A stretch of 64,000 bases of DNA, taken from contig CP066225.1 in the NCBI GenBank assembly GCA_016350165.1, forward strand, positions 4,836,001-4,900,000, in the 5' to 3' direction. Shown in pieces: positions 1 through 64,000 of the stretch. Positions within the stretch are counted from its first letter, which is position 1. Each line of letters opens with the position of its first letter. A program made the translations under genes and the position numbers. The notes under the pieces are model-generated. The model had not been told where the DNA came from, searched no databases, and was given only the letters and a program-made list of their open reading frames with translations. Source of the stretch: Planctomycetota bacterium. Its GTDB lineage: Bacteria > Planctomycetota > Phycisphaerae > Phycisphaerales > Phycisphaeraceae.

Positions 1-1
1 A

Positions 2-2680
2 GGTAATCAACTTGTCGATTCAATGTGGGTATATCCACCAAAGAACAATGTAGCCGGATCAGTTTTCTTCGACATGATCGAATTTACATCGCATGTAACC
101 AGCAAGAGAAATGCTGACGATCAGCTACCTTTCCTTAATAAGGAATATGAAGTTTGGGGTGAAAACGAAATCTCAAACCAATGGGGCCCACCTCTTCATT
201 GGCGTGCATTACAACCATCACGTTTGATAGCAGATAAAATTACCGATTCGCAAATCGAAACATTCGATAGAATTCTTCAACGTTATGACAATTGGATTCT
301 CAGCAACCAAAATGTAGACATTGATAATCAAGCATATCAGATACGACTTGCTAATCTTCAAAAAGCAATCAGCAAAGCAAAAAAAAGCTACGGCAAACTA
401 AACATTAAGCGTCTTTCCGATGGCACAATTGTTGGTAATGCGTTTTTCAGTGAACGTGATAAATACGATCCGCGTTTTGGCAGTTTACTTAAGAACGGCC
501 TTCCGCTCATGTTAGCCTTTGATTACAAAATCAACGGCAACACTGAAAGTAAACAAAAGCTCTTTGATTTCCTTGATTATATTCACGATCAGGGTTGGGC
601 GGACGGCAGCGCGATCGGCACAATTAATCACCAAACGAATAGCGTTTCTTCATATATCCATGCTGTAATGGTCATGCGTAAAGAATTGAAAGAAACTGGC
701 CGCCTTGCTCGTGAAATCGCAAAGATTCGCTGGTATTGTTTGTTTGGCAAAATCTATGATCCAAATCCACGTCAAGACGTAACCGCTGATACCGTGCGAA
801 CAAATCTACTCTATCATTTGCTTGTCATTCTCATGATGGATGATACGCCAGAAAAAGTAACAGCCATTCAAAACTATCTTGCATGGTTAGATTACGCACT
901 CGGTGTCATGCCCGGCTTCAAAGATACAATCAAGCCCGACTATCTCGGCTATCACCATCGCGGCGCATACCTCAACGCTTACTCATCTGAAGCGTATCAT
1001 GTGGCTTCTGTTGTCGCATATCTACTGCATGGCACACAGTTCTCCATGCCCGAAAATGCAACACACAACCTCAAGCAATCGCTTCTCACACTTAGAAGCA
1101 TTTCCCAAGTTTACGATACACCGCAAAGTGTTGCAGGTCGCTTTCCTCATAATATCAGACCACTTGCAAAGCTTCTTCCTGCATACGGCTATCTTTCATT
1201 CGATCAAGATTCAGAAAGTGCCAATCAGTACGATCCACAGATGATCGCCGCTTTCAAACGCCTTTGGCTAGCTGATCCAGAATTACTTCAAAGCGAACTG
1301 TTCCCCAAAGCTTTCAGTCGCATCAGCTACTACGACACACTCGGCGCAATTCAGCTAATGAACAAACTAGCTGCAGTTGAAGCATCTGCAGAAGCTGATC
1401 CAGAATTGACAACCTACAAGCCATATGCAGCTTTATTTGTACATCGCAAGGGCAATTGGCTTGCAAATGTTCATGGCTGGAGTCAGTATATTTGGGACTT
1501 TGAATCAAGTGCATCCGAAAACCTCTACGGTCGCTACTGGAGTTACGGTATGTTGCAAATCCTCGCAACAGGTAATCCAGTTAACACAATCGATAGTGGC
1601 ATTAACGTCGAGAATGGTTGGGATTGGAATAGACTTCCTGGCTCAACGACAAAACATTTAGACTTAGATGAACTAATTGTCGATCGTAAACCATCAGCTA
1701 ACTACAAAGAAGGTCGGCATCGCAATTTTTCCGATGAAACCTTTGTCGGCGGCGTCACATCACAAAACAAAGCAGGCATCTTTGCGATGAAGTTGCATGA
1801 CACTGCATATGATCCAACCTTCAAAGCACGCAAGTCATACTTCTTCTTTGATGACCGAATCATCTGTCTAGGCACTGGTATTCAAAACCAGGATTCGCAG
1901 CACAACACTGAAACAACTTTGTTCCAATTCAGCCTTAATAACCTCTCTAACCCGCTTGAAATGAGTGATAGTAATGACTTGCATGATAGTCATTTCACCC
2001 ACTCCATAACTACTTCACCAACTTACGGTTTCTGGCTTAAAGATCCAGCTGGTCACGGTTATATTATCAACAGCGAATCAAATGTTCAGGTTCGAATTGC
2101 AACTCAAATCTCTCGTAACCACGCAAACAAAAAGCGTACCGAAGGTGAGTATGCAACAGCATGGATCGATCATGGCAAAGCGCCTCAAAATGCTAGCTAC
2201 AACTACACCGTGATCATCAATGCAAACAAAAAGCGCTTGCAGGATTACGCAAAGAATCCACTGCACAAAGTTCTTCAGCAAGATAACCAGGCACATATTG
2301 TGTTTGATCAAAACAGCAATACTTACGGCTACGTTCTCTTTGAAGGATCAACTGCACTAAATCAAGGTCCTGTCGTCAAGACAAGCCGACCAACGATTGT
2401 TTATGCAAGTGAACAGTCAAGTGGAAGCATGACTTTGAGTGTAACCGATCCCGATATGAGGCGGCCGAAGCTTAACAATATGTCCAAGATGCCAATTACC
2501 GCACTGATTGCAGAAAGCCAACCAGCTCAAACAACAGTGACTTTACGTGGTCATTGGGCAATACCACAAAACAATTACAAAGCTCAGGTAACGCATAACG
2601 CAAACAATACAACCAGTATCGAACTGACTTGTGTTGATGCACAAACCTATGAACTCAAACTTGAACAACTGACAAAGTGA
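2..2680 (+). CDS. Chondroitin sulfate ABC lyase-like polysaccharide lyase (PL8), 5' truncated
   Basis: Eliminates uronic-acid-containing glycosaminoglycans (chondroitin or dermatan sulfate), probably outside the cytoplasm. The reading frame is open to the left edge (codons for GNQLVDS precede the first Met at 23), so the N-terminus, including any signal peptide and the carbohydrate-binding domain of the family, lies outside the window. Counting from Met 23, the alpha-toroid carries H311-H312 in YHHRGAY with Tyr residues within eight positions, R373 in AGRFPH and E494 in WDFES. From memory these match the His/Tyr/Arg/Glu tetrad of Proteus chondroitinase ABC. The C-terminal beta-sandwich has GWDWNRLPG, NTETTLFQF and TEGEYATAWIDH, all typical of PL8. 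It lies 48 bp upstream of a symporter and is followed by a sulfatase, as expected for a GAG-degradation module. PL8 assignment is firm; chondroitin versus hyaluronan preference is inferred from the ABC-lyase-like motifs and the sulfatase. Confidence 0.9.
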   Translation, partial: GNQLVDSMWVYPPKNNVAGSVFFDMIEFTSHVTSKRNADDQLPFLNKEYEVWGENEISNQWGPPLHWRALQPSRLIADKITDSQIETFDRILQRYDNWILSNQNVDIDNQAYQIRLANLQKAISKAKKSYGKLNIKRLSDGTIVGNAFFSERDKYDPRFGSLLKNGLPLMLAFDYKINGNTESKQKLFDFLDYIHDQGWADGSAIGTINHQTNSVSSYIHAVMVMRKELKETGRLAREIAKIRWYCLFGKIYDPNPRQDVTADTVRTNLLYHLLVILMMDDTPEKVTAIQNYLAWLDYALGVMPGFKDTIKPDYLGYHHRGAYLNAYSSEAYHVASVVAYLLHGTQFSMPENATHNLKQSLLTLRSISQVYDTPQSVAGRFPHNIRPLAKLLPAYGYLSFDQDSESANQYDPQMIAAFKRLWLADPELLQSELFPKAFSRISYYDTLGAIQLMNKLAAVEASAEADPELTTYKPYAALFVHRKGNWLANVHGWSQYIWDFESSASENLYGRYWSYGMLQILATGNPVNTIDSGINVENGWDWNRLPGSTTKHLDLDELIVDRKPSANYKEGRHRNFSDETFVGGVTSQNKAGIFAMKLHDTAYDPTFKARKSYFFFDDRIICLGTGIQNQDSQHNTETTLFQFSLNNLSNPLEMSDSNDLHDSHFTHSITTSPTYGFWLKDPAGHGYIINSESNVQVRIATQISRNHANKKRTEGEYATAWIDHGKAPQNASYNYTVIINANKKRLQDYAKNPLHKVLQQDNQAHIVFDQNSNTYGYVLFEGSTALNQGPVVKTSRPTIVYASEQSSGSMTLSVTDPDMRRPKLNNMSKMPITALIAESQPAQTTVTLRGHWAIPQNNYKAQVTHNANNTTSIELTCVDAQTYELKLEQLTK

Positions 2681-2728
2681 TTCGTCGCAAACTGCAATCA
2701 CCTAACGATCAAATACAGTGGATGAATA

Positions 2729-4606
2729 ATGAGTGAACAAGATTTTAGTAAGCTGATTGAATATGCCGTCGTCGGCGGATATTTGCTAATTCTCATTGGG
2801 GTCGGCCTCGTCTTTAGACGACTGAATCGCAATGTGAATGACTATTTCCGTAACGGTTGCCGCGGTAAGTGGTGGCTCGTCGGTATGAGTGCTTTCATGA
2901 CAACCTTCAGCGCATGGACATTCGTCGGTGCTGCTGGCATGGCCTACATGAGTGGATGGAGCGTCATCATCATGTTTGGCGCTAATATCGCTGCTTTCCT
3001 CATTAACGCAGCGTTTCTTGCACCATGGTTCAGGCAGTTACGGGCAACAACAGCACCTGAAATTATCAAGAAGCGTTTCGGTACTGGAACGCAGCAGTTT
3101 TACAGTTGGATTACTGTTGTTTTCCAACTCATTATGTCATCGGTTCACTTGTTAAGTTTGTCAGTGATCATTTCCGCGATATTCGGCTTCCCAACGCACT
3201 ATGTCATCGGCATCATCGGTGCGGTTGTTCTCTTCTACTCACTCTTCGGTGGTAGTTGGGGCATTATGGCAAACGACTTCATTCAAAGCCTGATTCTCCT
3301 GCCAATGACTGTGCTCGTTGCAGTGCTTTGTCTCTACAAGATTGGTGGCGTCGGTGAGATGTTCAACATGATTCAGGAGCAAGGCCTCACCGCTGACTAT
3401 CAGTTCATCAATGAACCACTCGAAAAATTCGCTTTCTATTACACATGGGCATGGTCCATCGCGATCTTCATCAAGAACATGATGGTCTTCAACTCCATGA
3501 CCCAAGCACCACGTTACTTCTCCGTTAAGGACGGTAAAGAAGCACGCAAAGCAGCATTGCTCGCTTCAGCTCTCTATATCGGCGGTTGCGTTTTCTGGTT
3601 CATTCCCCCAATCACAGCAAGACTTCTGTTTAACGATCAAGTACTCGCATTTGATGGCATTCTTCCAAAATATGAAGAAGCTTCATATGCAATCGCAAGT
3701 CTCAATCTCCTGCCACTGGGAATGACAGGTCTCATGGCAGTTGCAATGTTTGCTGCGACGACCAGTTCAATGGACTCCGGTCTTAACCGTAATGCCGCGG
3801 TTTTCACCAAAGATATTTACCCAACTTTCTGTAGTTGGTTTGGATTCAATCCTGTAGAAGATAAGTTATTGCTCCGAGTCGGGCAGGGCTTCACACTTGC
3901 CATGGGTTTGTCAATTATCAGCATTGCCTATTACTTCTTCTTTGCGGGTGGGCGAGGTGTATTCCAACTCATGCTCGACATCGGTGCAATGCTTGGTGTG
4001 CCAATGACAACACCACTTCTGATGGGTCTTTTCTTGAAGCGTTCACCTAGTTGGGCGGCGATCGTCTCCGTTTGTGCAGCGGGCGTGACATCCTTCCTCG
4101 GCTTTATCGCTGGTCCAAAGGAAACAGATACACTTTATACAATCATCAACAGCTTACCTGCATGGCTTGACTGGCTACACTTGCAGGAAAAATGGTTGCT
4201 CGAGTACAAGATCTTCGTCAATATCGGTGTAGGTGTTGTGGCATACCTATCCACCATGCCGTTCTGGTTTACTGCTTCTGATGCTTACAGAAAACAAGCT
4301 GATGATTTCTTCAAAACTATGCGTACACCAATCGACTTTGATAAGGAAGTTGGCGATGCGAATGATGGTCAGCAGGGTAAGATCGTTGGTTCAATTTGCA
4401 TGTTCATTGGCGGTTGCATCTCAGCATTGATTCTTATCCCGGGTAATACATGGGGTATTGATGGGCGACTTGGTATTCTCTTCGTCGGTGGTGTTGTCGC
4501 AGCAGTTGGCACACTCCTCTACTTCAGTGGTAGAAAACATGATGCTAAACAGCTGATCAAAAAAGCAGCTGAGGCAGAACAAGCTGAAGAGGTTGCTGCA
4601 AAGTAA
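2729..4606 (+). CDS. Sodium:solute symporter (SSS family)
   Basis: Inner-membrane Na+-coupled importer of 625 residues with about 13-15 hydrophobic segments. The N-terminus shows the SSS pattern: a first helix, then NDYFRNGCRGKWWLVGMSAFMT, of which the NDYF...G and W..GMS core is diagnostic, then SAWTFVG. Further on are FAATTSSMDSGLNRNAAVFTKDIY, where the TSSMDSGLNR core marks the late helices of the family, and TPLLMGLF. The tail (about residues 600-625) is charged and Ala/Glu/Lys rich. The gene starts 48 bp after the chondroitin lyase and ends 48 bp before a sulfatase, so it probably imports the unsaturated disaccharide or monosaccharide products. Substrate specificity cannot be read from the sequence; family assignment is firm. 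Confidence 0.9.
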   Translation: MSEQDFSKLIEYAVVGGYLLILIGVGLVFRRLNRNVNDYFRNGCRGKWWLVGMSAFMTTFSAWTFVGAAGMAYMSGWSVIIMFGANIAAFLINAAFLAPWFRQLRATTAPEIIKKRFGTGTQQFYSWITVVFQLIMSSVHLLSLSVIISAIFGFPTHYVIGIIGAVVLFYSLFGGSWGIMANDFIQSLILLPMTVLVAVLCLYKIGGVGEMFNMIQEQGLTADYQFINEPLEKFAFYYTWAWSIAIFIKNMMVFNSMTQAPRYFSVKDGKEARKAALLASALYIGGCVFWFIPPITARLLFNDQVLAFDGILPKYEEASYAIASLNLLPLGMTGLMAVAMFAATTSSMDSGLNRNAAVFTKDIYPTFCSWFGFNPVEDKLLLRVGQGFTLAMGLSIISIAYYFFFAGGRGVFQLMLDIGAMLGVPMTTPLLMGLFLKRSPSWAAIVSVCAAGVTSFLGFIAGPKETDTLYTIINSLPAWLDWLHLQEKWLLEYKIFVNIGVGVVAYLSTMPFWFTASDAYRKQADDFFKTMRTPIDFDKEVGDANDGQQGKIVGSICMFIGGCISALILIPGNTWGIDGRLGILFVGGVVAAVGTLLYFSGRKHDAKQLIKKAAEAEQAEEVAAK

Positions 4607-4654
4607 TCAGTAACGCTTTGATTGTTGAAAATAAAGCAATAAAAGGTCATTGCA

Positions 4655-6208
4655 ATGGATAAGCAAAATATTGTATCGAGGCGTGAGTTTTTAAAAGCAG
4701 CAGGTGTTACTGGCGCATCACTTGCCGCTGCGGGTTGTTCGATTGAGTCATTTTTTCATCCGACTGCGAGCAACAGTAAACTCAAAGGTCGCCCCAATGT
4801 GCTGGTGATTAAATCAGATGAACATAATCCGTTCATTAGTTCGGTTGAAAAGCATCCGTTCGTAAAGACACCGAACATGCAGCACATGGCAGATAATGGT
4901 ACTTACTACAAGAGTCATTACTGTCCGTCACCGTTAAGTCAGCCTTCACGCTCTGCATATCAAGCAGGTAAACGCGCACACGAGATTCAGGTTTACAATA
5001 ACTGCGGCATTTTCCATTTTGATTATCCGAGTTACGGCCAAGTGCTTCGTGAACAGGGTGTTTACACCGTGCACATAGGTAAGGTCGATTCATACCAGGC
5101 AGCTGAGAAATTAGGTTTCTCTGAAATGCATCGATTGAATTGGGATTCAGTTCGTGATCCTGGTGACTTGAATTTCGGCAGAAAGCCGTTGACTGTGCGC
5201 CCGCTTGAAAACTATCAAGGTATACCACGTCACACGTTGTATGGTTTGAAGAAAGATGCGTACAAGAAGGATGAGCCGAGCTTTGCGCTGGCGAAAGAGT
5301 GGATTAAAACCAAGGGTACATCATTGGATAAGCCTTGGGTGATGGAGATTAATACATCGAAGCCACACTTCCCGATGCAGAGTACGAAAGAATTTTGGGA
5401 CATGTATGAAGGGCATGATGATCTGCCCGAGCATGATAAATATGCTGAATCAGCGCAACATCCGTTTTCAAAGGATTTGCGTGCACACTTCCAGACAGAC
5501 AAATTCCCTGAGTCATCAATTCGTGGCTTGCGTCGCGGATATTACGCAAATGTGAGTTATCTTGACCGTAAGATCGGTGAAGTCATTGATGTGCTGAAGG
5601 AAAATGGTCTGCTTGAAAATACGATTATTGTTTATACATCTGACCACGGTGAGATGTTGGGCAAATTTGGTATGTGGTGGAAGAGTAGTTTGTATGATGA
5701 CTCGGCACGCGTGCCTTGTATTGTTTGCGGCCCGGGTTTTGATAAGGGAATCGTTGATAATACCGCGGTGGATCAGTTTGATTTGCTGGCATCGATTTTC
5801 CACGCTGTGGGCGCGAAGTTGCCGGAGGACTGGTCGGGTGATGCGATGCAGACACTTGAACAGAATGATGACAAGCACACGGCGTTCTGTGAATATCATG
5901 GTCATGGTGTGAGAGCGAGTGGGTATGTATTGCGTCGCGGTCGCTGGAAATACATTTATAACTGTGATGCACCGAATCAGTTGTTTGATATTGAAACCGA
6001 TCCGCAGGAGACGAAGGATGTGATTGCGAAACATCCAAATCTTGCGAAGGATTTGCATCAAGATTTGCTGAAATACTGTGATCCGGAAGTTGAAAATCAG
6101 CGGACGGAAGCATTTATTGCGAAGCAGTTTGAAGCAGTTAAGAATGATCCGGATCTTGAATTCCTTGATGGTGGCCATGCAGTGCGCAAGGGTGCGACGA
6201 TGCACTAA
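4655..6208 (+). CDS. S-type sulfatase with Tat/lipoprotein-like signal
   Basis: Sulfatase of 517 residues, probably desulfating chondroitin or dermatan sulfate fragments. The N-terminus has SRREFLKAAG, a twin-arginine motif, followed by LAAAGC, a lipobox-like Cys at about residue 27, so Tat export with possible lipidation is likely. The formylglycine motif is S95-Q-P-S-R99 followed by SAYQAGKR. A Cys sits at residue 90 but lacks the P/R spacing, so the modified residue should be Ser95, the serine-type class that needs a radical-SAM anSME-type maturase. YTSDHGEMLGKFGMWWKSS supplies the C-terminal metal ligands (SDHG). RBS-like AAAGG lies about 9 nt before the ATG. It is the third gene of the PL8-SSS-sulfatase cluster and is followed by a strong terminator. 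No maturase gene is in the window. Confidence 0.92.
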   Translation: MDKQNIVSRREFLKAAGVTGASLAAAGCSIESFFHPTASNSKLKGRPNVLVIKSDEHNPFISSVEKHPFVKTPNMQHMADNGTYYKSHYCPSPLSQPSRSAYQAGKRAHEIQVYNNCGIFHFDYPSYGQVLREQGVYTVHIGKVDSYQAAEKLGFSEMHRLNWDSVRDPGDLNFGRKPLTVRPLENYQGIPRHTLYGLKKDAYKKDEPSFALAKEWIKTKGTSLDKPWVMEINTSKPHFPMQSTKEFWDMYEGHDDLPEHDKYAESAQHPFSKDLRAHFQTDKFPESSIRGLRRGYYANVSYLDRKIGEVIDVLKENGLLENTIIVYTSDHGEMLGKFGMWWKSSLYDDSARVPCIVCGPGFDKGIVDNTAVDQFDLLASIFHAVGAKLPEDWSGDAMQTLEQNDDKHTAFCEYHGHGVRASGYVLRRGRWKYIYNCDAPNQLFDIETDPQETKDVIAKHPNLAKDLHQDLLKYCDPEVENQRTEAFIAKQFEAVKNDPDLEFLDGGHAVRKGATMH

Positions 6209-6250
6209 AACAAATACAAATACTAATGCTAACTGTCATTAGGTATAACG

Positions 6251-6290
6251 AAGAAACTGTCCCATGGATGTGGGGCAGTTTCTTTTTTTT
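6251..6290 (+). terminator. Rho-independent terminator after the sulfatase gene
   Basis: AAGAAACTG-T-CCC and GGG-G-CAGTTTCTT form a 13-bp stem (one T-G pair) around a short loop, followed by eight T. It closes the PL8-symporter-sulfatase transcription unit. Confidence 0.88.
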
Positions 6291-6740
6291 GTGTTTGTGC
6301 GCGCGTTTTGTTTGAAAGTTGGTTTTTAAGATGGTCATAAAAGTGGGTTTTAGAAATGTGGTGATGCGCGTCTTAGTCAAATGGGTGATTGATATTGTTA
6401 AGTTGAGATCAAAATAAAGGACTTATGGAAGTTGAGCTTCGGTTTTGTGCGCACGAATGTGAAAGTCTATTGAATTTCGATGATTTACCCTAATCGAAAT
6501 TTGTCGGAAAACGTGTGTAAATGGGTAGAAATGACTTGTTTTGGGTTATAAATTGATCGAAATGGGTGAAGAATTGCATGCTATTTTTGGCAAAAGTCGG
6601 TTTTTTGCGCGCGTTTTGAGAAGTGGTTAGTTTGGTATGAGATTTGCATTTGGTAGGCGATGGTTTAAGTTCGCGTTGAGATAAATTATGATATTTGTGA
6701 TAAGTCATGCTCTGGTATTGAGAAGGCTTTTGATTTTGTA
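6291..6740 (+). repeat. Gene-free stretch: degenerate GCGCGC-containing intergenic element, copy 1
   Basis: No convincing ORF. The stretch shares ordered blocks with 39053-39430 and, inverted, 57986-58323. TTTGTGCGCGCGTTTTG at 6294 is followed by GAAAGTTGGTTTTT, matching GAAGTTGGTTTTTTGAATG near 39080. TTTTGTGCGCACGA lies near 6444, GATGATTTACCC near 6480, AAATGGGTAGAAATG near 6520 and TTTTGCGCGCGTTTTGAG near 6603, followed by TTTGGTATGAGATTTGC near 6631. Function unknown; it could be a decayed mobile element, a structured RNA or a protein-binding array. The last 20 bp before 6761 contain the RBS (GAGAGG) of the next gene. Confidence 0.55.
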
Positions 6741-6760
6741 ACGCTCTGAGAGGATAGAAA

Positions 6761-7483
6761 ATGGTTAATCGGAGTGATAGAAATAAAGTCATTGCTGTGA
6801 TCGAGCAGTTTGTGAATGAAGAGATTAAGGAAGATGAATTCATTTTTCGACTGGGTAATATTTATGATGATACAGACGACGATTCTTTGAAGTTGCTACT
6901 CACTGAAAAAAGTCCGATCAAGTGGGGGAGTATGTATTGTGGTGATCGTGATACATGGAATACTCTGGAGCGTTTGAGATTGTTCTTGAGTTCAGATGCA
7001 TGTGTAGGGATCAATCATACAGTTCGATATTCGTGGTTGCGGATTATCAGCATTATGTTGCTGCTAACATGGGGATCAATGATATTCATCTACGAGTGGG
7101 ATGTTGTCTTTACGATTGGGAGTTTGTTGTTAGGGTTACCAGCGATTGGGATGGGTTATTGTTGGTGGCGCAAATTACAGATGCTCAAGCGAGATTATGC
7201 GAAGGATGCAAGTGTTTTGCAGCCATTCAATAGCTACGAGCAAATTCGTGAAGTCTATACGAAGGTTGGTGATTTTAAGAAGCGACAAATGAAGCGTATG
7301 GAAAATAATCGTACGTTGTTCGATTGTGTGTTTTATGGTGTATTTAGAGTTCTAATCTTTTTGTTAGTCATGTTATTGTTGATGAGTATGTTTGCAGGTG
7401 GTGCTTTGGTTGTGTTGTTGATTTGTTTGCTGCCAATTTCTGTGTCTTGGCTATCAGTTGACAGTGAGCAGGTTAGCGTTTGA
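6761..7483 (+). CDS. Tandem small membrane protein of unknown function, paralogue 1 of 3
   Basis: A 240-residue protein I do not recognise. It has an acidic, probably cytoplasmic N-terminal part (about residues 1-85), a hydrophobic pair near residues 88-105 and 112-132, a soluble loop containing QPFNSYEQIREVYTKVGDFKK, and a second hydrophobic pair in the last 50 residues. The same layout and motif recur in the next two genes (QPFGSYGELRRVYETVGDFKK and QPFGNFREMLRVRRKVKGFKK), so the three arose by tandem duplication. RBS GAGAGG precedes the ATG by about 7 nt. The opening residues MVNRSDR are also conserved and help fix the starts of the other two copies. Location inner membrane; role unknown. 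Confidence 0.8.
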   Translation: MVNRSDRNKVIAVIEQFVNEEIKEDEFIFRLGNIYDDTDDDSLKLLLTEKSPIKWGSMYCGDRDTWNTLERLRLFLSSDACVGINHTVRYSWLRIISIMLLLTWGSMIFIYEWDVVFTIGSLLLGLPAIGMGYCWWRKLQMLKRDYAKDASVLQPFNSYEQIREVYTKVGDFKKRQMKRMENNRTLFDCVFYGVFRVLIFLLVMLLLMSMFAGGALVVLLICLLPISVSWLSVDSEQVSV

Positions 7484-7504
7484 TTTATGCTGGGAGCGAA
7501 GCGT

Positions 7505-8281
7505 ATGGTAGTTCGTTCGGAACGGGACTGGATGATTTTTTTGATTGATGGTTATCTTGATGAAGATATCAAGCATGATGATTTTGTGATGAAGATGCAG
7601 GATCTGTTGCGTGATACGAATGATCGATCGATTCAGATGTGTGCTGCGTATTGGAAGGGTGAGATTGAGGAGTGGGATGATTGGGAAGATGTTGGTGATG
7701 ATCGGGATGGGTGGGATTTGGTGCAAAGGGTGTTATTGTTTTTACATTCGAATGAGGAGCTGAAATGCAAAGAATTATCGCGGTGGTCATTGCGTCAGGT
7801 TGTTGGTGGGGTGTTAGCTGTGATTTGGTGTGCTGCGATCTATAGGATGATGGGAACGATTGGATTTGACTGGGGGATTTATAGTTTGATTCAGCTATGT
7901 ATGAATGTTTTGCTGTTAGGATTGTTTTGGTGGTTTCTTGTTGATGAGCGGAAGATGTGGGAGGGGGTGAGTAAGAGTACGAAGAGGAGTCAGCCGTTTG
8001 GGAGTTATGGTGAGTTGCGACGTGTTTATGAAACGGTGGGTGATTTTAAGAAACAAAAATTTAAGGGACGCGTACATATTCAAACTGGTGGATGGTTGAA
8101 ACGGCTATGGGATAAATTCTTTCTAGGGAGTCTGCTGTTTTATGCTGTGTTTTATGTGGTATTGATTGGGGCATTGTATTTTTATTTGCTTTGTTTTGGG
8201 TTGATGGTTGCAGTGGGGACGTTGCCGATTAAGGGGCAGTGTTATTCGTGTAACGATGTTGTTGAGACGGTTGGGTCATAA
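7505..8281 (+). CDS. Tandem small membrane protein of unknown function, paralogue 2 of 3
   Basis: 258 residues in the same family as the flanking genes: acidic N-terminal part, two hydrophobic segments near residues 100-145, a QPFGSYGELRRVYETVGDFKK loop, and a C-terminal hydrophobic segment. An upstream in-frame ATG exists at 7487. I chose 7505 because GGGAG lies 8 nt before it and because MVVRSERD then lines up with the MVNRSDR and MVNRLDR openings of the other copies. It follows copy 1 by 21 bp, so co-transcription is likely. DDWEDVGDDRDGWDLVQRVLLF in the N-terminal part has a counterpart in copy 3 (WEGACDDVYGWNVAQRVLLF), making copies 2 and 3 closer to each other than to copy 1. Confidence 0.8.
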   Translation: MVVRSERDWMIFLIDGYLDEDIKHDDFVMKMQDLLRDTNDRSIQMCAAYWKGEIEEWDDWEDVGDDRDGWDLVQRVLLFLHSNEELKCKELSRWSLRQVVGGVLAVIWCAAIYRMMGTIGFDWGIYSLIQLCMNVLLLGLFWWFLVDERKMWEGVSKSTKRSQPFGSYGELRRVYETVGDFKKQKFKGRVHIQTGGWLKRLWDKFFLGSLLFYAVFYVVLIGALYFYLLCFGLMVAVGTLPIKGQCYSCNDVVETVGS

Positions 8282-8308
8282 GGTTGTTTGAATCGGGAGT
8301 GCATGGCT

Positions 8309-9109
8309 ATGGTAAATCGGCTAGATCGTGATCGGATGATTGGACTCATTGAGTCAAATCTAAAGGATCCGTCGAAGTGCGAAGAAAAATGGAAAATGAT
8401 GGCTGTATTGGTGGATGTGACGAATGATGAGTCGCTCAAGTTGTGTTATCAATATTGGGTGGAAGAGTTTGATGATATGGATTTGTGGGAAGGGGCTTGT
8501 GATGATGTTTATGGGTGGAATGTGGCACAACGAGTTTTATTGTTTTTTCACTCGGATGAGGAGTTGGAGTGTGTGACGCAGTGGAAGTGGTCGATGCGGC
8601 AAATAGGAGCATCGGTATTGTTGGTGGCTTGGTTTATATGGGCATATTTTGTGGGGCTTGAGCATGCACTATTCAAGATGGGGTGGATTCACATTTTTAT
8701 GTCAGCAGCATTGTCAGGCTTGTGGAGCTGGGAATATCGTGAGAGGAATGAGTTGTGGGGACGGTTTGGAGATCGTGCGAAGCTTAGTCAGCCATTTGGA
8801 AATTTTCGTGAGATGTTGCGTGTGAGGCGTAAGGTAAAGGGGTTTAAAAAGAAAAGTCTAATACTAAAAGAACAAAAACTTCGTTTGAATTGGTTAATGC
8901 ACATCGGTCGAGTGATTGGGTATTTGGTTGTGTATAGCATGATTACATGGGCATTGATTTCGTTGGTTTGGTTGACTACGTTTTGTATGCCTGTGATCTT
9001 ATTGGTTGGAATGATGCCGACGAGAGTGAAGGGGTATCGATTGCAGGGTGATAGTGGTAGTGAGGTTATGAATAGGAATATGGTGGGTGGTGTTGAAGGG
9101 GCAAGGTGA
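8309..9109 (+). CDS. Tandem small membrane protein of unknown function, paralogue 3 of 3
   Basis: 266 residues, same architecture as the two genes upstream: an N-terminal acidic part with WNVAQRVLLFFHSDEELE, two hydrophobic segments around residues 105-150, a QPFGNFREML motif and a final hydrophobic segment near residues 210-240. Start 8309 is preferred over the in-frame ATG at 8288 because GGGAG precedes it by about 9 nt and the protein then opens MVNRLDRDRM like copy 1. The spacer from copy 2 is 27 bp, supporting one operon. The C-terminal tail after the last hydrophobic segment is longer and Gly/Ser rich. Function unknown. Confidence 0.78.
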   Translation: MVNRLDRDRMIGLIESNLKDPSKCEEKWKMMAVLVDVTNDESLKLCYQYWVEEFDDMDLWEGACDDVYGWNVAQRVLLFFHSDEELECVTQWKWSMRQIGASVLLVAWFIWAYFVGLEHALFKMGWIHIFMSAALSGLWSWEYRERNELWGRFGDRAKLSQPFGNFREMLRVRRKVKGFKKKSLILKEQKLRLNWLMHIGRVIGYLVVYSMITWALISLVWLTTFCMPVILLVGMMPTRVKGYRLQGDSGSEVMNRNMVGGVEGAR

Positions 9110-9150
9110 TGTGGAGACGAGGGGTGAGGGGATGCTGGATGTGAGATTTC

Positions 9151-9193
9151 GGTGATTAACACCAAAGGTTAGTTGTTTCACTAAAGCGTATCG
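9151..9193 (+). repeat. Dispersed stem-loop repeat with AGCGTATCG tail, copy 1
   Basis: GGTG-ATTAA-CACC hairpin, then AAGGTTAG, then the conserved 21-nt tail at 9173-9193 (TTGTTTCACT followed by AAAGCGTATCG). The same tail recurs at 39498, 40575 and, inverted, at 56176, 56263 and 56311. Downstream TTGGTTGG is also shared with the copy at 40531. Confidence 0.75.
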
Positions 9194-9245
9194 TTGGTTG
9201 GTGGGATTATAGTTGAGATGCTGTTTGGTTGTGACTTGTATTTAA

Positions 9246-9280
9246 AAAAGACTGTGATTCATTATGAGTCACAGTCTTTT
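9246..9280. terminator. Bidirectional terminator between convergent genes
   Basis: Perfect 12-bp stem AAAAGACTGTGA / TCACAGTCTTTT with an 11-nt loop. T runs on both strands serve the tandem membrane-protein genes and the convergent antiporter gene. Confidence 0.88.
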
Positions 9281-9308
9281 CTTGTTTATATATATGTCTA
9301 ATTTGAGG

Positions 9309-11180
9309 TTAGTGTGGTGAGGCTGCTTCTGAATCTTCGGAGGCGGCTTGGTTGAGGACGGCCATGAATTCGGTTGGTGAGTTGACTTCGAGGATGCGTT
9401 GTCGGATTGCGGTGCGTGCGAATGATTTTGCGAAGAGGGATAAGAGTTCGATCTGGGTTTCGGGTTGATCGGTTGGTGTGAGGAGGAGGCCGATGATTTG
9501 GGCTGGTTTGCCGTCTGGTGAATCGAAGTCAACACCTATGCGGTGGCGTGTGATGATGACACAAGGTTTTGCGAGGCCATCAAGGCGGGCGTGTGGAACA
9601 GCGAGGCCACCGGGGAGGCCGGTGTGCATGATACGTTCACGTTGAAGAACAGATTTGTAAATTTCGTGAGCTTTTAGACCTGTGATTTCGGCGGCTCGTT
9701 TGGAAAGTTCGCCGATGGTTTGCATGACGTCGGTTGCGTGTGGGTCGGTGATGACCTGTTTGTCTGTGAGGAAGTCGATGAGTTTGCGTTGATGTTGCAG
9801 GCGTAGGACGGCTTGCATGATTGGGCCTGAGATGAGTGAGGTTGTGAGAGCCATGACGACGATTGCGACCATGAGTTCATCGTTGATGAGGCCAGCTTCA
9901 CGAGCAAGTTGGCCGAGGATGATACCGACGGCGCCCTGCGCTGCCATGCCGAATGAGAGAGCGGAGGCTTCGCGTTTGCCTAGTTTTGCAGTACGAGCCC
10001 CGAAGTATGAGCCGGAAACTTTACCGACGGTTGCGAGGACGAGTACGAGTAAAACGATGACGATATCGAATGAATCGATGAAGTTGATGCGGAGGCCGAT
10101 GGAGGCGAAGAATATCGGCGAGAAGATGTTCATGATGAATTGGTTGATGGTGTCTCGTGTTCTTTCACGAAGGTGAGTTGAGTCACCAATGGCGACACCT
10201 GCGACGAATGCGCCGAAGATGGAGTGTATGCCGAGGTATTCAGTGAATGCTGCACAGATGAGTGAGATGCAGATGACGAATGAGAGGACGCCGCCTGGCC
10301 ATGACCAACGTGCTTGAACGTATGGGAGCATTTTGTGGCAGGCGAGTCTTCCGAGGGTGAGCATGAGTGCTAAGAAGACGAGTGTGATGAGGATTGTGGT
10401 GACGACGTTGGAGCCACCCATGTCTGCGGCCATGTCCCCTGATTGATTTACGACTTGATGCGCGATTTCTTTGACAGCTTCAGTAGATTGAACGACGGTT
10501 GTGTCGGAGAGCATCGCTGCAGCAGGGAGGAGTGCGAGGACGATGGCGAATCCGATCCAGCCGACGAGGTCGTTGAGCATCGCAGAGGAGATGATGAGCA
10601 TGCCCATGTCGGACTTGGCGATGTTGAGGTCGAGTAGAATTTTGGCGATGACGGGCAGGGCGGTAATTGACATGGCGATGCCGAGGAAGATGGCGAAAGG
10701 AAGTTGTCCGTCTTCGCCCATGCCACGAGGGCCTGCACCGAGGAAGTCTGGAAAGTACCATGCGATGGTGAAGCCGAATGCAAATGGGAGGACGATGCCA
10801 GCCATGGAAACGGTGATGGCTTCTTTGCCTTGCCTGATGACGGTTGAGAGATCGACTTCGAGGCCTACGACGAAGAGAAGGAGCGTTGCGGAGATGGTGA
10901 TGAAGCCATCGAGGGCTATTTTTTCGCCGCCTTCGAGTGGGAAGAGGAGATCGAAGAGGTTGTGCGAGAGAAATCCATTGTTAATAAGGAAGATAGAGAT
11001 GGCGCCGAAGATGGTTGGGCCAAGGATAATACCAGCGAGAATTTCGCCTAGGACTGACGGTTGCCTGTAACGACGAGCACGTTCGCCGAGGATTCTGGCG
11101 AGGCCGAGCAGAACGGCGATACCCAAGAGGAGGGCTGTGATGTCACTGGCAGAGAGAGAGGAAGCACCAAGCTGAAGCAT
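9309..11180 (-). CDS. CPA2-type cation/proton antiporter with C-terminal PTS EIIA-like domain
   Basis: 623-residue inner-membrane protein. About residues 1-440 form a Kef/NapA-like antiporter with some 12 helices; the opening LGLARILGERARRYRQPSVLGEILAG and GPTIFG are characteristic of CPA2. VVGLEVDLSTV and IFGAFVAGVAIGDS follow. About residues 460-610 resemble a phosphotransferase IIA domain of the fructose/nitrogen type: IMHTGLPGGLAVPHARLDGL places the usual phosphoacceptor His in AVPHAR. EIIA fusions to CPA2 exchangers are known, and the domain may gate transport or only act as a sensor. No other PTS gene is nearby. The gene is monocistronic and converges on the tandem membrane-protein genes across a shared terminator. 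Confidence 0.88.
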   Translation of the reverse strand: MLQLGASSLSASDITALLLGIAVLLGLARILGERARRYRQPSVLGEILAGIILGPTIFGAISIFLINNGFLSHNLFDLLFPLEGGEKIALDGFITISATLLLFVVGLEVDLSTVIRQGKEAITVSMAGIVLPFAFGFTIAWYFPDFLGAGPRGMGEDGQLPFAIFLGIAMSITALPVIAKILLDLNIAKSDMGMLIISSAMLNDLVGWIGFAIVLALLPAAAMLSDTTVVQSTEAVKEIAHQVVNQSGDMAADMGGSNVVTTILITLVFLALMLTLGRLACHKMLPYVQARWSWPGGVLSFVICISLICAAFTEYLGIHSIFGAFVAGVAIGDSTHLRERTRDTINQFIMNIFSPIFFASIGLRINFIDSFDIVIVLLVLVLATVGKVSGSYFGARTAKLGKREASALSFGMAAQGAVGIILGQLAREAGLINDELMVAIVVMALTTSLISGPIMQAVLRLQHQRKLIDFLTDKQVITDPHATDVMQTIGELSKRAAEITGLKAHEIYKSVLQRERIMHTGLPGGLAVPHARLDGLAKPCVIITRHRIGVDFDSPDGKPAQIIGLLLTPTDQPETQIELLSLFAKSFARTAIRQRILEVNSPTEFMAVLNQAASEDSEAASPH

Positions 11181-11638
11181 ATTGGAATCCGTATGGGGTG
11201 AATCGAGAGCTGAGTCGTTGTTGTGAAAAACAATGCAAGCTGCTCTGTGTCAGGCGATTAGGCTACGCTGCACGATAGCCTGAGTCGATACACCTATGCT
11301 GCAAATACCGTGACGCCATTTTACAGATGTTGGAGTGAATGGGCGAGGGAAAGTGGATGAAGTCTGGATTGGGATGTGAAGTTTTGGGGATGTGAGATGT
11401 GGAGAAATATTGCTTGAGAGGTTTGAGATGTATGGGGTGAGAGGCGGTTATGATGTAAATGGGATGATATTTGAGCCTGCATGATAAGGAAAAAAGCTGA
11501 AAAGTTTGAAAATGGGTGGGGATTTAGGACGTTTGTGAGGGTTTTTAGGAGTGAGAGGGGTCAATTGAGGAGAGAAAAAGTAGATTTGAAGGTGGGGGGA
11601 GTAGGTTATCGGGAGTGGGGCGGGTAAAATATAGGTTG
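11181..11638. other. Gene-free spacer between divergent genes
   Basis: About 450 bp between the antiporter (leftward) and the receiver-like ORF (rightward). The plus strand is strongly G/A rich with few C. I see no ORF, repeat, terminator or clear promoter hexamers; both genes' promoters should lie here. Confidence 0.5.
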
Positions 11639-12118
11639 ATGGATATCAGTAGGGACAACCCGTTTGGTGATAGAGGTAATCGCTCAGCAAATGAGAAGCG
11701 ATTAATTGTTGTGTCACGTCAGAAAAATGGCACAGTTAAGGTGTTACTGGATCACCTGAAGGAGCGTGGTGCTGAGGTCCATGAGGTGAGGGAAGTAGCT
11801 GACGCGATGGTGCTGGTTGGAGGTTATGAGGTTGATGGGATTGTGTTGGTTGATCCTGATGAGTTGGTTTATGTGGAGGAACTCATGGGGGCGTTGGAGC
11901 GGTACCGGCCAAATGTGCTGTGCTGGGGGTATGAGGAGGGGACTGGGTTGCAGCCAATGAATGGAGAGAAGGTTGAAGTGGTGGTAGAAGAAAATGAGGT
12001 GGGAACAGGATTTGGTGATGAAGGGGAGTCACGTGTGTTGGTGAGTCTGGAGGAAATAGAAATGCTGCTTGGTCCTTGTGGGGATGAAGCAGAGGAGGAA
12101 GCGACGGGTGGCTGGTGA
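11639..12118 (+). CDS. Receiver-like or degenerate response-regulator protein, hypothetical
   Basis: About 159 residues, acidic. Residues 20-100 read like an alpha/beta receiver fold (KRLIVVSRQKNG, LLDHLKERGAEVHEV, GIVLVDPDELVYVEELMGAL), with hydrophobic strands ending at acidic residues but no clear phosphoacceptor-Lys signature. The C-terminal 50 residues are Glu/Gly rich. An alternative GTG start exists at 11615; 11639 ATG is preferred because AGG precedes it closely and GGAG abuts the GTG without spacing. The ORF ends 33 bp before the GGDEF protein and is probably co-transcribed with it, so a signalling role is inferred only from context and fold impression. Confidence 0.55.
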   Translation: MDISRDNPFGDRGNRSANEKRLIVVSRQKNGTVKVLLDHLKERGAEVHEVREVADAMVLVGGYEVDGIVLVDPDELVYVEELMGALERYRPNVLCWGYEEGTGLQPMNGEKVEVVVEENEVGTGFGDEGESRVLVSLEEIEMLLGPCGDEAEEEATGGW

Positions 12119-12151
12119 TTGGTTGAAAAGCAGAGCGTGGAGAGAAGTGTG

Positions 12152-13492
12152 ATGCAATCACAGGTAAGAGAGAATGCAAAATTTGAGTTAGTTGGTGGAG
12201 CGAGTGAATCGTTGGGCCAGTTGCGCGTTCTTTGCGTGGGTAATGGTGGTTTGATTGCAGAGCTAAGTCAGTTGGGTGAGGGGTTAGAGATTGTTTGCTG
12301 CGAGAATTATTTGTGCGCGTTGGGTGAGTTGGCGATTCGTGAAGTGGATGTTGTGATTGGTCCTGTGAGTGGTATGAAGTTGTCGGCTGAGGCCATTTCG
12401 AAGGGGATCAAACGAATAGCGCCTAATGCACGGTTAGTTCTTGTCGCGGATGAGAATGTAGCGGCTGTTGATGTGGCGATGGGGAATGGGTTTGAGGTAT
12501 GTTTGCAAAGCCCGCTTAAGTTGGAAGAGTTGCAGTGTGCGGTGCATGAAGGGCAAGTTGTTTCTGAAGTTAAAGAAGAAGTGCCGATCGCGGTGGCGGA
12601 GATGGGTGGACGTGAAATTGAAGAAGAAGTGGTTGAAGAAGAAGGGGATGAATTGGGTGATGTGGATTTGGTGGATGCGATACTTGATAGCTCGAATGGG
12701 CTGAAGAAAGTTGCGGTTGAGTTGGTGTCGCAGCAATCGGGTATTGAGGGGATTGGATTACTGTTGGTGACGGATGATGTGCCGAACGGGCATGTGAGCA
12801 TTGAGGTGGAATATAAAGGGCGGTTGTATGGCGTATTGCATGCACCTGAGCCTATTACAGTCGATGAACTTGGGATGTGGGGGAGTTGGTTGTCAAGGTG
12901 GCTTGCGCTTGAAGATCAGATGAAGCAGTTGGAATTGGCTGCGATGCAGGATGATTTAACTGGTGCATGGAATCGAAGGTATTTTAACCGGTTTTTAAAG
13001 AAGATAATGAAGCGGGCGCATCAAGATCGTTCGCAGGTGACGGTGATGGTTTTCGATATCGATGATTTTAAGTTGTATAACGATCGGTATGGACATGCTG
13101 CGGGTGATGAAATTTTGAGAGAGACTGTGCGGTTGATGCAGTCAGTGGTTAGAGAACGAGATGTGGTTGCTCGAATTGGTGGTGATGAATTTGCAGTGAT
13201 CTTTTGGGATGCTGAGGAACCACGTAAGGCGAACAGTCGTCATCCAGAGGATGTGCTTGATGCTGCGAAACGCTTTCAAAGGGCGGTGTGCGCATGTGAG
13301 TATCCTAAGCTTACCGAAGAAGCACGTGGTCGATTGACGATTAGTGGTGGTTTGGCGAGCTATCCGTGGGATGGTCGTACGGGTGAGGAGTTAATAGAAC
13401 GTGCGGACTTGATGGCATTGGAATCGAAGCGGTCGGGTAAGAATGCGATTATGTTTGGACCAGGTGTGAGTGTTAATAGTGAGCACTGCTAA
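12152..13492 (+). CDS. GGDEF diguanylate cyclase with N-terminal receiver-like and GAF-like region
   Basis: Makes cyclic di-GMP from GTP. The C-terminal part (about residues 265-440) starts with DDLTGAWNRRYF, has FDIDDFKLYNDRYGHAAGDEIL and the active-site loop IGGDEFAVIF. RERD sits exactly five residues before GGDEF, the RxxD inhibitory I-site, so product feedback is expected. The N-terminal 120 residues look receiver-like (LRVLCVGNGGLIAEL, REVDVVIGPVSG), followed by an acidic linker of Glu runs and a small GAF-like domain (about residues 190-250). ATG 12152 with GGAGAG 7 nt upstream is chosen over TTG 12119. The preceding ORF is probably its partner. Confidence 0.88.
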   Translation: MQSQVRENAKFELVGGASESLGQLRVLCVGNGGLIAELSQLGEGLEIVCCENYLCALGELAIREVDVVIGPVSGMKLSAEAISKGIKRIAPNARLVLVADENVAAVDVAMGNGFEVCLQSPLKLEELQCAVHEGQVVSEVKEEVPIAVAEMGGREIEEEVVEEEGDELGDVDLVDAILDSSNGLKKVAVELVSQQSGIEGIGLLLVTDDVPNGHVSIEVEYKGRLYGVLHAPEPITVDELGMWGSWLSRWLALEDQMKQLELAAMQDDLTGAWNRRYFNRFLKKIMKRAHQDRSQVTVMVFDIDDFKLYNDRYGHAAGDEILRETVRLMQSVVRERDVVARIGGDEFAVIFWDAEEPRKANSRHPEDVLDAAKRFQRAVCACEYPKLTEEARGRLTISGGLASYPWDGRTGEELIERADLMALESKRSGKNAIMFGPGVSVNSEHC

Positions 13493-13912
13493 AATTTCAT
13501 TTGATGGTAACTTTGGTTTGGGTAGATGGGGTTGGATATAAAGCATTTAGTTTGTACTGATTTAATACGATTAGAAATAGGCTTATTTTTAGTCGGTTTT
13601 ATCTGATATGCGATTTCTATTAATTAGGGAAAAACGAAATAAGTCTGTAATGTGGAGTGGTAAACGCGACGATAACTGATGCGGGCAAGGGGGACGGGTC
13701 GGCAAAACCCATTGAAGTTTAAGTATGACAGTTAGCGCGTAAATGGTTTGCGCGTGCTGTATCATTTTCGTATTCAACAGTGAAGAAACTGAAATACGTT
13801 TGTTGAGTGTGAAGCCATGTCTGTGTTTTTGAATTTCAATTTATCTAACTAATGGTTAGCCGCGAAGCGTTCAGGCTTTGTGGTGGGCATTTACTTGAAA
13901 CTGGAGATCACG
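13493..13912. other. Gene-free spacer upstream of the porin-like gene
   Basis: No ORF. An imperfect inverted repeat CGCGTAAA-TGG-TTTGCGCG (one G-T pair) lies near 13738, and a G-rich segment with GGGGGACGGGTCGG lies near 13689. GGAG about 7 nt upstream decides the ATG at 13913. No riboswitch family could be matched by eye. Confidence 0.45.
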
Positions 13913-16928
<3,016 letters not shown>

Positions 16929-16948
16929 AAGATGATTAAAGTATGAGG

Positions 16949-17737
16949 TTAATGAAAGTCGGCTGACGAAAGTTGGTCGACTTTTTTATTGTTTGGGTCG
17001 GCTTGATGTGGGTGAAGAATGTGTTGATCAAGGATCATGATCTTTTGCCAAATTTTACGAGACAGTCCTGTTGAAAGGTGCTCGATCTCGTTGACTGAAG
17101 CGAGGATGATACTGTCTTGTGTATTTTGTGCGTATAAGGCGGCAATTTTGCTTGTCATTGACAAGAGTTCTGAGCAGTAGTCAAGATAGCGGCCAAGCTT
17201 GTAAGGAGTGAGATTGTTGAAGTCGGTCGTGTCATTGTTTTGTAGTTGATTGTGAACGAAATGCTCGGGGTCTTTGGTGAGCTGATGCATGTCGATGATG
17301 TGAGCGATGACTCGGAGTTGGTGGAGTGCTTTGAGAGCTTTTCGACGCTTGAGTCTTGCTTCGAGTGTGATGAAGAAAATGGTCGCGATGCCGATGTAAA
17401 TGACCGAGGAGATTGCAGCGTCGGCACCTTCGAGGATCTCCCATGCAGAGGCATCGGTGAAATGAAGGTGAGCCACGAGGTATGTGATAATGGATATCAT
17501 TGCGAGGATGAGTGAAACAGTGATTGCGCGCAAGGGGATATTGGGTTTGTTAATGGTGGATGCACTTTTAGCGGTATTGATTGCGATGAGTTGCAATTGA
17601 GAAGCGATGTGGCTGAGGTTGCGATTGGGGAGGGTACTGGCGATTCGAGCTTCGATTTTCTCGATCGTGCTGACGATGCAATCAGGGCGGATTTGGGAGA
17701 GATCTGTATGGCAATTAGTCGGATCTAGCTTTGTCAT
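16949..17737 (-). CDS. Two-helix membrane protein of unknown function
   Basis: 262 residues. There is an N-terminal soluble part of about 65 residues, two hydrophobic helices (RAITVSLILAMISIITYLVAH, with a second at ISSVIYIGIATIFFITLEA) separated by an acidic loop, then a basic stretch RLKRRKALKALHQLR and a helical C-terminal domain of about 130 residues. This suggests a small inner-membrane protein with both ends in the cytoplasm. I do not recognise the family. It converges on the chemoreceptor gene, and the receptor's terminator hairpin overlaps this gene's last codons. Divergent from tkt across a 253-bp spacer. Confidence 0.75.
   Translation of the reverse strand: MTKLDPTNCHTDLSQIRPDCIVSTIEKIEARIASTLPNRNLSHIASQLQLIAINTAKSASTINKPNIPLRAITVSLILAMISIITYLVAHLHFTDASAWEILEGADAAISSVIYIGIATIFFITLEARLKRRKALKALHQLRVIAHIIDMHQLTKDPEHFVHNQLQNNDTTDFNNLTPYKLGRYLDYCSELLSMTSKIAALYAQNTQDSIILASVNEIEHLSTGLSRKIWQKIMILDQHILHPHQADPNNKKVDQLSSADFH
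16955..16987 (+). terminator. Terminator of the chemoreceptor gene, overlapping the opposite CDS
   Basis: AAAGTCG / CGACTTT stem with possible inner pairs GCT/AGT, followed by TTTTTTA. It lies inside the last dozen codons of the leftward gene that stops at 16949. Confidence 0.7.
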
Positions 17738-17990
17738 TTGTGGCGTGTATGTAAAAAGTTGAGTGTAGAGGTACTAAATAGATGCGTATATGATAACGTA
17801 CGGTTTGATGTATTGTGGAAATTATCGATAATCGATCATTCTAGCGGGGTTAATTTGGGGGAAAGGGAGCAAAAATATTTGAAGGTGGGGAGTAGTCTTG
17901 GGATTGCCATGAAATAAGATGTGGAAGTGGGCATTGAAATTAGTGGCGTACATATTGATATAACATCAGGGTTTAAAAGGATTTGCCATA

Positions 17991-19958
17991 ATGTCGTTGG
18001 ATTCAACAGTTCACGCAAAAGCGATTGATTTAATCAAACTGAATTACGAAATGACAAGCGAAGCCGGATCGGGTCACCCGACGAGTGGCGCAAGTTTGGC
18101 GCATATTGTTACGGTTTTAATGTATGCACATATGAGATATGAACCAAGCAATCCGGCACATCCGGGTGCGGACCGTTTGGTTTTAAGTGAGGGGCATGCT
18201 GTTCCGATTGTTTATGCAGCGTGTGCGGATAAAAGTGTGATGGTGGGCAAGGATAAAGATAGTTGGCGTGCGATGACGCGTGCAGATGCGCTGACATTGC
18301 GTCAACTGGATTCGATCGTGGATGGTCACCCGAACCCAGTAGAAGGTTTCCCTTTCTTTGATGCTGCGACAGGATCATTGGGGCAGGGGCTGAGCGTTGC
18401 TGCGGGTTTAGCAATTGCTGCAAAAGCGAATGAATTGGATAAACGTATCTTCGTTTTGATCGGTGATGGTGAATCACGTGAAGGTCAGATATGGGAAGCA
18501 GTTGACTTTATTAAGGATCATGATCTGAAGGCAGTATGCCCGATCTTTAATTGCAATGTATATGCGCAATCAGACATAGTGAGTGCACAACAAAGTAGGA
18601 AAGCAACTGAGAAGAAATTAGCAGCAGCTGGCTATGAAGTGCTTGTGATTGATGGTCACGCGCCAAAAGAAATTATTGAAGCACTGAACAAGCATGCTGA
18701 GGTACAAGCGAGTGGTGAAGGTAATCCAATCGCGATTGTTGCTAAGACTGTAAAAGGTTGGGGAGCTGTATCACAGCAAGGCAATGGGCATCATGGCTCG
18801 GCTGTTAAGAAGGGCGAAGCTCTTGATGCTGTACTTGCAGAATATGATGAGGTCGCAAAGGAATGTGGTGCGTATGCATTAGGTGGCCTGAGAATTCCTG
18901 ATATGTCACCTCGTAAGAGTGTGAAGAAGGAAGCAGGTGCAGTCGTTGGTTTTGGTGATGCACTGAAGCAGTTTGGTATGGGTGATGCGATTGATGCTGG
19001 CAAAATAGCAACGAGAAAAGCTTATGGTGTTGCTATTCGTGCATTGGGCCATGTGAATACAGAAGTATTTTCATTGGACTGCGATGTGCAGGGTTCAACG
19101 TTTGCGAGCATGTTTGCAAAAGATGAACAGATCAATAGTCGTTTTGTTGAATGCCGTATTGCTGAACAGAACATGATGTCAGTTGCTGCAGGTTTGAGTG
19201 CAGGTGGTAAGATTCCATTTGCATCAACGTTCGCAAAGTTTGCTGTTCGTGGTTACGACCAGATTGAAATGGCTGTGAACAGTGGTGCGAATCTCAAGAT
19301 CGTTGGTTCACATGCAGGTATAACATTGGGTGCTGATGGTCCAAGCCAAATGGGGATGACCGATGTTGGTTGGTTTAGAACTTTCACGACTATGAAGCGC
19401 AAGGATGGGGAGCCCGGCTTCTATGTGCTGACTCCAAGTGATGGTTATCAGTGTTATGCGCTAGTCAAAGAAATGGCTAATTATGATGGCCCTTGTTATC
19501 TCAGAACGATTCGTCCGGATACCGAATTCTTGTACAGTGACGATGACGAATTCAAGCTAGGTGGCCATGAAGTACTCTGTAAAGGTAAAGATCTTTTGAT
19601 CTGTGCAAGTGGCTACATGGTTCATGTTGCAAGTGCTGCACTTGAAGAATTGTATGATGCTGGTGTTGATGCGACATTGGTAGATATGTATTCATTGCCG
19701 TTTGATGAGGAAGAGATATTAGATTTGGCGAATGAATGTGATGGCCGCATACTGACACTGGAAGATAACTATGGCGGCGGTCTTGGCAGTGCAGTCGCTG
19801 ATGTGATTGCCGCTGACGGTGGCGGTTTTGAAGTTAATCAGATGTTTGTTAAAAAGTGTCCAAAGAGTGCATTGAGTGGTGATGAAATGCTGAATGCATG
19901 TGGACTCGGTGTTGAGGATGTCGTGCGTGAAGCGAAAGAGATGCTAGGCATTAGCTAA
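17991..19958 (+). CDS. tkt: Transketolase
   Basis: Thiamine-diphosphate enzyme of the pentose phosphate pathway, 655 residues, cytosolic. SEAGSGHPTSGASLAHIV supplies the first diphosphate-contacting His. IGDGESREGQIWEA followed by FNCN about 25 residues later is the ThDP/Mg motif. ECRIAEQNMMSVAAGLSAGG gives the catalytic Glu of the pyrimidine-binding domain, and the C-terminal domain includes LTLEDNYGGGLGSAV. The wording GSGHPTSGAS and the length resemble the shorter, animal-like transketolase branch more than the classical E. coli TktA type. It is preceded by a 253-bp spacer and followed by a terminator, so it is probably monocistronic. Confidence 0.95.
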   Translation: MSLDSTVHAKAIDLIKLNYEMTSEAGSGHPTSGASLAHIVTVLMYAHMRYEPSNPAHPGADRLVLSEGHAVPIVYAACADKSVMVGKDKDSWRAMTRADALTLRQLDSIVDGHPNPVEGFPFFDAATGSLGQGLSVAAGLAIAAKANELDKRIFVLIGDGESREGQIWEAVDFIKDHDLKAVCPIFNCNVYAQSDIVSAQQSRKATEKKLAAAGYEVLVIDGHAPKEIIEALNKHAEVQASGEGNPIAIVAKTVKGWGAVSQQGNGHHGSAVKKGEALDAVLAEYDEVAKECGAYALGGLRIPDMSPRKSVKKEAGAVVGFGDALKQFGMGDAIDAGKIATRKAYGVAIRALGHVNTEVFSLDCDVQGSTFASMFAKDEQINSRFVECRIAEQNMMSVAAGLSAGGKIPFASTFAKFAVRGYDQIEMAVNSGANLKIVGSHAGITLGADGPSQMGMTDVGWFRTFTTMKRKDGEPGFYVLTPSDGYQCYALVKEMANYDGPCYLRTIRPDTEFLYSDDDEFKLGGHEVLCKGKDLLICASGYMVHVASAALEELYDAGVDATLVDMYSLPFDEEEILDLANECDGRILTLEDNYGGGLGSAVADVIAADGGGFEVNQMFVKKCPKSALSGDEMLNACGLGVEDVVREAKEMLGIS

Positions 19959-19982
19959 ACACAATAAAAACGAATAAATTAC

Positions 19983-20012
19983 AAGGCGGCTGTGTTATAT
20001 AGCCGTCTTTTT
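19983..20012 (+). terminator. Terminator after tkt
   Basis: AAGGCGGCT / AGCCGTCTT stem (one G-T pair) with a short AT loop and a T5 tail. Confidence 0.82.
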
Positions 20013-20042
20013 ATATGTTTATATTGCACGAAGGAGATCGTG

Positions 20043-20651
20043 ATGGTTGATTGGACGCAGATGTGGAATGATCGGTACTCGGTTAATGAGTATGTGTATG
20101 GTCGTGATCCGAATGGTTTTTTAGCTGAAGTCACACCACGTTTACCCAAAGGTGGCCGAGCATTATGTCTAGCAGAGGGAGAAGGGCGCAATGCGGTATG
20201 GCTTGCAAAGCAAGGGTACGATGTTGTTGCTGTTGATATGTCAGAAGTAGGCTTAGACAAGGCTCGTCAGCTCGCAGAGCAAGAGAATGTCAGCATTGAA
20301 ACGGTCTGCTCAAATCTCGATGATTTTGTTATCGAAGAAAATCAATGGGATGTCATCGTTGTAATTTTTGTACCCGTTCAGCCCGAGTTGCGTAGAAGTA
20401 TCTACTCAAGTGTAAGTCGAGGCTTAAAGAAGGGTGGTAAATTTGTTGTTGAGATGTATACACCTCGCCAGTTGGAAATGGGGACTGGAGGTGGCTCTGA
20501 TATCAACGTGATGGTTGATGAATCCGTTATCAGAAAAGAACTGACAGGTTTGAAATTTGAAATACTCGAAGAAAAAGATCGTGTAATTCTTGAAGGTGTA
20601 TACCACACTGGAAAGAGTGCTGTCGTACAGCTATTAGCGGTCAAAGAATAG
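20043..20651 (+). CDS. Class I SAM-dependent methyltransferase (TehB/Ubie-like)
   Basis: 202-residue cytosolic methyltransferase. The opening WTQMWNDRYSVNEYVYGRDPNGFL is of the type found in small thiol/tellurite-like methyltransferases. Motif I is ALCLAEGEGRNAVWLAKQGYDVVAVDMS, with the GEGRN glycine loop and the acidic VD residue that binds the ribose of SAM. WDVIVVIFVPV is the motif IV strand. The ATG at 20043 is chosen because AAGGAGATCGTG precedes it, whereas the in-frame start at 19992 lies in the tkt terminator. Substrate unknown. Convergent with the sigma-fusion array that ends 18 bp away. Confidence 0.86.
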   Translation: MVDWTQMWNDRYSVNEYVYGRDPNGFLAEVTPRLPKGGRALCLAEGEGRNAVWLAKQGYDVVAVDMSEVGLDKARQLAEQENVSIETVCSNLDDFVIEENQWDVIVVIFVPVQPELRRSIYSSVSRGLKKGGKFVVEMYTPRQLEMGTGGGSDINVMVDESVIRKELTGLKFEILEEKDRVILEGVYHTGKSAVVQLLAVKE

Positions 20652-20668
20652 AAGTGAAATGATTCGAT

Positions 20669-22129
20669 TTATTGTTCGCATTTAATATCGATACGACGCT
20701 TCAATCGAGGTTCAGCAAGATATTTCAGCATGTTGTACTTAAAGTCGCCGCGATACTTCTTATGCTTTCCAATACTATGGAAATCATAAGAGGTATTAAC
20801 AATAACTCGACCTTTGCCAACTTTCCCAGTTAGTAAAACTGGTTTAGTCATCGGTGCAGGGCAAACGGCATAACGACGAGTTGCGTTTGGTAAAACTGAA
20901 GCAACACTTTCAATTAAAACCTTAGCCTTAGGAGTTGGCGTAAATACTGGGGCGCAGCCCGAGAGCTCAATTTCGGTACCCATGGATAGACCCGGCAATA
21001 TATTATGTGATTGTTTAACTATATTTTTAGTATGAAGATGGCATATATTCGGATGTGTATGGTAAACACCGTATAACGTTTTCATAAGACTTAATCTGCG
21101 AATTTTGGGATCATTCATGCCAGGAAACGCACAACCGAAATAACCTTCATTCAGTAGTCCTACTCCTGATTCAACGGCTTCCGTGATTGCGTTTACAACT
21201 GATGGTGAAGCAGAAAAACTTAATCCAAGTGTGATTACATCAAGTGTTTTGAGTGCTTCGGTATCAGTAGCATTCATATAGCCTGCATTAAATGAATAGT
21301 TTCGCAATGTAGATTCGATTGGGCCGTAATCAATCGTTCCGGGCTCGATTAATCCAACGATACGTACGTTAGGATGTTCAAAATGTCTCAGATTGCCTAT
21401 TTGAAATGACATTGGAAGCGTGAAACCAAAACGACCTGGTACTAGATAGGATTGACGGGATATAAATGTACCTATACGAATGAGTGGTGAATTCTCGGTA
21501 TCTGCCAGATCCTGTTCAAAGTTAAATGTTTTATGCGGCCTGAAATTTTGCGGTGCGTAATTAGTTAAAGAAGTTACAAACAGATGCGCATTACATAAGT
21601 CATCATATGTATCAAGATTCATATCTTTAAAAGCATTACGAAGTGCATGATGGGCAGAAGCAAGGCGGCGAGATGCCGTTGATTGAGATATATGCGTATT
21701 CTGAGCAATTTCAAACAATGGGACCTTATTCATGTGATACTGAATAATATATTGACGATGTTCGTTACTAATTCGAAGTAAAGCTTGGTCGAGACGGTAA
21801 TATAAAGCATCCCATGGTATTTCATGCTCTTTTACTGTTGCGCTATTTTCACGCCGTATGCGTTGGGAACGTTGATGCTTATTAATTGATATTGATGTAT
21901 TTCGTGCTGTGCGAGCAAGCCATGCACTATGATTTGTGCGAATCGTGCTTAAATTATAGACGTACTTAATCACTGTTTCTTGTACAGCATCATCTACATC
22001 AGATTGATTTGCAATGTATTTCCTGCAAATATGGGTAATAAATGGAGTGATATCATTTAGAATATCTGAAAGGCAATCAGAATCGCAGGGGTATTGGATG
22101 TTCTCTAATATATCTTCAATCTGTTTCAA
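20669..22129 (-). CDS. ECF sigma-like factor fused to ThuA/GATase1-like domain, copy 1
   Basis: 486 residues, two parts. Residues about 10-90 match sigma-70 region 2 (ICRKYIANQSDVDDAVQETV, then AWLARTARNTSISINKHQRS). Residues about 110-180 match region 4 with a helix-turn-helix (EIAQNTHISQSTASRRL, HHALRNAF). After a variable linker, about residues 216-480 form an alpha/beta domain: RIGTFISRQSY, VGLIEPGTIDYGPIESTLR, LDVITLG, VESGVGLLNEG, YHTHP, HNILPGL and GKGRVIVNTS. The H.I..GL and G.GRV elements recall ThuA-like glutamine-amidotransferase folds, but the nucleophile Cys is not conserved among copies (GYFGCAFPG here, GNAGLHYPG in copy 2), so enzymatic activity is doubtful. Start is TTG. No anti-sigma gene adjoins. 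Presumably a transcription factor sensing a ligand through the C-terminal domain. Confidence 0.8.
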   Translation of the reverse strand: MKQIEDILENIQYPCDSDCLSDILNDITPFITHICRKYIANQSDVDDAVQETVIKYVYNLSTIRTNHSAWLARTARNTSISINKHQRSQRIRRENSATVKEHEIPWDALYYRLDQALLRISNEHRQYIIQYHMNKVPLFEIAQNTHISQSTASRRLASAHHALRNAFKDMNLDTYDDLCNAHLFVTSLTNYAPQNFRPHKTFNFEQDLADTENSPLIRIGTFISRQSYLVPGRFGFTLPMSFQIGNLRHFEHPNVRIVGLIEPGTIDYGPIESTLRNYSFNAGYMNATDTEALKTLDVITLGLSFSASPSVVNAITEAVESGVGLLNEGYFGCAFPGMNDPKIRRLSLMKTLYGVYHTHPNICHLHTKNIVKQSHNILPGLSMGTEIELSGCAPVFTPTPKAKVLIESVASVLPNATRRYAVCPAPMTKPVLLTGKVGKGRVIVNTSYDFHSIGKHKKYRGDFKYNMLKYLAEPRLKRRIDIKCEQ

Positions 22130-22213
22130 ATTACTAGATCCTGATGAAATTAAAAAATGTTGGTATGCGTGCGGTGATGAATGCGTTGTCTATGTAGTAT
22201 TCTGTGCTGAGGT

Positions 22214-23665
22214 TTAATATTTCATTTGCATGCGTTGCTCTATTCGTGGTTCTGCAAGGTAATTTAACATATTGAAGATAAAGTCACCGCGATATTGTTT
22301 ATGGCTACCAATGCTGGAAAAAAAGAAAGCAGTATTTACGATGATTCGTCCTTTGCCATGATTTCCAACGACTAAAACTGGCTTTCTTACAGGTGTTGGA
22401 TGAGGTGCAGCATTCTTTTTGTTTGAAGGTAAAACCGGCTTGGCATCTTCAATCAATACTGTGGCGTTTGGTTTCGGGATGAAGATTGGACCACAACCAG
22501 GGACATCTAGGTTAGTTCCAGCAGACAAACCTGGAATAATATCGTGTGATTCTTTAACCACACAGTCTATAAGATGGTGGCATTTATGCGTGTGCGTGTG
22601 ATAGTACCCACAATACTTTTGTGCGAGTAAAAAATCACATAATTGCGGATCATGCATCCCAGGATAATGAAGGCCAGCATTTCCTTCGTTCAATAACCCT
22701 ACCCCAGATTTAACAGCTTCATCGACAGCGTTAATTACAGATGGCGTTGTTGCACAGTTATGGCCTAAGGTAATGACATCTAATGTTTTTAGAGCATCTA
22801 CATCAGTGGCATTCATATAACCAGCATTGAATGAATATTCTCTTAATGTAGATTCAATTGGGCCGTAATCAATCGAACCCGGCTCAATCAGACCAACAAT
22901 ACGAACATTCGGGTGCTCAAAATTTCTCAAATTTACAATCTGAAAACGCATGAGAGAGTGATTGCCAAAACGGTTGGTCGTAAAGAATGATTTATGTGAT
23001 AAAAAAACACCGATACGAATTGGAGGCGCATTTAGATCATCTGAATACTGTGGATCATTTTCAAATGTATTTGGTGTTACTGTGTGCTGAGGTGTGTAAT
23101 TTGTAATAGCAGATACAAATAAAAAATCATTGCAAATATCATCATATGTTTCAAGGTTAATATCCTTGAAATAGTTTCGAAGGGCTTGATGTGCTGAAGC
23201 AAGTCTTCGAGATGCTGTTGATTTAGATATTTGCCTTTGTCTCGCAATTTCAATTAAAGGTAGATTATTAATGTGGTGCTGAATAATGTAATCACGACAT
23301 TCTTCATTAATACTTAATAATGCTTGATCTAATCGATAGTAAAGAGCATCCCAAGGAATTGTATGCTCTTCTATGGTTGCACTGTTTTGTCTTCGAAGTC
23401 TTTGAGATTGTTGATGGCGATTGATTGAGATTGCAGTGTTACGAGCAGTGCGTGCCAACCAAGCAGAATGATTTGAGTGAATGTTTTGATAGTGGTTAAC
23501 GTACTTGACTAGCGTTTCTTGTGCAGCATCCTCAGCGTCGGATTTATTTTCAATGTATTTTCTACATATCGCTGTGACGTAAGGCGTGATTTCATGCAGT
23601 ATGTCTGAGAGCATATCACTGCACATCATTTGATTGTTACACAATTTAGCTTCAAGTGAATCCAA
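22214..23665 (-). CDS. ECF sigma-like factor fused to ThuA/GATase1-like domain, copy 2
   Basis: 483 residues, same architecture as copy 1 and closest to it: region 2 (ICRKYIENKSDAEDAAQETL, WLARTARNTAISINRHQQSQ), region 4 (IEIARQRQISKSTASRRL, HQALRNYF), then the C-terminal domain with GLIEPGSIDYGPIESTLREY, LDVITLGHN, GVGLLNEGNAG, YYHTHTHKCH, HDIIPGL and GKGRIIVNTA. The putative start is TTG with GGGA about 9 nt upstream; internal Met codons at residues 13-14 would remove the first helix. It is 84 bp downstream of the start region of copy 1's promoter side, in the same orientation. A poly-Lys/Asn linker (SNKKNAA) precedes the final strand. Confidence 0.8.
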   Translation of the reverse strand: MDSLEAKLCNNQMMCSDMLSDILHEITPYVTAICRKYIENKSDAEDAAQETLVKYVNHYQNIHSNHSAWLARTARNTAISINRHQQSQRLRRQNSATIEEHTIPWDALYYRLDQALLSINEECRDYIIQHHINNLPLIEIARQRQISKSTASRRLASAHQALRNYFKDINLETYDDICNDFLFVSAITNYTPQHTVTPNTFENDPQYSDDLNAPPIRIGVFLSHKSFFTTNRFGNHSLMRFQIVNLRNFEHPNVRIVGLIEPGSIDYGPIESTLREYSFNAGYMNATDVDALKTLDVITLGHNCATTPSVINAVDEAVKSGVGLLNEGNAGLHYPGMHDPQLCDFLLAQKYCGYYHTHTHKCHHLIDCVVKESHDIIPGLSAGTNLDVPGCGPIFIPKPNATVLIEDAKPVLPSNKKNAAPHPTPVRKPVLVVGNHGKGRIIVNTAFFFSSIGSHKQYRGDFIFNMLNYLAEPRIEQRMQMKY

Positions 23666-23802
23666 ATCAATTTCCCGGAAATTATAGAAATTACTATTCG
23701 TCAGAAATAAGCAATCTAATATTCTATACGTTTAAAATACTCAAAGGTTTTATGGATTATTTAAAATGGTACTCGTTATCTCGTAGGAATTTGCATATCA
23801 AA

Positions 23803-25260
23803 TTATTGGCAAAGTAATTGTTTTTGTAAGATTCTAGGCTCAGCCAAATAATTTATCATTTTTAGAATGAAATCACCGCGGTATTTTTGATGGTCGCCAA
23901 TACTTCTAAAATCAAAGGAAGTATTTACAATCACACGTCCTCTCCCAACTTGGCCCGTTAAAAGAATTGGTTTTCTTATTGGTGATGGACATGCAGTGTG
24001 CTGTTTATTTACTGTGGGGTATACAGGTTGTATATTTTCGATGAGCACTTTAGCTTCAGGTTTGGGGATGAATATGGGGCCGCAGCCCGGTATATCTAAC
24101 TCAGTTCCTGGTGCTAAACTATCAATAATATTATGCGAATGTCTGACAATACTTTTTACAGGGATATGGCAAATATATGGGTGTGTATGATAGTATCCAA
24201 TATATGCATTAGAAAGCATCAAATTTTGGAGCCGCTGGTCCCAAAGACCAGGAAGACTGCCACCAATGTTCCCTTCATTAAGTAGCCCAACACCTGACTC
24301 AACTGCTTCAGTAATCGCTCTTATTACAGGTGGTGTAATGATAAAGTTGTAGCCAAGCGTTATAACGTCTAAAGATTTTAAAGATTCAGGATTTGCTGCA
24401 TTCATATAGCCCGCGTTAAATGAATGATCACGAAGCGTCGATTCGATGGGACCATAATCGATGGTACCTGGCTCAATAAGGCCAACAATCCGCACATTTG
24501 GATGCTCGAAATTTTTCATATTATAGATCTGAAACGGCATCGGTAGCTGTGCGCCCAGACGTGTACGTGCAAGGTAGGATTGATGGGAAAGAAAAATACC
24601 GATACGTATTGGTTTTATGTCATCCTTTGTGGCCGTTACAGAATCGACATTGAATGTTTGATGTTGTTTCGAATGTTGAGGGACGTAATTGGTGATGGCT
24701 GTCACAAACAAGTGATCATTACATAAGTCTTCGAATGTTTCCAAGTCCATATCTTTGAAAGCATTGCGAAGCGATTGATGTGCAGCCGCTAAGCGACGTG
24801 ACGCAGTAGATTTGGAAATTTGTTTCTCACGAGCAATCTCAAACAAAGGTGTATTATTGATGTGGTGCTGAACGATGTATTCTCGATATTCATCGTGTAT
24901 TTGCAGTAACGCTTTGTCTAACCGAAAGTACAAGGCATCCCAAGGTATGTCATGTTCTACCGTAGTTGCTCGGTTCTCTCGGCGTAACCGTTGAGATTGT
25001 TGATGGCGGTTGATTGATATTGCCGTATTGCGAGCGGTGCGTGCAAGCCATGCAAGATGATTACTGTGAATGTCTGTGAGATTGTTTACAAACTTAATGA
25101 GAGTTTCTTGGACAGCATCATCAGTATCCGATTTGTCTTCGACGTACTTTCTGCAAATACTGCTGATGTAAGGCGTGACTTGCTGGACGATATCTGCAAA
25201 GATATTCTCGTCTCTTGTTTGCACAAATAATTCAACAAGTTTTTGAAATTGCTCTTGCAT
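23803..25260 (-). CDS. ECF sigma-like factor fused to ThuA/GATase1-like domain, copy 3
   Basis: 485 residues from ATG 25260. The frame is open to TTG 25305, inside copy 4, but 25260 lines up with the starts of the paralogues and leaves a 5-bp gap to the copy-4 stop, so copies 4 and 3 are probably translationally coupled. Region 2: ICRKYVEDKSDTDDAVQETL, AWLARTARNTAISINRHQQS. Region 4: FEIAREKQISKSTASRRL. C-terminal domain: IRIGIFLSHQSY, GLIEPGTIDYGPIESTLRDH, LDVITLGYNF, GVGLLNEGNIGG, YYHTHPYICH, HNIIDSLAPG, GRGRVIVNTSFDF. The amidotransferase nucleophile elbow is absent here too. Confidence 0.8.
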   Translation of the reverse strand: MQEQFQKLVELFVQTRDENIFADIVQQVTPYISSICRKYVEDKSDTDDAVQETLIKFVNNLTDIHSNHLAWLARTARNTAISINRHQQSQRLRRENRATTVEHDIPWDALYFRLDKALLQIHDEYREYIVQHHINNTPLFEIAREKQISKSTASRRLAAAHQSLRNAFKDMDLETFEDLCNDHLFVTAITNYVPQHSKQHQTFNVDSVTATKDDIKPIRIGIFLSHQSYLARTRLGAQLPMPFQIYNMKNFEHPNVRIVGLIEPGTIDYGPIESTLRDHSFNAGYMNAANPESLKSLDVITLGYNFIITPPVIRAITEAVESGVGLLNEGNIGGSLPGLWDQRLQNLMLSNAYIGYYHTHPYICHIPVKSIVRHSHNIIDSLAPGTELDIPGCGPIFIPKPEAKVLIENIQPVYPTVNKQHTACPSPIRKPILLTGQVGRGRVIVNTSFDFRSIGDHQKYRGDFILKMINYLAEPRILQKQLLCQ

Positions 25261-25265
25261 AATAA

Positions 25266-26705
25266 TTACATTGATGCGAGTAAAGTTTTTTTTCTCTTGA
25301 TACAAGGCTCAGCAAGCCAATTAATAATGTTAGCCAGGAAATTGCCTTGCATATGTGGATGATCATTGATTGGTTTTATATTTGTTAGATTACATAACAC
25401 TGATCGGCCCTCACCTATATTTCCAGAAACAAGAACAGGCATTTTCATTGGATTGGGTGAATCCACACAAGGCCGTGTTGGCTTCACGAGTTTGTCTTTA
25501 GAAATCAGAAGTTCAGCGCCAGATCTTGGCTTAAATATTGTGCCACAACTTTCAACGATCAGTTCATCGCCCGGCTTTAATCCTGCAATAATTGGATGCG
25601 GTTTATGGATGGTCGTTGTGTACGTTGGTTGTAAACAAGGTCTCGTGTGATAAGAACCGACGCAATGATCTGCCATCATTAGACGCTGTACACTTGGCGA
25701 TTTAAAGCCAGGAATTTTGCCTCCGATTCGAGTTTCAGAAAAAAGACCAACGCCAGAACAGATAGCTTCATAAACCGAATTTAAAACAAGCGATGAAGTT
25801 GCAAAGTTTGTGCCCAGAAATATGACATCTAGTTCTTTAAGATCATTAATATTAGTGATGTCCATATACCCGCCGGTATAGTGGCGTTCACGTAGTGTCG
25901 ATTCAATCTGAGGCTGATCGATTGTGCCTGGTTCAATTAAACCAATCAAACGCAAGTTAGGGCATTGCTTCAAAAAAGTTGCGTTAAATAATTGATGCCA
26001 TGTCGAAACTTTCTTGTTGAAGTTATGCGTGGTGACAGTTGCTTGCGTTGTAAGGTGTGACACATAAACACCAACGTTGATTGTTGGCTTGTTAGGTTGG
26101 TATTCCGCTGTTCTGAATGTAGTTGCAGGTGTGTAGTTTAGTACCGCTTCTGCAAAGAGTGTATCTGTACAAATCTCATCAAGTGTGTTCAGCTGTAGAT
26201 CACGAAACACATTCCGGAGATTTTTACAGGCAGTGTTAAGCCTGCGTGATATTGTTGAAGTAGAGCAAGATCTTTTAGCTGCAATATCAGAGAGAATTTG
26301 GTTGTTCAAGTAATACGCAAGAATGAGTGTTCGATCTTCATCACACAACTGTTCCAGTGCCGTATCCAAGCGTGTGTAAAGCGAATCCCAAGCAATTGAA
26401 TGCTCAGGCATCGTAGCATGCCGTTCAATGCGTTGTCGATGGCTTTGCGCTTTACGATTGTAGTTGATAGCAGTATTGCGAGCAGTGACCGAAACCCAAG
26501 CCTGAAGATTTGTATCAACGGTCATAGCATGTCTAGCTAAGCGTATTAAAGTGTCTTGGACCACATCTTCGACATAATTCTGGTTCGTGCAATACCTGCG
26601 AGCCACTGAGGTCACAAGCGGGTATAGCTGATCGACTATTTCAGCGAAGCATTGTTCATCACCAGTTGACTGGTAGTGCGTAAATGTAGATTCAAGTAAA
26701 GGCAA
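25266..26705 (-). CDS. ECF sigma-like factor fused to ThuA/GATase1-like domain, copy 4 (most divergent)
   Basis: 479 residues, the first gene of the array in transcription order. Start TTG 26705 with GGGAG 5 nt upstream; a stop lies six codons further upstream in frame, so no ATG alternative exists there. Region 2: VARRYCTNQNYVEDVVQDTLI, AWVSVTARNTAINYNRKAQS. Region 4: LSDIAAKRSCSTSTISRRL. C-terminal domain: INVGVYVSHLT, GLIEPGTIDQPQIESTLRER, LDVIFLGTNF, GVGLFSETRIGGKIPG, YHTRP, HPIIAGLKPGDEL, GEGRSVLCNL. It keeps the IEPGTID..IESTLR signature while diverging elsewhere, so that signature is under the strongest constraint and may be the ligand or contact site. Confidence 0.8.
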   Translation of the reverse strand: MPLLESTFTHYQSTGDEQCFAEIVDQLYPLVTSVARRYCTNQNYVEDVVQDTLIRLARHAMTVDTNLQAWVSVTARNTAINYNRKAQSHRQRIERHATMPEHSIAWDSLYTRLDTALEQLCDEDRTLILAYYLNNQILSDIAAKRSCSTSTISRRLNTACKNLRNVFRDLQLNTLDEICTDTLFAEAVLNYTPATTFRTAEYQPNKPTINVGVYVSHLTTQATVTTHNFNKKVSTWHQLFNATFLKQCPNLRLIGLIEPGTIDQPQIESTLRERHYTGGYMDITNINDLKELDVIFLGTNFATSSLVLNSVYEAICSGVGLFSETRIGGKIPGFKSPSVQRLMMADHCVGSYHTRPCLQPTYTTTIHKPHPIIAGLKPGDELIVESCGTIFKPRSGAELLISKDKLVKPTRPCVDSPNPMKMPVLVSGNIGEGRSVLCNLTNIKPINDHPHMQGNFLANIINWLAEPCIKRKKTLLASM

Positions 26706-26974
26706 TGCAACTCCCGAAAGTTATGCTCCCATCATTGCAGTGGAAAATCTGCAACGCAACTCTAGCAATGTTTTAATCATGCGGGACACATTTATATACG
26801 TCAAGTCAGTTTTTCTGTTCTGGGATTCAACTTGGGGTATTTGTCAGGGTTGCAGCAATTCTGACCGCTCAAAGCCCTTTATGAACCACTTTTACACGTC
26901 CAATTTCCATTCTTCAGGATTGGGGATAGATCAGGGCACTTTTAAGCAAGCACGCTGTTGAGTAAGATTGCAGT

Positions 26975-27535
26975 ATGAAAGAGCTCGCAGATGCACAAGC
27001 GGTCGGCAAATTAGTCGAAGAACTTGCTACTCAGGTCAAATCATCCGTAAATTTAGACCAGAGCAGTGATGTGCCGTGGGCATTGGTCGGGGTTCGAAAT
27101 CGTGGTGATAAGCTCGCAGAACGTCTCTCAGATGCCATTGGCCCCGAAATATTCGCTAATAGAGTCGGCGTTCTCGATATTACACTCTATCGTGACGACC
27201 TTTCCGAGGTTGCTGCTCAGCCCATCGTGCAGACCACTGAGATCCCTTTCAATGTTGATGGCATGAATGTGGTGCTTATTGACGATGTCCTCATGACGGG
27301 TCGTTCTGTCCGTGCAGCTCTTCAGTCACTCATGGACTTCGGCCGCCCTAAGCGTGTTTGGCTCGCTGTCCTCGTCGATCGAGGTGGCAGAGAACTTCCC
27401 ATACGAGCCGATTTCGTTGCTCTGGATCTTTCCAAGGGAGCCGATGGTCTCATTGATGGGGACCACGTGCAAGTGCTCATCAGCGAGGTCGATGGCAAGG
27501 ACGCAATTGAAGTTAGGCCAAAAACCGCTTCATAG
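26975..27535 (+). CDS. pyrR: Bifunctional pyr operon regulator / uracil phosphoribosyltransferase
   Basis: 186 residues. PRPP-binding loop VVLIDDVLMTGRSVRAAL is the type I phosphoribosyltransferase signature. VGVRNRGDKLAERL and GVLDITLYRDDLSE are PyrR hallmarks, the latter being the LDITLYRDD segment, as is LVDRGGRELPIRADFVA. PyrR controls pyrimidine genes by binding mRNA in response to UMP and has weak UPRT activity. It lies 107 bp upstream of pyrB in the same orientation. The spacer has a GTTC-AGAAGG-GAAC hairpin but no T run, so I cannot show an attenuator. The upstream 270 bp to the sigma array should hold the promoter. Confidence 0.93.
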   Translation: MKELADAQAVGKLVEELATQVKSSVNLDQSSDVPWALVGVRNRGDKLAERLSDAIGPEIFANRVGVLDITLYRDDLSEVAAQPIVQTTEIPFNVDGMNVVLIDDVLMTGRSVRAALQSLMDFGRPKRVWLAVLVDRGGRELPIRADFVALDLSKGADGLIDGDHVQVLISEVDGKDAIEVRPKTAS

Positions 27536-27642
27536 CCTCAACCATCTATCATTAACAAGCAATTCCACTCAGCTAAATCTGAGTTATATATCGGGGGGAT
27601 GGGTTTTGAGTCACAATCCCGTTCAGAAGGGAACGAGTTAGC

Positions 27643-28605
27643 GTGAATAGTAAGTTAGAACAGCAGGACGAATATCATTGGCCTCACAAACATCTGTTAG
27701 GTATCGAAGGGCTTGCGCCGGAAGACATTCGCTTCTTGCTCAAAACTGCTCTGAGCTTTGAAGGCGTCTCAACACGTAGCGTCAAAAAAGTTCCTGCCCT
27801 TCGAGGCAAAGTCGTTGTCAACCTCTTCTTTGAAGATTCAACCAGAACCAGAGCCAGCTTCAACCTCGCAGCAAGCCGACTCAGCGCCGACGTCCTCGAC
27901 TTCTCCGCCAAAGCATCAAGCACCTCCAAAGGTGAAACACTCGTCGACACCGTCCGCACTATCGAAGCAATGGGGATCGATGCCATAGTCTGCAGGCACA
28001 ACCTCTCCGGTGCTGCAGTTCAGATCGCAAAGTCAGTCAACTGTTCAGTCGTCAATGCAGGTGACGGCCAGCATGCTCACCCAACCCAAGCACTCCTCGA
28101 CGCATACACAATTGCAAAACGAAAAAATCTCACCAAGGATTTCGATTTCTCAGGTCTCAAAGTTGCCATCGTCGGCGACATTGCTCATAGCCGCGTAGCT
28201 CGCTCAAATATCCGATGTCTACAGAAGCTCGGAGCTAAAGTTGTTCTCGTCGGTCCGCCAATGCTCGTCCCCAGCATATTCAAAGATCTTGGATGCGAAA
28301 TATCACACAGCCTTGATGAAGTTCTTCCAGAAGTCGATGTCGTCAACATGCTCCGTGTTCAGTTCGAACGCCTTGAATCACAGGCTTTCGCAAGTAAGCG
28401 TGAATACGCCGTTTTCTATGGTCTCACAGAGGAAAAAATGAAACTTGCAAAAGACGATATTCTCGTCATGCACCCTGGCCCAATGAACCGAGGCCTCGAA
28501 ATAGAATCCCCAATTGCTGATGGACCTAATTCCGCTGTTCTCGAACAGGTGGCAAACGGTCTCGCAGTAAGAATGGCAACGCTCTTCCTTGTCACGGGCG
28601 TATAA
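27643..28605 (+). CDS. pyrB: Aspartate carbamoyltransferase catalytic subunit
   Basis: 320 residues; condenses carbamoyl phosphate and aspartate in the second step of UMP synthesis. FFEDSTRTRASFNLAASRL carries the STRTR carbamoyl-phosphate motif, followed by STSKGETLVDT, a Ser-Lys pair used across the trimer interface. DGQHAHPTQALLDAYTI is the HPTQ motif, and VMHPGPMNRGLEI binds aspartate. GTG start. No pyrI regulatory subunit and no pyrC/dihydroorotase follow: the next gene is gmk. Normal length for the family. Confidence 0.96.
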   Translation: MNSKLEQQDEYHWPHKHLLGIEGLAPEDIRFLLKTALSFEGVSTRSVKKVPALRGKVVVNLFFEDSTRTRASFNLAASRLSADVLDFSAKASSTSKGETLVDTVRTIEAMGIDAIVCRHNLSGAAVQIAKSVNCSVVNAGDGQHAHPTQALLDAYTIAKRKNLTKDFDFSGLKVAIVGDIAHSRVARSNIRCLQKLGAKVVLVGPPMLVPSIFKDLGCEISHSLDEVLPEVDVVNMLRVQFERLESQAFASKREYAVFYGLTEEKMKLAKDDILVMHPGPMNRGLEIESPIADGPNSAVLEQVANGLAVRMATLFLVTGV

Positions 28606-28677
28606 TAATAAAACCGACCTAACCATGAGTTAGTGAAAACATAAACCGCAAGGCAAACAAAGCGAAAAGAGTTAATC

Positions 28678-29307
28678 GTGAGTGAAGTTGTTCAAGACAA
28701 TATAGAATCAATCGAAAAAGCCGCAGAAAAGCAAGGCCTCCTTCTCATTATCTCAGGCCCTAGTGGTGTTGGTAAAACCACCATCACAACACAAGTCGTT
28801 AAAGAACTCATCGCCTCTTTCAGTGTCTCAATGACCACACGCCCCATGACTCACGAAGATGTTGAAGGTCGTGATTATTTCTTCGTCTCAGAAGAACAGT
28901 TCAAAAAATCAGTTGGTGAAGGTGAGCTTCTCGAATGGGCCGAAGTCTTCGGCAACCTCTATGGAACACCTCGCTCTGCAGTCGTCGAGCAACTAAACCA
29001 AGGCAAAATCGTCATTCTCGAAATCGACGTCGAAGGCGCAATTCTTGTTAAGCAAAATATGCCAGAAGCATTTGCGCTTTTCGTTCTTCCACCAAGCGAA
29101 GAAGAACTCCTCGGCCGTCTCCGCAAGCGTCAACGTGAAGCGGAAGAAATCATCATGCGCCGTTTCGCGAAATCCAAAGCTGAAATTGCCCGCGCCAAAG
29201 AATGCAACATCTACGACTGTTTCCTCACTAACGATGTACTCGACGAAACAATCGCAGAAGCGGTCCGCGTAGTTAAAGCCGAACGCATGAGACGAGCTAT
29301 TAAATAA
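28678..29307 (+). CDS. gmk: Guanylate kinase
   Basis: 209 residues; phosphorylates GMP to GDP. Walker A is GPSGVGKTT (about residues 26-34). SVSMTTRPMTHEDVEGRDYFFVSEEQF contains the GMP-binding Ser/Arg and the GxDYxF element, and WAEVFGNLYGTPRSAV binds the base. LRKRQREAEEIIMRRFAKSKAEI is the lid. A 20-residue N-terminal extension (MSEVVQDNIESIEKAAEKQG) precedes the core. GTG start, 72 bp after pyrB. Confidence 0.95.
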   Translation: MSEVVQDNIESIEKAAEKQGLLLIISGPSGVGKTTITTQVVKELIASFSVSMTTRPMTHEDVEGRDYFFVSEEQFKKSVGEGELLEWAEVFGNLYGTPRSAVVEQLNQGKIVILEIDVEGAILVKQNMPEAFALFVLPPSEEELLGRLRKRQREAEEIIMRRFAKSKAEIARAKECNIYDCFLTNDVLDETIAEAVRVVKAERMRRAIK

Positions 29308-29353
29308 TCGAACCTGAACCATTCTATTCACCAGTTAGAGTTAGGATGTATTG

Positions 29354-30811
29354 GTGACCAAATCGACGAAGAAAAAACACGCAGCCGTTTTCTTGGACCG
29401 TGATGACACACTGATCCATAACAGCGGTGACCTCGGTAATCCCGATGATGTTGAACTAATTCAGGGGGCAGCCTCAGCCATCGCTTCACTCCGAGGTCTC
29501 GGCTACAAGATCGTCGTCGTCACCAATCAAGGCGGCGTTGCTCGCGGTAAATACGGCGAAGCCGACGTTGACGCTGTACACGAACGTCTCAGCGAACTGC
29601 TCGCAGAGCAAACCGGCGGCGCTAAAGTCGATCGTTACTACTACTGCCCCTTCCATCCGCAAGGGCTCGTTGACGAATACACACAAGAGCACCCTGACCG
29701 CAAACCAGCACCAGGTATGCTCCTTCGTGGCGCAGAAGATCTCGACCTTGATCTCTCAAATTGCTGGATGGTCGGCGACCAAATCAGAGACGTACAAGCA
29801 GGCGCCGCTGCAGGTACAAGAACCATCCTCATCCGTGAAGATGCTGACCGTCTTGCACCACTCACCATCAGCCAGATGGAAAATGCGAAGATCGAGACGA
29901 GCGGAAACGATGCGGTCGTACCTGACTACATGGCCAAGAACGTCGTCGAAGCCGTTCGCATCATCGCTCAGCAACGTAAGCCGGAAACCAGCGAGGAAAT
30001 TAATCGCGTAAACAGTAATAAACGCTGGGACGCCGAAGCGATGGCTGCACTGCAGAAAAAAAAGCCAGCCCAAGCTGAAGACAAGGATAAAAAAAAAGAG
30101 ATCGATGAACGGGTAACTGGCAACCGTCCATTCAAACCATGGTCATCTCAAGAAGCAAATCGTGATATTGATGAACGTGGTTGGATTAAAAAGCCCGCGG
30201 CTGTTCTACGTGAAGAAGCAAAGCATAAACCAGTCTCTGCAGCAGATTCAGAGCAGCCTGCTCCAGTTGAGCAGCCTCAGCAGCGTATTGGTGACAAGCT
30301 CCGTGAGATGGCAAATAAACCTCCAGCCGAACCTGTTGCAAGTGAGCCAAAACCTCAACCTAAACCAGTTGCAGAAATAACGCCTACACCAGAGCCTGCA
30401 GTCGTTAAGCAGGAGCAGCCAGAACCAAAAGCTGAGCCCATACCTTCACGCGTCAACCCAAAAGTCTCACCAGCCGTTGAACCTGTTGACGTCACTCCAT
30501 CACCATCCAAACCACAACCGGCACCAGCCTCAAAAGAGCAGGCCGCCAAGCGTTCACATGTCTCAACTGAGTCCGAACGTACCCTCAAACTCATCCTCAA
30601 AGAAATCCGTCAACTCAAAGGCATCGACGAGATGTCCGTCTTCAAGGTTTTCGTCGTCATCCTCCAGATGGCAGCGATCCTCTGCTACGTAGGTGGTCTT
30701 TGGCTTGGAAAAGCTGATTTCCAAATTTTCGTCAAGAGCATCACCGCTGGCATCATGATCCAGCTTGGCACCATCGCCATGCTCATGACCATGGGTCATC
30801 GTCGCGGCTAG
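29354..30811 (+). CDS. GmhB-like HAD phosphatase with long disordered region and two C-terminal membrane helices
   Basis: 485 residues. Residues about 1-195 are a HAD-IIIA histidinol-phosphatase/D-glycero-manno-heptose-1,7-bisphosphate phosphatase domain: AVFLDRDDTLIHNSGDLG (nucleophile and acid Asp), VTNQGGVARGKY, a CPFHPQG metal-site fragment, RKPAPGMLLRGA and MVGDQIRDVQAGAAAGT. Residues about 200-410 are Lys/Glu rich then Pro/Glu/Gln rich, presumably disordered. A Lys/Arg-rich helix (ERTLKLILKEIRQLKG) and two membrane helices (VFKVFVVILQMAAILCYVGGLWLG and SITAGIMIQLGTIAMLMTM) end it. GTG 29354 is preferred over TTG 29351 (AGGA 7 nt upstream). The following heptosyltransferase supports a role in LPS heptose synthesis. 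The membrane tail is not part of ordinary GmhB. Confidence 0.85.
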   Translation: MTKSTKKKHAAVFLDRDDTLIHNSGDLGNPDDVELIQGAASAIASLRGLGYKIVVVTNQGGVARGKYGEADVDAVHERLSELLAEQTGGAKVDRYYYCPFHPQGLVDEYTQEHPDRKPAPGMLLRGAEDLDLDLSNCWMVGDQIRDVQAGAAAGTRTILIREDADRLAPLTISQMENAKIETSGNDAVVPDYMAKNVVEAVRIIAQQRKPETSEEINRVNSNKRWDAEAMAALQKKKPAQAEDKDKKKEIDERVTGNRPFKPWSSQEANRDIDERGWIKKPAAVLREEAKHKPVSAADSEQPAPVEQPQQRIGDKLREMANKPPAEPVASEPKPQPKPVAEITPTPEPAVVKQEQPEPKAEPIPSRVNPKVSPAVEPVDVTPSPSKPQPAPASKEQAAKRSHVSTESERTLKLILKEIRQLKGIDEMSVFKVFVVILQMAAILCYVGGLWLGKADFQIFVKSITAGIMIQLGTIAMLMTMGHRRG

Positions 30812-30922
30812 ATCATCGCTCAGCCAAACCAAACGACCTTCAAATCCGACGGTAATGTGGGAAATTACCGCCCACAACCCAATGCGGCGTGAACACTTAG
30901 CAAGTGTTATACTTACACAGAT

Positions 30923-31999
30923 ATGGCAACTGCCCAGGATCATGATGTAAAACGGCTACTCGTCTACATGCCCACATGGCTAGGCGATTGTGTCATGGCC
31001 ATGCCCACCCTTCGCTCGCTACGCGAACTCTACCCAAACGCGCATATCACCATGCTCGTACGCAAGAACGTCAAACCCCTCTGCTCAGACCTCCCTTGGG
31101 TTGATCGCATCATCGCCATTCGCTCCAAGAAAGGCTCAGGCAAAACTGACTCACGTCGCGGCTCTCTCATCAAACTTGCCCGACGTCTTGCCGCCGGTAA
31201 TTTCGACCTCGCCGTCCTCCTACCAAATAGTTTCAAATCAGCTCTAGTTGCCAAGCTCGCCGGTGCCAAACGTATTGTTGGCTACGACCGAGATGGACGC
31301 GGTTTCATGCTTACCGACCGTCTCATTCCCCGTCGTGATAAAGCCGGCTTCGTCCCCGTCCCAACCCTCGACTACTACCTCGGCATTCCACGCTTTCTCG
31401 GCTCGACCGACGTTGATCACGACATGGTCCTCTTCACCCGCGAACAAGATGACCAGGCTGTCGACCAAAAGCTCAAGTCCGCAGGCATTGATTTCGCCGC
31501 AGGTGATCAGTACATTCTCCTCAACCCCGGCGCTCAAAAACCCATGAAACGTTGGGCTCCAGAAAACTTTGCCAAGGTCGCTGACCAGCTCGCACAAAAT
31601 CACAACTTCAAAATCGTCGTCACCGGCTCCCCCGCCGAAAAAGAAATTCTTAAAGCCGTCGTCGGTTCTGCCAACACCAACATCGTCAACCTCGCCGAGC
31701 TTGGTATGAACCTCCGCCTACTCAAAAGTGCTGTGAAGTTCGCTCATCTCATGATCACCAACGACACAGGCACCCGCCATATTTCCGCCGCTATGGGTAC
31801 GCCCGTCGTAACTCTCTTCGGCCCAACCGGACCCGAATGGACGACTATCGATTTTGAAGAAGAAATTGAACTATCCGCCCCCGGTATTTGTGATGCTTGC
31901 AAATCCCAGCCTTGGGCAAAGACCGGCAAGTGTATGCACACAATCACCACCGATCAGGTCTACAACGCTGTATTAGACCTTCTCGACCTGAATGATTAA
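30923..31999 (+). CDS. LPS heptosyltransferase, glycosyltransferase family 9
   Basis: 358 residues, GT9/WaaF-WaaC type; adds heptose to the LPS inner core at the cytoplasmic face. VYMPTWLGDCVMAMPTLRSL is the N-terminal GT9 motif. ILLNPGAQKPMKRWAPENFAKVADQL opens the ADP-sugar-binding half. MITNDTGTRHISAAMGTPVVTLFGPTGPEW carries the DTG..H nucleotide-binding motif. Upstream TATACT at 30908 is a plausible -10 element, and an AACACTT-AGC-AAGTGTT hairpin overlaps it. Adjacent to the GmhB-like phosphatase and a GT4 enzyme. Confidence 0.92.
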   Translation: MATAQDHDVKRLLVYMPTWLGDCVMAMPTLRSLRELYPNAHITMLVRKNVKPLCSDLPWVDRIIAIRSKKGSGKTDSRRGSLIKLARRLAAGNFDLAVLLPNSFKSALVAKLAGAKRIVGYDRDGRGFMLTDRLIPRRDKAGFVPVPTLDYYLGIPRFLGSTDVDHDMVLFTREQDDQAVDQKLKSAGIDFAAGDQYILLNPGAQKPMKRWAPENFAKVADQLAQNHNFKIVVTGSPAEKEILKAVVGSANTNIVNLAELGMNLRLLKSAVKFAHLMITNDTGTRHISAAMGTPVVTLFGPTGPEWTTIDFEEEIELSAPGICDACKSQPWAKTGKCMHTITTDQVYNAVLDLLDLND

Positions 32000-32042
32000 C
32001 CCTGTGTTTATAGTACTATTCATCCTCGATTAAGGACGCGTC

Positions 32043-33218
32043 ATGAAAATTGCGGTTGCGATTGAACATTTCAATCCCATGGAAGGTGGTGCCGAGCGAT
32101 CAACTGCTGAGACCGTCAAAGAACTCGTCTCACGTGGTCACGACGTAACCCTTCTTACAGGCTCCGCAAAACAAGATACGGTCCCAACCGGCGCGAAGCT
32201 CCTCTCTATGAGCGATCATAAATCCAGCGGAGCAGGGCGTCTTGTACGCTATTCCAGATGGGCTAATCATCAGTTAGACTCAAATAATTTTGATACATCA
32301 CTCTCCATCACCATGGCCGTTGCCGCTCGCGTCCTTCAACCAAGAGGCGGCACTGTTCGTGAAACTCTTGAACGCAACATCGCTCTCCGCAAAGGCGCCT
32401 TAAAGCAAAAATGGAAGCGTTGGATGATCAATCTCAACGCTAAGCAACGTGCGCTCCTTCACTTTGAACATAAGCACCTCCAAGATGAGACGCGTGTCAA
32501 AACCATTGTTGCCCTTAGTGAATACGTCGTCGAGCAACTTCGTATTCATTACAACGTCTCCGATGATCGCATCGCCGTCATTCCCAACGCAGCCACCATG
32601 CCCGACGTCACCGACGATCTCAAAAACCAATGGCGTAACACCATTCGTCATCAATACGATATCCCCAACGACGCCACCGGCGTCTACCTCTACGCCGCCC
32701 AAAATCCCAAACTCAAAGGCTTCTCCACTATTCTCAAAGCCGTCCAGATCCTTAAAGATCAAGGCGAGAACCCTCTCGTTCTCCTCGCCGGTCGATACGG
32801 CTATAAAGACCAAGAAGCCGCTGCCAATATGGGTATCCGCGACAACCTCCGTTTTGTCGGCGAGACCTCTCAGATGCCCACACTCTACGCCGCCGCTGAC
32901 GTGACTGTCTTGCCAAGCTTCTACGACCCATCAAGCAAAGTCATCATCGAATCCCTCATGATGGGCCGTCCCGCCATCAGCTCAGGCTTTAACGGGGCCA
33001 GCGATTTCATCGCTCCAGACGACGGCCATATACCCAATCGGGGCTATGTCGTTAACGACCCTTCAGACGCCCCTGCATGGGCAAAAGCGATGAGCGATAT
33101 CGTCAAAAATGACAACTATCAGCCTTTCGCCGCCGCTACTGTCGGCTTACGTGATCAACTCACCATGAAACACCACGTTGATCAACTTGAAAAAGTCCTC
33201 GAAGCCGCGATCAGCTGA
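32043..33218 (+). CDS. Glycosyltransferase family 4 (LPS-core WaaG-like)
   Basis: 391 residues, GT-B fold. N-terminal EHFNPMEGGAERSTAETVKELVSRGH binds acceptor with a Gly-rich loop. VALSEYVVEQL and VIPNAATMPD mark the interdomain region. GVYLYAAQNPKLKGFSTIL and LVLLAGRYGYKDQ start the nucleotide domain. DVTVLPSFYDPSSKVIIESLMMGRPAISS contains the GT4 acidic motif contacting the nucleotide sugar. EGGAE and PNAA resemble WaaG-like LPS glucosyltransferases, which fits the heptosyltransferase 43 bp upstream. AAGGA RBS precedes the ATG. Donor sugar not determined. Confidence 0.9.
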   Translation: MKIAVAIEHFNPMEGGAERSTAETVKELVSRGHDVTLLTGSAKQDTVPTGAKLLSMSDHKSSGAGRLVRYSRWANHQLDSNNFDTSLSITMAVAARVLQPRGGTVRETLERNIALRKGALKQKWKRWMINLNAKQRALLHFEHKHLQDETRVKTIVALSEYVVEQLRIHYNVSDDRIAVIPNAATMPDVTDDLKNQWRNTIRHQYDIPNDATGVYLYAAQNPKLKGFSTILKAVQILKDQGENPLVLLAGRYGYKDQEAAANMGIRDNLRFVGETSQMPTLYAAADVTVLPSFYDPSSKVIIESLMMGRPAISSGFNGASDFIAPDDGHIPNRGYVVNDPSDAPAWAKAMSDIVKNDNYQPFAAATVGLRDQLTMKHHVDQLEKVLEAAIS

Positions 33219-33313
33219 ATTACATAAGTGCTTATTACCCAATAAAATACATTCGCTATGGCTCATCCCCTCACCACCTCACTCCCCATACCCACATCCA
33301 TACCCACCTCGAT

Positions 33314-33343
33314 TTGCTAAATCGCCCCTCTGACGGATATAAT
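33314..33343 (+). promoter_or_regulatory. Sigma70-type promoter upstream of rpsL
   Basis: TTGCTA (33314-33319), 18-bp spacer, then a consensus TATAAT (33338-33343), 40 bp before the rpsL ATG. The best-looking vegetative promoter in the window. Confidence 0.75.
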
Positions 33344-33382
33344 GCCCGACTCGACTTATAACTGGAAGACTTAGGAAAAGTT

Positions 33383-33757
33383 ATGCCAACTATTAATCAA
33401 CTTATACGAAGCCCTCGCGTAACACCGAAGGCCAAGTCAAAGGTCAAAGACCTTGATGCATGCCCACAGCGTCGTGGTGTGTGTCTGCAGGTGAAGACTG
33501 TCACCCCGAAGAAGCCTAACTCCGCTCTCCGTAAGGTCGCACGTGTGCGTCTCTCAAACGGTAAGGAAATCACAGCTTACATCGGTGGCGAAGGTCACAA
33601 CCTTCAGGAACACAGTATCGTACTCGTCCGTGGCGGTCGTGTTCGCGACCTTCCCGGTGTACGTTACCACGTTGTTCGCGGTGCTCTCGACTGCCTCGGC
33701 GTCGAAAACCGTAAAAAGGGCCGCTCAAAGTATGGCGTCAAGAAGCCTAAGGGCTAA
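33383..33757 (+). CDS. rpsL: 30S ribosomal protein S12
   Basis: 124 residues, canonical S12: [31 protein letters not shown] with wild-type Lys at position 43 (streptomycin-sensitive form), [28 protein letters not shown] and the basic tail. First gene of a shortened str operon. Confidence 0.99.
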
Positions 33758-33817
33758 TTGATCGCACGGATTCGTGATCGTTGATGTGTCTTCACGATAA
33801 CTATCACGGCAAGTAAT

Positions 33818-33862
33818 TGTCTTTCACAAGACAGTGAACATGATCCTGCTTAACCGCAGGAT
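33818..33862 (+). promoter_or_regulatory. Structured rpsL-rpsG intercistronic leader
   Basis: Two perfect hairpins, TGTCTT-TCAC-AAGACA (33818-33833) and ATCCTGC-TTAACC-GCAGGAT (33843-33862), lie in the 128-bp spacer just before the rpsG RBS. In E. coli S7 binds the S12-S7 spacer to repress translation; a similar role here is an inference. Confidence 0.5.
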
Positions 33863-33885
33863 GGATGAGCCAAAAAGGAAACAAA

Positions 33886-34362
33886 ATGGCAGGTAGAATT
33901 ACCAAATCAGAACAACAACTGAAACCAGATCCAAAGTTCAAGGATAAGGTTCTCTCACGCTTCATTAACTGCGTGATGCTCGACGGCAAAAGATCCGTCG
34001 CTCAACGCGTCATTTATGATGCACTCGATATTATTGAAGATCGTATGAAGGGCAAGCCCGCTGCGATCGAAGTCTTCCACAAGGCTATCGACAACGTCAA
34101 GCCGAACGTCGAAGTTCGCTCAAAGCGTGTCGGTGGTACTAACTATCAAGTACCTATGCAGGTCAACAAGAAGCGTCAGCAATCACTGGCCTTCCGTTGG
34201 CTCATCAAAGCATGCCGTGCAGACCGTGGCAAACCAATGTCTGTCCGTCTCGCTAATGAACTGATGAATGCTTACAAGGGTGAAGGTAAGGCCATGAACA
34301 CGCGTGATCAAACGCACCGCATGGCAGAAGCGAACAAAGCATTCGCTCACTTCGCTTGGTAA
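33886..34362 (+). CDS. rpsG: 30S ribosomal protein S7
   Basis: 158 residues, standard S7 length: MAGRITKSEQQLKPDPKF, FINCVMLDGKRSVAQRVIYDALDII, VEVRSKRVGGTNYQVPMQV and DQTHRMAEANKAFAHFAW. The ATG at 33886 is supported by AAAAGGA 7 nt upstream; the in-frame ATG at 33865 would add seven residues not found in S7. A terminator follows, so fusA and tuf, the usual next genes of the str operon, are located elsewhere. Confidence 0.99.
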   Translation: MAGRITKSEQQLKPDPKFKDKVLSRFINCVMLDGKRSVAQRVIYDALDIIEDRMKGKPAAIEVFHKAIDNVKPNVEVRSKRVGGTNYQVPMQVNKKRQQSLAFRWLIKACRADRGKPMSVRLANELMNAYKGEGKAMNTRDQTHRMAEANKAFAHFAW

Positions 34363-34448
34363 ATTTTGTAAAACAGCTGCTTCGCGAGCTCGAGTTGAGT
34401 ATCACTCAATTCTAGTAGCACCGGAGCATGCCAGTATAAAAGTCGAGG

Positions 34449-34478
34449 CCCTTCCATTTCTAAAATGGAAGGGTTTTT
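34449..34478 (+). terminator. Terminator of the rpsL-rpsG operon
   Basis: CCCTTCCATTT / AAATGGAAGGG perfect 11-bp stem with a 3-nt loop and TTTTT tail. Confidence 0.9.
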
Positions 34479-34555
34479 ATTTATACTCATTCAACGCTAT
34501 CATTAACCATTGGTGCTTCACGATTCATACACGAACTAATCGCGAGTTAGATCTC

Positions 34556-35650
34556 ATGAACCTCCAACGCTATCATCGCCAAATGCTCCTCCCCGACATC
34601 GGTGAGCAAGGCCAAAAACTTATCTCCTCATCAACCGCCCTCGTTGTTGGCTGTGGAGCTCTCGGTTGTATGATCGCCTCCATGCTCGTCCGCGCAGGTA
34701 TCGGCAAGATTATTCTCGTTGACCGCGATTTTGTTGACCTCACCAACCTGCAACGCCAAGTTTTATTCAATGAAGATGACGTGAACGCAGGCCTTCCTAA
34801 AGCCATCGCTGCAAAAGAAAAACTCTCACGCATCAACGCCAACGTCGAGATTCAAGCTGAAGTTGCTGACATCAACTTCATGAACATCGAAACCTATCTC
34901 AAAGACTGCGACATCGTCATTGACGGCGTCGACAATTTTGAAACCCGCTATATCGTAAACGACGCAGCCATCAAGCACGCCATCCCCTACGTCTACGGCG
35001 GCGCCGTCGGCACCACTGGAACCATCTACCCAATCCTCCCTCATACAAAAGACCAATCCGCATCTTGGGAAACCGAACCCGAAACCTCCATCGCAGGCCC
35101 ATGTCTTCGTTGTATTCACGAAAACATGCCCGCGCCCGGCTCAACTCCAACATGTGACACTGCAGGCGTCCTCGGCCCCATCGTCTCCATCATCGCCAAC
35201 CTTCAGGTCACCGAAGCAATCAAAATCCTCACGAAAAACTGGTCTAAAGTATCACGCTCTATGCAGTTCATCGACCTTTGGCAAAACCAGTTCAAGCAGT
35301 TCGATATCGCATCACTCTACGAAGCCGGTGACTGTGTTTGTTGCAAACAGCATAACTATGAATTTCTCGATGGTATTCATGGTTCTCGCACCACAACCAT
35401 GTGTGGCCGCGAAGCAGTTCAAATTCTTCCAACCGAAGGCCAGTGGAACCTCAACCTCGAACAACTCAAACAAAAACTCGAATCAACACTCACTCTCACC
35501 AAAGCCAATCCCTTCATGCTTCAACTCGACATTAAAGAAGCAGAAAACACCTACGAATTAACCATCTTTAAAGATGGCCGCGCAATGGTTCGTGGTACAC
35601 GTGATGAAAATATTGCAAAAAGTATATACGCCAAATATATCGGCTCTTGA
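34556..35650 (+). CDS. ThiF/MoeB/HesA-family E1-like adenylyltransferase
   Basis: 364 residues. Adenylates the C-terminus of a ubiquitin-like sulfur carrier (ThiS or MoaD). YHRQMLLPDIGEQGQKLI opens the family. VVGCGALGCMIASMLVRAGIGKIILVDRDFVDLTNLQRQ is the ATP-binding Rossmann element. CLRC and CVCC provide the two Cys pairs for the structural zinc. TCDTAGVLGPIVSIIANLQVTEAIKIL contains the conserved Cys before the crossover helix. The C-terminal 80 residues (SRTTTMCGREAVQIL...) match the tail of ThiF/MoeB-like proteins, without a rhodanese domain. The frame is open back to 34304 through rpsG and its terminator, so ATG 34556 is the sensible start. No ThiS or MoaD gene lies nearby. Confidence 0.9.
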   Translation: MNLQRYHRQMLLPDIGEQGQKLISSSTALVVGCGALGCMIASMLVRAGIGKIILVDRDFVDLTNLQRQVLFNEDDVNAGLPKAIAAKEKLSRINANVEIQAEVADINFMNIETYLKDCDIVIDGVDNFETRYIVNDAAIKHAIPYVYGGAVGTTGTIYPILPHTKDQSASWETEPETSIAGPCLRCIHENMPAPGSTPTCDTAGVLGPIVSIIANLQVTEAIKILTKNWSKVSRSMQFIDLWQNQFKQFDIASLYEAGDCVCCKQHNYEFLDGIHGSRTTTMCGREAVQILPTEGQWNLNLEQLKQKLESTLTLTKANPFMLQLDIKEAENTYELTIFKDGRAMVRGTRDENIAKSIYAKYIGS

Positions 35651-35655
35651 TATGA

Positions 35656-36417
35656 TTACATCTTTAAGTCTAACTGACGCATAGATACATGTTTCGCTTC
35701 AGGATCAATCTCATACAACCTATAAACATGAGGCGAAACACAAAACGCAGGCTCCGTTGTAAAGTACGCATTTCTAAGATGAATTAATTCCGTCCCCTGA
35801 TGGTAGTGGCCTGATAACGACAAGATCACTTGTTCCGATTCATCCACTAACTGGGTCAACAATCGATCATCTTTATATGAATGAGGATACCCTTCATGCA
35901 ATGTTGGTGTCAGTACATAGTGTTGCACATGTACTTGCAGCATATCCGAATCACAAGCAACCGCATCTTCAAACCGCTCGCGTTCCATATGTAATCGTTG
36001 TGGCATATGGTTTTCTGTTTCATGATCATGAAAAAACAAAAACTTATAGCCATTGATGATTAAGTCATCGAATTTTTCAAACACTTGCCATACAAATTCC
36101 GGAATATCATGGTTTCCAGCCACAACGACATAAGGAAGCCCCGATGCATCAAGTATATCTTTCACATACAAATAATCAGCAATGCATGATAGCGTGTGTT
36201 CTTCACAAAGTTTCTTTTCTTGATGATCTTCAATCCATTCTTCAGGCACATCAACCAAATCACCAGTTACAACAATAATGTCAGGTTTGTGTCCTTTGAT
36301 TTCTTCAATTGCCTTAGGCAGCAAATGCGGCATATCCCGTATCAAACGCTTCGGGTTCGCAGCCATACCCGGTATAGATTGCCTCAAGTGCATGTCTGTA
36401 ATATGAGCTATTTTCAT
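35656..36417 (-). CDS. Calcineurin-like metallophosphoesterase (CpdA/Icc-like)
   Basis: 253 residues. ITDMHLRQ (D-x-H), VTGDLVD (GD), VVAGNHDIPEF (GNHD), a His-Glu region YVLTPTLHEGY and LSGHYHQGTELI (GHxH) give the complete two-metal site of class III phosphodiesterases such as CpdA. Substrate could be a cyclic nucleotide or another phosphodiester. It stops 5 bp from the convergent ThiF-like gene with no terminator between them. Confidence 0.85.
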   Translation of the reverse strand: MKIAHITDMHLRQSIPGMAANPKRLIRDMPHLLPKAIEEIKGHKPDIIVVTGDLVDVPEEWIEDHQEKKLCEEHTLSCIADYLYVKDILDASGLPYVVVAGNHDIPEFVWQVFEKFDDLIINGYKFLFFHDHETENHMPQRLHMERERFEDAVACDSDMLQVHVQHYVLTPTLHEGYPHSYKDDRLLTQLVDESEQVILSLSGHYHQGTELIHLRNAYFTTEPAFCVSPHVYRLYEIDPEAKHVSMRQLDLKM

Positions 36418-36556
36418 CGTTGCAGCAGGACCTATAACAAAAAATGAACCTAAACCCCAGTATGGTATCGGGGACTATTTATTGCATCTTAATCTTATGC
36501 ACTGAGCACCCACTAATCTACTTGCTGAACATACCTGCAATTCCGCATAATCCATA

Positions 36557-36584
36557 AGAAAAGCCCACGACAAGTGGGCTTTTG
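36557..36584 (-). terminator. Terminator of the porin gene at 36675
   Basis: AAAAGCCCAC / GTGGGCTTTT stem; leftward transcript ends TTTTCTTA. About 90 bp beyond the porin stop codon. Confidence 0.8.
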
Positions 36585-36674
36585 CATGGTCTGTGATCCA
36601 GTTCGTTACGCTTGATCACGGAGACGTGTACGTTTGTTTTGGTATTTTATTTTTCTTTAAGTTACTGCCCTCCT

Positions 36675-37616
36675 TTAAAAACTGACTGATAATCCAAATG
36701 ATGTAATCACACGCGTTTCATCATCACCAGTACCAGCCGCCTCGCTGATTTCCTGTAACTGATCCGATAGCATCAAAAAATCGATACCAGCATGAAGTTC
36801 CCATGACCCATCTCGAGGTGAAATGAATTCCAAAGGCATGCTCGTATGAAAACCAATCTGCGTAAACCCAAAGAAATCACCATCACCGTTTGAGCCGGTT
36901 TGATAATATTTGTCGGCGTTAAAACCGAATGTGATCGGAACCGATAATGTGATCGGCGTTGTTTCCGAATCATAAATCAACACACTCGGCGCAATACCCG
37001 CTTCCAGATAAATCCCATCCGCATTACCAAATCCATCCGCAGCGGAACTGGTTTCAAAAGCAACGAGTGCATAAGGCTGCAAACCTTCAAACCCCGGTAT
37101 CTCTACGCCCAAATCTTCCCAGAACCCAGAGTCATCATGTGAAATACTAAAATCGATCTCTTGATTAAATTCCCCGCCTCCTGATGGGTTTTCTAACCAG
37201 ATGTAAGTAATGTCTGCAAACAAAGTATCGGATAACTGAAAAGATAATCCAAGACTTGGATCGGCTTCATACCACGCTGAATCGCCATCACGGTCAGTTG
37301 TTGAGAAACTTGACCACAAACCAAATGTCGCGCTAATACCATCTGAAAGTTGATATGTCGCAGCAGCAGAAGGTTGAATGATCAAGCCATTAATATTTTG
37401 TTTACCTTGTGAGATGCCACGGAACCAATATTCAGTTGTGAATGTGGTATCTGCTGCGAAGGACCAGTTCGATCCCTCATCAATTGCTTCTACGATCTGC
37501 TCAAGTTCAACTGGTTCAGCAAACTCATTTTGAGCCGATGCAATACTTGTTACTGTCATTAATCCCACTGCTGGTAGTAAGCGTGAGATAGCCCGCAAGG
37601 ATTGTTCCTTGTTCAC
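36675..37616 (-). CDS. TorF-like putative porin, paralogue 2 of 3
   Basis: 313 residues. Signal peptide of about 28 residues (RLLPAVGLMTVTSIASAQ). The mature protein starts with WSFAADTTFTTEYWFRGISQ, close to the RGxSQ strand motif of TIGR02001/TorF proteins, and alternates barrel strands to a C-terminal VITSFGLSVSF ending in Phe, the usual outer-membrane sorting signal. Acidic loops with DRDGDSAWYEADPSLG are shared with the next paralogue. It is separated from that paralogue by a terminator and a 300-bp spacer, so each has its own promoter. A role in small-solute passage is inferred. Confidence 0.8.
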   Translation of the reverse strand: MNKEQSLRAISRLLPAVGLMTVTSIASAQNEFAEPVELEQIVEAIDEGSNWSFAADTTFTTEYWFRGISQGKQNINGLIIQPSAAATYQLSDGISATFGLWSSFSTTDRDGDSAWYEADPSLGLSFQLSDTLFADITYIWLENPSGGGEFNQEIDFSISHDDSGFWEDLGVEIPGFEGLQPYALVAFETSSAADGFGNADGIYLEAGIAPSVLIYDSETTPITLSVPITFGFNADKYYQTGSNGDGDFFGFTQIGFHTSMPLEFISPRDGSWELHAGIDFLMLSDQLQEISEAAGTGDDETRVITSFGLSVSF

Positions 37617-37871
37617 CGTTAATCCTTCCTCTTAATTGCTCACAGGCGTTAACGTGTCCTGTAATGATTAGACGCCGTTCGGAGCTGTTCGTATGACTGA
37701 TGAATGACTAAGCATTCGTACGTTTCGCAGTTCATATTGCAACAGCCGTGCCAAAACACGCACCAAAACGAAAATGTGCGAATATCACATGAAAATGCTT
37801 TCAAAATCGCTGAAAAATTGAGAGTTATATAACAGCGCGCGGAAAAGTCATGTCGAGATTTTATGCAAAAT
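37617..37871. other. Spacer upstream of the porin gene
   Basis: About 255 bp, no ORF. Should hold the leftward promoter of the porin gene at 36675. No clear operator was recognised. Confidence 0.4.
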
Positions 37872-37901
37872 GAAAAAGCTGCTTATCAAATAAGCAGCTT
37901 T
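37872..37901 (-). terminator. Terminator of the porin gene at 37932
   Basis: AAAGCTGCTTA / TAAGCAGCTTT 11-bp perfect stem with a 5-nt loop; the leftward transcript continues TTTTTCATTTT. Confidence 0.85.
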
Positions 37902-37931
37902 GTATTCGTGCAATATTAAGCTAACACTTGG

Positions 37932-38897
37932 TTAGAAGGTGGCATTAATACCCACAGTGCCGATGAATTGCAGTGAATCATCGGACGTACCCATCTCACG
38001 AGATAGTTCACGTAACTGATCGGAAAGTAGCAGTAGATCAAATCGTCCGTAAACCGCCCAGTCGCCGTATTCGGGACCAATCCCGTTAAGTGGTGCAGAG
38101 AGTTGGAGTCCTGCTTCAAAAAATCCAAACAGATCACTGGACGCACCTTCGCGTGCTTGGAAATAATTGTTGAGCGAATTGCCAACGCGGGTGGGGAATG
38201 AGAGATACAGTTCAAAAATGTCTTCAGGCAAGATTTGAATTGTGGGGTCGATACCAAATTCAAAGTAGATGCCGCCGCCGTCACCGACTTCATCAGCTGC
38301 GCCGGATGTTTCAAACGCGAAAAGAATGTGTGGCTGAAAACCTTCGAAACCTGCAATTTTAAAACCCATGGATTCAGTGAGATTGTTCCAGAATTTTTCA
38401 TCGTTGTATTCGACAAGGACATCAATTTCCTGATCGAACTCGCGACCTTGTGCGACGGCGATCAGCCAGAGGTATGAGACATCGATTGCGAGGTTGTAAT
38501 CGGGGAGCAGGGTGGTGATGCCGAGCGATGGGTCGGATTCATACCAGCCGCCATCACCTTCACGGTTGACGGTGGTGAAATCGTTCCATGTTTCAGCATG
38601 AGCGACAAGACGAAGGCTGTCGGATTCAAAGACTTCGAGGCCGACATAGTTGTATGTTTGAATGATGACGCCGTTTTGGTTTTGTGAACGCTGTGAGATG
38701 CCACGGAACCAGTATGCAGTGGTGAGGGCGCCATCGACTTCGACGGTCCATTTACTGTTGTCGGTGAATATGGGGGCGGGTACGGGGGCGATTGGCCCTT
38801 CGGGTTGGTACTGGGTGTTCTGCGCGTTTGTGATTGATGTGATGAATAGGAGAGAGGTTAGAAGACATGTGAAGAACAGTCGGCAATGATGCTGCAT
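37932..38897 (-). CDS. TorF-like putative porin, paralogue 3 of 3
   Basis: 321 residues with signal peptide (LFFTCLLTSLLFITSITNAQ). GALTTAYWFRGISQRSQNQNG, REGDGGWYESDPSLGITT, FKIAGFEGFQPHILFAFETSGAADEVGDGGGIYFEFGI and a C-terminal FIGTVGINATF follow the same order as in the 36675 paralogue (EYWFRGISQ, DGDSAWYEADPSLGLSF, GFEGLQPYALVAFETSSAAD). The pair is clearly a duplication; the gene at 13913 is more distant. Own terminator downstream. Strand composition changes from C-rich to G-rich along this gene on the plus strand. Confidence 0.8.
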   Translation of the reverse strand: MQHHCRLFFTCLLTSLLFITSITNAQNTQYQPEGPIAPVPAPIFTDNSKWTVEVDGALTTAYWFRGISQRSQNQNGVIIQTYNYVGLEVFESDSLRLVAHAETWNDFTTVNREGDGGWYESDPSLGITTLLPDYNLAIDVSYLWLIAVAQGREFDQEIDVLVEYNDEKFWNNLTESMGFKIAGFEGFQPHILFAFETSGAADEVGDGGGIYFEFGIDPTIQILPEDIFELYLSFPTRVGNSLNNYFQAREGASSDLFGFFEAGLQLSAPLNGIGPEYGDWAVYGRFDLLLLSDQLRELSREMGTSDDSLQFIGTVGINATF

Positions 38898-39052
38898 AGC
38901 ATGATCCTTTGTGGATGACTAAATGAATCAAACATATTGAGCACGAATTACAGAAGGTATGACAAGAGCTGTGAGAAATGATTACTCCGTCCCTGTATGT
39001 ATGATGCATGCGATGCTGAGAAAACGCAATAGGAAGATTGGTTAGTGATGTG

Positions 39053-39430
39053 TGCGAAGCGCTTTTGTGCGCACGATTTGTTTAGAAGTTGGTTTTTTGA
39101 ATGTTGATTTTGAGGGGTGAAAAATTGAGTTTGGGATTGCGGAATGCTTGGAAAGTTGATGTTTTGGGTTAAGAATGGTTAGCGATTGCATGAAATGCTT
39201 TGAAATGGGTTTGGTTTGAACGGTTTTGTGCGCGCGAAAATTCAAATTTAGTGATTTACCCGTAGACAAGAATGAGCAGAAATGGGTAGAAAACGACCAA
39301 GAATGGCGCGGTTTGTGTTGGAAATGGTCAGAAATGGTTAAGGAATTGCGTGCTTTTGGGAGGTGATTGCGTGAATGTGCGCGCGTTTTGATTTTGTGTT
39401 GGTTTGGTATGGGGTTTGCTGTGGGGGAGT
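39053..39430 (+). repeat. Gene-free stretch: degenerate GCGCGC-containing intergenic element, copy 2
   Basis: Part of an 800-bp gene-free stretch (38898-39698). TTTTGTGCGCACGATTTG near 39062 is followed by GAAGTTGGTTTTTTGAATG. TTTTGTGCGCGCGAAAA lies near 39223 and GTGATTTACCC near 39250, then GAATGAGCAGAAATGGGTAG and AAAACGACCAAGAATGGCGC. AATGTGCGCGCGTTTTGA and TTGGTATGGGGTTTGC end it. The order of blocks matches 6291-6740. TTGATTTGGTATGGGGTTT recurs once more near 39622, just before the next gene. No ORF, no transposase. Confidence 0.55.
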
Positions 39431-39453
39431 TTAATTATGAGCAAATGATTGGT

Positions 39454-39518
39454 GTGAGGGGTGGGCACGGCGAGCGTGGCTCGCAGGCTTGGTTGAGTTG
39501 TTGCACTTGAGCGTGTCG
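39454..39518 (+). repeat. 65-bp direct repeat, left copy; dispersed stem-loop repeat copy 2
   Basis: GCGAGC-GTG-GCTCGC perfect hairpin (39470-39484), then AGGCTTGGTTGAG, then the conserved tail ending GAGCGTGTCG at 39518. It matches 40531-40595 at 58 of 65 positions by my count; the two copies flank the gene at 39699. Confidence 0.8.
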
Positions 39519-39698
39519 TGAGATGGTTGGGATAAAGGAATTTGTTATTGCACATAATCGAATCATTGGTTGGTGTTTGATCGTTCAATAAATGCATGAA
39601 CAAATGAGTTGCAGTTGTGGTTGATTTGGTATGGGGTTTAGTGTGGATGTGATATGCTGTGTGTGTGATAAGTTTGTGATGTTTTAGGGCAATATGTG

Positions 39699-40487
39699 AT
39701 GACTGAGTGTTTTATCAAAAATGAAGTACGAATGGGACTTGCTGCGAAGCTGGGGTTGATGAGTGTCGTGGATGATGGGCAGGTTTGGGAGATTGGGATT
39801 GCGCATCAGGATATAGCGGTTCAAGCTGTTGAATATTATTTGAACTGTAAAGATCTGACGGATGATGAGAAGTTTGTTTTGATGATTGTGATTCTGGGGT
39901 CTGTTGATGAATACATGATTGAAAGTCAATCAGAGTTTCCGTTGATGGATGAGTTGGAGACTGTGATGGATCGTGATTATGAGCTGCATGCTCGTACGTT
40001 TGGTGAGTGGGCTTGTTGGGAATGTGTAGCAAGGGATGAAGGCTGGGGTGTGACGCCAAAGGTTAGATGGGTGGTGAGTGAACATACGATTAAGTATCGT
40101 TGGGCTTCACCTGAGGCAAGGTATAGCCTTGCGAATAAATTGGGTCTTTCGACGGACGATTGTGAGGAGTTGTATTGGGAATTGACTGTTTGCGCTCCTG
40201 ATCTGGCGATGAAGTTTGTTGATGAGTACATAAAGCGAGATGATTTAAGCGAGGATGAAAAGTTTGTTTTGATGATGATCGTTATTGAATCTGTTGAGGA
40301 ATATATGGGCATGCGTGGCGATACGTTTGCGATGATGGACGAATTGGAAATGGTTTTGAAGCGGGATTATCAGATACATGAATTCACGCTTGATGATTTT
40401 GCTTGTTGGAGTGTGGGTGGTGATGGGGAGGCGTATTATATTGCGCCGTTTGTGAGACGGGTGATTCGGGAGTGTATAGTGGGGTGA
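39699..40487 (+). CDS. Internally duplicated acidic protein of unknown function
   Basis: 262 residues, no signal peptide or membrane helix. Two copies of a unit of about 120 residues follow each other: LAAKLGLMS...DLTDDEKFVLMIVILGSVDEYM...FPLMDELETVMDRDYELHARTFGEWACWE...VRWVVSEH, and LANKLGLST...DLSEDEKFVLMMIVIESVEEYM...FAMMDELEMVLKRDYQIHEFTLDDFACWS...VRRVIREC. Both halves are mostly helical and acidic with an invariant ACW. I do not recognise the family. The start could be GTG 39696 or ATG 39699; AGGG lies about 10 nt upstream of the ATG. The gene is flanked by 65-bp direct repeats, suggesting it moves or was inserted as a unit. Confidence 0.72.
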   Translation: MTECFIKNEVRMGLAAKLGLMSVVDDGQVWEIGIAHQDIAVQAVEYYLNCKDLTDDEKFVLMIVILGSVDEYMIESQSEFPLMDELETVMDRDYELHARTFGEWACWECVARDEGWGVTPKVRWVVSEHTIKYRWASPEARYSLANKLGLSTDDCEELYWELTVCAPDLAMKFVDEYIKRDDLSEDEKFVLMMIVIESVEEYMGMRGDTFAMMDELEMVLKRDYQIHEFTLDDFACWSVGGDGEAYYIAPFVRRVIRECIVG

Positions 40488-40530
40488 GGAGTGGTTTGCT
40501 GTGGCTATGAGATGAGGATGAAGATGAGAT

Positions 40531-40595
40531 GTGAGGGGTGAGCACGGCGAGTGGGGCTCGCAGGTTAGGGTGAGTAGTTGCACTTGAGCGTGTCG
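40531..40595 (+). repeat. 65-bp direct repeat, right copy; dispersed stem-loop repeat copy 3
   Basis: GCGAG-TGGGG-CTCGC hairpin, AGGTTAGGGTGAG, then the conserved tail ending GAGCGTGTCG at 40595, followed by TTGGTTGGG as in the copy at 9151. Confidence 0.8.
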
Positions 40596-40614
40596 TTGGT
40601 TGGGAGGTGGGTCT

Positions 40615-42243
40615 TTAGTTGGGGATGGCTTTAAAGAATGCGTAGATGCTGTAGGCGTCGTTGTCGTAGTCTTTGGTGGTGAAGATGAAGGCGGTGATTC
40701 TTGGTTGATTTAGCTCTACATTTCGAGATGGTGTTGTCATGGTTGCTTGGCAAAATTGCATCCATTCAGCGCGATGTGGGCTCCATGCTTTGAATCTTTT
40801 GTATTCTTCGGTTTGGAATATTGGGTCTGATTCTGGGATGTGGGGTATATAAACTCGTGTGGTATCCCAAGAAAAATTATTGAGAGAAATGCCATTAATC
40901 AATGATTGTGTGGTGAAGTTGTAATCCCTAGGTTTATTACGTTTTACGACATTGCAATTCGCAAAAAGTGAAGCGGTCATATCATCGTGAAGGGTTATGG
41001 AGATACTGCTGCCGATATCGGTGGTTGGTGTATAGACGCCAAAGGCGCGATGGGATTTCAGGGACTTAAGATGATTGGCAAAAGCAAACCAAGCTGCTTT
41101 GTTATCTTTTCTGTATTCGCTACTTAGATAATCATGGAGATCTTCAAATAAGCCTTTTTTGTAGCGGTTCTCATTGAAGTATTCAGGGTGAGCTTCAAAG
41201 AGAATCCATAGCTCCATGACGTTTCTGAGTAGTTCTTTGGTTTCGTAATTGTGCAGGCTGAAGAGTAAGTATTTGAGTCTATAAAAACTTTTATCGATTG
41301 CGTTGTCAGGATGTATGCCTTTCGCTCTACCGCTTTTTATTTCAGCTTGGATATCCTGATCAGCTTGGGTTGTCCAGTAATCCATCTCTTGTTTGAAAAG
41401 GTTGTATAGCCGTGGATATGCTTTATCGCCAGCGATTTTTTTATAGGTTCTAATTACAGAGCGGTAATCATAGGGGCGAGACTTGATTTCGCTGTCCAGC
41501 ATTTGGTCGAGAGGTTGGAGAGCGTGTTGGCCACAGGTTTCAAGTTCTTTTATGCCGAGGGTGTCGGCTGATGGGTTGCGTTTGATCCAGTCGAGTAATT
41601 GATTGGTTTTGGTTTGCAGGTCTTTAATTTCAATCACATCAGAAAAATAGGGCTGATTGCTTTGATGTTCCTGTAGTTGATTGAGTATTTCGGCTTCATC
41701 GAAATCGTAATGTGTTAGGACTGAAGGGCCGGGGTTCATTACTTGTCGAAAGCAGTATGTTTTGCCTTCTTCGATCCAGATGGTTGCGTATTTAATATGA
41801 CTTTGCCACATGGAGTTGGAGCCGCGCCATTGGCCTTGTGTTTCAGCAAGCTTGACTTGTGCTTCATGGTATTGGGGATTGCGTTTTACGGTATTGAGAA
41901 AGTTTTGATAAACCTGACGATTGCGATCCTGTAAGTAGAGGATCATTCTTTTATTTGATGTTTTGAAGTAAGGTTTACTGTTGCCAAAAGCTTCTTTGTA
42001 TTCAGGTTGGAAGTTGGCTAGATCGGGGATGTTGATGGTGGTTTGCGGTTTAAGATTGCCTTTGAGTGTTTTGAGGATGGTGACGTTGCCGGTGGTGAGG
42101 TCGGGCTGTTCGACGAGTACGATGTCTGTGGTCATGTGCAGGTTTGGAGAGAAGCTGGGACGTCTGCCTGCGTGAGTGGGGCTGGTGAGTGAGAGTAGAA
42201 TTGTAATGAGGATTATGATGTGTGAGATTTTATGATTGAACAT
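40615..42243 (-). CDS. Secreted protein of unknown function
   Basis: 542 residues with a Sec signal peptide (HIIILITILLSLTSPTHA, cleavage near residue 26). The N-terminal part (about residues 35-120) is beta rich: VLVEQPDLTTGNVTILKTLKG, NIPDLANFQPEYK. The middle (about residues 200-400) is helical with HEAT/TPR-like spacing (LEPLDQM-type, YPRLYNLFKQEMDYW, LLRNVMELWILFEAHPEYF). The C-terminal part is beta rich again. Two Cys pairs are possible. I do not recognise the family. It is leftward, with its stop 19 bp from the right-hand 65-bp repeat, and is probably periplasmic. Confidence 0.75.
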   Translation of the reverse strand: MFNHKISHIIILITILLSLTSPTHAGRRPSFSPNLHMTTDIVLVEQPDLTTGNVTILKTLKGNLKPQTTINIPDLANFQPEYKEAFGNSKPYFKTSNKRMILYLQDRNRQVYQNFLNTVKRNPQYHEAQVKLAETQGQWRGSNSMWQSHIKYATIWIEEGKTYCFRQVMNPGPSVLTHYDFDEAEILNQLQEHQSNQPYFSDVIEIKDLQTKTNQLLDWIKRNPSADTLGIKELETCGQHALQPLDQMLDSEIKSRPYDYRSVIRTYKKIAGDKAYPRLYNLFKQEMDYWTTQADQDIQAEIKSGRAKGIHPDNAIDKSFYRLKYLLFSLHNYETKELLRNVMELWILFEAHPEYFNENRYKKGLFEDLHDYLSSEYRKDNKAAWFAFANHLKSLKSHRAFGVYTPTTDIGSSISITLHDDMTASLFANCNVVKRNKPRDYNFTTQSLINGISLNNFSWDTTRVYIPHIPESDPIFQTEEYKRFKAWSPHRAEWMQFCQATMTTPSRNVELNQPRITAFIFTTKDYDNDAYSIYAFFKAIPN

Positions 42244-42332
42244 AAATAGCCCCAGAAAAAAGTGTGGGAATGGAATTGGTTATGCTCATGATAAAAGTTG
42301 GGTGAGATGATTGGCAAGTGAATTGCGCAATA

Positions 42333-42363
42333 AAAAACTGCGATTGTTGAGGTCGCAGTTTTT
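42333..42363 (-). terminator. Terminator of the KAP-like NTPase gene
   Basis: AAAAACTGCGA / TCGCAGTTTTT perfect 11-bp stem; the leftward transcript ends in TTTTTTATT. Confidence 0.82.
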
Positions 42364-42392
42364 GGGTTGTTTTTGTATTAATTGAGAAGACC

Positions 42393-42411
42393 GGCGGGCT
42401 GTCAGCCCGCG
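42393..42411. repeat. GC-rich palindrome GCGGGCT-GTC-AGCCCGC
   Basis: Perfect 7-bp stem followed by GGCTACTTGAG. The stem plus GGCTA resembles the hairpin part of the dispersed repeat (compare 56345-56364, GCGATC-CTC-GATCGC next to TAGCC on the plus strand), but the 21-nt tail is missing, so it may be a remnant. Confidence 0.5.
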
Positions 42412-42456
42412 GCTACTTGAGTTGCAAGAGTTGTATTGTGGGTTTGATGGTGAAGA

Positions 42457-44007
42457 TTAACCGGGGCCGAGGCCTCGACTGAAATCTTGGATACGCTGGA
42501 CGTGGTCGCGTCTTACGGTGTCCAAGGTGATCTTGGCAATCGAATAATTTTCATCTTCATCCGATACCATGCGACAGTGCTCTTGAATGACATCGTAGAG
42601 GAACTTGAATGCATCACGAGGTTGGTGCATTTGTTCGAGGGCATCGATGATGGCTTCGCGTGAGACATCTGGCGTGAAGAGTTCTTTGAGTGAAGCAGAG
42701 TTTTGGTCGGGGGTGTCGCCTTCGGGGGTTTCGCACATACGGAGACGTGTGTTGCAGAGATCGTAGAGGGTGGAACCTGACCAGCGGAGACGGTCGATCA
42801 TGGATTGTTTGTCGAGACGTGCTCGTTGGAAAAATTCTGGTGATTCGCGACGGATGGAGTAGTGGAGTTCGAGTGGGAGGAGGAGCTTGACGCCTATGCC
42901 GTGCTGTTGGAGGAATTTGTTGTCGAGCATGGGGCGGAGGATGGCTTGCATGCGTGCGGGGTCGCCTGAGACGAGGGTTGGTTCGTCGAGACGGTCGAGG
43001 AGAATGATCATGCCTGCGTAGTCGAGTTGGTGGAGAATCTCGATGAAGCGGCGTGTGAGTTGGTAACGTGAATCGAGTGGTGATTCTTCGTCCTTTGGTG
43101 GTGTTGGGAATGGTTGGCGTTGGAGGTCGGAGCCTGAAACGAGGGTGAGCATCTGGCGGAGTTCGGAGCGTGTGCGTGTGATGGCGGGGGTATCTTTTTG
43201 GATGGTCCACGCGAGTTTGAGTCTTGAGAGGAAGGACCATGAAATCCAGCCGAGAAGACCGATGGTTCCAGCGAGGGCGACGCCGACGGATGGAAGTAGC
43301 CACCATTGGGGTTCTTCGATGAAGTGTTCTGCAGCGTATAAGCCGCCTGAGGCAATGAGGAGGATGATTGCTAGTGCGAAGTAGAATTTGACTGGGAAGA
43401 AGCGTTTAACGCGAAGGATGTTGCTGAGGCGATCCCAGCGATCGGTGACTGAACCTGTAACGGGTTGGTCGTAAAGTGCAGCGAGAACAGCGAGATCGAC
43501 ACGCTGCTGACGTGTGAGAGTCTTGCGGAGTTGGCGCTTTGAACGCTGTTTGTCGGATGGCTGATCGGCTGATACTGGTGCATGCTGATCGAGGATAGCG
43601 GAGACGAGTTTAGTGATGGCAACTGAGAGGATGGCGTCCTGGTGGTCTTCGAGCCGGAAGTGCTTGAGGACGGCTTTTGCGTTTTGCTTGCGTGAACGCA
43701 TGAGATTGTCGAGCATGGGGTTGAGGTCGTCGTAGGTGACGGTGAGGATGCGCTCGGATGGTTTTTCGGTGTTGTGCTTTTCGATGTATTTTTCGAGTTG
43801 CAGGCGGATGGCTGTTTTGCCGGAACCTTTTTCGCCGAAGACGATGGCGGTGGATGGTTTATCAAGAGGCCCGAGTATCTTTTGGAAGTCGGGGTGCATG
43901 GGGGAGTGGCCGAGGAGACGTGAGAAGACGGGGTCGAGGCCTGCTTCTTCGGCTGCGAATGGGTTTTCTGAGATGTTGTAGTGGGCAAAGAAACTGTTGA
44001 TATCCAT
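42457..44007 (-). CDS. KAP-like P-loop NTPase with two membrane helices inside the ATPase domain
   Basis: 516 residues. Walker A GEKGSGKT at 58-65 follows a short N-terminal part with NPFAAEEAG. Two membrane helices (about 208-226, KFYFALAIILLIASGGLYA, and 235-257, WWLLPSVGVALAGTIGLLG) sit between Walker A and the Walker B-like MIILLDRLDEP at 333-343. Membrane helices inserted between the two Walker motifs are the hallmark of the KAP NTPases, some of which act in phage exclusion; LDRLDE fits their DDLDR-type motif loosely. The C-terminal part (residues 380-516) is helical. Monocistronic. KAP membership is inferred from architecture only; an ExeA-like ATPase is the alternative. Confidence 0.72.
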   Translation of the reverse strand: MDINSFFAHYNISENPFAAEEAGLDPVFSRLLGHSPMHPDFQKILGPLDKPSTAIVFGEKGSGKTAIRLQLEKYIEKHNTEKPSERILTVTYDDLNPMLDNLMRSRKQNAKAVLKHFRLEDHQDAILSVAITKLVSAILDQHAPVSADQPSDKQRSKRQLRKTLTRQQRVDLAVLAALYDQPVTGSVTDRWDRLSNILRVKRFFPVKFYFALAIILLIASGGLYAAEHFIEEPQWWLLPSVGVALAGTIGLLGWISWSFLSRLKLAWTIQKDTPAITRTRSELRQMLTLVSGSDLQRQPFPTPPKDEESPLDSRYQLTRRFIEILHQLDYAGMIILLDRLDEPTLVSGDPARMQAILRPMLDNKFLQQHGIGVKLLLPLELHYSIRRESPEFFQRARLDKQSMIDRLRWSGSTLYDLCNTRLRMCETPEGDTPDQNSASLKELFTPDVSREAIIDALEQMHQPRDAFKFLYDVIQEHCRMVSDEDENYSIAKITLDTVRRDHVQRIQDFSRGLGPG

Positions 44008-44229
44008 CGTGTATCGCCCTTTTGGGGTTGATGATTGGGAACGCGGTATTTGAGGCGGTTATGATCTGGAAATAACGCAAAAGTTATTTGTCAGAAAAAA
44101 GCGCGGTAAATGGTGCGATCATGCGGATATCATTATAGACTATTTACCCTCGAAAGAGATAACTAACACAGCGGCGGACGGATGTAGTTGTTAGAAGGTT
44201 TGCCGACATAATCGGAAGAAACGCTACAG

Positions 44230-44607
44230 ATGGAAGAATCGAAAGAAATGGAATCAGGGAAGATATTAGAAGGCAGTGTTGCTGAGCTGACGGATGATGT
44301 GATGCGGAGCAAGGCTGTGGACTCGGCTTTTGATTATCGTGGTGATGTGACGATCGAGGTTGAGGGTGGCGAGAAGTATGAGGGTTATGTGTATAACCGA
44401 GATGGTGAATGCGCGGAGCCTTGGGCGTTGATGATGCTGAAGGGTGGCGGTGAACAAAAGATTTTGTACTCCGAGATTAAGGGATTGGCTTTCTCGGGGA
44501 AGGATCCTGCGGCTGGTAAGACGTGGGAGAGTTGGCTGAAGCGGTATGCTGAGAAGAAGCTGAAGGGTGAGGCGGCGAACATTGAGAGTGAGTCGCTCGA
44601 AGACTGA
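44230..44607 (+). CDS. Small acidic protein of unknown function
   Basis: 125 residues, cytosolic. The central part (about residues 38-95) reads as a small beta-barrel: VTIEVEGGEKYEGYVYNRD, WALMMLKGGGEQKILYSEIKGLAFSGKD. An SH3/Sm-like fold is possible (YEGYVY strand, ILYSEIKGL). The C-terminal helix is Lys/Glu rich. I do not know the family. It stands 66 bp upstream of the trp leader peptide and has no terminator after it, so readthrough into trpE is possible. Confidence 0.7.
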   Translation: MEESKEMESGKILEGSVAELTDDVMRSKAVDSAFDYRGDVTIEVEGGEKYEGYVYNRDGECAEPWALMMLKGGGEQKILYSEIKGLAFSGKDPAAGKTWESWLKRYAEKKLKGEAANIESESLED

Positions 44608-44673
44608 TTGGAATTGGTGTATGATGGATACGAGTTAAATGCTTGGACCTTCAGGCATCAAAGAGATGAATTT

Positions 44674-44730
44674 ATGAAATACATGACCACTGCATATTGG
44701 CAAGTTTATTGGCGACGCTGGCAATCCTAA
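44674..44730 (+). CDS. trpL: trp operon leader peptide with three Trp codons
   Basis: ATG at 44674 opens an 18-codon ORF ending at TAA 44728, reading MKYMTTAYWQVYWRRWQS. Three of the last ten codons are TGG and two of the remaining ones are Tyr codons, an enrichment expected of a ribosome-stalling attenuator peptide. It ends 18 bp before the possible terminator hairpin and about 104 bp before trpE. Purine-rich AAGAGA lies about 8 nt upstream. Too short to be called by gene finders. The sequence shows the codons and hairpins; that they regulate trpE is inferred from the classical trpL mechanism. Confidence 0.75.
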   Translation: MKYMTTAYWQVYWRRWQS

Positions 44731-44748
44731 CTAGCGCTTAGTCAGTTT

Positions 44749-44775
44749 GTATCACGTTGTGGTGATGCAGTTTTT
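44749..44775 (+). promoter_or_regulatory. Attenuator terminator between trpL and trpE
   Basis: GTATCAC / GTGATGC stem (one G-T pair) with a GTTGTG loop and TTTTT at 44771-44775. ATGCAGT at 44765-44771 can instead pair perfectly with ACTGCAT at 44689-44695, within the leader ORF just before its Trp codons, providing a candidate alternative structure. An ACTA-GCGCT-TAGT hairpin lies between. Confidence 0.6.
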
Positions 44776-44834
44776 GTCAATGAAGATGGTTTGTATTTGA
44801 ATGAATCTCAGCAATGAAAGGTCTGGGTGTGACC

Positions 44835-46421
44835 ATGTCTTATCAATTACCCAATTTTGAAGCATTTAAAGATCTTGCGAATGGCGAGGGCGATGTCAGT
44901 GAGAAGAAGCTGATCCCGATGTGCCGCCGCTTGTTTAGTGATGCGCTGACGCCGGTGCTTGCGTATCGTCGGCTGGTGCGAAATGATGATCGTTTGGCGC
45001 CGAGCTTTTTGCTTGAGTCAGTGGTGGATGGTGATCGTGTAGGCAGATATAGCTATGTTGGCGCGAACCCGATGATTGAAGTGATTGCGCGGCGATATGA
45101 TGTTGAAGTGCGCGATCATGTAGGGATGGGTTTAACGAAGAAGTTTGTGAGTGAAGACCCACTCATGGAGATGAAGAAGATTGTATGTGATTGGAAGTTG
45201 ATTGATCCGGGCGAATCGCTTCGTTTGCCTGATTTTACAGGGGGATGGGTCGGTTTTTCTGGTTATGATACGGTGCGGTATCTGGAGCCTGAGAAGCTGA
45301 AGGATGCGCCAAAAGATGATCGTGGGCTGCCTGATTTGCATATGCAGTTGTATAACGATTTGGTTGCGTTTGATCATGTACAGAAGGTTGTGTTGGTGAT
45401 CACGCATGTGCGGCCGAGCGAGTATGCTTCGCTTGAAAAGGCTTATGAAGCGGGGATCGGTCAACTGGATAAGCTGACGCATGCGCTGGTTGGGCAATCA
45501 CGTTTGGAGGATACAGAAACGTCATTGCTTTCGGATGGTCATATTGATTTGGATGCGCCGCCTCGGAAATTGCCTGTGAGTAATATGGGTGAGGGCGGGT
45601 ATCAAGATGCGGTGATGAAGATTAAGGAATATATCAAGGCGGGTGATGCGTTTCAGATTGTGCCTAGTCAGCGGTTTGAGGTGAAGACGGAGGCTGATCC
45701 GTTTGATATCTATCGCGCGCTTAGAGTGGTGAATCCATCGCCTTATATGTTTTATGTGCAGATTGAGGGGGGGATGTTGATTGGGTCGTCGCCTGAGATT
45801 TTATGCAAAGTGCAAGATCGTGAAGTGACGAACAAACCTTTGGCGGGAACGCGGAAACGTGGAAAGACGCAGGAAGAGGATCTTGCACTTGAGAAGGATT
45901 TGCTTGCAGATCATAAAGAGATTGCTGAGCATGTGATGCTGGTTGATCTTGGTCGGAATGATGTGGGGCGGATTGCGGAGGCGGGGTCGATTGAAATTCC
46001 AGAGACACTACAGATTGAACGATACTCTCATGTGATGCATATCAGTTCAACGGTTACAGGCGTGCTCAAGAAGGAATATGACTGCTGGGATGCGCTGCGG
46101 ATGTCATTGCCTGTGGGGACGGTGAGTGGTGCGCCGAAGATTCGTGCAATGCAGATTATTGATGAGGTGGAGCCGAATCGAAGAGGGCCTTATGCAGGGG
46201 CGGCTGGGTTTGCGGATTTTGCTGGGAATATGAACATGGCAATTGCACTGCGGACGATGGTGGTGATGCCGGGGAATGAAGGGAAGTGGGATGTGCATCT
46301 TCAGGCGGGGGCGGGGATTGTGTATGACTCTGATCCTGACAGTGAGCATCAGGAGACAGTGAATAAGGCGGCGGCGCTGGCGAAGGCGATCGATGTCGCG
46401 GAAGCGGCGTTTATCAGATAA
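44835..46421 (+). CDS. trpE: Anthranilate synthase component I
   Basis: 528 residues; converts chorismate and ammonia to anthranilate. LLESV and YSYVGANP contain the tryptophan feedback site (LLES). DAFQIVPSQRFEVK, PEILCKV, ADHKEIAEHVMLVDLGRNDVGRIA and SLPVGTVSGAPKIRAMQIIDE are chorismate-binding signatures, with the catalytic Glu/His residues in place. The ATG at 44835 (MSYQLPNFEAF) is preferred over 44814 because it matches the usual N-terminus. No trpG or trpD follows: downstream is a FliN-like gene, so the other trp genes are elsewhere. Expression is likely controlled by the leader peptide and attenuator upstream. Confidence 0.95.
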   Translation: MSYQLPNFEAFKDLANGEGDVSEKKLIPMCRRLFSDALTPVLAYRRLVRNDDRLAPSFLLESVVDGDRVGRYSYVGANPMIEVIARRYDVEVRDHVGMGLTKKFVSEDPLMEMKKIVCDWKLIDPGESLRLPDFTGGWVGFSGYDTVRYLEPEKLKDAPKDDRGLPDLHMQLYNDLVAFDHVQKVVLVITHVRPSEYASLEKAYEAGIGQLDKLTHALVGQSRLEDTETSLLSDGHIDLDAPPRKLPVSNMGEGGYQDAVMKIKEYIKAGDAFQIVPSQRFEVKTEADPFDIYRALRVVNPSPYMFYVQIEGGMLIGSSPEILCKVQDREVTNKPLAGTRKRGKTQEEDLALEKDLLADHKEIAEHVMLVDLGRNDVGRIAEAGSIEIPETLQIERYSHVMHISSTVTGVLKKEYDCWDALRMSLPVGTVSGAPKIRAMQIIDEVEPNRRGPYAGAAGFADFAGNMNMAIALRTMVVMPGNEGKWDVHLQAGAGIVYDSDPDSEHQETVNKAAALAKAIDVAEAAFIR

Positions 46422-46567
46422 CATGTTATTGATAGTGGTTTTGTCAGTTTGAAGAGCTGATGAAGCTGGGTATGAGTAAGAGATGGCGATCGCGCGTCCG
46501 TATGTGATGGATGTGGTGGCGATCAGTCATGTTTTTTGACTCAAACAGCGTCAGGCGCTACAGGTTC

Positions 46568-46864
46568 ATGATGGATACGGCCGATAAACAAGTCAGCATG
46601 GCAACAGATGTTAAGACAATTCTTAAATTGAAAGTTCCCGTCATCGTGCAGATCGGTAAACGACGCATGACGATGGATGACATTCTGCAATTGGCACCAG
46701 GTGCGATTCTTGAGCTTGATAAAGGGTCGGAACAGTGGCTGGATCTGCTTGCGAATAATAAGCATGTCGGGCAGGGGAGTGCTGTGAAGGTGGGGGAAAA
46801 TTTTGGGATTCGGATCGAAGAAATTGGTTCGGCACGTGAACGTGCTGAGGCGATGGCTACGTGA
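46568..46864 (+). CDS. FliN-like SpoA-domain protein (flagellar switch or secretion C-ring)
   Basis: About 98 residues consisting almost only of a SpoA domain: ILKLKVPVIVQIGKRRMTMDDILQLAPGAILELDKGSEQWLDLLANNKHVGQGSAVKVGENFGIRI, which follows FliN step by step (GRRxMxxxDILxL, GxxxELD, GIRI). FliN forms the lower C-ring with FliM. No other flagellar gene is adjacent; the chemoreceptor at 14922 indicates motility elsewhere in the genome. Met 46568 and 46571 are alternatives; neither has a strong RBS, and a start at 46511 would add 19 residues unlike FliN. Confidence 0.85.
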   Translation: MMDTADKQVSMATDVKTILKLKVPVIVQIGKRRMTMDDILQLAPGAILELDKGSEQWLDLLANNKHVGQGSAVKVGENFGIRIEEIGSARERAEAMAT

Positions 46865-46887
46865 GATTGAAAGACAGAATGAAAGTT

Positions 46888-46920
46888 AAAAGACCTCACT
46901 AAATGGTGAGGTCTTTTTTT
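46888..46920. terminator. Bidirectional terminator between fliN-like and nfeD-like genes
   Basis: AAAAGACCTCAC / GTGAGGTCTTTT perfect 12-bp stem with a 6-nt loop; T7 on the right and a matching A run on the left serve both convergent genes. Confidence 0.9.
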
Positions 46921-46941
46921 GTTTTGATATCTAATCGAAGA

Positions 46942-47499
46942 TTAGGTGTATGGTTTGACTTTTATTTGCATGCCGTCGATGAGGGTTATTTCGACTTTGG
47001 TATTTTGGTCGATGATGCCTGCTTCTGCGATGCATTCGATGCGATGTTTGTTGAAGACACATGTGCCAACGGGGCGAAGCGGCGTTATGGTTTCGCCGAT
47101 CATACCGGGTTGAAGATCGTGTGTTACTTCTGAGAATAGAAGTTCTTCTGTCTTTGATTCGGCTTTCTTTTCGTTCTTTAGTGTGACCCATTTGGCGATG
47201 AATGTGTGCGGCCAAATTTTGATGCCGAAGCCGATAAGGAATGGGATTGCGAAGAGTGTGAGAAGGCATGCGATGGTGCCGACGAGTGTGTTGAAGTTGA
47301 AGAGGAATGCGATGCCGATAATGAGGCTGAGGATGGAGAGTATCGCGACGATGCCGGCTGTGGGGATGAGCAATTCGATAACGAAGAGAACCAAGGCGAC
47401 GGCAATGAGAACGATGCCCCAGATCAAAAATGCGTTTGAAGTGGGTTCTACAGGTGGTGGTGTTGCAGCAGCACCGAGGAATGTTATGAACGTGTTCAT
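46942..47499 (-). CDS. NfeD-like membrane protein (short form)
   Basis: 185 residues. Three to four hydrophobic helices (NAFLIWGIVLIAVALVLFVIELLIPTAGI, ILSILSLIIGIAFLF, TIACLLTLFAIPFLIGFGIKI), then an OB-fold C-terminal domain: LQPGMIGETITPLRPVGTCVFNKHRIECIAEAGIIDQNTKVEITLIDGMQIKVKP. The G..G.T...L.P.G.......R......G..I..G..V.V pattern is diagnostic of NfeD. The ClpP-like serine protease half of long NfeD proteins is absent, so this is the 1b/short class that often pairs with SPFH proteins; an SPFH protein lies 3.3 kb away. Confidence 0.88.
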   Translation of the reverse strand: MNTFITFLGAAATPPPVEPTSNAFLIWGIVLIAVALVLFVIELLIPTAGIVAILSILSLIIGIAFLFNFNTLVGTIACLLTLFAIPFLIGFGIKIWPHTFIAKWVTLKNEKKAESKTEELLFSEVTHDLQPGMIGETITPLRPVGTCVFNKHRIECIAEAGIIDQNTKVEITLIDGMQIKVKPYT

Positions 47500-47511
47500 G
47501 GTTTAATTATA

Positions 47512-47546
47512 AAACAAACCCTCGGTAGTTGCCGAGGGTTTGTTTG
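47512..47546 (-). terminator. Terminator of the sugar isomerase/epimerase-like gene
   Basis: AAACAAACCCTCGG / CCGAGGGTTTGTTT 14-bp perfect stem with a 6-nt loop; the leftward transcript continues TTTGTTTTATAATT. Confidence 0.88.
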
Positions 47547-47597
47547 AATCTTTTTGGGTTTGGGAATTTTTATGCAGAATTCGCAGGGGTGAAGATT

Positions 47598-48632
47598 TTA
47601 TTGGTCGAATTGGCCATCGAAGGCGATATTTGAGGGCTCGAAGTCGATTGCGCGGACGAAGTCGCATGCTTCAGTAGCGCCGTGTTCACGGTTCATGCGT
47701 GAGTCTTCCCATTCGACGGAGAGAGGGCCTGCATAGCCGGTGTCGTTGAGTGCGACGATGATGTCTTCGAATTCGACATCGCCGTGACCGAGGGAGCGGA
47801 AATCCCAGTAACGTCGTGGGTCTGCGAAGTCAGTGTGGCCTCCGAAGACACCGATAGTGCCATCTCCGTGACCCCACCATACATCTTTCATGTGCGCATG
47901 ATAAATGCGATCTGGGAATTGACGGATGAACTTAACGTAGTCAACGCCTTGGTATGCGAGGTGTGAAGGGTCGTAGTTGAAGCCGAATCGTTTGTGGTTA
48001 TCAACAGCTTTGAGGGCGCGTTCGGCTGTGACGATGTCGAATGCGATTTCAGTTGGGTGTACTTCAAGAGCGAAATTTACATTAGCTTTATCGAATGCGT
48101 TTAGAATTGGTTTAAACCGTTTTGCAAAATCTTTGAAGCCTTTCTCCCAGTACTTTTGATCAGTTGGTGGGAAGGCGTAGATGCTGTGCCAGACTGACGA
48201 GCCGGTGAAGCCGTTGACGACAGCGGGGAAGTCGTCTTTGTTTTTGCGGCCGGGCTTGTTGTTGATGAAACGGCGACATGCTTTGCCTGCTTGGATCATT
48301 TGTTTGGCTGCGCGTTTGCGAACACCTTCAGGTTCGCCATCACCCCAGATGTCTTCGGGGAGGATTGATTTGTGACGTTCATCAATGGGGTCGCAAATTG
48401 CTTGACCTACAAGATGGTTTGAGATTGCGAAGGATGTTAAGCCGTAGTCACTGAGAATTTCCCAGCGACCTTTACAGTACTTATCAGATTTTGCAGCTTG
48501 CGCGACGTCGAAGTGATCGCCCCAGCAAGCGAGTTCAAGACCGTCGTAGCCGAACTCAGCAGCTTTTTGACAGATTGTTTCGAAGGGAAGGTCAGCCCAT
48601 TGACCGGTAAAGAGTGTGACAGGACGTGCCAT
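47598..48632 (-). CDS. Sugar phosphate isomerase/epimerase-like TIM-barrel protein
   Basis: 344 residues of the AP-endonuclease-2/xylose-isomerase-like TIM barrel superfamily. [28 protein letters not shown] is the first beta-alpha unit. [34 protein letters not shown] and [13 protein letters not shown] supply the Glu, Asp/His, His and Glu metal ligands in the usual order. Substrate unknown; sugar or inositol metabolism is likely. A long insertion with [19 protein letters not shown] near residues 120-145 is unusual. Own terminator downstream; probably monocistronic. Confidence 0.88.
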
Positions 48633-48772
48633 AAATCAACCATCTCCATGTAACGTAGATGTAACGAATAACCAAACACATACACATAATGATTAAGTGT
48701 AGTTTTATAAGAAATATGCTTGGTGGCAAGTCTGAATTTTAAAATGAAAAGTTATGTATGAAATTACATAAC

Positions 48773-50671
48773 TTAATTGTTGCTGAGTTCGAGCATTTTT
48801 TCTCGGATGATTGCGAGTGCTTCTTCGCGCTTGATACCCTTGGGGAGTGTGAAAGGTTTGCCGAATTTCACTCTGGCTTTGCATGGCATGAAAATGTGTA
48901 AGAGCATGTGATTGGTGAGTGATGTGCCGCTGATCCAAACTGGGACGATCGGAGCACCGGTACGTTCAGCAACGAGTGCGATACCTGGTTTAAATGGTTG
49001 AAGTTCTCTCGCATCGCGTTGTAGGCCGCCTTCTGGGAATAGGCCAAGTACTTCACCTTCATTGACGGCGTTGACCATGGCACGGATAGGTGTGGTGTCT
49101 TTGCCATCAAGTTTGAGAGAGATGGGGTTGGCCATTTTCCAGATTGGCCAGAGTAGTTTGAATCGGAATTCGGTGAGCATGACCCAACGCACGAAGCGGG
49201 GTGATGCGCCTTGGATGAGGAATGGATCAATGGCAATGGTGTGATTACTTGCAAGAATGACAGGGCCTTTGGACGGTACGTTTTGACGGCCTTCCCATTC
49301 AAGACGGTACCAGACAAGTAGCCAAAGACGAAGAAGGTGTAGGCTAACGTTTGTTGCTGTATCTTTGAGCATACCTTGTTTGAGGATGCGCCAACCACCC
49401 CATAAGCCGAGCAGGGCGAGCAAAGCGCCGAGAGGATAGAGGCTGATGATGATGGCGTTATCCGCATTGGGGGTTTGCCAAATGATGAAATTGACGATGA
49501 CGTTGGTGAGCGTGTTCATCATCGCGTTGAGGCCCATGACACGACCACGCATGTAGTTTGGAGAGAGTGATTGCAGCATGGTAGCGATGCTGACGATGGC
49601 CATGTTTCCGAAGACACCGACGCCGAAGGCGAGGGCGAGTGAGAGATAGAAGAATTTTGAGTAAGCGAGGAACATGATGAAGACGCCGGTCATCATGAGG
49701 CCGAACATGAGCACGACGTCAGACTCACGACGCGTTCTTATCCATGCCATGACACAAGCACCAGCGAGCATGCCGAAGCCAACGCCGGCAGTGAGGACAG
49801 TGAAACGGAAGAGTCGTTCCTGATCGGACATACCAGCTTCGATGAAGCCGAAGTTGAGCTTGGTGAGTGAAAGGACAGCGTTGTAGACGACCATCGCGCC
49901 AGCCCAGATGAGCATGTTGAGGAGGATGAGTCTGACGATGCGGCCATGGCCTTTGATATAGGTCACAGCTTGTTTGTATGAGCGTGGTTTTGGTTGAACT
50001 TTTTCGAGGCCTGCAATGCTTGTCTGTTTAATGCGCAAGAACGCAAAGAAGGAGCCTGAGATAATGTAGAAGCCAGCACCGATGAGGAGGCCAAGACGTA
50101 CGGTACTCGCTTGATCGGGGTTGATGATTTTGCCGCCAACCACTTGGCCGATCATGGACGCGATGACAGCGATCGAGAGAATGATGGCGTTGGCAGATTG
50201 AAGTTGTTTCAGTGGCACAACTTCAGGGACGATGGCGTTGCGCGTTGGATTGAAGATGGCTGCAAAGACGCCGACAAGGAAGAGGATACCGAGAACCTGC
50301 CAATGATAACTTTCAGGTACCGCACCGACGCCAGTTGCGTTGTAAACAAGTAGGAAGCCGAGGAAGAGAAGTAAGCCACGAAACTCATCACATGCGAGCA
50401 TGAGCCATTTACGAGGGAGATGGTCGGCAAGCCATCCGCCGGCAACGCTCAGTAATACATAAGGTAAAAAGAAGAAGAAATTGATCGAGGCTTGAATGCT
50501 AACTTGTTCTGCACCTTGAACGAAGCCGCCAAGTAAGACGAGTGCAGCAAGCATCATCATGCGGTCACCAAAACCGCTCGCAGCGACACTCGTCCACATG
50601 AGCGTGAAGCTGCCGTTGCGCCAAAGTGGATTCCGTTCCCGTTTTGCGATCTTAGCTCGGTTTACTGACAT
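48773..50671 (-). CDS. MFS transporter fused to PlsC-type acyltransferase (LplT-Aas-like)
   Basis: 632 residues. About residues 20-425 form a 12-helix major facilitator (ASGFGDRMMMLAALVLLGG, PRKWLMLACDEFRG, AAIFNPTRNAIVPEVVP, KGRxMG-like MRGRVMGLNAMMN). About residues 440-630 form a 1-acyl-glycerol-3-phosphate acyltransferase: SNHTIAIDPFLI (NHx4D catalytic pair) and FPEGGLQRDARELQPFKPG. The composition matches LplT joined to the acyltransferase part of Aas, used to import and reacylate lysophospholipids, but the acyl-ACP synthetase domain of full Aas is missing. ATG 50671 is preferred over 50698; RBS evidence is weak for either. The start abuts the terminator of the SPFH gene. Confidence 0.88.
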   Translation of the reverse strand: MSVNRAKIAKRERNPLWRNGSFTLMWTSVAASGFGDRMMMLAALVLLGGFVQGAEQVSIQASINFFFFLPYVLLSVAGGWLADHLPRKWLMLACDEFRGLLLFLGFLLVYNATGVGAVPESYHWQVLGILFLVGVFAAIFNPTRNAIVPEVVPLKQLQSANAIILSIAVIASMIGQVVGGKIINPDQASTVRLGLLIGAGFYIISGSFFAFLRIKQTSIAGLEKVQPKPRSYKQAVTYIKGHGRIVRLILLNMLIWAGAMVVYNAVLSLTKLNFGFIEAGMSDQERLFRFTVLTAGVGFGMLAGACVMAWIRTRRESDVVLMFGLMMTGVFIMFLAYSKFFYLSLALAFGVGVFGNMAIVSIATMLQSLSPNYMRGRVMGLNAMMNTLTNVIVNFIIWQTPNADNAIIISLYPLGALLALLGLWGGWRILKQGMLKDTATNVSLHLLRLWLLVWYRLEWEGRQNVPSKGPVILASNHTIAIDPFLIQGASPRFVRWVMLTEFRFKLLWPIWKMANPISLKLDGKDTTPIRAMVNAVNEGEVLGLFPEGGLQRDARELQPFKPGIALVAERTGAPIVPVWISGTSLTNHMLLHIFMPCKARVKFGKPFTLPKGIKREEALAIIREKMLELSNN

Positions 50672-50707
50672 GCTCCAAAGTATACCGTGAATGATCACTT
50701 ACAGCAT

Positions 50708-50737
50708 GAAAAAAGCTGACCTTTTCGATCAGCTTCT
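50708..50737 (-). terminator. Terminator of the SPFH-protein gene
   Basis: GAAGCTGATC-GAAAAG-GTCAGCTTTTTT read leftward; it ends about 35 bp before the start of the MFS-acyltransferase gene, so that gene's transcript must begin close to it or read through. Confidence 0.8.
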
Positions 50738-50763
50738 TGTCATTAATTGGTATTTATTGCGTA

Positions 50764-51750
50764 TTATTCCGCACTACTCGTACTTGCGCTTGGGCCCACG
50801 AGTCTACTCCCAGCTTGCTGATCACCCATATGCATGAGCGGCAACGGCATCGGGCTGTCGCTGTTCAAGAAGTACATCTTCGTTGCAGGGTCTTTTGAAA
50901 TGGACTGCAATGTCTTGAGTGCTTCGAGTTGAACGTATGCTGGATTATTTGAAACAGCTTGATTGATCATTTGGATTTCATAAGCCTGTGCGTCGGCCAT
51001 GAGTTTACGTCGCTTGGCCTCACTCTCAGCTGCTTGTTCTTCAGCTTCAGCTTGTGCGATCTTTTGCTGCTGTTCCATCGTGAAACGTTCGAGTTCAGCT
51101 TTCTGCTGTTCGACAGCTTGTTCACGTTCTTTTTTACGCTCAATCGCTTGCGTGATGAAGGTCGGCAATTTGATGTCGCGTAAAAGTACTGCTTCGACAA
51201 TGATGCCTTTCGGTGCGAGATACTCCTGCAATTGATTTTGCAGTGAAGATTGAATTTGTTGTTGTGTTTCTTCTAGGAAGAAATCTTCAGCTCGCTTGAT
51301 CGATTTACCTTGCTCACGCAGAAGTGAGCGGAGTTTAGGACGAAGATGCACTTCGACCATTTGTTCAGAGTCACCGGTGCTGCCTAGAATTTCAGGAGCC
51401 ATCTTGCCGTTCAAACGATACTGCACAGAGACATGCAAATCCGTTGATAACTGATCTTGCGTTGGGACCGGTGCTGTCTCAGGGTGTGACTTCTCGCGTA
51501 CGTCGTAGAGTGTCCACTGATACAACGGATTGATAAATTTGTGCAAGCCTTCATCATAGGGTTCAGACTGCACACTACCAAAGTAAGTCGCTACGCCAAC
51601 ATGGCCTGCAGGCACCGTTTTGAACGCACATGACCCAGCCAGGAATACCAAAGCGCAAAGCACAGCGATGGAAACCACTTTAACGACCGTGCTCGGAGCA
51701 ACCGATGGCGGACGATGATCGAATCTCATATCTCGTTGCATATCAACCAA
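50764..51750 (-). CDS. SPFH/prohibitin-like membrane protein
   Basis: 328 residues. One N-terminal membrane helix (VVKVVSIAVLCALVFLAGSCAF) is followed by a Band-7/prohibitin domain: VPAGHVGVATYFGSVQSEPYDEGLHKFINPLYQ, LSTDLHVSVQYRL, LRPKLRSLLREQ, GIIVEAVLLRDIKLP. Then comes an Ala/Glu/Gln/Lys-rich coiled coil of about 60 residues (EREQAVEQQKAELERF...) and a C-terminal segment. Prohibitins organise membrane microdomains and regulate FtsH in bacteria as HflK/HflC; no FtsH is here. Alternative start Met 4 (MQRDMRF). Separated by terminators from both neighbours. Confidence 0.9.
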   Translation of the reverse strand: MVDMQRDMRFDHRPPSVAPSTVVKVVSIAVLCALVFLAGSCAFKTVPAGHVGVATYFGSVQSEPYDEGLHKFINPLYQWTLYDVREKSHPETAPVPTQDQLSTDLHVSVQYRLNGKMAPEILGSTGDSEQMVEVHLRPKLRSLLREQGKSIKRAEDFFLEETQQQIQSSLQNQLQEYLAPKGIIVEAVLLRDIKLPTFITQAIERKKEREQAVEQQKAELERFTMEQQQKIAQAEAEEQAAESEAKRRKLMADAQAYEIQMINQAVSNNPAYVQLEALKTLQSISKDPATKMYFLNSDSPMPLPLMHMGDQQAGSRLVGPSASTSSAE

Positions 51751-51832
51751 CCTTGTTGTGGCAATTCATTGTGGCCGAGAAATGATTGGCCATGAAGAAA
51801 CACGAATTGCCTGATAGTCCAATAAATCGAAT

Positions 51833-51863
51833 AAAAAAAGACTGCCGCAATATTGCAACAGTC
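51833..51863 (-). terminator. Terminator of the folE2 gene
   Basis: GACTG-TT-GCAATATTGC-GG-CAGTC stem with one internal mismatch pair, followed leftward by TTTTTTTAT. Confidence 0.82.
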
Positions 51864-51901
51864 GGTTGGTTATTGGCTATTTGTTGAAAAATATCGGGCG
51901 A

Positions 51902-52717
51902 TCAATCTTTTGTACGTTCCACGACTGCATAAGCATTGTGGTTGTGGATTGATTCAAAGTTCTCACTGCTGACGCTGTACCATGCGATACGGTCATCTGC
52001 TTCCATCGCGCGTGCAAGGTCACGGACGATGTCTTCAACGAACTTAGGATTGTCGTATGCAGCTTCAGTCACCCATTTCTCATCAGGTCGCTTCAGCACT
52101 GCAAAGACCTGTGTACTTGCACACTGCTCAACGATATCGAACAGTTCTTCGATCCACATACGTTGGCCTTCTTTGATACGAACGCTTGCGATCATGTGGC
52201 AACGCTGATTGTGTGCACCATAAGCCGAAATTTCCTTTGAGCATGGGCACAAGCTTGTCGCAGGCACCGTGATCGTCATGACCATGTCGTCGGTGTGGTT
52301 GCATGTACACTCAAATTTTACTTCGAGGTCGATCTTGCCGACCTGACCTGAGACTGGAGCTTTCTTGTCAATGAAGTATGGAAACTCCATCTCAAGATGA
52401 GCAATCTCAGCATTCAAGCGATTCTTAATATCGTGGCAAACCTCGACGATCTCATCCGATCGCAATGATTCGTGATGTTTATTGAGCACTTCTAGGAAAC
52501 GGCTCATATGCGTTCCCTTTTGATAGTGCGGCAAACCAACGTACATATTGATCTTTGCAACCGTGCTTTGTGTGCCACCGGTCGCAGGGCAGTGCAGTGT
52601 GATCGGATAGCGGATATCCTTCACGCCGACTTTGTTGATCGCAATCTGACGCTTGTCCTCACTACCCTGAACATCGGGCATGGACTCAGAGAATTCAGCG
52701 CTGACATCGCTGGACAT
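51902..52717 (-). CDS. folE2: GTP cyclohydrolase FolE2 (type IB)
   Basis: 271 residues; converts GTP to dihydroneopterin triphosphate for folate and queuosine. The FolE2 markers are MPDVQ, INKVGVKDIRYPITL, KGTHMSRFLEVL, PVSGQVGKIDLEVKFECTCNH and VPATSLCPCSKEISAYGAHNQRC, where the CPC Cys is the metal ligand and H/E residues complete the site. FolE2 often replaces zinc-dependent FolE under zinc limitation, and a Zur box was looked for but not seen. ATG 52717 has AAGG about 9 nt upstream, better than the GTG at 52732. Terminator downstream. Confidence 0.95.
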   Translation of the reverse strand: MSSDVSAEFSESMPDVQGSEDKRQIAINKVGVKDIRYPITLHCPATGGTQSTVAKINMYVGLPHYQKGTHMSRFLEVLNKHHESLRSDEIVEVCHDIKNRLNAEIAHLEMEFPYFIDKKAPVSGQVGKIDLEVKFECTCNHTDDMVMTITVPATSLCPCSKEISAYGAHNQRCHMIASVRIKEGQRMWIEELFDIVEQCASTQVFAVLKRPDEKWVTEAAYDNPKFVEDIVRDLARAMEADDRIAWYSVSSENFESIHNHNAYAVVERTKD

Positions 52718-52787
52718 GCTTCTAACCTTCACTTAAGAGTTCAATACCGATCAACCGCGTCGTTCCACGATCCTCGGCAGGAGGGCC

Positions 52788-52815
52788 AGACTGACCATAC
52801 TCACAACCAGTCTGA
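52788..52815 (-). other. Hairpin in the folE2 leader
   Basis: CAGACTG / CAGTCTG 7-bp perfect stem with a 14-nt loop, about 70 nt upstream of folE2 and inside its likely 5' leader. No T run; no riboswitch class recognised. Confidence 0.35.
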
Positions 52816-53002
52816 TGGGAATATGAGATTTTACGCCCTTTTGACTACAAATTAAAGTTGACACCCTCGCACACAAACCTCCTAACGTGACACATACCGG
52901 CTTCACCTCCCTTAAAACGGGATTTAGCTGAGGAATTGTCCCCAAACCCACGATTTAGCCGATTTATTACACTGAAACATAACGCTAAACAGGGCCACAA
53001 TC

Positions 53003-53419
53003 ATGAAAAAACCAAAACCCCAAGGCCAAATCCTCGAATCCTCCGTCAGGCACGTGGTTATCGAGTCCGTTGATCACATCAGTCCCGGCGAGGTATGGAA
53101 TCCTGCAATCAACATCTACGAGACACCCAGCAATATCAAAGTCTGTGTCGATCTCGCAGGCCTCGACAAAAAGCAGATCTGTGTCTCAGTTGAGCCCGGC
53201 CAACTCGTCATCAGTGGCGATCGGCATGCACCTGATCCACCACAAGATTCTCAACCACAATCTGCCTCAACCAAGCCGGCCGTTCGTATTCATGCTATGG
53301 AAATTGACTACGGCCCATTTTCACGCAAAATCCGCATTCCCCACAACGTCAAAATCGACAACGTCGAGTCAGAATACAAACTCGGCCTACTTTGGGTAAA
53401 ATTACCACTCATTCCGTAA
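53003..53419 (+). CDS. Hsp20/alpha-crystallin small heat-shock protein
   Basis: 138 residues. NPAINIYETPSNIKVCVDLAGLDKKQICVSVEPGQLVISGDR is the start of the alpha-crystallin domain (strands beta2-beta5), a linker of polar residues (DPPQDSQPQSAS) follows, then YGPFSRKIRIPHNVKIDNVESEYKLGLLWVKLP, with the beta8-beta9 pair and the GLL/WVKLP end. Holdase chaperone in the cytosol. It lies 153 bp upstream of lon in the same orientation, so a common stress response is plausible. No CIRCE element was found upstream. Confidence 0.9.
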   Translation: MKKPKPQGQILESSVRHVVIESVDHISPGEVWNPAINIYETPSNIKVCVDLAGLDKKQICVSVEPGQLVISGDRHAPDPPQDSQPQSASTKPAVRIHAMEIDYGPFSRKIRIPHNVKIDNVESEYKLGLLWVKLPLIP

Positions 53420-53572
53420 ATCCGAATCTTGCTCACAAGATTCAACATAATCCATTCAGGGCACGGGGATACATTCAGGGGTAGGGATACCTCAAGTTCA
53501 GAGGGTACCGGTGGGGGACGCCGGGGATTGGGAGCTGGATGAAAAACTACTACAGACACTGGAATTTGATCT

Positions 53573-56095
53573 GTGCCAAAAAAGAAAAAAACAACAAAAA
53601 AGCGTGGCTCACGTAAACGTCAGTCAAAACAAACGCCCACATCAAACATTAACGTCGAAACCCCTGGCATGATCGTCGAACTCGACGGCCACCCAGATCT
53701 CGATATCCAATCACAAGCCATACCCAACGTCATGCCTGTAATGCCTGTTCGAGGTATGGTCATGTTCCCCGGCACCATCATGCCAATCTCCGTTGGCCGC
53801 CCAGCTTCCCTCAAACTTCTCGAAGAGTCCCTCGCCTCATCCAAGGTCATTGCGCTCTTCACACAAAAAGACGAAGAGCAGGAAGCCCCAGAGCTTGACG
53901 AGATCTACTCCGTTGGCACAGCTGTCATGGTACTCAAGCTCATTCGGCAACCCGATGAATCCGTTCAAATCATCGTGCATGGGCTCGGCCGTGTCACGAT
54001 GGACGAAGTCATCCGCACTGACCCATACATCGTTGCTCGCATGAAGCCGTCCGAGGAAAAACTCGCCTCCACAAGCAAAGCTTTTGCCGCAGCAATCAAT
54101 CAGCTCAAAGATCAAGCACGCGAACTCATTGAACTCTCACCCAACGCACCTGACCAAGCCATCACTGTCTTGATGAACATTGAGGACCCATCCAACCTCG
54201 CCGACTTCCTCGTCGCCAACCTCAATCTCGACGTCACGCAAAAGCAAGACCTCCTCGAAGAACTCGACATCGCTAAGCGTATTCGTGCAGTTCATCGCCA
54301 CGTCTCTATGCAGCTCGAAATTCAGAAGCTGCAACACAAGATTCAGGAAGACGTCCAGTCATCCATCGGCGACACCCAGCGTAAATTCTTCTTACGTGAA
54401 CAGATGAAAGCTATCCAACGCGAGCTCGGCGAAGAAGGCGAAGGCGAAGATTTCCTCATCCGCCTTCGTGAACAACTTTTAGAAGCTGATCCGCCAGACG
54501 CTGTCATGGAAGAAGCACAACGTGAGTTCGCTCGCCTTGAACTTATTCCGCCCGCTTCACCCGAATACTCAGTGATCTCAAACTACCTCGAACTCATCGC
54601 TGATCTGCCTTGGAATAAACTATCCGAAGATAATCTCGACTTGGATCGCGCTCAATCCATTCTCGATCGCGACCACTACGGCCTCGACAAAGTCAAACGC
54701 CGTCTCATTGAGTATCTTGCAGTTCGAAAACTCAACCCCGGCAATCGTGGCCCTATCTTATGCTTAGTCGGCCCTCCCGGTGTCGGCAAAACCTCACTCG
54801 GCCAATCCATCGCCGATGCGCTCGGACGCAAATTTGTACGCATGTCCTTCGGCGGCATTCGTGATGAAGCCGAAATTCGAGGCCATCGCCGTACATACAT
54901 CGGCGCCATGCCCGGACGCATCATCCAGGAACTCCGCCGTGCAGGCACAAAAAACCCTGTCATGATGCTCGACGAACTCGACAAACTCGGTGCTGACTTC
55001 CGAGGCGACCCAGCCTCTGCACTCCTCGAAGTCCTCGATCCACGCCAAAACGATAAGTTCGTTGACCGTTATCTCGATGTACCATTCGATCTTTCGCAGG
55101 TCATCTTCATTGCGACCGCGAACTACATGGGTACTGTTCCCGGTCCTTTGCAAGACCGTATGGAAGTCATCGAAATCCCCGGCTACACCGACAATGACAA
55201 ACTCGTCATCGCTCGCAAATACCTCGTACCTCGCCAGCTCAAAGAGAACGGCCTCACACGCACCCTCTGCTCATGGCAAGCCACAGGTATCCGCAAAACC
55301 ATCGAAAACTACACACGCGAAGCAGGCGTTCGTGAACTCGAACGTCAGATCGGCTCCGTATGTCGTGGCCTCGCTGCAAAGATCGCACCACTCACACCAA
55401 CCCGACGCAAGAAAACCAAGTACACCGTGGATGCAAAGCAAGTTCGCAAAGTATTAGGCGTCGAAAAGTTCATGCGCGAAGATGACACAAAGATCACAAC
55501 CCCCGGCGTCGCGCTCGGCCTCGCTTACACAACCGTAGGCGGCGAAGTACTCTTCATCGAAGCAACCAAGTACCCCGGCAAAGGCGACTTCAAACTCACC
55601 GGCCAACTTGGTGACGTCATGAAAGAATCTGTCTCTGCAGCACTCTCTGTCTTCAAATCAAGAGCCACCGACCTGGGTTACGACCTCGAACAACTCAACA
55701 AGAATGACATTCATATCCATGTCCCTGCCGGCGCTATCCCCAAAGACGGCCCATCCGCAGGGATCGCTATGTTCACCGCAATCACCTCACTACTCCTCAA
55801 TCTCACCGTCAAATCGGCTCTCGCAATGACCGGCGAAATTACGCTTCGCGGTAAAGTTCTCCCCATCGGCGGCGTCAAAGAGAAAACACTCGCAGCCGCC
55901 CGCGCAGGCATCAAGACGGTCATCCTCCCCGAAGACAACCGTCGTGACCTCGAAGACATCGACCCACAAGTCCGCAAAAAACTCACTTTCCACTTCGCCT
56001 CAGACGTCGATCAGGTCCTCGAATACACCCTAGGCAAACAACGCATCAAAACAGCTCTCAAAAAACTCAAGCCTAAAAAACAAGTGAAAAAGTAA
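53573..56095 (+). CDS. lon: ATP-dependent protease Lon
   Basis: 840 residues, full length. N-terminal LAN domain with PVMPVRGMVMFPGTIMPISVGR. ATPase with Walker A GPPGVGKTSLG, SFGGIRDEAEIRGHRRTYIGAMPGRIIQELRRAG and a Walker B MMLDELDKLG. Protease domain with PKDGPSAGIAMFTAI (catalytic Ser) and LPIGGVKEKTLAAARAG (catalytic Lys). GTG start with GGAA about 9 nt upstream; the N-terminus is preceded by a Lys-rich stretch (PKKKKTTKKRGSRKRQSK), unusual for Lon and worth noting as a possible nucleic-acid contact. Paired with the Hsp20 gene; strong terminator follows. Confidence 0.97.
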   Translation: MPKKKKTTKKRGSRKRQSKQTPTSNINVETPGMIVELDGHPDLDIQSQAIPNVMPVMPVRGMVMFPGTIMPISVGRPASLKLLEESLASSKVIALFTQKDEEQEAPELDEIYSVGTAVMVLKLIRQPDESVQIIVHGLGRVTMDEVIRTDPYIVARMKPSEEKLASTSKAFAAAINQLKDQARELIELSPNAPDQAITVLMNIEDPSNLADFLVANLNLDVTQKQDLLEELDIAKRIRAVHRHVSMQLEIQKLQHKIQEDVQSSIGDTQRKFFLREQMKAIQRELGEEGEGEDFLIRLREQLLEADPPDAVMEEAQREFARLELIPPASPEYSVISNYLELIADLPWNKLSEDNLDLDRAQSILDRDHYGLDKVKRRLIEYLAVRKLNPGNRGPILCLVGPPGVGKTSLGQSIADALGRKFVRMSFGGIRDEAEIRGHRRTYIGAMPGRIIQELRRAGTKNPVMMLDELDKLGADFRGDPASALLEVLDPRQNDKFVDRYLDVPFDLSQVIFIATANYMGTVPGPLQDRMEVIEIPGYTDNDKLVIARKYLVPRQLKENGLTRTLCSWQATGIRKTIENYTREAGVRELERQIGSVCRGLAAKIAPLTPTRRKKTKYTVDAKQVRKVLGVEKFMREDDTKITTPGVALGLAYTTVGGEVLFIEATKYPGKGDFKLTGQLGDVMKESVSAALSVFKSRATDLGYDLEQLNKNDIHIHVPAGAIPKDGPSAGIAMFTAITSLLLNLTVKSALAMTGEITLRGKVLPIGGVKEKTLAAARAGIKTVILPEDNRRDLEDIDPQVRKKLTFHFASDVDQVLEYTLGKQRIKTALKKLKPKKQVKK

Positions 56096-56128
56096 TCCCC
56101 TAATCAACCGCTGTATAAACTAACAGAC

Positions 56129-56162
56129 AAGCCCGCACCCTTCATGGTGCGGGCTTTTTTTA
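56129..56162 (+). terminator. Terminator of lon
   Basis: AAGCCCGCACC / GGTGCGGGCTT 11-bp perfect stem, 6-nt loop, TTTTTT tail. Confidence 0.9.
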
Positions 56163-56175
56163 AGTCGCCAACAAA

Positions 56176-56223
56176 CGATACGCTTGAGTAAAACAACCAA
56201 CCCATCCGCTGTGAGCTAGAACC
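56176..56223 (-). repeat. Dispersed stem-loop repeat, copy 4 (minus orientation)
   Basis: Conserved tail at 56176-56196 reads ACTCAAGCGTATCG on the minus strand after TTGTTTT. The upstream part (GGTTG, GGATGGG, a degenerate AGCTCACAGC stem) resembles the direct-repeat pair at 39454 and 40531. First of three copies packed into 190 bp after lon. Confidence 0.7.
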
Positions 56224-56262
56224 CCACCAATCTTCACGATGACGCATTTCCCACAATACTGA

Positions 56263-56283
56263 CGATACGCTCAAGTGAAACAA
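56263..56283 (-). repeat. Dispersed stem-loop repeat, copy 5 (tail only)
   Basis: Minus strand reads TTGTTTCACT then TGAGCGTATCG, nearly the consensus tail. The adjoining hairpin is too degenerate to call. Confidence 0.65.
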
Positions 56284-56310
56284 TGCTTCTGCTGCCACTC
56301 TCAAATCCGA

Positions 56311-56364
56311 CGATATGCTTTAGTAAAACAAATCAAAAAATAGCCAGCGATCCTCGATCGCCGG
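56311..56364 (-). repeat. Dispersed stem-loop repeat, copy 6 (minus orientation)
   Basis: Minus strand: hairpin GCGATC-GAG-GATCGC (56347-56361), then TGGCTA and a T-rich spacer, then TTGTTTTACT and AAAGCATATCG (tail 56311-56331). The hairpin-plus-tail architecture matches the copies at 9151, 39454 and 40531. Confidence 0.7.
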
Positions 56365-56487
56365 AAACTCTCGCGACCGCATAATCTCTTCACCTCAACA
56401 TTACATAAATCCCAATCTACGCTCTGCGCCTCGCTTGCGTCTTACCTAATACTAGCACTCACATCACCACTCCCCTAAAATACTCCC

Positions 56488-57099
56488 ATGAAGCTTTACA
56501 CCAAAACAGGCGATGACGGCACCACAGGACTCCTCGGCAACCACCGCGTTGGTAAAGACTCCCTCCGCGTCGAAGCCTATGGCACGTCCGACGAACTAAA
56601 CGCCTTCATCGGCTACGCCCTCATCGCCGCCGCCTCATCCCAAGACCCAGAAATCAAAGCTCTTCATAGCTTCCTCTCACAAGTCCAGTCACGCCTCTTC
56701 GACCTCGGCGCAGAACTCGCATCACCTCCCATCAGCGAAGAAGATGATGAAAAACAATCCAAGTCAAAAGCCAAAGCATCCGCAGGCATTTCAACCGTCA
56801 CTGATGAAATGATCGCCGAACTTGAAACAGAACTTGATCGTGTTTGCGAATCACTCCCACCCATGAAGTACTTCATTTTGCCCGGCGGCTCAGAACTCGC
56901 CGCCCGCCTACACATCGCCCGCACCGTATGTCGTCGCGCAGAACGTCTAACCGTCGCATTGAGCCGCATCGAACCCGTCTCCCCCAACGTCATCAAATAT
57001 TTAAACCGCCTCTCCGACCTACTCTTCGCCTACGCCCGCAAGTCTAATCAACAATTAGATATCCCCGATACGCCTTGGTTAGGCCGTAATAGTAATTAA
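56488..57099 (+). CDS. Cob(I)alamin adenosyltransferase, PduO type
   Basis: 203 residues; adenosylates cob(I)alamin to form AdoCbl. KLYTKTGDDGTTGLLGNHRVGKDS is the ATP-binding N-terminal motif. RVEAYGTSDELNAFIGYAL and FILPGGSELAARLHIARTVCRRAERLTVAL carry the conserved Gly-Gly, Arg and Glu of the active site. VIKYLNRLSDLLFAYARKSN ends the family core. A 20-residue acidic/Lys insertion (EEDDEKQSKSKAKASAG) sits between helices. B12-dependent enzymes are not in the window. Confidence 0.95.
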   Translation: MKLYTKTGDDGTTGLLGNHRVGKDSLRVEAYGTSDELNAFIGYALIAAASSQDPEIKALHSFLSQVQSRLFDLGAELASPPISEEDDEKQSKSKAKASAGISTVTDEMIAELETELDRVCESLPPMKYFILPGGSELAARLHIARTVCRRAERLTVALSRIEPVSPNVIKYLNRLSDLLFAYARKSNQQLDIPDTPWLGRNSN

Positions 57100-57124
57100 T
57101 TTTCATAGCAGGGAGTACTATAAT

Positions 57125-57985
57125 ATGACTGATGATATTACTGATGATGGTGTAAACTTATCATATGTTTTTGAGAAATCACCACCAAATATTGGTTACA
57201 AGATCTCCGATATTGCTGAGTTTAAATTTGTTAACTCATATGGAGGAAGTCAAAAAAAGCATTGTATCGATACTGTAGACATTCATTTACACTGTGATAA
57301 TACAGCATGTATGGGTCCAAGATGCTTTAGAACGACTAGTAAACAAATAATATTACAGAAGGATGATACAGTTCATATTCACGTAAGATATACATGCTCA
57401 AATTGTCAGGAATCTATCAAGTATTTTTCGTTAGCAATAGATTTGTTAGATAATAAATCAGATATACAAATTAAGAAATTGGGTGAAAATCCATCGTTTG
57501 CTCCATTGACCCCTGCTAATCTATTCAGCTTAATTGGAACTGATCGTGATAATTTTCTCAATGGACGAAAGTGTGAGATACAAGGTTTAGGAATTGGAGC
57601 TTTTGTTTATTATCGTAGAGTAGTAGAAAATCAAAGGGAACGTATATTGTGCAAAATCAAGAAAGTAATGAAGCAATCCAATATTGCTACGGATAAAATA
57701 GATATTGCGATAAATGAAATTCAATTCAAAAAATCTATTGAATTAACTAAGGATGTTTTACCCGAAAGTTTACACATCAATGGTCAGAATCCATTGTTGT
57801 TACTGCATAGAGCACTTAGCATTGGAGTTCATGAAATGAGTGATGAAGAGTGTTTAAAAAATGCAACAAGTGTGAGAGTGGTTCTGATTGAATTGGTAGA
57901 GCGATTACAGCAAATTCTAAAGGATAATAATGAGTTAAAACAAGCAATGTCGCACCTTATTCAATTACCTGTTACACAGGCTTAA
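57125..57985 (+). CDS. AT-rich orphan protein with Cys motifs
   Basis: 286 residues, no signal peptide. The N-terminal part has HLHCDNTACMGPRCFR and, about 40 residues later, YTCSNCQE, which could bind one zinc ion as a CxxxxC/CxxC ribbon. The middle is helical, with FVYYRRVVENQRERILCKI, and the C-terminal part has LLLLHRALSIGVHEMSDEECLKNATSVRVVLIELVERL. A resemblance to DUF4145-like proteins is an impression only. Codons are much richer in A/T than in the neighbours (many ATA, AAA, TTA), suggesting recent acquisition. It lies 25 bp after the adenosyltransferase stop but its composition argues against a shared origin. Function unknown. Confidence 0.65.
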   Translation: MTDDITDDGVNLSYVFEKSPPNIGYKISDIAEFKFVNSYGGSQKKHCIDTVDIHLHCDNTACMGPRCFRTTSKQIILQKDDTVHIHVRYTCSNCQESIKYFSLAIDLLDNKSDIQIKKLGENPSFAPLTPANLFSLIGTDRDNFLNGRKCEIQGLGIGAFVYYRRVVENQRERILCKIKKVMKQSNIATDKIDIAINEIQFKKSIELTKDVLPESLHINGQNPLLLLHRALSIGVHEMSDEECLKNATSVRVVLIELVERLQQILKDNNELKQAMSHLIQLPVTQA

Positions 57986-58323
57986 GCTTTGCGCACAAAA
58001 GCGCCGTCTTTCGCGTTGGTGTGAATATCTAAAGGTGTCCATTTCTTGACGTTTTTGGACCAAAGCACGCTGTTTCTTGATCGTTTCTGTTCATTCTTTG
58101 GCCAAAACTGTCCAAAACGTGGTTTTCTTCAATCTCAGAAGGCCGCGCCTAACTTGTGGATAGGTATGGGTTTGTAAATGATCGTGCAAAATGCGCGCAT
58201 GAACGCGGATGTGATTTAATTATCCACAGTAAATGTGCGCACGAAAACAACGACAAAACAAGCACTTTTCGCGCACATGTTCTTTTTAAAACGTAGTACA
58301 AAACATTCAGTTTCTAAAATTAT
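57986..58323 (-). repeat. Gene-free stretch: degenerate GCGC-containing element, copy 3, with DnaA boxes
   Basis: Inverted relative to the copies at 6291 and 39053. On the minus strand it contains TTTCGTGCGCACATTTAC and, toward 58080, CCAAAGAATGAACAGAAACG, resembling GAATGAGCAGAAATGGG of copy 2. GCGCACAAAAGCG (57992) and TTTTCGCGCACATG (58266) are further motif copies. Two DnaA-box-like sites face each other: TTATCCACA at 58220-58228 (perfect) and CTATCCACA on the minus strand at 58155-58163 (one mismatch). No ORF. Confidence 0.5.
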
Positions 58324-59547
58324 TTACAGATCAAAATCAGGATCAGGTGTCGCTTGTGCGAGATCAATATATGTGCCTTCGATCACCACCGGCAAGTCCA
58401 CTTTCTGCTGTCTCAAATGATGAATCAGCGTCCGCATTGGCTCGTGGACCTTGGCTGTAAACACCATCTCTTCACGTTTGATGGGGTGTCTAAGTCCAAG
58501 CATAGCAGCATGTAACGCTGGTGTGGCCATCAACATGTCATCCCGTTTCTGGGCTGCATTTTCCATCGCGATCCCATCCTGCTTACTACGGGCGTAGGTC
58601 ATATTGACCCGATGTCCTGCGGGGAGCTGTGGATTGATAAGTTCTTTCATACCAACAGGTTCCCCGCCATAAATGATATCACCCACCAGCGGATGGCCAA
58701 TGTATTGCATATGCACGCGGATCTGATGCGTTCGGCCAGTTTTAAGCTCCATCTCCACCAAAGCATAACCCTTGTACTGCTCGCGAACTCTATAAATCGT
58801 TACAGATTGTTTACTTACAGAGTCATGCCGAATCGCCATCGCTTCGCGGTACGTTGGATGCTTCGCGATCGGCTCATCAATCACCGCCCCAGCCGGGTCT
58901 GGATTCCCATGCACCACCGCCAAATACACCTTCAAATTAGTACGGTTTTCGAACTGTTTGGCAATCAGCCAATGCGGTTCTTCTTGTTTCCCAACAACGA
59001 TAACCCCAGTGGTATTCTTATCTAAGCGATGAATCACCCCCGGCCGGGCGTCTTCGGCCCCGACTCTCGAAAGCTTGGAAGTCCCTGCAGTGCCATCATT
59101 TAGCACAGTTGAATTGTTCTGAAAATGGTAACTAAGCCCATTCAGCAGCGTCCCATTCAGCCGCCCACGAGCCGGGTGCACAATCAGATCCGCCTGTTTG
59201 TTAACGACGATGAAACCATCGTCTTCATAGATGATATCGAGGGGAATATTCTCAGGATTCAAATCAGCAGCGGGCTTGGGCGGGACCATAACATCCACAA
59301 CATCGCCAGCTTTCAGTTTCGTGCTGGGTTTGGGAATCTTGTTGTTGACCATGACGCCGTCAAGGGCGATGAGTTTTTGAATTTGATGACGGGATAAACC
59401 TTTGAGGCGGTTTTGGAGGTATTTGTCTAAGCGTAGGGATGCGTTTTTGGAGAGTGTGTAGCGAACACGTTCGCCGCCTTCGAGTTCGTCGGGCAGTTCT
59501 TCGAACATATCGTCTTCGGGGATGTTGTCGTGGTCTATCTGGCGCAT
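58324..59547 (-). CDS. RluD-family 23S rRNA pseudouridine synthase
   Basis: 407 residues. S4 RNA-binding domain (about residues 28-95: LRLDKYLQNRLKGLSRHQIQKLI). RluA-type catalytic domain with ARPGVIHRLDKNTTGVIVVGK, where the HRLDK Asp is the catalytic residue, then KVYLAVVHGNP and LKTGRTHQIRVHMQYIGHPLVGD. C-terminal extension of about 60 residues with LMATPALHAAMLGLRHPIKREEMVF. RluD modifies positions in helix 69 of 23S rRNA; the exact target is inferred. A 24-nt hairpin lies in its leader (59578-59602). Confidence 0.92.
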   Translation of the reverse strand: MRQIDHDNIPEDDMFEELPDELEGGERVRYTLSKNASLRLDKYLQNRLKGLSRHQIQKLIALDGVMVNNKIPKPSTKLKAGDVVDVMVPPKPAADLNPENIPLDIIYEDDGFIVVNKQADLIVHPARGRLNGTLLNGLSYHFQNNSTVLNDGTAGTSKLSRVGAEDARPGVIHRLDKNTTGVIVVGKQEEPHWLIAKQFENRTNLKVYLAVVHGNPDPAGAVIDEPIAKHPTYREAMAIRHDSVSKQSVTIYRVREQYKGYALVEMELKTGRTHQIRVHMQYIGHPLVGDIIYGGEPVGMKELINPQLPAGHRVNMTYARSKQDGIAMENAAQKRDDMLMATPALHAAMLGLRHPIKREEMVFTAKVHEPMRTLIHHLRQQKVDLPVVIEGTYIDLAQATPDPDFDL

Positions 59548-59577
59548 AGGGTCGGTACTTCTATTGGCCTGTCAGGG

Positions 59578-59602
59578 GCCCTCTAATCGTTGATTAGAGG
59601 GC
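59578..59602 (-). other. Strong hairpin in the rluD-like leader
   Basis: GCCCTCTAATC-GTT-GATTAGAGGGC perfect 11-bp stem, 30 nt upstream of the ATG at 59547 and therefore in the likely 5' leader. It has no T run on the minus strand, so it is not a simple terminator. Confidence 0.5.
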
Positions 59603-59687
59603 AGGTTTGTTGTTGTTTGATGGGGGCGGTGTGTGGTGTGTGGTGTTAATTGTATGAGGGAGTGAGTAGTTTAGCGGTGTGGTTAGA

Positions 59688-59716
59688 TAAAAACTGCCCG
59701 GTGTTTGCCGGGCAGG
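59688..59716 (-). terminator. Terminator of the TPR-like gene
   Basis: CTGCCCGGCA / TGCCGGGCAG-type stem (CTGCCCGG-CAAACA-CCGGGCAG) read leftward, followed by TTTTTATC. Confidence 0.83.
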
Positions 59717-59778
59717 GGATTGCAGTGGTTGATTAGAGTCAGTTTGACTCGATTTTATGAGAGAATGAGTTGTTGTGG

Positions 59779-60507
59779 TTATTGATTTTCTGCTGGAGCA
59801 GGTTCAATAATTGGGGCAGGGCTTGCAGTGGTGTCAGCAGGTGTAGCGGTTTTAGTTGGTGCTGCAGTTGCGTCTGGCGTGCCCATGGTTGGGAGTGCAG
59901 TTTCTGGAGCGAACTCGATTTTCGATTCAATCTGTGGGAGCAGTTCAATACGCGCTTCGGCTTGCTCTTTGATTGCGGTGAGTTCAGCTAAATCTGCAGC
60001 TAGGATTGCCTGCTCGTAGTAGCCTTTCGCTGCGGCCCAATCGCTTTGTGATTCAGCGACGGCAGCAAGACCGAGTTGAGCGTTAGCGGTGAACTCTGGC
60101 ACTTTGGTGAGTGAGAGAACTTTGCTATAGGCAGCAGCTGCGTCTTTGAGTTTCTGGTCGAGTGCTTCTTGTGTGACTTCATCGGTTGGAGGTATGGAAC
60201 CTTCGGCGAGGAAGCCGTCACCACTACGAAGAATGGCGAGGATGCGGACGGTTGAGTTGCCTGTTTCAGCGGCGAGGTTTTGAAGGCCAGCTGGGTTAGC
60301 TGCAGAAGCGAGGTCGCCCCATGAGTTTTCGTGTTTGTTGGCTGCGTTTTTGGTTACGAATGTATACGCAGCGATGCCGAGAAAGAGGACGGTGATGAAA
60401 ATCATCACGGATGAGCCATAGCGTTCCCAGAATATTTGAATGCGATCTACTGCTTCCTGCAGTTCTTCATCGCGGAATTTTGGTTCTGTGCGTCTTTTGT
60501 CGTCCAT
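59779..60507 (-). CDS. YfgM-like tetratricopeptide membrane protein
   Basis: 242 residues from ATG 60507 (MDDKRRTEPKF); an upstream in-frame ATG at 60561 is less likely. One membrane helix (SSVMIFITVLFLGIAAYTFV, about residues 30-50) and a C-terminal helical repeat domain: ALDQKLKDAAAAYSKVLSL, FTANAQLGLAAVAESQSDWAAAKGYYEQAILAAD, TPR-like. The last 50 residues are Pro/Thr/Ala rich and probably unstructured. The layout matches YfgM/BamD-like periplasmic helpers, although the family call is weak. It lies 127 bp upstream of a lipoprotein gene in the same orientation. Confidence 0.7.
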   Translation of the reverse strand: MDDKRRTEPKFRDEELQEAVDRIQIFWERYGSSVMIFITVLFLGIAAYTFVTKNAANKHENSWGDLASAANPAGLQNLAAETGNSTVRILAILRSGDGFLAEGSIPPTDEVTQEALDQKLKDAAAAYSKVLSLTKVPEFTANAQLGLAAVAESQSDWAAAKGYYEQAILAADLAELTAIKEQAEARIELLPQIESKIEFAPETALPTMGTPDATAAPTKTATPADTTASPAPIIEPAPAENQ

Positions 60508-60633
60508 ACTAAAGAAAATCCTGAGTAAAACAGATTTCGGTTTATTGTTTTTAAGTAGCAATCAGGGTGATTATTTTAGCGTAAAAGCTGGATCATAACC
60601 ATCTTAGGCTTCAATGGGTTGCGAGCGGGTGAG

Positions 60634-61152
60634 TTATTGTGTGATCTGGACCGGCTGAGGGAGTACCTGTTGAGGCATTTCGGTCATAAGTGACCCACTA
60701 CTACGGGGTTGCAGAGAGATGGTGATGGTTGAGACGCTACTACGTTTGGAGAGGGTGATGCGGAGATCTTCCATGCCCTTGCTCCAATTGAGGATAAGTG
60801 AGTTGGTCGCAAGGTCGTCGATGCGGTTGATCATCTGCCAATTTGCATCTGGAAGGTGGGCTTGGAAGTACTGAATGAGCTCAGCGATGTTTGCTTTACC
60901 TTGATAGGTGTGGCTAACAGTACGGTAGATGCCATCGGAAGTACTGGTGCAGCGTGAGGGTATTGGTTTAAAGCCGATGGGGATGAGGACGTCAGGGATT
61001 GGTGATGTTGGGTCAGCGACAAGTCCTGGTCCGGCCTGCTTTTGTAGAGGTTGCCAATCGTCGGTATAGCCTACCAGTGAAGGAATCGTTGATTGATTGC
61101 ATGCAGCAAGCAATGGGAGGAGGCTAATGGTCAGAATTGTGATGTATCTCAT
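60634..61152 (-). CDS. Small lipoprotein of unknown function
   Basis: 172 residues. Lipoprotein signal peptide LTISLLPLLAAC with lipobox Cys 18. Mature part has GYTDDWQPLQKQAGPG, an IPSRCTSTSDGIYRTVSHTYQG segment, then a helix-strand fold (IAELIQYFQAHLPDANWQMINR, LILNWSKGMEDLRITL) ending in Ser/Pro/Gln. The alpha/beta part resembles small periplasmic domains of unknown role. Membrane-anchored and periplasmic. Probably co-transcribed with the TPR-like gene downstream. Confidence 0.7.
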   Translation of the reverse strand: MRYITILTISLLPLLAACNQSTIPSLVGYTDDWQPLQKQAGPGLVADPTSPIPDVLIPIGFKPIPSRCTSTSDGIYRTVSHTYQGKANIAELIQYFQAHLPDANWQMINRIDDLATNSLILNWSKGMEDLRITLSKRSSVSTITISLQPRSSGSLMTEMPQQVLPQPVQITQ

Positions 61153-61367
61153 TTTGGATGTTCATCCTGATGTAGAGAAAGGCGAATCTATACCTCATAC
61201 TGACAAGAGTTTATCTGATGTGATGATAATCAGCAATCGGTAAATATGGCCATATTAAGATGTAAAGAGAAGGTGGGTGAGGTTTTATATGTGAAAAGGA
61301 GGAATGATTGGGTGGGGTTGGCATGTGTGCGGAAGTGAGGTTGGCTTTTATGCTGGAATAATCGTGT
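61153..61367. other. Spacer upstream of the lipoprotein gene
   Basis: No ORF; it should hold the leftward promoter of the lipoprotein gene. No other signal recognised. Confidence 0.35.
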
Positions 61368-61398
61368 AAAAAAGAGATGCTCCGTGGGAAGCATCTCT
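61368..61398 (-). terminator. Terminator of the GxGYxYP gene
   Basis: AGAGATGCT / AGCATCTCT stem with a short loop; the leftward transcript ends TTTTTTACACG. Confidence 0.82.
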
Positions 61399-61434
61399 GA
61401 GGATAGTAGAGGGGTTGAGGGGTGCGATGTTGTT

Positions 61435-63501
61435 CTATGGTCGTCTGCAAAGTGTGCAGGCGGCTAGGCCCACGAGGCCGGCTGTTGCTGGTTCAGGGAT
61501 GACTTTGCTGATGCGTATGTCGTCGAGACTGAATTGGCCTTGGAATGGAAGGAAGATTGAACTATAGCGAAGGTCGAGTACGGCTGTGTTCTCGGGAATA
61601 TCGAATTGGCCTTGGATTTTGCGCCACTGACCCTTTGACGAAGCAAGGTCGATGTTGAACTCGCCGAGGAAATTGCCATCGCTGTCGAAAGCTCGAAGTT
61701 GTGCGCGAACAGAACCTGTGGCTGCTGAGTCTGTTTTATAGTAGAAGGACCAGTCGACTTGGTCGGCGTCTTGAGGTGAGAAGGTATCGCTGATCCAATC
61801 GGAGGCTGTGGAGATGTCGGAAGGGTTTGAGGTGGTGGTTTGATTGAAGCCGATGGCGGTGTGGCCTGTGTGGGTTTTTGAAGGATCGGTGATGAAATCT
61901 TCAGTTGTGTTTGAGGAGTTGTGCCAATTGAGGCCGGAGCCGCCATTGGTGTTGGATTTGGATTCGAAGTTTTCAGCGAAGAGTGTGTTTGAGTCGGTGG
62001 CTGGTTTGCCGAAGTTGTTGCGCATGTGAATGAATAGCTCTTCAAGCGTGACCATCTCGACGTTGTCGTTGAGGCCTGCGGTGATTTTGCTCATGCGGTC
62101 CATTGGGTCGCCTGACCAAGGATGTACATTAACGATGGTGTAGGCTGTTTGATCGTGAGCTGAATCGGTTGAAGCGCTGTTGAGATCTTGTGTGACAGAT
62201 TCGACGGTGTCGAAGCCGTCCCAGAGCGAGTATTTGACTGAAAGAATTGGTTTGCCGTTGTTCCAGTTGAGTTGACCGTTGTTGCCTTTATATGCGGCAC
62301 CGGTTTTGAACATAAGACCCATGATCTGCTCAGGTGAAACCATCGCGCCTAGTTTTTCGAGATCAGTTTCGTATTCATCGAGAACACTGAGTACGTTTTG
62401 ATCGACGTTGGCCATGGCTTTAAGTGTAGCTTCCATTTGGCCTTGAATATCAGGGGTTTTAGAAGGATATGTGAAGCCGTGCCCGCCTGCGGTGACGAAG
62501 AAATCTTTGTGTTCGCCAGTTGAAGCAGAGTTGTAAATATGCGCGAAGTTGGTTGGATTGATGTTTGGAGCTTCGGGGGACATGTCCCAGTTCATGGTGA
62601 AGTTGCCACGGTTTGGGGAGCCGTACCATTTGGTGTCCCATGCGAAGTAGTTGTTGAGCCACTGAACGTTGTCGCCGTCACTCATGACGAATGCAACGTA
62701 GTGTTTGTTGGGTTTAGATTCTTTTGTAACTTTGGTGTGTGTGCGTTGCTTGCCCCAATCGGCTTCCCATTTGGACATGGGGGCAACCGGTGCGAGCCAA
62801 TCTGCCGCGACGCCCATGAGATTGTTGCGTGATGCGGAACCGAAGAATTCCATTTCGGAGCTGCCCCAACCGTAAACGAGTGTGTGATCGTTTTGTGCAG
62901 CGAGGTACTTGTCTTTGTTTGGTGGCTCGTAAAACATGAAGCTGTTGTTCATGATTGCAAAATCGCGAAGAAAGTATGTTTTATTTTTGTCTTGGTTAAA
63001 AATCAGATTTTTGTTGAGCTGATCGTTGTAGTTTTGAAAGACCCATTCAGCATCTTTGCCGCGAACATCTTTAATAAGCTTCAGGCCTGCATCAATGGCG
63101 ATTTGCTCTGTTGTTTCATCAACTAGAATACCGCGATGAATGCCTGCGATACTGGTTGCAACGTTGATTGAATCAGCATCATACTTAATGTAGCCATTGA
63201 TTAGATTCTGGTTCTTGTAACGATTAACGAAGAATGCTGGATTAGGATTCGTGTGCATTCTGGCATCAGTATTTTTGCGAAGATATAGGTGTAGCCAAGG
63301 CATACTCTCTTTGGTTGAGACGAACATCTCAGGGTTTGTTTTTGCAACAATACCGCTAAGTGAGGCCATCATGACGTCTTTACTGCCGGTCGAATTTTCG
63401 CGGCTATAAACGTAAACATGAGTAGGTTGAGCAGCCGACGTGGTACCCGCAATGAGTAACGACGTCGAAGTAAGCAATGTTGCTTTGAAATTAGCTCGCA
63501 T
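61435..63501 (-). CDS. GxGYxYP-domain protein with PEP-CTERM sorting signal
   Basis: 688 residues. Signal peptide ends near TTSAAQ. The central segment contains GGHGFTYPS, the GxG(Y/F)xYP motif that names the family, and KHYVAFVMSDGDNVQWL, a second conserved block (SDGDN). The family is glycoside-hydrolase-like by architecture, but its activity is not settled to my knowledge. Residues about 500-660 are a beta-sandwich (FAENFESKSNTNGG, WSFYYKTDSAATGSVRAQLRAFD). The C-terminus is IPEPATAGLVGLAACTLCRRP: the PEP motif, a hydrophobic stretch and basic residues, a PEP-CTERM export and exosortase signal typical of Planctomycetota. Downstream of an SSS symporter, so it may act on the symporter's substrate. 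Confidence 0.88.
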   Translation of the reverse strand: MRANFKATLLTSTSLLIAGTTSAAQPTHVYVYSRENSTGSKDVMMASLSGIVAKTNPEMFVSTKESMPWLHLYLRKNTDARMHTNPNPAFFVNRYKNQNLINGYIKYDADSINVATSIAGIHRGILVDETTEQIAIDAGLKLIKDVRGKDAEWVFQNYNDQLNKNLIFNQDKNKTYFLRDFAIMNNSFMFYEPPNKDKYLAAQNDHTLVYGWGSSEMEFFGSASRNNLMGVAADWLAPVAPMSKWEADWGKQRTHTKVTKESKPNKHYVAFVMSDGDNVQWLNNYFAWDTKWYGSPNRGNFTMNWDMSPEAPNINPTNFAHIYNSASTGEHKDFFVTAGGHGFTYPSKTPDIQGQMEATLKAMANVDQNVLSVLDEYETDLEKLGAMVSPEQIMGLMFKTGAAYKGNNGQLNWNNGKPILSVKYSLWDGFDTVESVTQDLNSASTDSAHDQTAYTIVNVHPWSGDPMDRMSKITAGLNDNVEMVTLEELFIHMRNNFGKPATDSNTLFAENFESKSNTNGGSGLNWHNSSNTTEDFITDPSKTHTGHTAIGFNQTTTSNPSDISTASDWISDTFSPQDADQVDWSFYYKTDSAATGSVRAQLRAFDSDGNFLGEFNIDLASSKGQWRKIQGQFDIPENTAVLDLRYSSIFLPFQGQFSLDDIRISKVIPEPATAGLVGLAACTLCRRP

Positions 63502-63522
63502 ATGTTTGCTCTCCAGTTTGTA

Positions 63523-64000
63523 TCAATTAGCACTAGTGACTTCGGTTTGTTGTTGCAGATTTTCTTGGTCACGTTGTGTGTTAATGTCTGTATCTTTGAA
63601 ATTATGTTTGAGCCAAATTGAGTATAGCGCGATTAATGCTGCGGCTGCAATGAATGTTGTGATTAAACAGGCTTTGTATGATTTGATTAAAGCAAGCATG
63701 GGTATGAGGAAAATAGCGATTTGGAATATCAAGGCAAAGGGATATGCAAGAAGATCGCGTTTGTGTTCGAGCGTTGCTTTTTGGTGTAACTCGGTTGGGA
63801 GTTTGTCTTTGTAAGGTTTCCAGAAACCGAAAGGTAAAGTTTGCTGATAGAAGCTTGTTAATGTCTGTTCGGAGGTTGGTTTGGTCAGTAGCGAACCTGC
63901 GATGGTAGCGATCAGGCCGATGGCTCCGATGAGAAGGAACTGCATACGTGGATCAATATCTGAGAAGAAAAAACGTTGAATAACAGCAGAAACGAGGCCA
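63523..64000 (-). CDS. Sodium:solute symporter, C-terminal end only (truncated by window edge)
   Basis: The reading frame is open from the last in-window codon and continues through VSAVIQRFFFSDIDPRMQFLLIGAIGLIATIAGSLLTKPTS, so the start lies outside. Two last hydrophobic helices are visible (QFLLIGAIGLIATIAGSLLT and FQIAIFLIPMLALIKSYKACLITTFIAAAALIALYSIWL). PTSEQTLTSFYQQTLPFGFWKP matches the end of SSS-family symporters in which a P-GFW motif follows the last helices. It probably forms a transport and polysaccharide-processing pair with the GxGYxYP gene 21 bp downstream. An in-frame Met at 63945 is only internal. Confidence 0.75.
   Translation of the reverse strand, partial: GLVSAVIQRFFFSDIDPRMQFLLIGAIGLIATIAGSLLTKPTSEQTLTSFYQQTLPFGFWKPYKDKLPTELHQKATLEHKRDLLAYPFALIFQIAIFLIPMLALIKSYKACLITTFIAAAALIALYSIWLKHNFKDTDINTQRDQENLQQQTEVTSAN

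Follow-up and report, generated by a model that had tools for sequence, protein, structure and literature searches.

To our knowledge, few sensor domains are known among ECF sigma factors with built-in regulators. In a window of 64,000 nucleotides (the whole stretch of DNA analysed here), four adjacent, leftward-reading genes each encode an ECF sigma factor fused to a shared C-terminal domain (CTD) of about 265 residues. This row raises the question of what the domain does for the sigma factor and why it occurs four times side by side. The host is a marine bacterium. Coordinates of the genes and their parts are given in Table 1.

Table 1. Features of the sigma factor gene row, in window positions.
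Feature	Coordinates	Strand	Basis
Copy 1 (486 aa, TTG start): ECF sigma factor fused at its C terminus to a ThuA-like domain	20669..22129	-	
Copy 1 sigma part: region 2, region 4 and the next helix	21563..22126	-	profile of four copies
Copy 1 ThuA-like domain	20687..21505	-	profile ct15
Copy 2: architecture as copy 1 (sigma and ThuA-like), 483 aa, TTG start	22214..23665	-	
Copy 2 sigma part	23102..23659	-	profile
Copy 2 ThuA-like domain	22220..23044	-	profile
Copy 3: architecture as copy 1, 485 aa, ATG start 5 bp past the copy 4 stop	23803..25260	-	
Copy 3 sigma part	24691..25254	-	profile
Copy 3 ThuA-like domain, contains Cys393	23812..24633	-	profile
Copy 4: architecture as copy 1, 479 aa, TTG start; divergent; first gene in the row	25266..26705	-	
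Copy 4 sigma part	26139..26699	-	profile
Copy 4 ThuA-like domain, modelled by itself (pTM 0.86)	25281..26105	-	profile
Intergenic stretch from copy 4 to the divergent phosphoribosyltransferase gene; expected site of any row promoter	26706..26974	.	

The four fusion genes described in the first-pass annotation are confirmed by their open frames and sigma scores. The ECF model TIGR02937 gives 55.5, 56.8, 56.1, and 74.9 bits for copies 1–4 (cut-off 42.9, exceeded by all four) and the Pfam cut-off for sigma region 2 is also reached by every copy; for region 4 (PF04545; 19.4, 16.2, 12.8, and 24.1 bits, respectively) only copy 4 attains the cut-off of 24.1. The planctomycetal sigma subfamily TIGR02984 was considered and rejected (copy 3 scores 24.7 bits against a cut-off of 183.75). 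The claimed length range of 480–486 residues holds for copies 1–3 but not for copy 4, which is slightly shorter, and the spacing of 5 bp between copies 4 and 3 agrees with the stop and start positions (TAA at 25268-25266, ATG at 25260), this ATG having been taken as the start of copy 3 in a frame that the ORF tool opens with a TTG at 25305. Among the sequence signatures proposed for the CTD, IEPG(T/S)ID..IESTLR, LDVI.LG, SGVGL, and G.GR are present in all four copies, but the initial E of the proposed ESGVGL varies (ESGVGL, KSGVGL, ESGVGL, and CSGVGL in copies 1–4). An anti-sigma gene adjoining the row is absent, as had been noted: on one side the neighbouring genes encode a transketolase and a methyltransferase, and on the other a PyrR-like phosphoribosyltransferase and an aspartate/ornithine carbamoyltransferase.

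The CTD has no usable Pfam or NCBIfam name, as no model reaches its cut-off. The ThuA family (PF06283) gives no match in the four proteins at E up to 1 and, when compared with 16 CTDs, reaches E 0.12 in one of them, below the gathering cut-off. Profile-profile comparison by hhalign relates the CTD to ThuA (98%, E 2e-13) and to GATase1_like (E 6.5e-8), with a negative result for the single control (transketolase). Genuine ThuA and GATase1_like proteins are within reach of the CTD profile, and of six weak matches, the five that were scanned (all but L080) belong to these families (three ThuA, two GATase1_like); the solved structure 3rht was also found by sequence profile (E 1.2e-4). AF2 models (full-length copy 3, pLDDT 77.9, pTM 0.62; CTD of copy 4 alone, pLDDT 83.2) were compared with known structures by Foldseek and VIA, retrieving the ThuA-like 4pxy, 4jqs, and 1t0b and the GATase1-like 3rht with Z of 14.0–15.9. 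The full-length model defines no contact between sigma part and CTD because the linker (residues 196–214) is undefined. Sequence profiles and predicted structures (Z 14–16) thus agree with the fold that had been suggested, and the absence of a flavodoxin/GATase-like fold, named beforehand as one of two outcomes that would count against the proposal, was not observed: the CTD is a remote ThuA/GATase1-like domain by profile and model, sharing ancestry and predicted fold with ThuA. A SnoaL-like domain, as found in ECF41, was rejected as an identity for the CTD (no SnoaL match at E up to 1; GATase1-like model).

Could such a domain have catalytic activity of a ThuA-like or hydrolase-like kind, which would make each fusion a trigger enzyme? 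The remote relation to ThuA and a small number of strongly conserved polar residues speak for it, but the two histidines that are invariant among 18 aligned ThuA proteins (H84 and H190) are not retained in the four copies, where these positions hold F/D (copy 1), A/F (copy 2), I/D (copy 3), and I/N (copy 4) as read by eye from one hhalign profile alignment with a register that may be off by 1–2 residues. Likewise, across 20 CTDs no cysteine is conserved at the strand-helix elbow (GVGLLNEG block), in line with the earlier observation that the copies do not conserve the amidotransferase nucleophile. Enzymatic activity appears very improbable.

The residues that are conserved bear on two other readings. 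All 20 soluble CTDs share E273, R277, D298, H376, and C393; Cys393, their sole invariant cysteine, is missing from the corresponding column in all eight other CTD relatives. This cysteine is a different residue from the GATase nucleophile. A sensor of thiols, redox state or metals acting through Cys393 would have precedents in the cysteines of the C-terminal tails of ECF238/CorE (PMC8999054) and OrbS (PMC9023288), as described in the parts of these sources consulted, but those proteins carry short clusters, in contrast to the single invariant Cys of a globular alpha/beta CTD. Moreover, soluble and other CTDs lie on the two sides of one tree branch (91/91), so the pattern amounts to a single event and Cys393 may, judging from the sequences, be inherited rather than functional; this mode of sensing is considered distinctly unlikely. 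The second reading is a protein-contact domain: the CTD would dock a partner protein by which the sigma part is held back or released, a mechanism that the consulted part of a review (PMC8999054) describes as proposed for the TPR extension of ECF42. The loss of the catalytic histidines and the nucleophile, which suggests that the pocket may be dead, is consistent with it, as is the lack of a conserved metabolic gene beside distant carriers; on the other hand, the invariant residues include polar strand-end residues that would be typical of a pocket, and the CTD family also occurs outside the membrane, where a common cytosolic partner is impossible. Protein contact seems rather unlikely.

The distribution of the domain argues for a sensor. 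Soluble ECF-CTD fusions were found at 20 loci, all within the same class, a figure that rests on genome-search samples (a profile search of genome contigs with a ten-row alignment yielded 3 loci), and the sister species P. corsica KS4 has three copies at the same genomic place; the fusion is not a chance event, since it recurs in other genomes and at this shared position. Plasmids searched with one CTD as query contained no relative, and none of 35 pattern stretches in IMG/VR was confirmed as one. Outside the class, weak CTD matches occur in five genomes (L088-L092), and a further one (L153) appears by eye to be the GATase-like part of a large enzyme. Window copies lack a transmembrane (TM) helix between sigma part and CTD (19-residue hydropathy maxima from -1.01 to -0.23), and across the 20 soluble loci the 19-residue hydropathy mean before the CTD is at most 0.97, versus at least 1.73 in all 13 sigma cousins that carry other extensions and at least 2.06 in seven CTD relatives. 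The CTD family is also present behind a TM helix on sigma-TM proteins and on one Ser/Thr kinase-TM protein (Pkinase E 2.3e-52). The exchange of the domain among output modules argues for a sensor, and the earlier proposal of this role has gained support from it; the CTD is probably a sensor not described before.

On balance we lean towards each protein being a cytosolic one-component switch, whose own ThuA-like CTD replaces a separate anti-sigma factor as regulator of the ECF part. The CTD would bind a small intracellular metabolite, perhaps derived from a sugar, as suggested by its relatives among ThuA and sugar-enzyme domains, and ligand binding would free or block the sigma part.

The multiplicity of the row is addressed by comparison among the copies. 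Copies 1–3 are about 60% identical to one another and copy 4 about 38% identical to them. Within copies 1–3 regions 2.3–2.4 (81–92%) and the recognition segment of region 4 (68–84%) are more similar than the second half of the CTD (51–54%) and the linker (44–48%), and the recognition helix is nearly identical, STASRRLA(S/A)AH; against a sharp contrast, the CTD is 69–74% identical in its first half, and over whole domains the gap is small (sigma2 64–70% and sigma4 66–72% versus 61–62% for the CTD). Copies 1–3 thus probably read, from their sequences, nearly the same promoters by means of different sensors, with sensor pockets that would differ, and the row may sum several signals onto one gene set or overlapping ones. 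Four separate switches with four separate regulons would fit copy 4, which differs in the DNA-reading segments as well (48–59%) and may represent an older, more distinct branch, but the DNA-reading segments of copies 1–3 (68–92% identical) and their almost invariable recognition helix make such an arrangement a minor possibility. The parallel switches of the first-pass annotation are, on moderate evidence, retained as parallel sensors for copies 1–3 and disfavoured in the strict sense of separate regulons for these copies.

The history of the two halves may also differ. Of the protein trees for the sigma part and the CTD, each rejects the topology of the other (AU 0.0005 and 0.0026), a conflict that is not seen in nucleotide trees (AU 0.25 and 0.14). 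Further tests used groupings named after the trees were seen: the pairing of copy 3 with KS4 copy k1 is not rejected for the CTD (p 0.148), and the KS4 pair is weak in the sigma tree (58/63). Gene conversion of the sigma half is only suggestive, since the protein trees fit it and the nucleotide trees show no conflict.

The surroundings of the genes yield no target. Promoter-like sites are not commoner between 20550 and 27050 than in shuffled sequences (15 versus 21.2 expected), no autoregulation motif is claimed, and the region upstream of copy 4 is mostly unconserved in the sister species except for the part beside the phosphoribosyltransferase gene. Neighbors are not conserved among distant carriers, and no recurrent partner gene is evident in the neighbor lists of 11 of them (inspected without Pfam scans).

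ECF sigma factors with regulatory extensions are known; the ThuA-like extension is probably new and differs from those described in the parts of the review consulted. ECF41 (SigJ, Ecf41Bli) carries a fused C-terminal SnoaL-like domain for which a ligand or conformation model is given in the parts of the sources consulted (PMC8999054, PMC3426412); the window copies resemble it in having a soluble C-terminal domain instead of an anti-sigma factor but differ in the ThuA/GATase1-like nature of the CTD, twice as long as the SnoaL-like one, with no COE partner gene seen. With CorE and OrbS they share a predicted cytosolic sensor of their own. ECF42 and ECF57, some members of the latter with WD40 repeats, including a planctomycetal example (PMC8999054, in part), likewise combine a sizeable C-terminal extension with the lack of an anti-sigma factor, but their extensions are repeat domains that serve protein contacts, and repeats of the TPR/WD40 kind were not detected by Pfam in the window copies. 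ECF52, ECF53, and ECF48 (sigma, zinc finger, TM, and extracytoplasmic sensor) resemble the TM cousins (L047-L058, L119, L125), unlike the window copies, which have neither a TM stretch nor a Pfam zinc-finger match. ThuA (PF06283) and GATase1_like (PF07090; 3rht, 1t0b, 4jqs) are related to the CTD by remote homology and fold, and it departs from them in falling below the Pfam threshold, in the lost ThuA histidines and in its fusion to a sigma factor or kinase. The CTD corresponds to none of the extensions named in the review sections consulted (PMC8999054), where the other outcome set beforehand against the proposal, an ECF extension already described, was accordingly not encountered, and a sigma and ThuA-like fusion was not found in the literature searched, a search that lay outside the main 2021 ECF classification; PMC11266412 contains no sigma or ECF words.

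Taken jointly, and with somewhat less than even confidence, these data may describe an unnamed sensor family of ThuA descent, shuffled in the Phycisphaerae among cytosolic ECFs, membrane-anchored ECFs, and Ser/Thr kinases, whose cytosolic form would have gained an invariant pocket Cys; in the Poriferisphaera row, sigma halves kept alike per genome and separate sensor lineages would direct several ligands to one regulon. The fusion would constitute a new class of soluble sensor with a recognisable fold; its paralogues form a natural series in two species that are reported to be in culture, and a kinase-borne domain is there to compare them with. Should the copies use the same promoters yet respond to different ligands, they would provide a ready case of signal addition at the level of the sigma factor as well as a source of orthogonal parts for the control of expression.

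Four leftward genes stand in a row in P. heterotrophicis ZRK32, flanked by a methyltransferase gene on one side and by a divergent phosphoribosyltransferase (PyrR-like) gene on the other, and all four products consist of an ECF sigma factor followed by a common C-terminal domain (CTD) of about 265 residues. The genes are separated by 5 bp (copies 4 and 3), 137 bp (copies 3 and 2) and 84 bp (copies 2 and 1), and copies 1, 2, and 4 start with TTG. By search these are the only copies in ZRK32, a genome with 28 matches to TIGR02937 (21 above the cut-off), other sigma-70 types included. Elsewhere in the window, a 262-aa protein adjoining a chemotaxis-receptor gene has two hydrophobic stretches by eye and no Pfam match at E 1e-5.

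Coordinates of the fusion genes and of other features mentioned in the text (L-numbers are loci in their own coordinates)
Feature	Sequence	Coordinates	Strand	Product
Copy 1	window	20669-22129	-	486 aa
Copy 2	window	22214-23665	-	483 aa
Copy 3	window	23803-25260	-	485 aa
Copy 4	window	25266-26705	-	479 aa
Protein beside chemotaxis-receptor gene	window	16949-17737	-	262 aa
Transmembrane-type ECF of ZRK32	L056 (G000:C1 ~3249 kb)	4187-5398		~400 aa
Kinase with CTD-family domain	L118	4075-6198	-	
Second row of fusions	L116 (G101)	3339-8335		
Near-identical copy ends, KS4	L039	~8100-8200 and 9580-9660		

The CTD has no match at cut-off in Pfam or NCBIfam. A profile of 15 CTDs searched against 400 genomes reaches genuine ThuA and GATase1_like proteins (six weak matches; the five scanned were three ThuA and two GATase1_like), and in profile-profile comparison it matches ThuA at 98% (E 2e-13) and GATase1_like at 94.6% (E 6.5e-8), the single negative control, transketolase, giving 0.2%. 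The four window CTDs alone still match ThuA (95.3%, E 2.2e-8), and a sequence profile search of the PDB finds 3rht, a planctomycetal GATase1-like protein (E 1.2e-4). AlphaFold2 models of full-length copy 3 (pLDDT 77.9, pTM 0.62, with a loose linker) and of the copy 4 CTD (pLDDT 83.2, pTM 0.86) align with ThuA-like 4pxy, 4jqs, and 1t0b and GATase1-like 3rht at Z 14.0–15.9; the fold is not specific to ThuA, since GH42 galactosidase domains score as high (Z 16.4). The N-terminal part matches SigW, SigE, and AlgU.

Sixteen residues (copy 3 numbering) are invariant in the 20 CTDs of the soluble class, i.e., fusions without a transmembrane helix: E273, R277, G284, L294, L297, D298, I300, G323, G325, H376, C393, P431, G436, G439, G441, and R442. 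The first-pass annotation held that the amidotransferase nucleophile is not conserved, and this is borne out, the 20 domains having no conserved cysteine at the elbow. By eye, the copy 3 counterparts of the two histidines that are invariant in 18 aligned ThuA proteins are I and D, and the profile alignment places C393 at most one or two residues from the invariant ThuA glutamate. None of the eight relatives outside the soluble class has a cysteine in the C393 column; a single branch of the CTD tree (91/91) splits the two classes, and the cysteine pattern therefore counts as one event.

The soluble fusions amount to 20 loci from 14 genomes (with a frame change in L045 and in L115, and with L114 truncated at the end of its contig); among the carriers, the named records comprise Phycisphaeraceae MAGs together with one Planctomycetota MAG. 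In overlapping genome samples, the CTD profile matches 19 of 400 genomes of the order at E 1e-5 (13 with ECF fusions, six with stand-alone ThuA/GATase1-like proteins), 13 of 397 of the class at E 1e-10 (six outside the order) and 8 of 392 of the phylum at E 1e-5 (five weakly and outside the class); a wider CTD profile at E 1e-8 matches 19 of 367 and 4 of 343 genomes of class and phylum, respectively. The sister species P. corsica KS4 carries a row of three copies, with 2 bp from stop to next ATG, in the same genomic place, flanking genes being 77–90% identical to those of ZRK32 (transketolase 88%, methyltransferase 77%, phosphoribosyltransferase 81%, carbamoyltransferase 90%). Two KS4 copies have nearly identical DNA at their 3′ ends and at the starts of the genes that follow, which may be a relic of recent duplication or conversion. 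Another genus has a second row, on its own branch and independent of the window row, made up of two sigma-ThuA-like fusions.

The domain family also occurs behind a transmembrane stretch, on sigma factors (L047, L119, L121, L122, L125), without recognized output (L120, L123) and, outside the cytoplasm, on a Ser/Thr kinase (Pkinase E 2.3e-52) with a transmembrane segment; L124 begins at a contig end. In the sigma tree a branch with 100/100 support parts the soluble ECFs (18 rows) from the transmembrane-type sigma factors (17 rows). Because the CTDs of L119, L125, and L047 ride on the latter, such domains were fused to ECFs, or switched compartment, on more than one occasion. Thirteen sigma cousins from the family and the order were examined, and all have a transmembrane stretch and varied extensions; in some of them Pfam recognizes known parts (export/SLBB, DUF3738, ankyrin, acetyltransferase), in others nothing. 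As a separate observation, L047–L058 (G009, G026, G021, G000, G001, G042) form an ECF clade with a transmembrane helix and very varied, mostly unrecognized C-terminal extensions, with a frame of up to 1776 residues and several members within G026; the ZRK32 member (L056), whose C-terminal part is unrecognized, is conserved in P. corsica (L057).

According to a 2022 review, at least 26 ECF groups carry extensions, among them SnoaL, TPR, WD40, cysteine-rich, and transmembrane types; excerpts of that review name no ThuA or amidotransferase extension (PMC8999054), and the primary 2021 ECF classification may describe one.

Among copies 1–3, identity in the DNA-reading segments is 81–92% for regions 2.3–2.4 and 68–84% for region 4 recognition; the CTD stands at 69–74% in its first half and 51–54% in its second, and the linker at 44–48%. 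Whole domains show a modest contrast (sigma2 64–70%, sigma4 66–72%, CTD 61–62%). When the seven Poriferisphaera copies are placed in protein trees, copies 1–3 cluster by genome in their sigma parts and by lineage in their CTDs, and in AU tests the sigma and CTD data each reject the other's tree (0.0005 and 0.0026). The sigma data reject a grouping of copy 2 with its KS4 partner (0.0008) and the CTD data support it (97/95), the grouping having been named after the trees were seen. The conflict is absent from nucleotide trees (AU 0.25, 0.14). These comparisons provide moderate evidence that the sigma halves have been kept alike while the sensors differ.

Since the window CTD is cytosolic and no separate anti-sigma gene lies near, a one-component sigma switch, in which the CTD of each window protein is predicted to act as input, offers the simplest model; ECF41, as portrayed in excerpts of the literature, is the model for this reading (PMC8999054; PMC3426412). 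An input module is the best reading of a domain that has been exchanged among sigma factors and a kinase as well as between cytosol and exterior.
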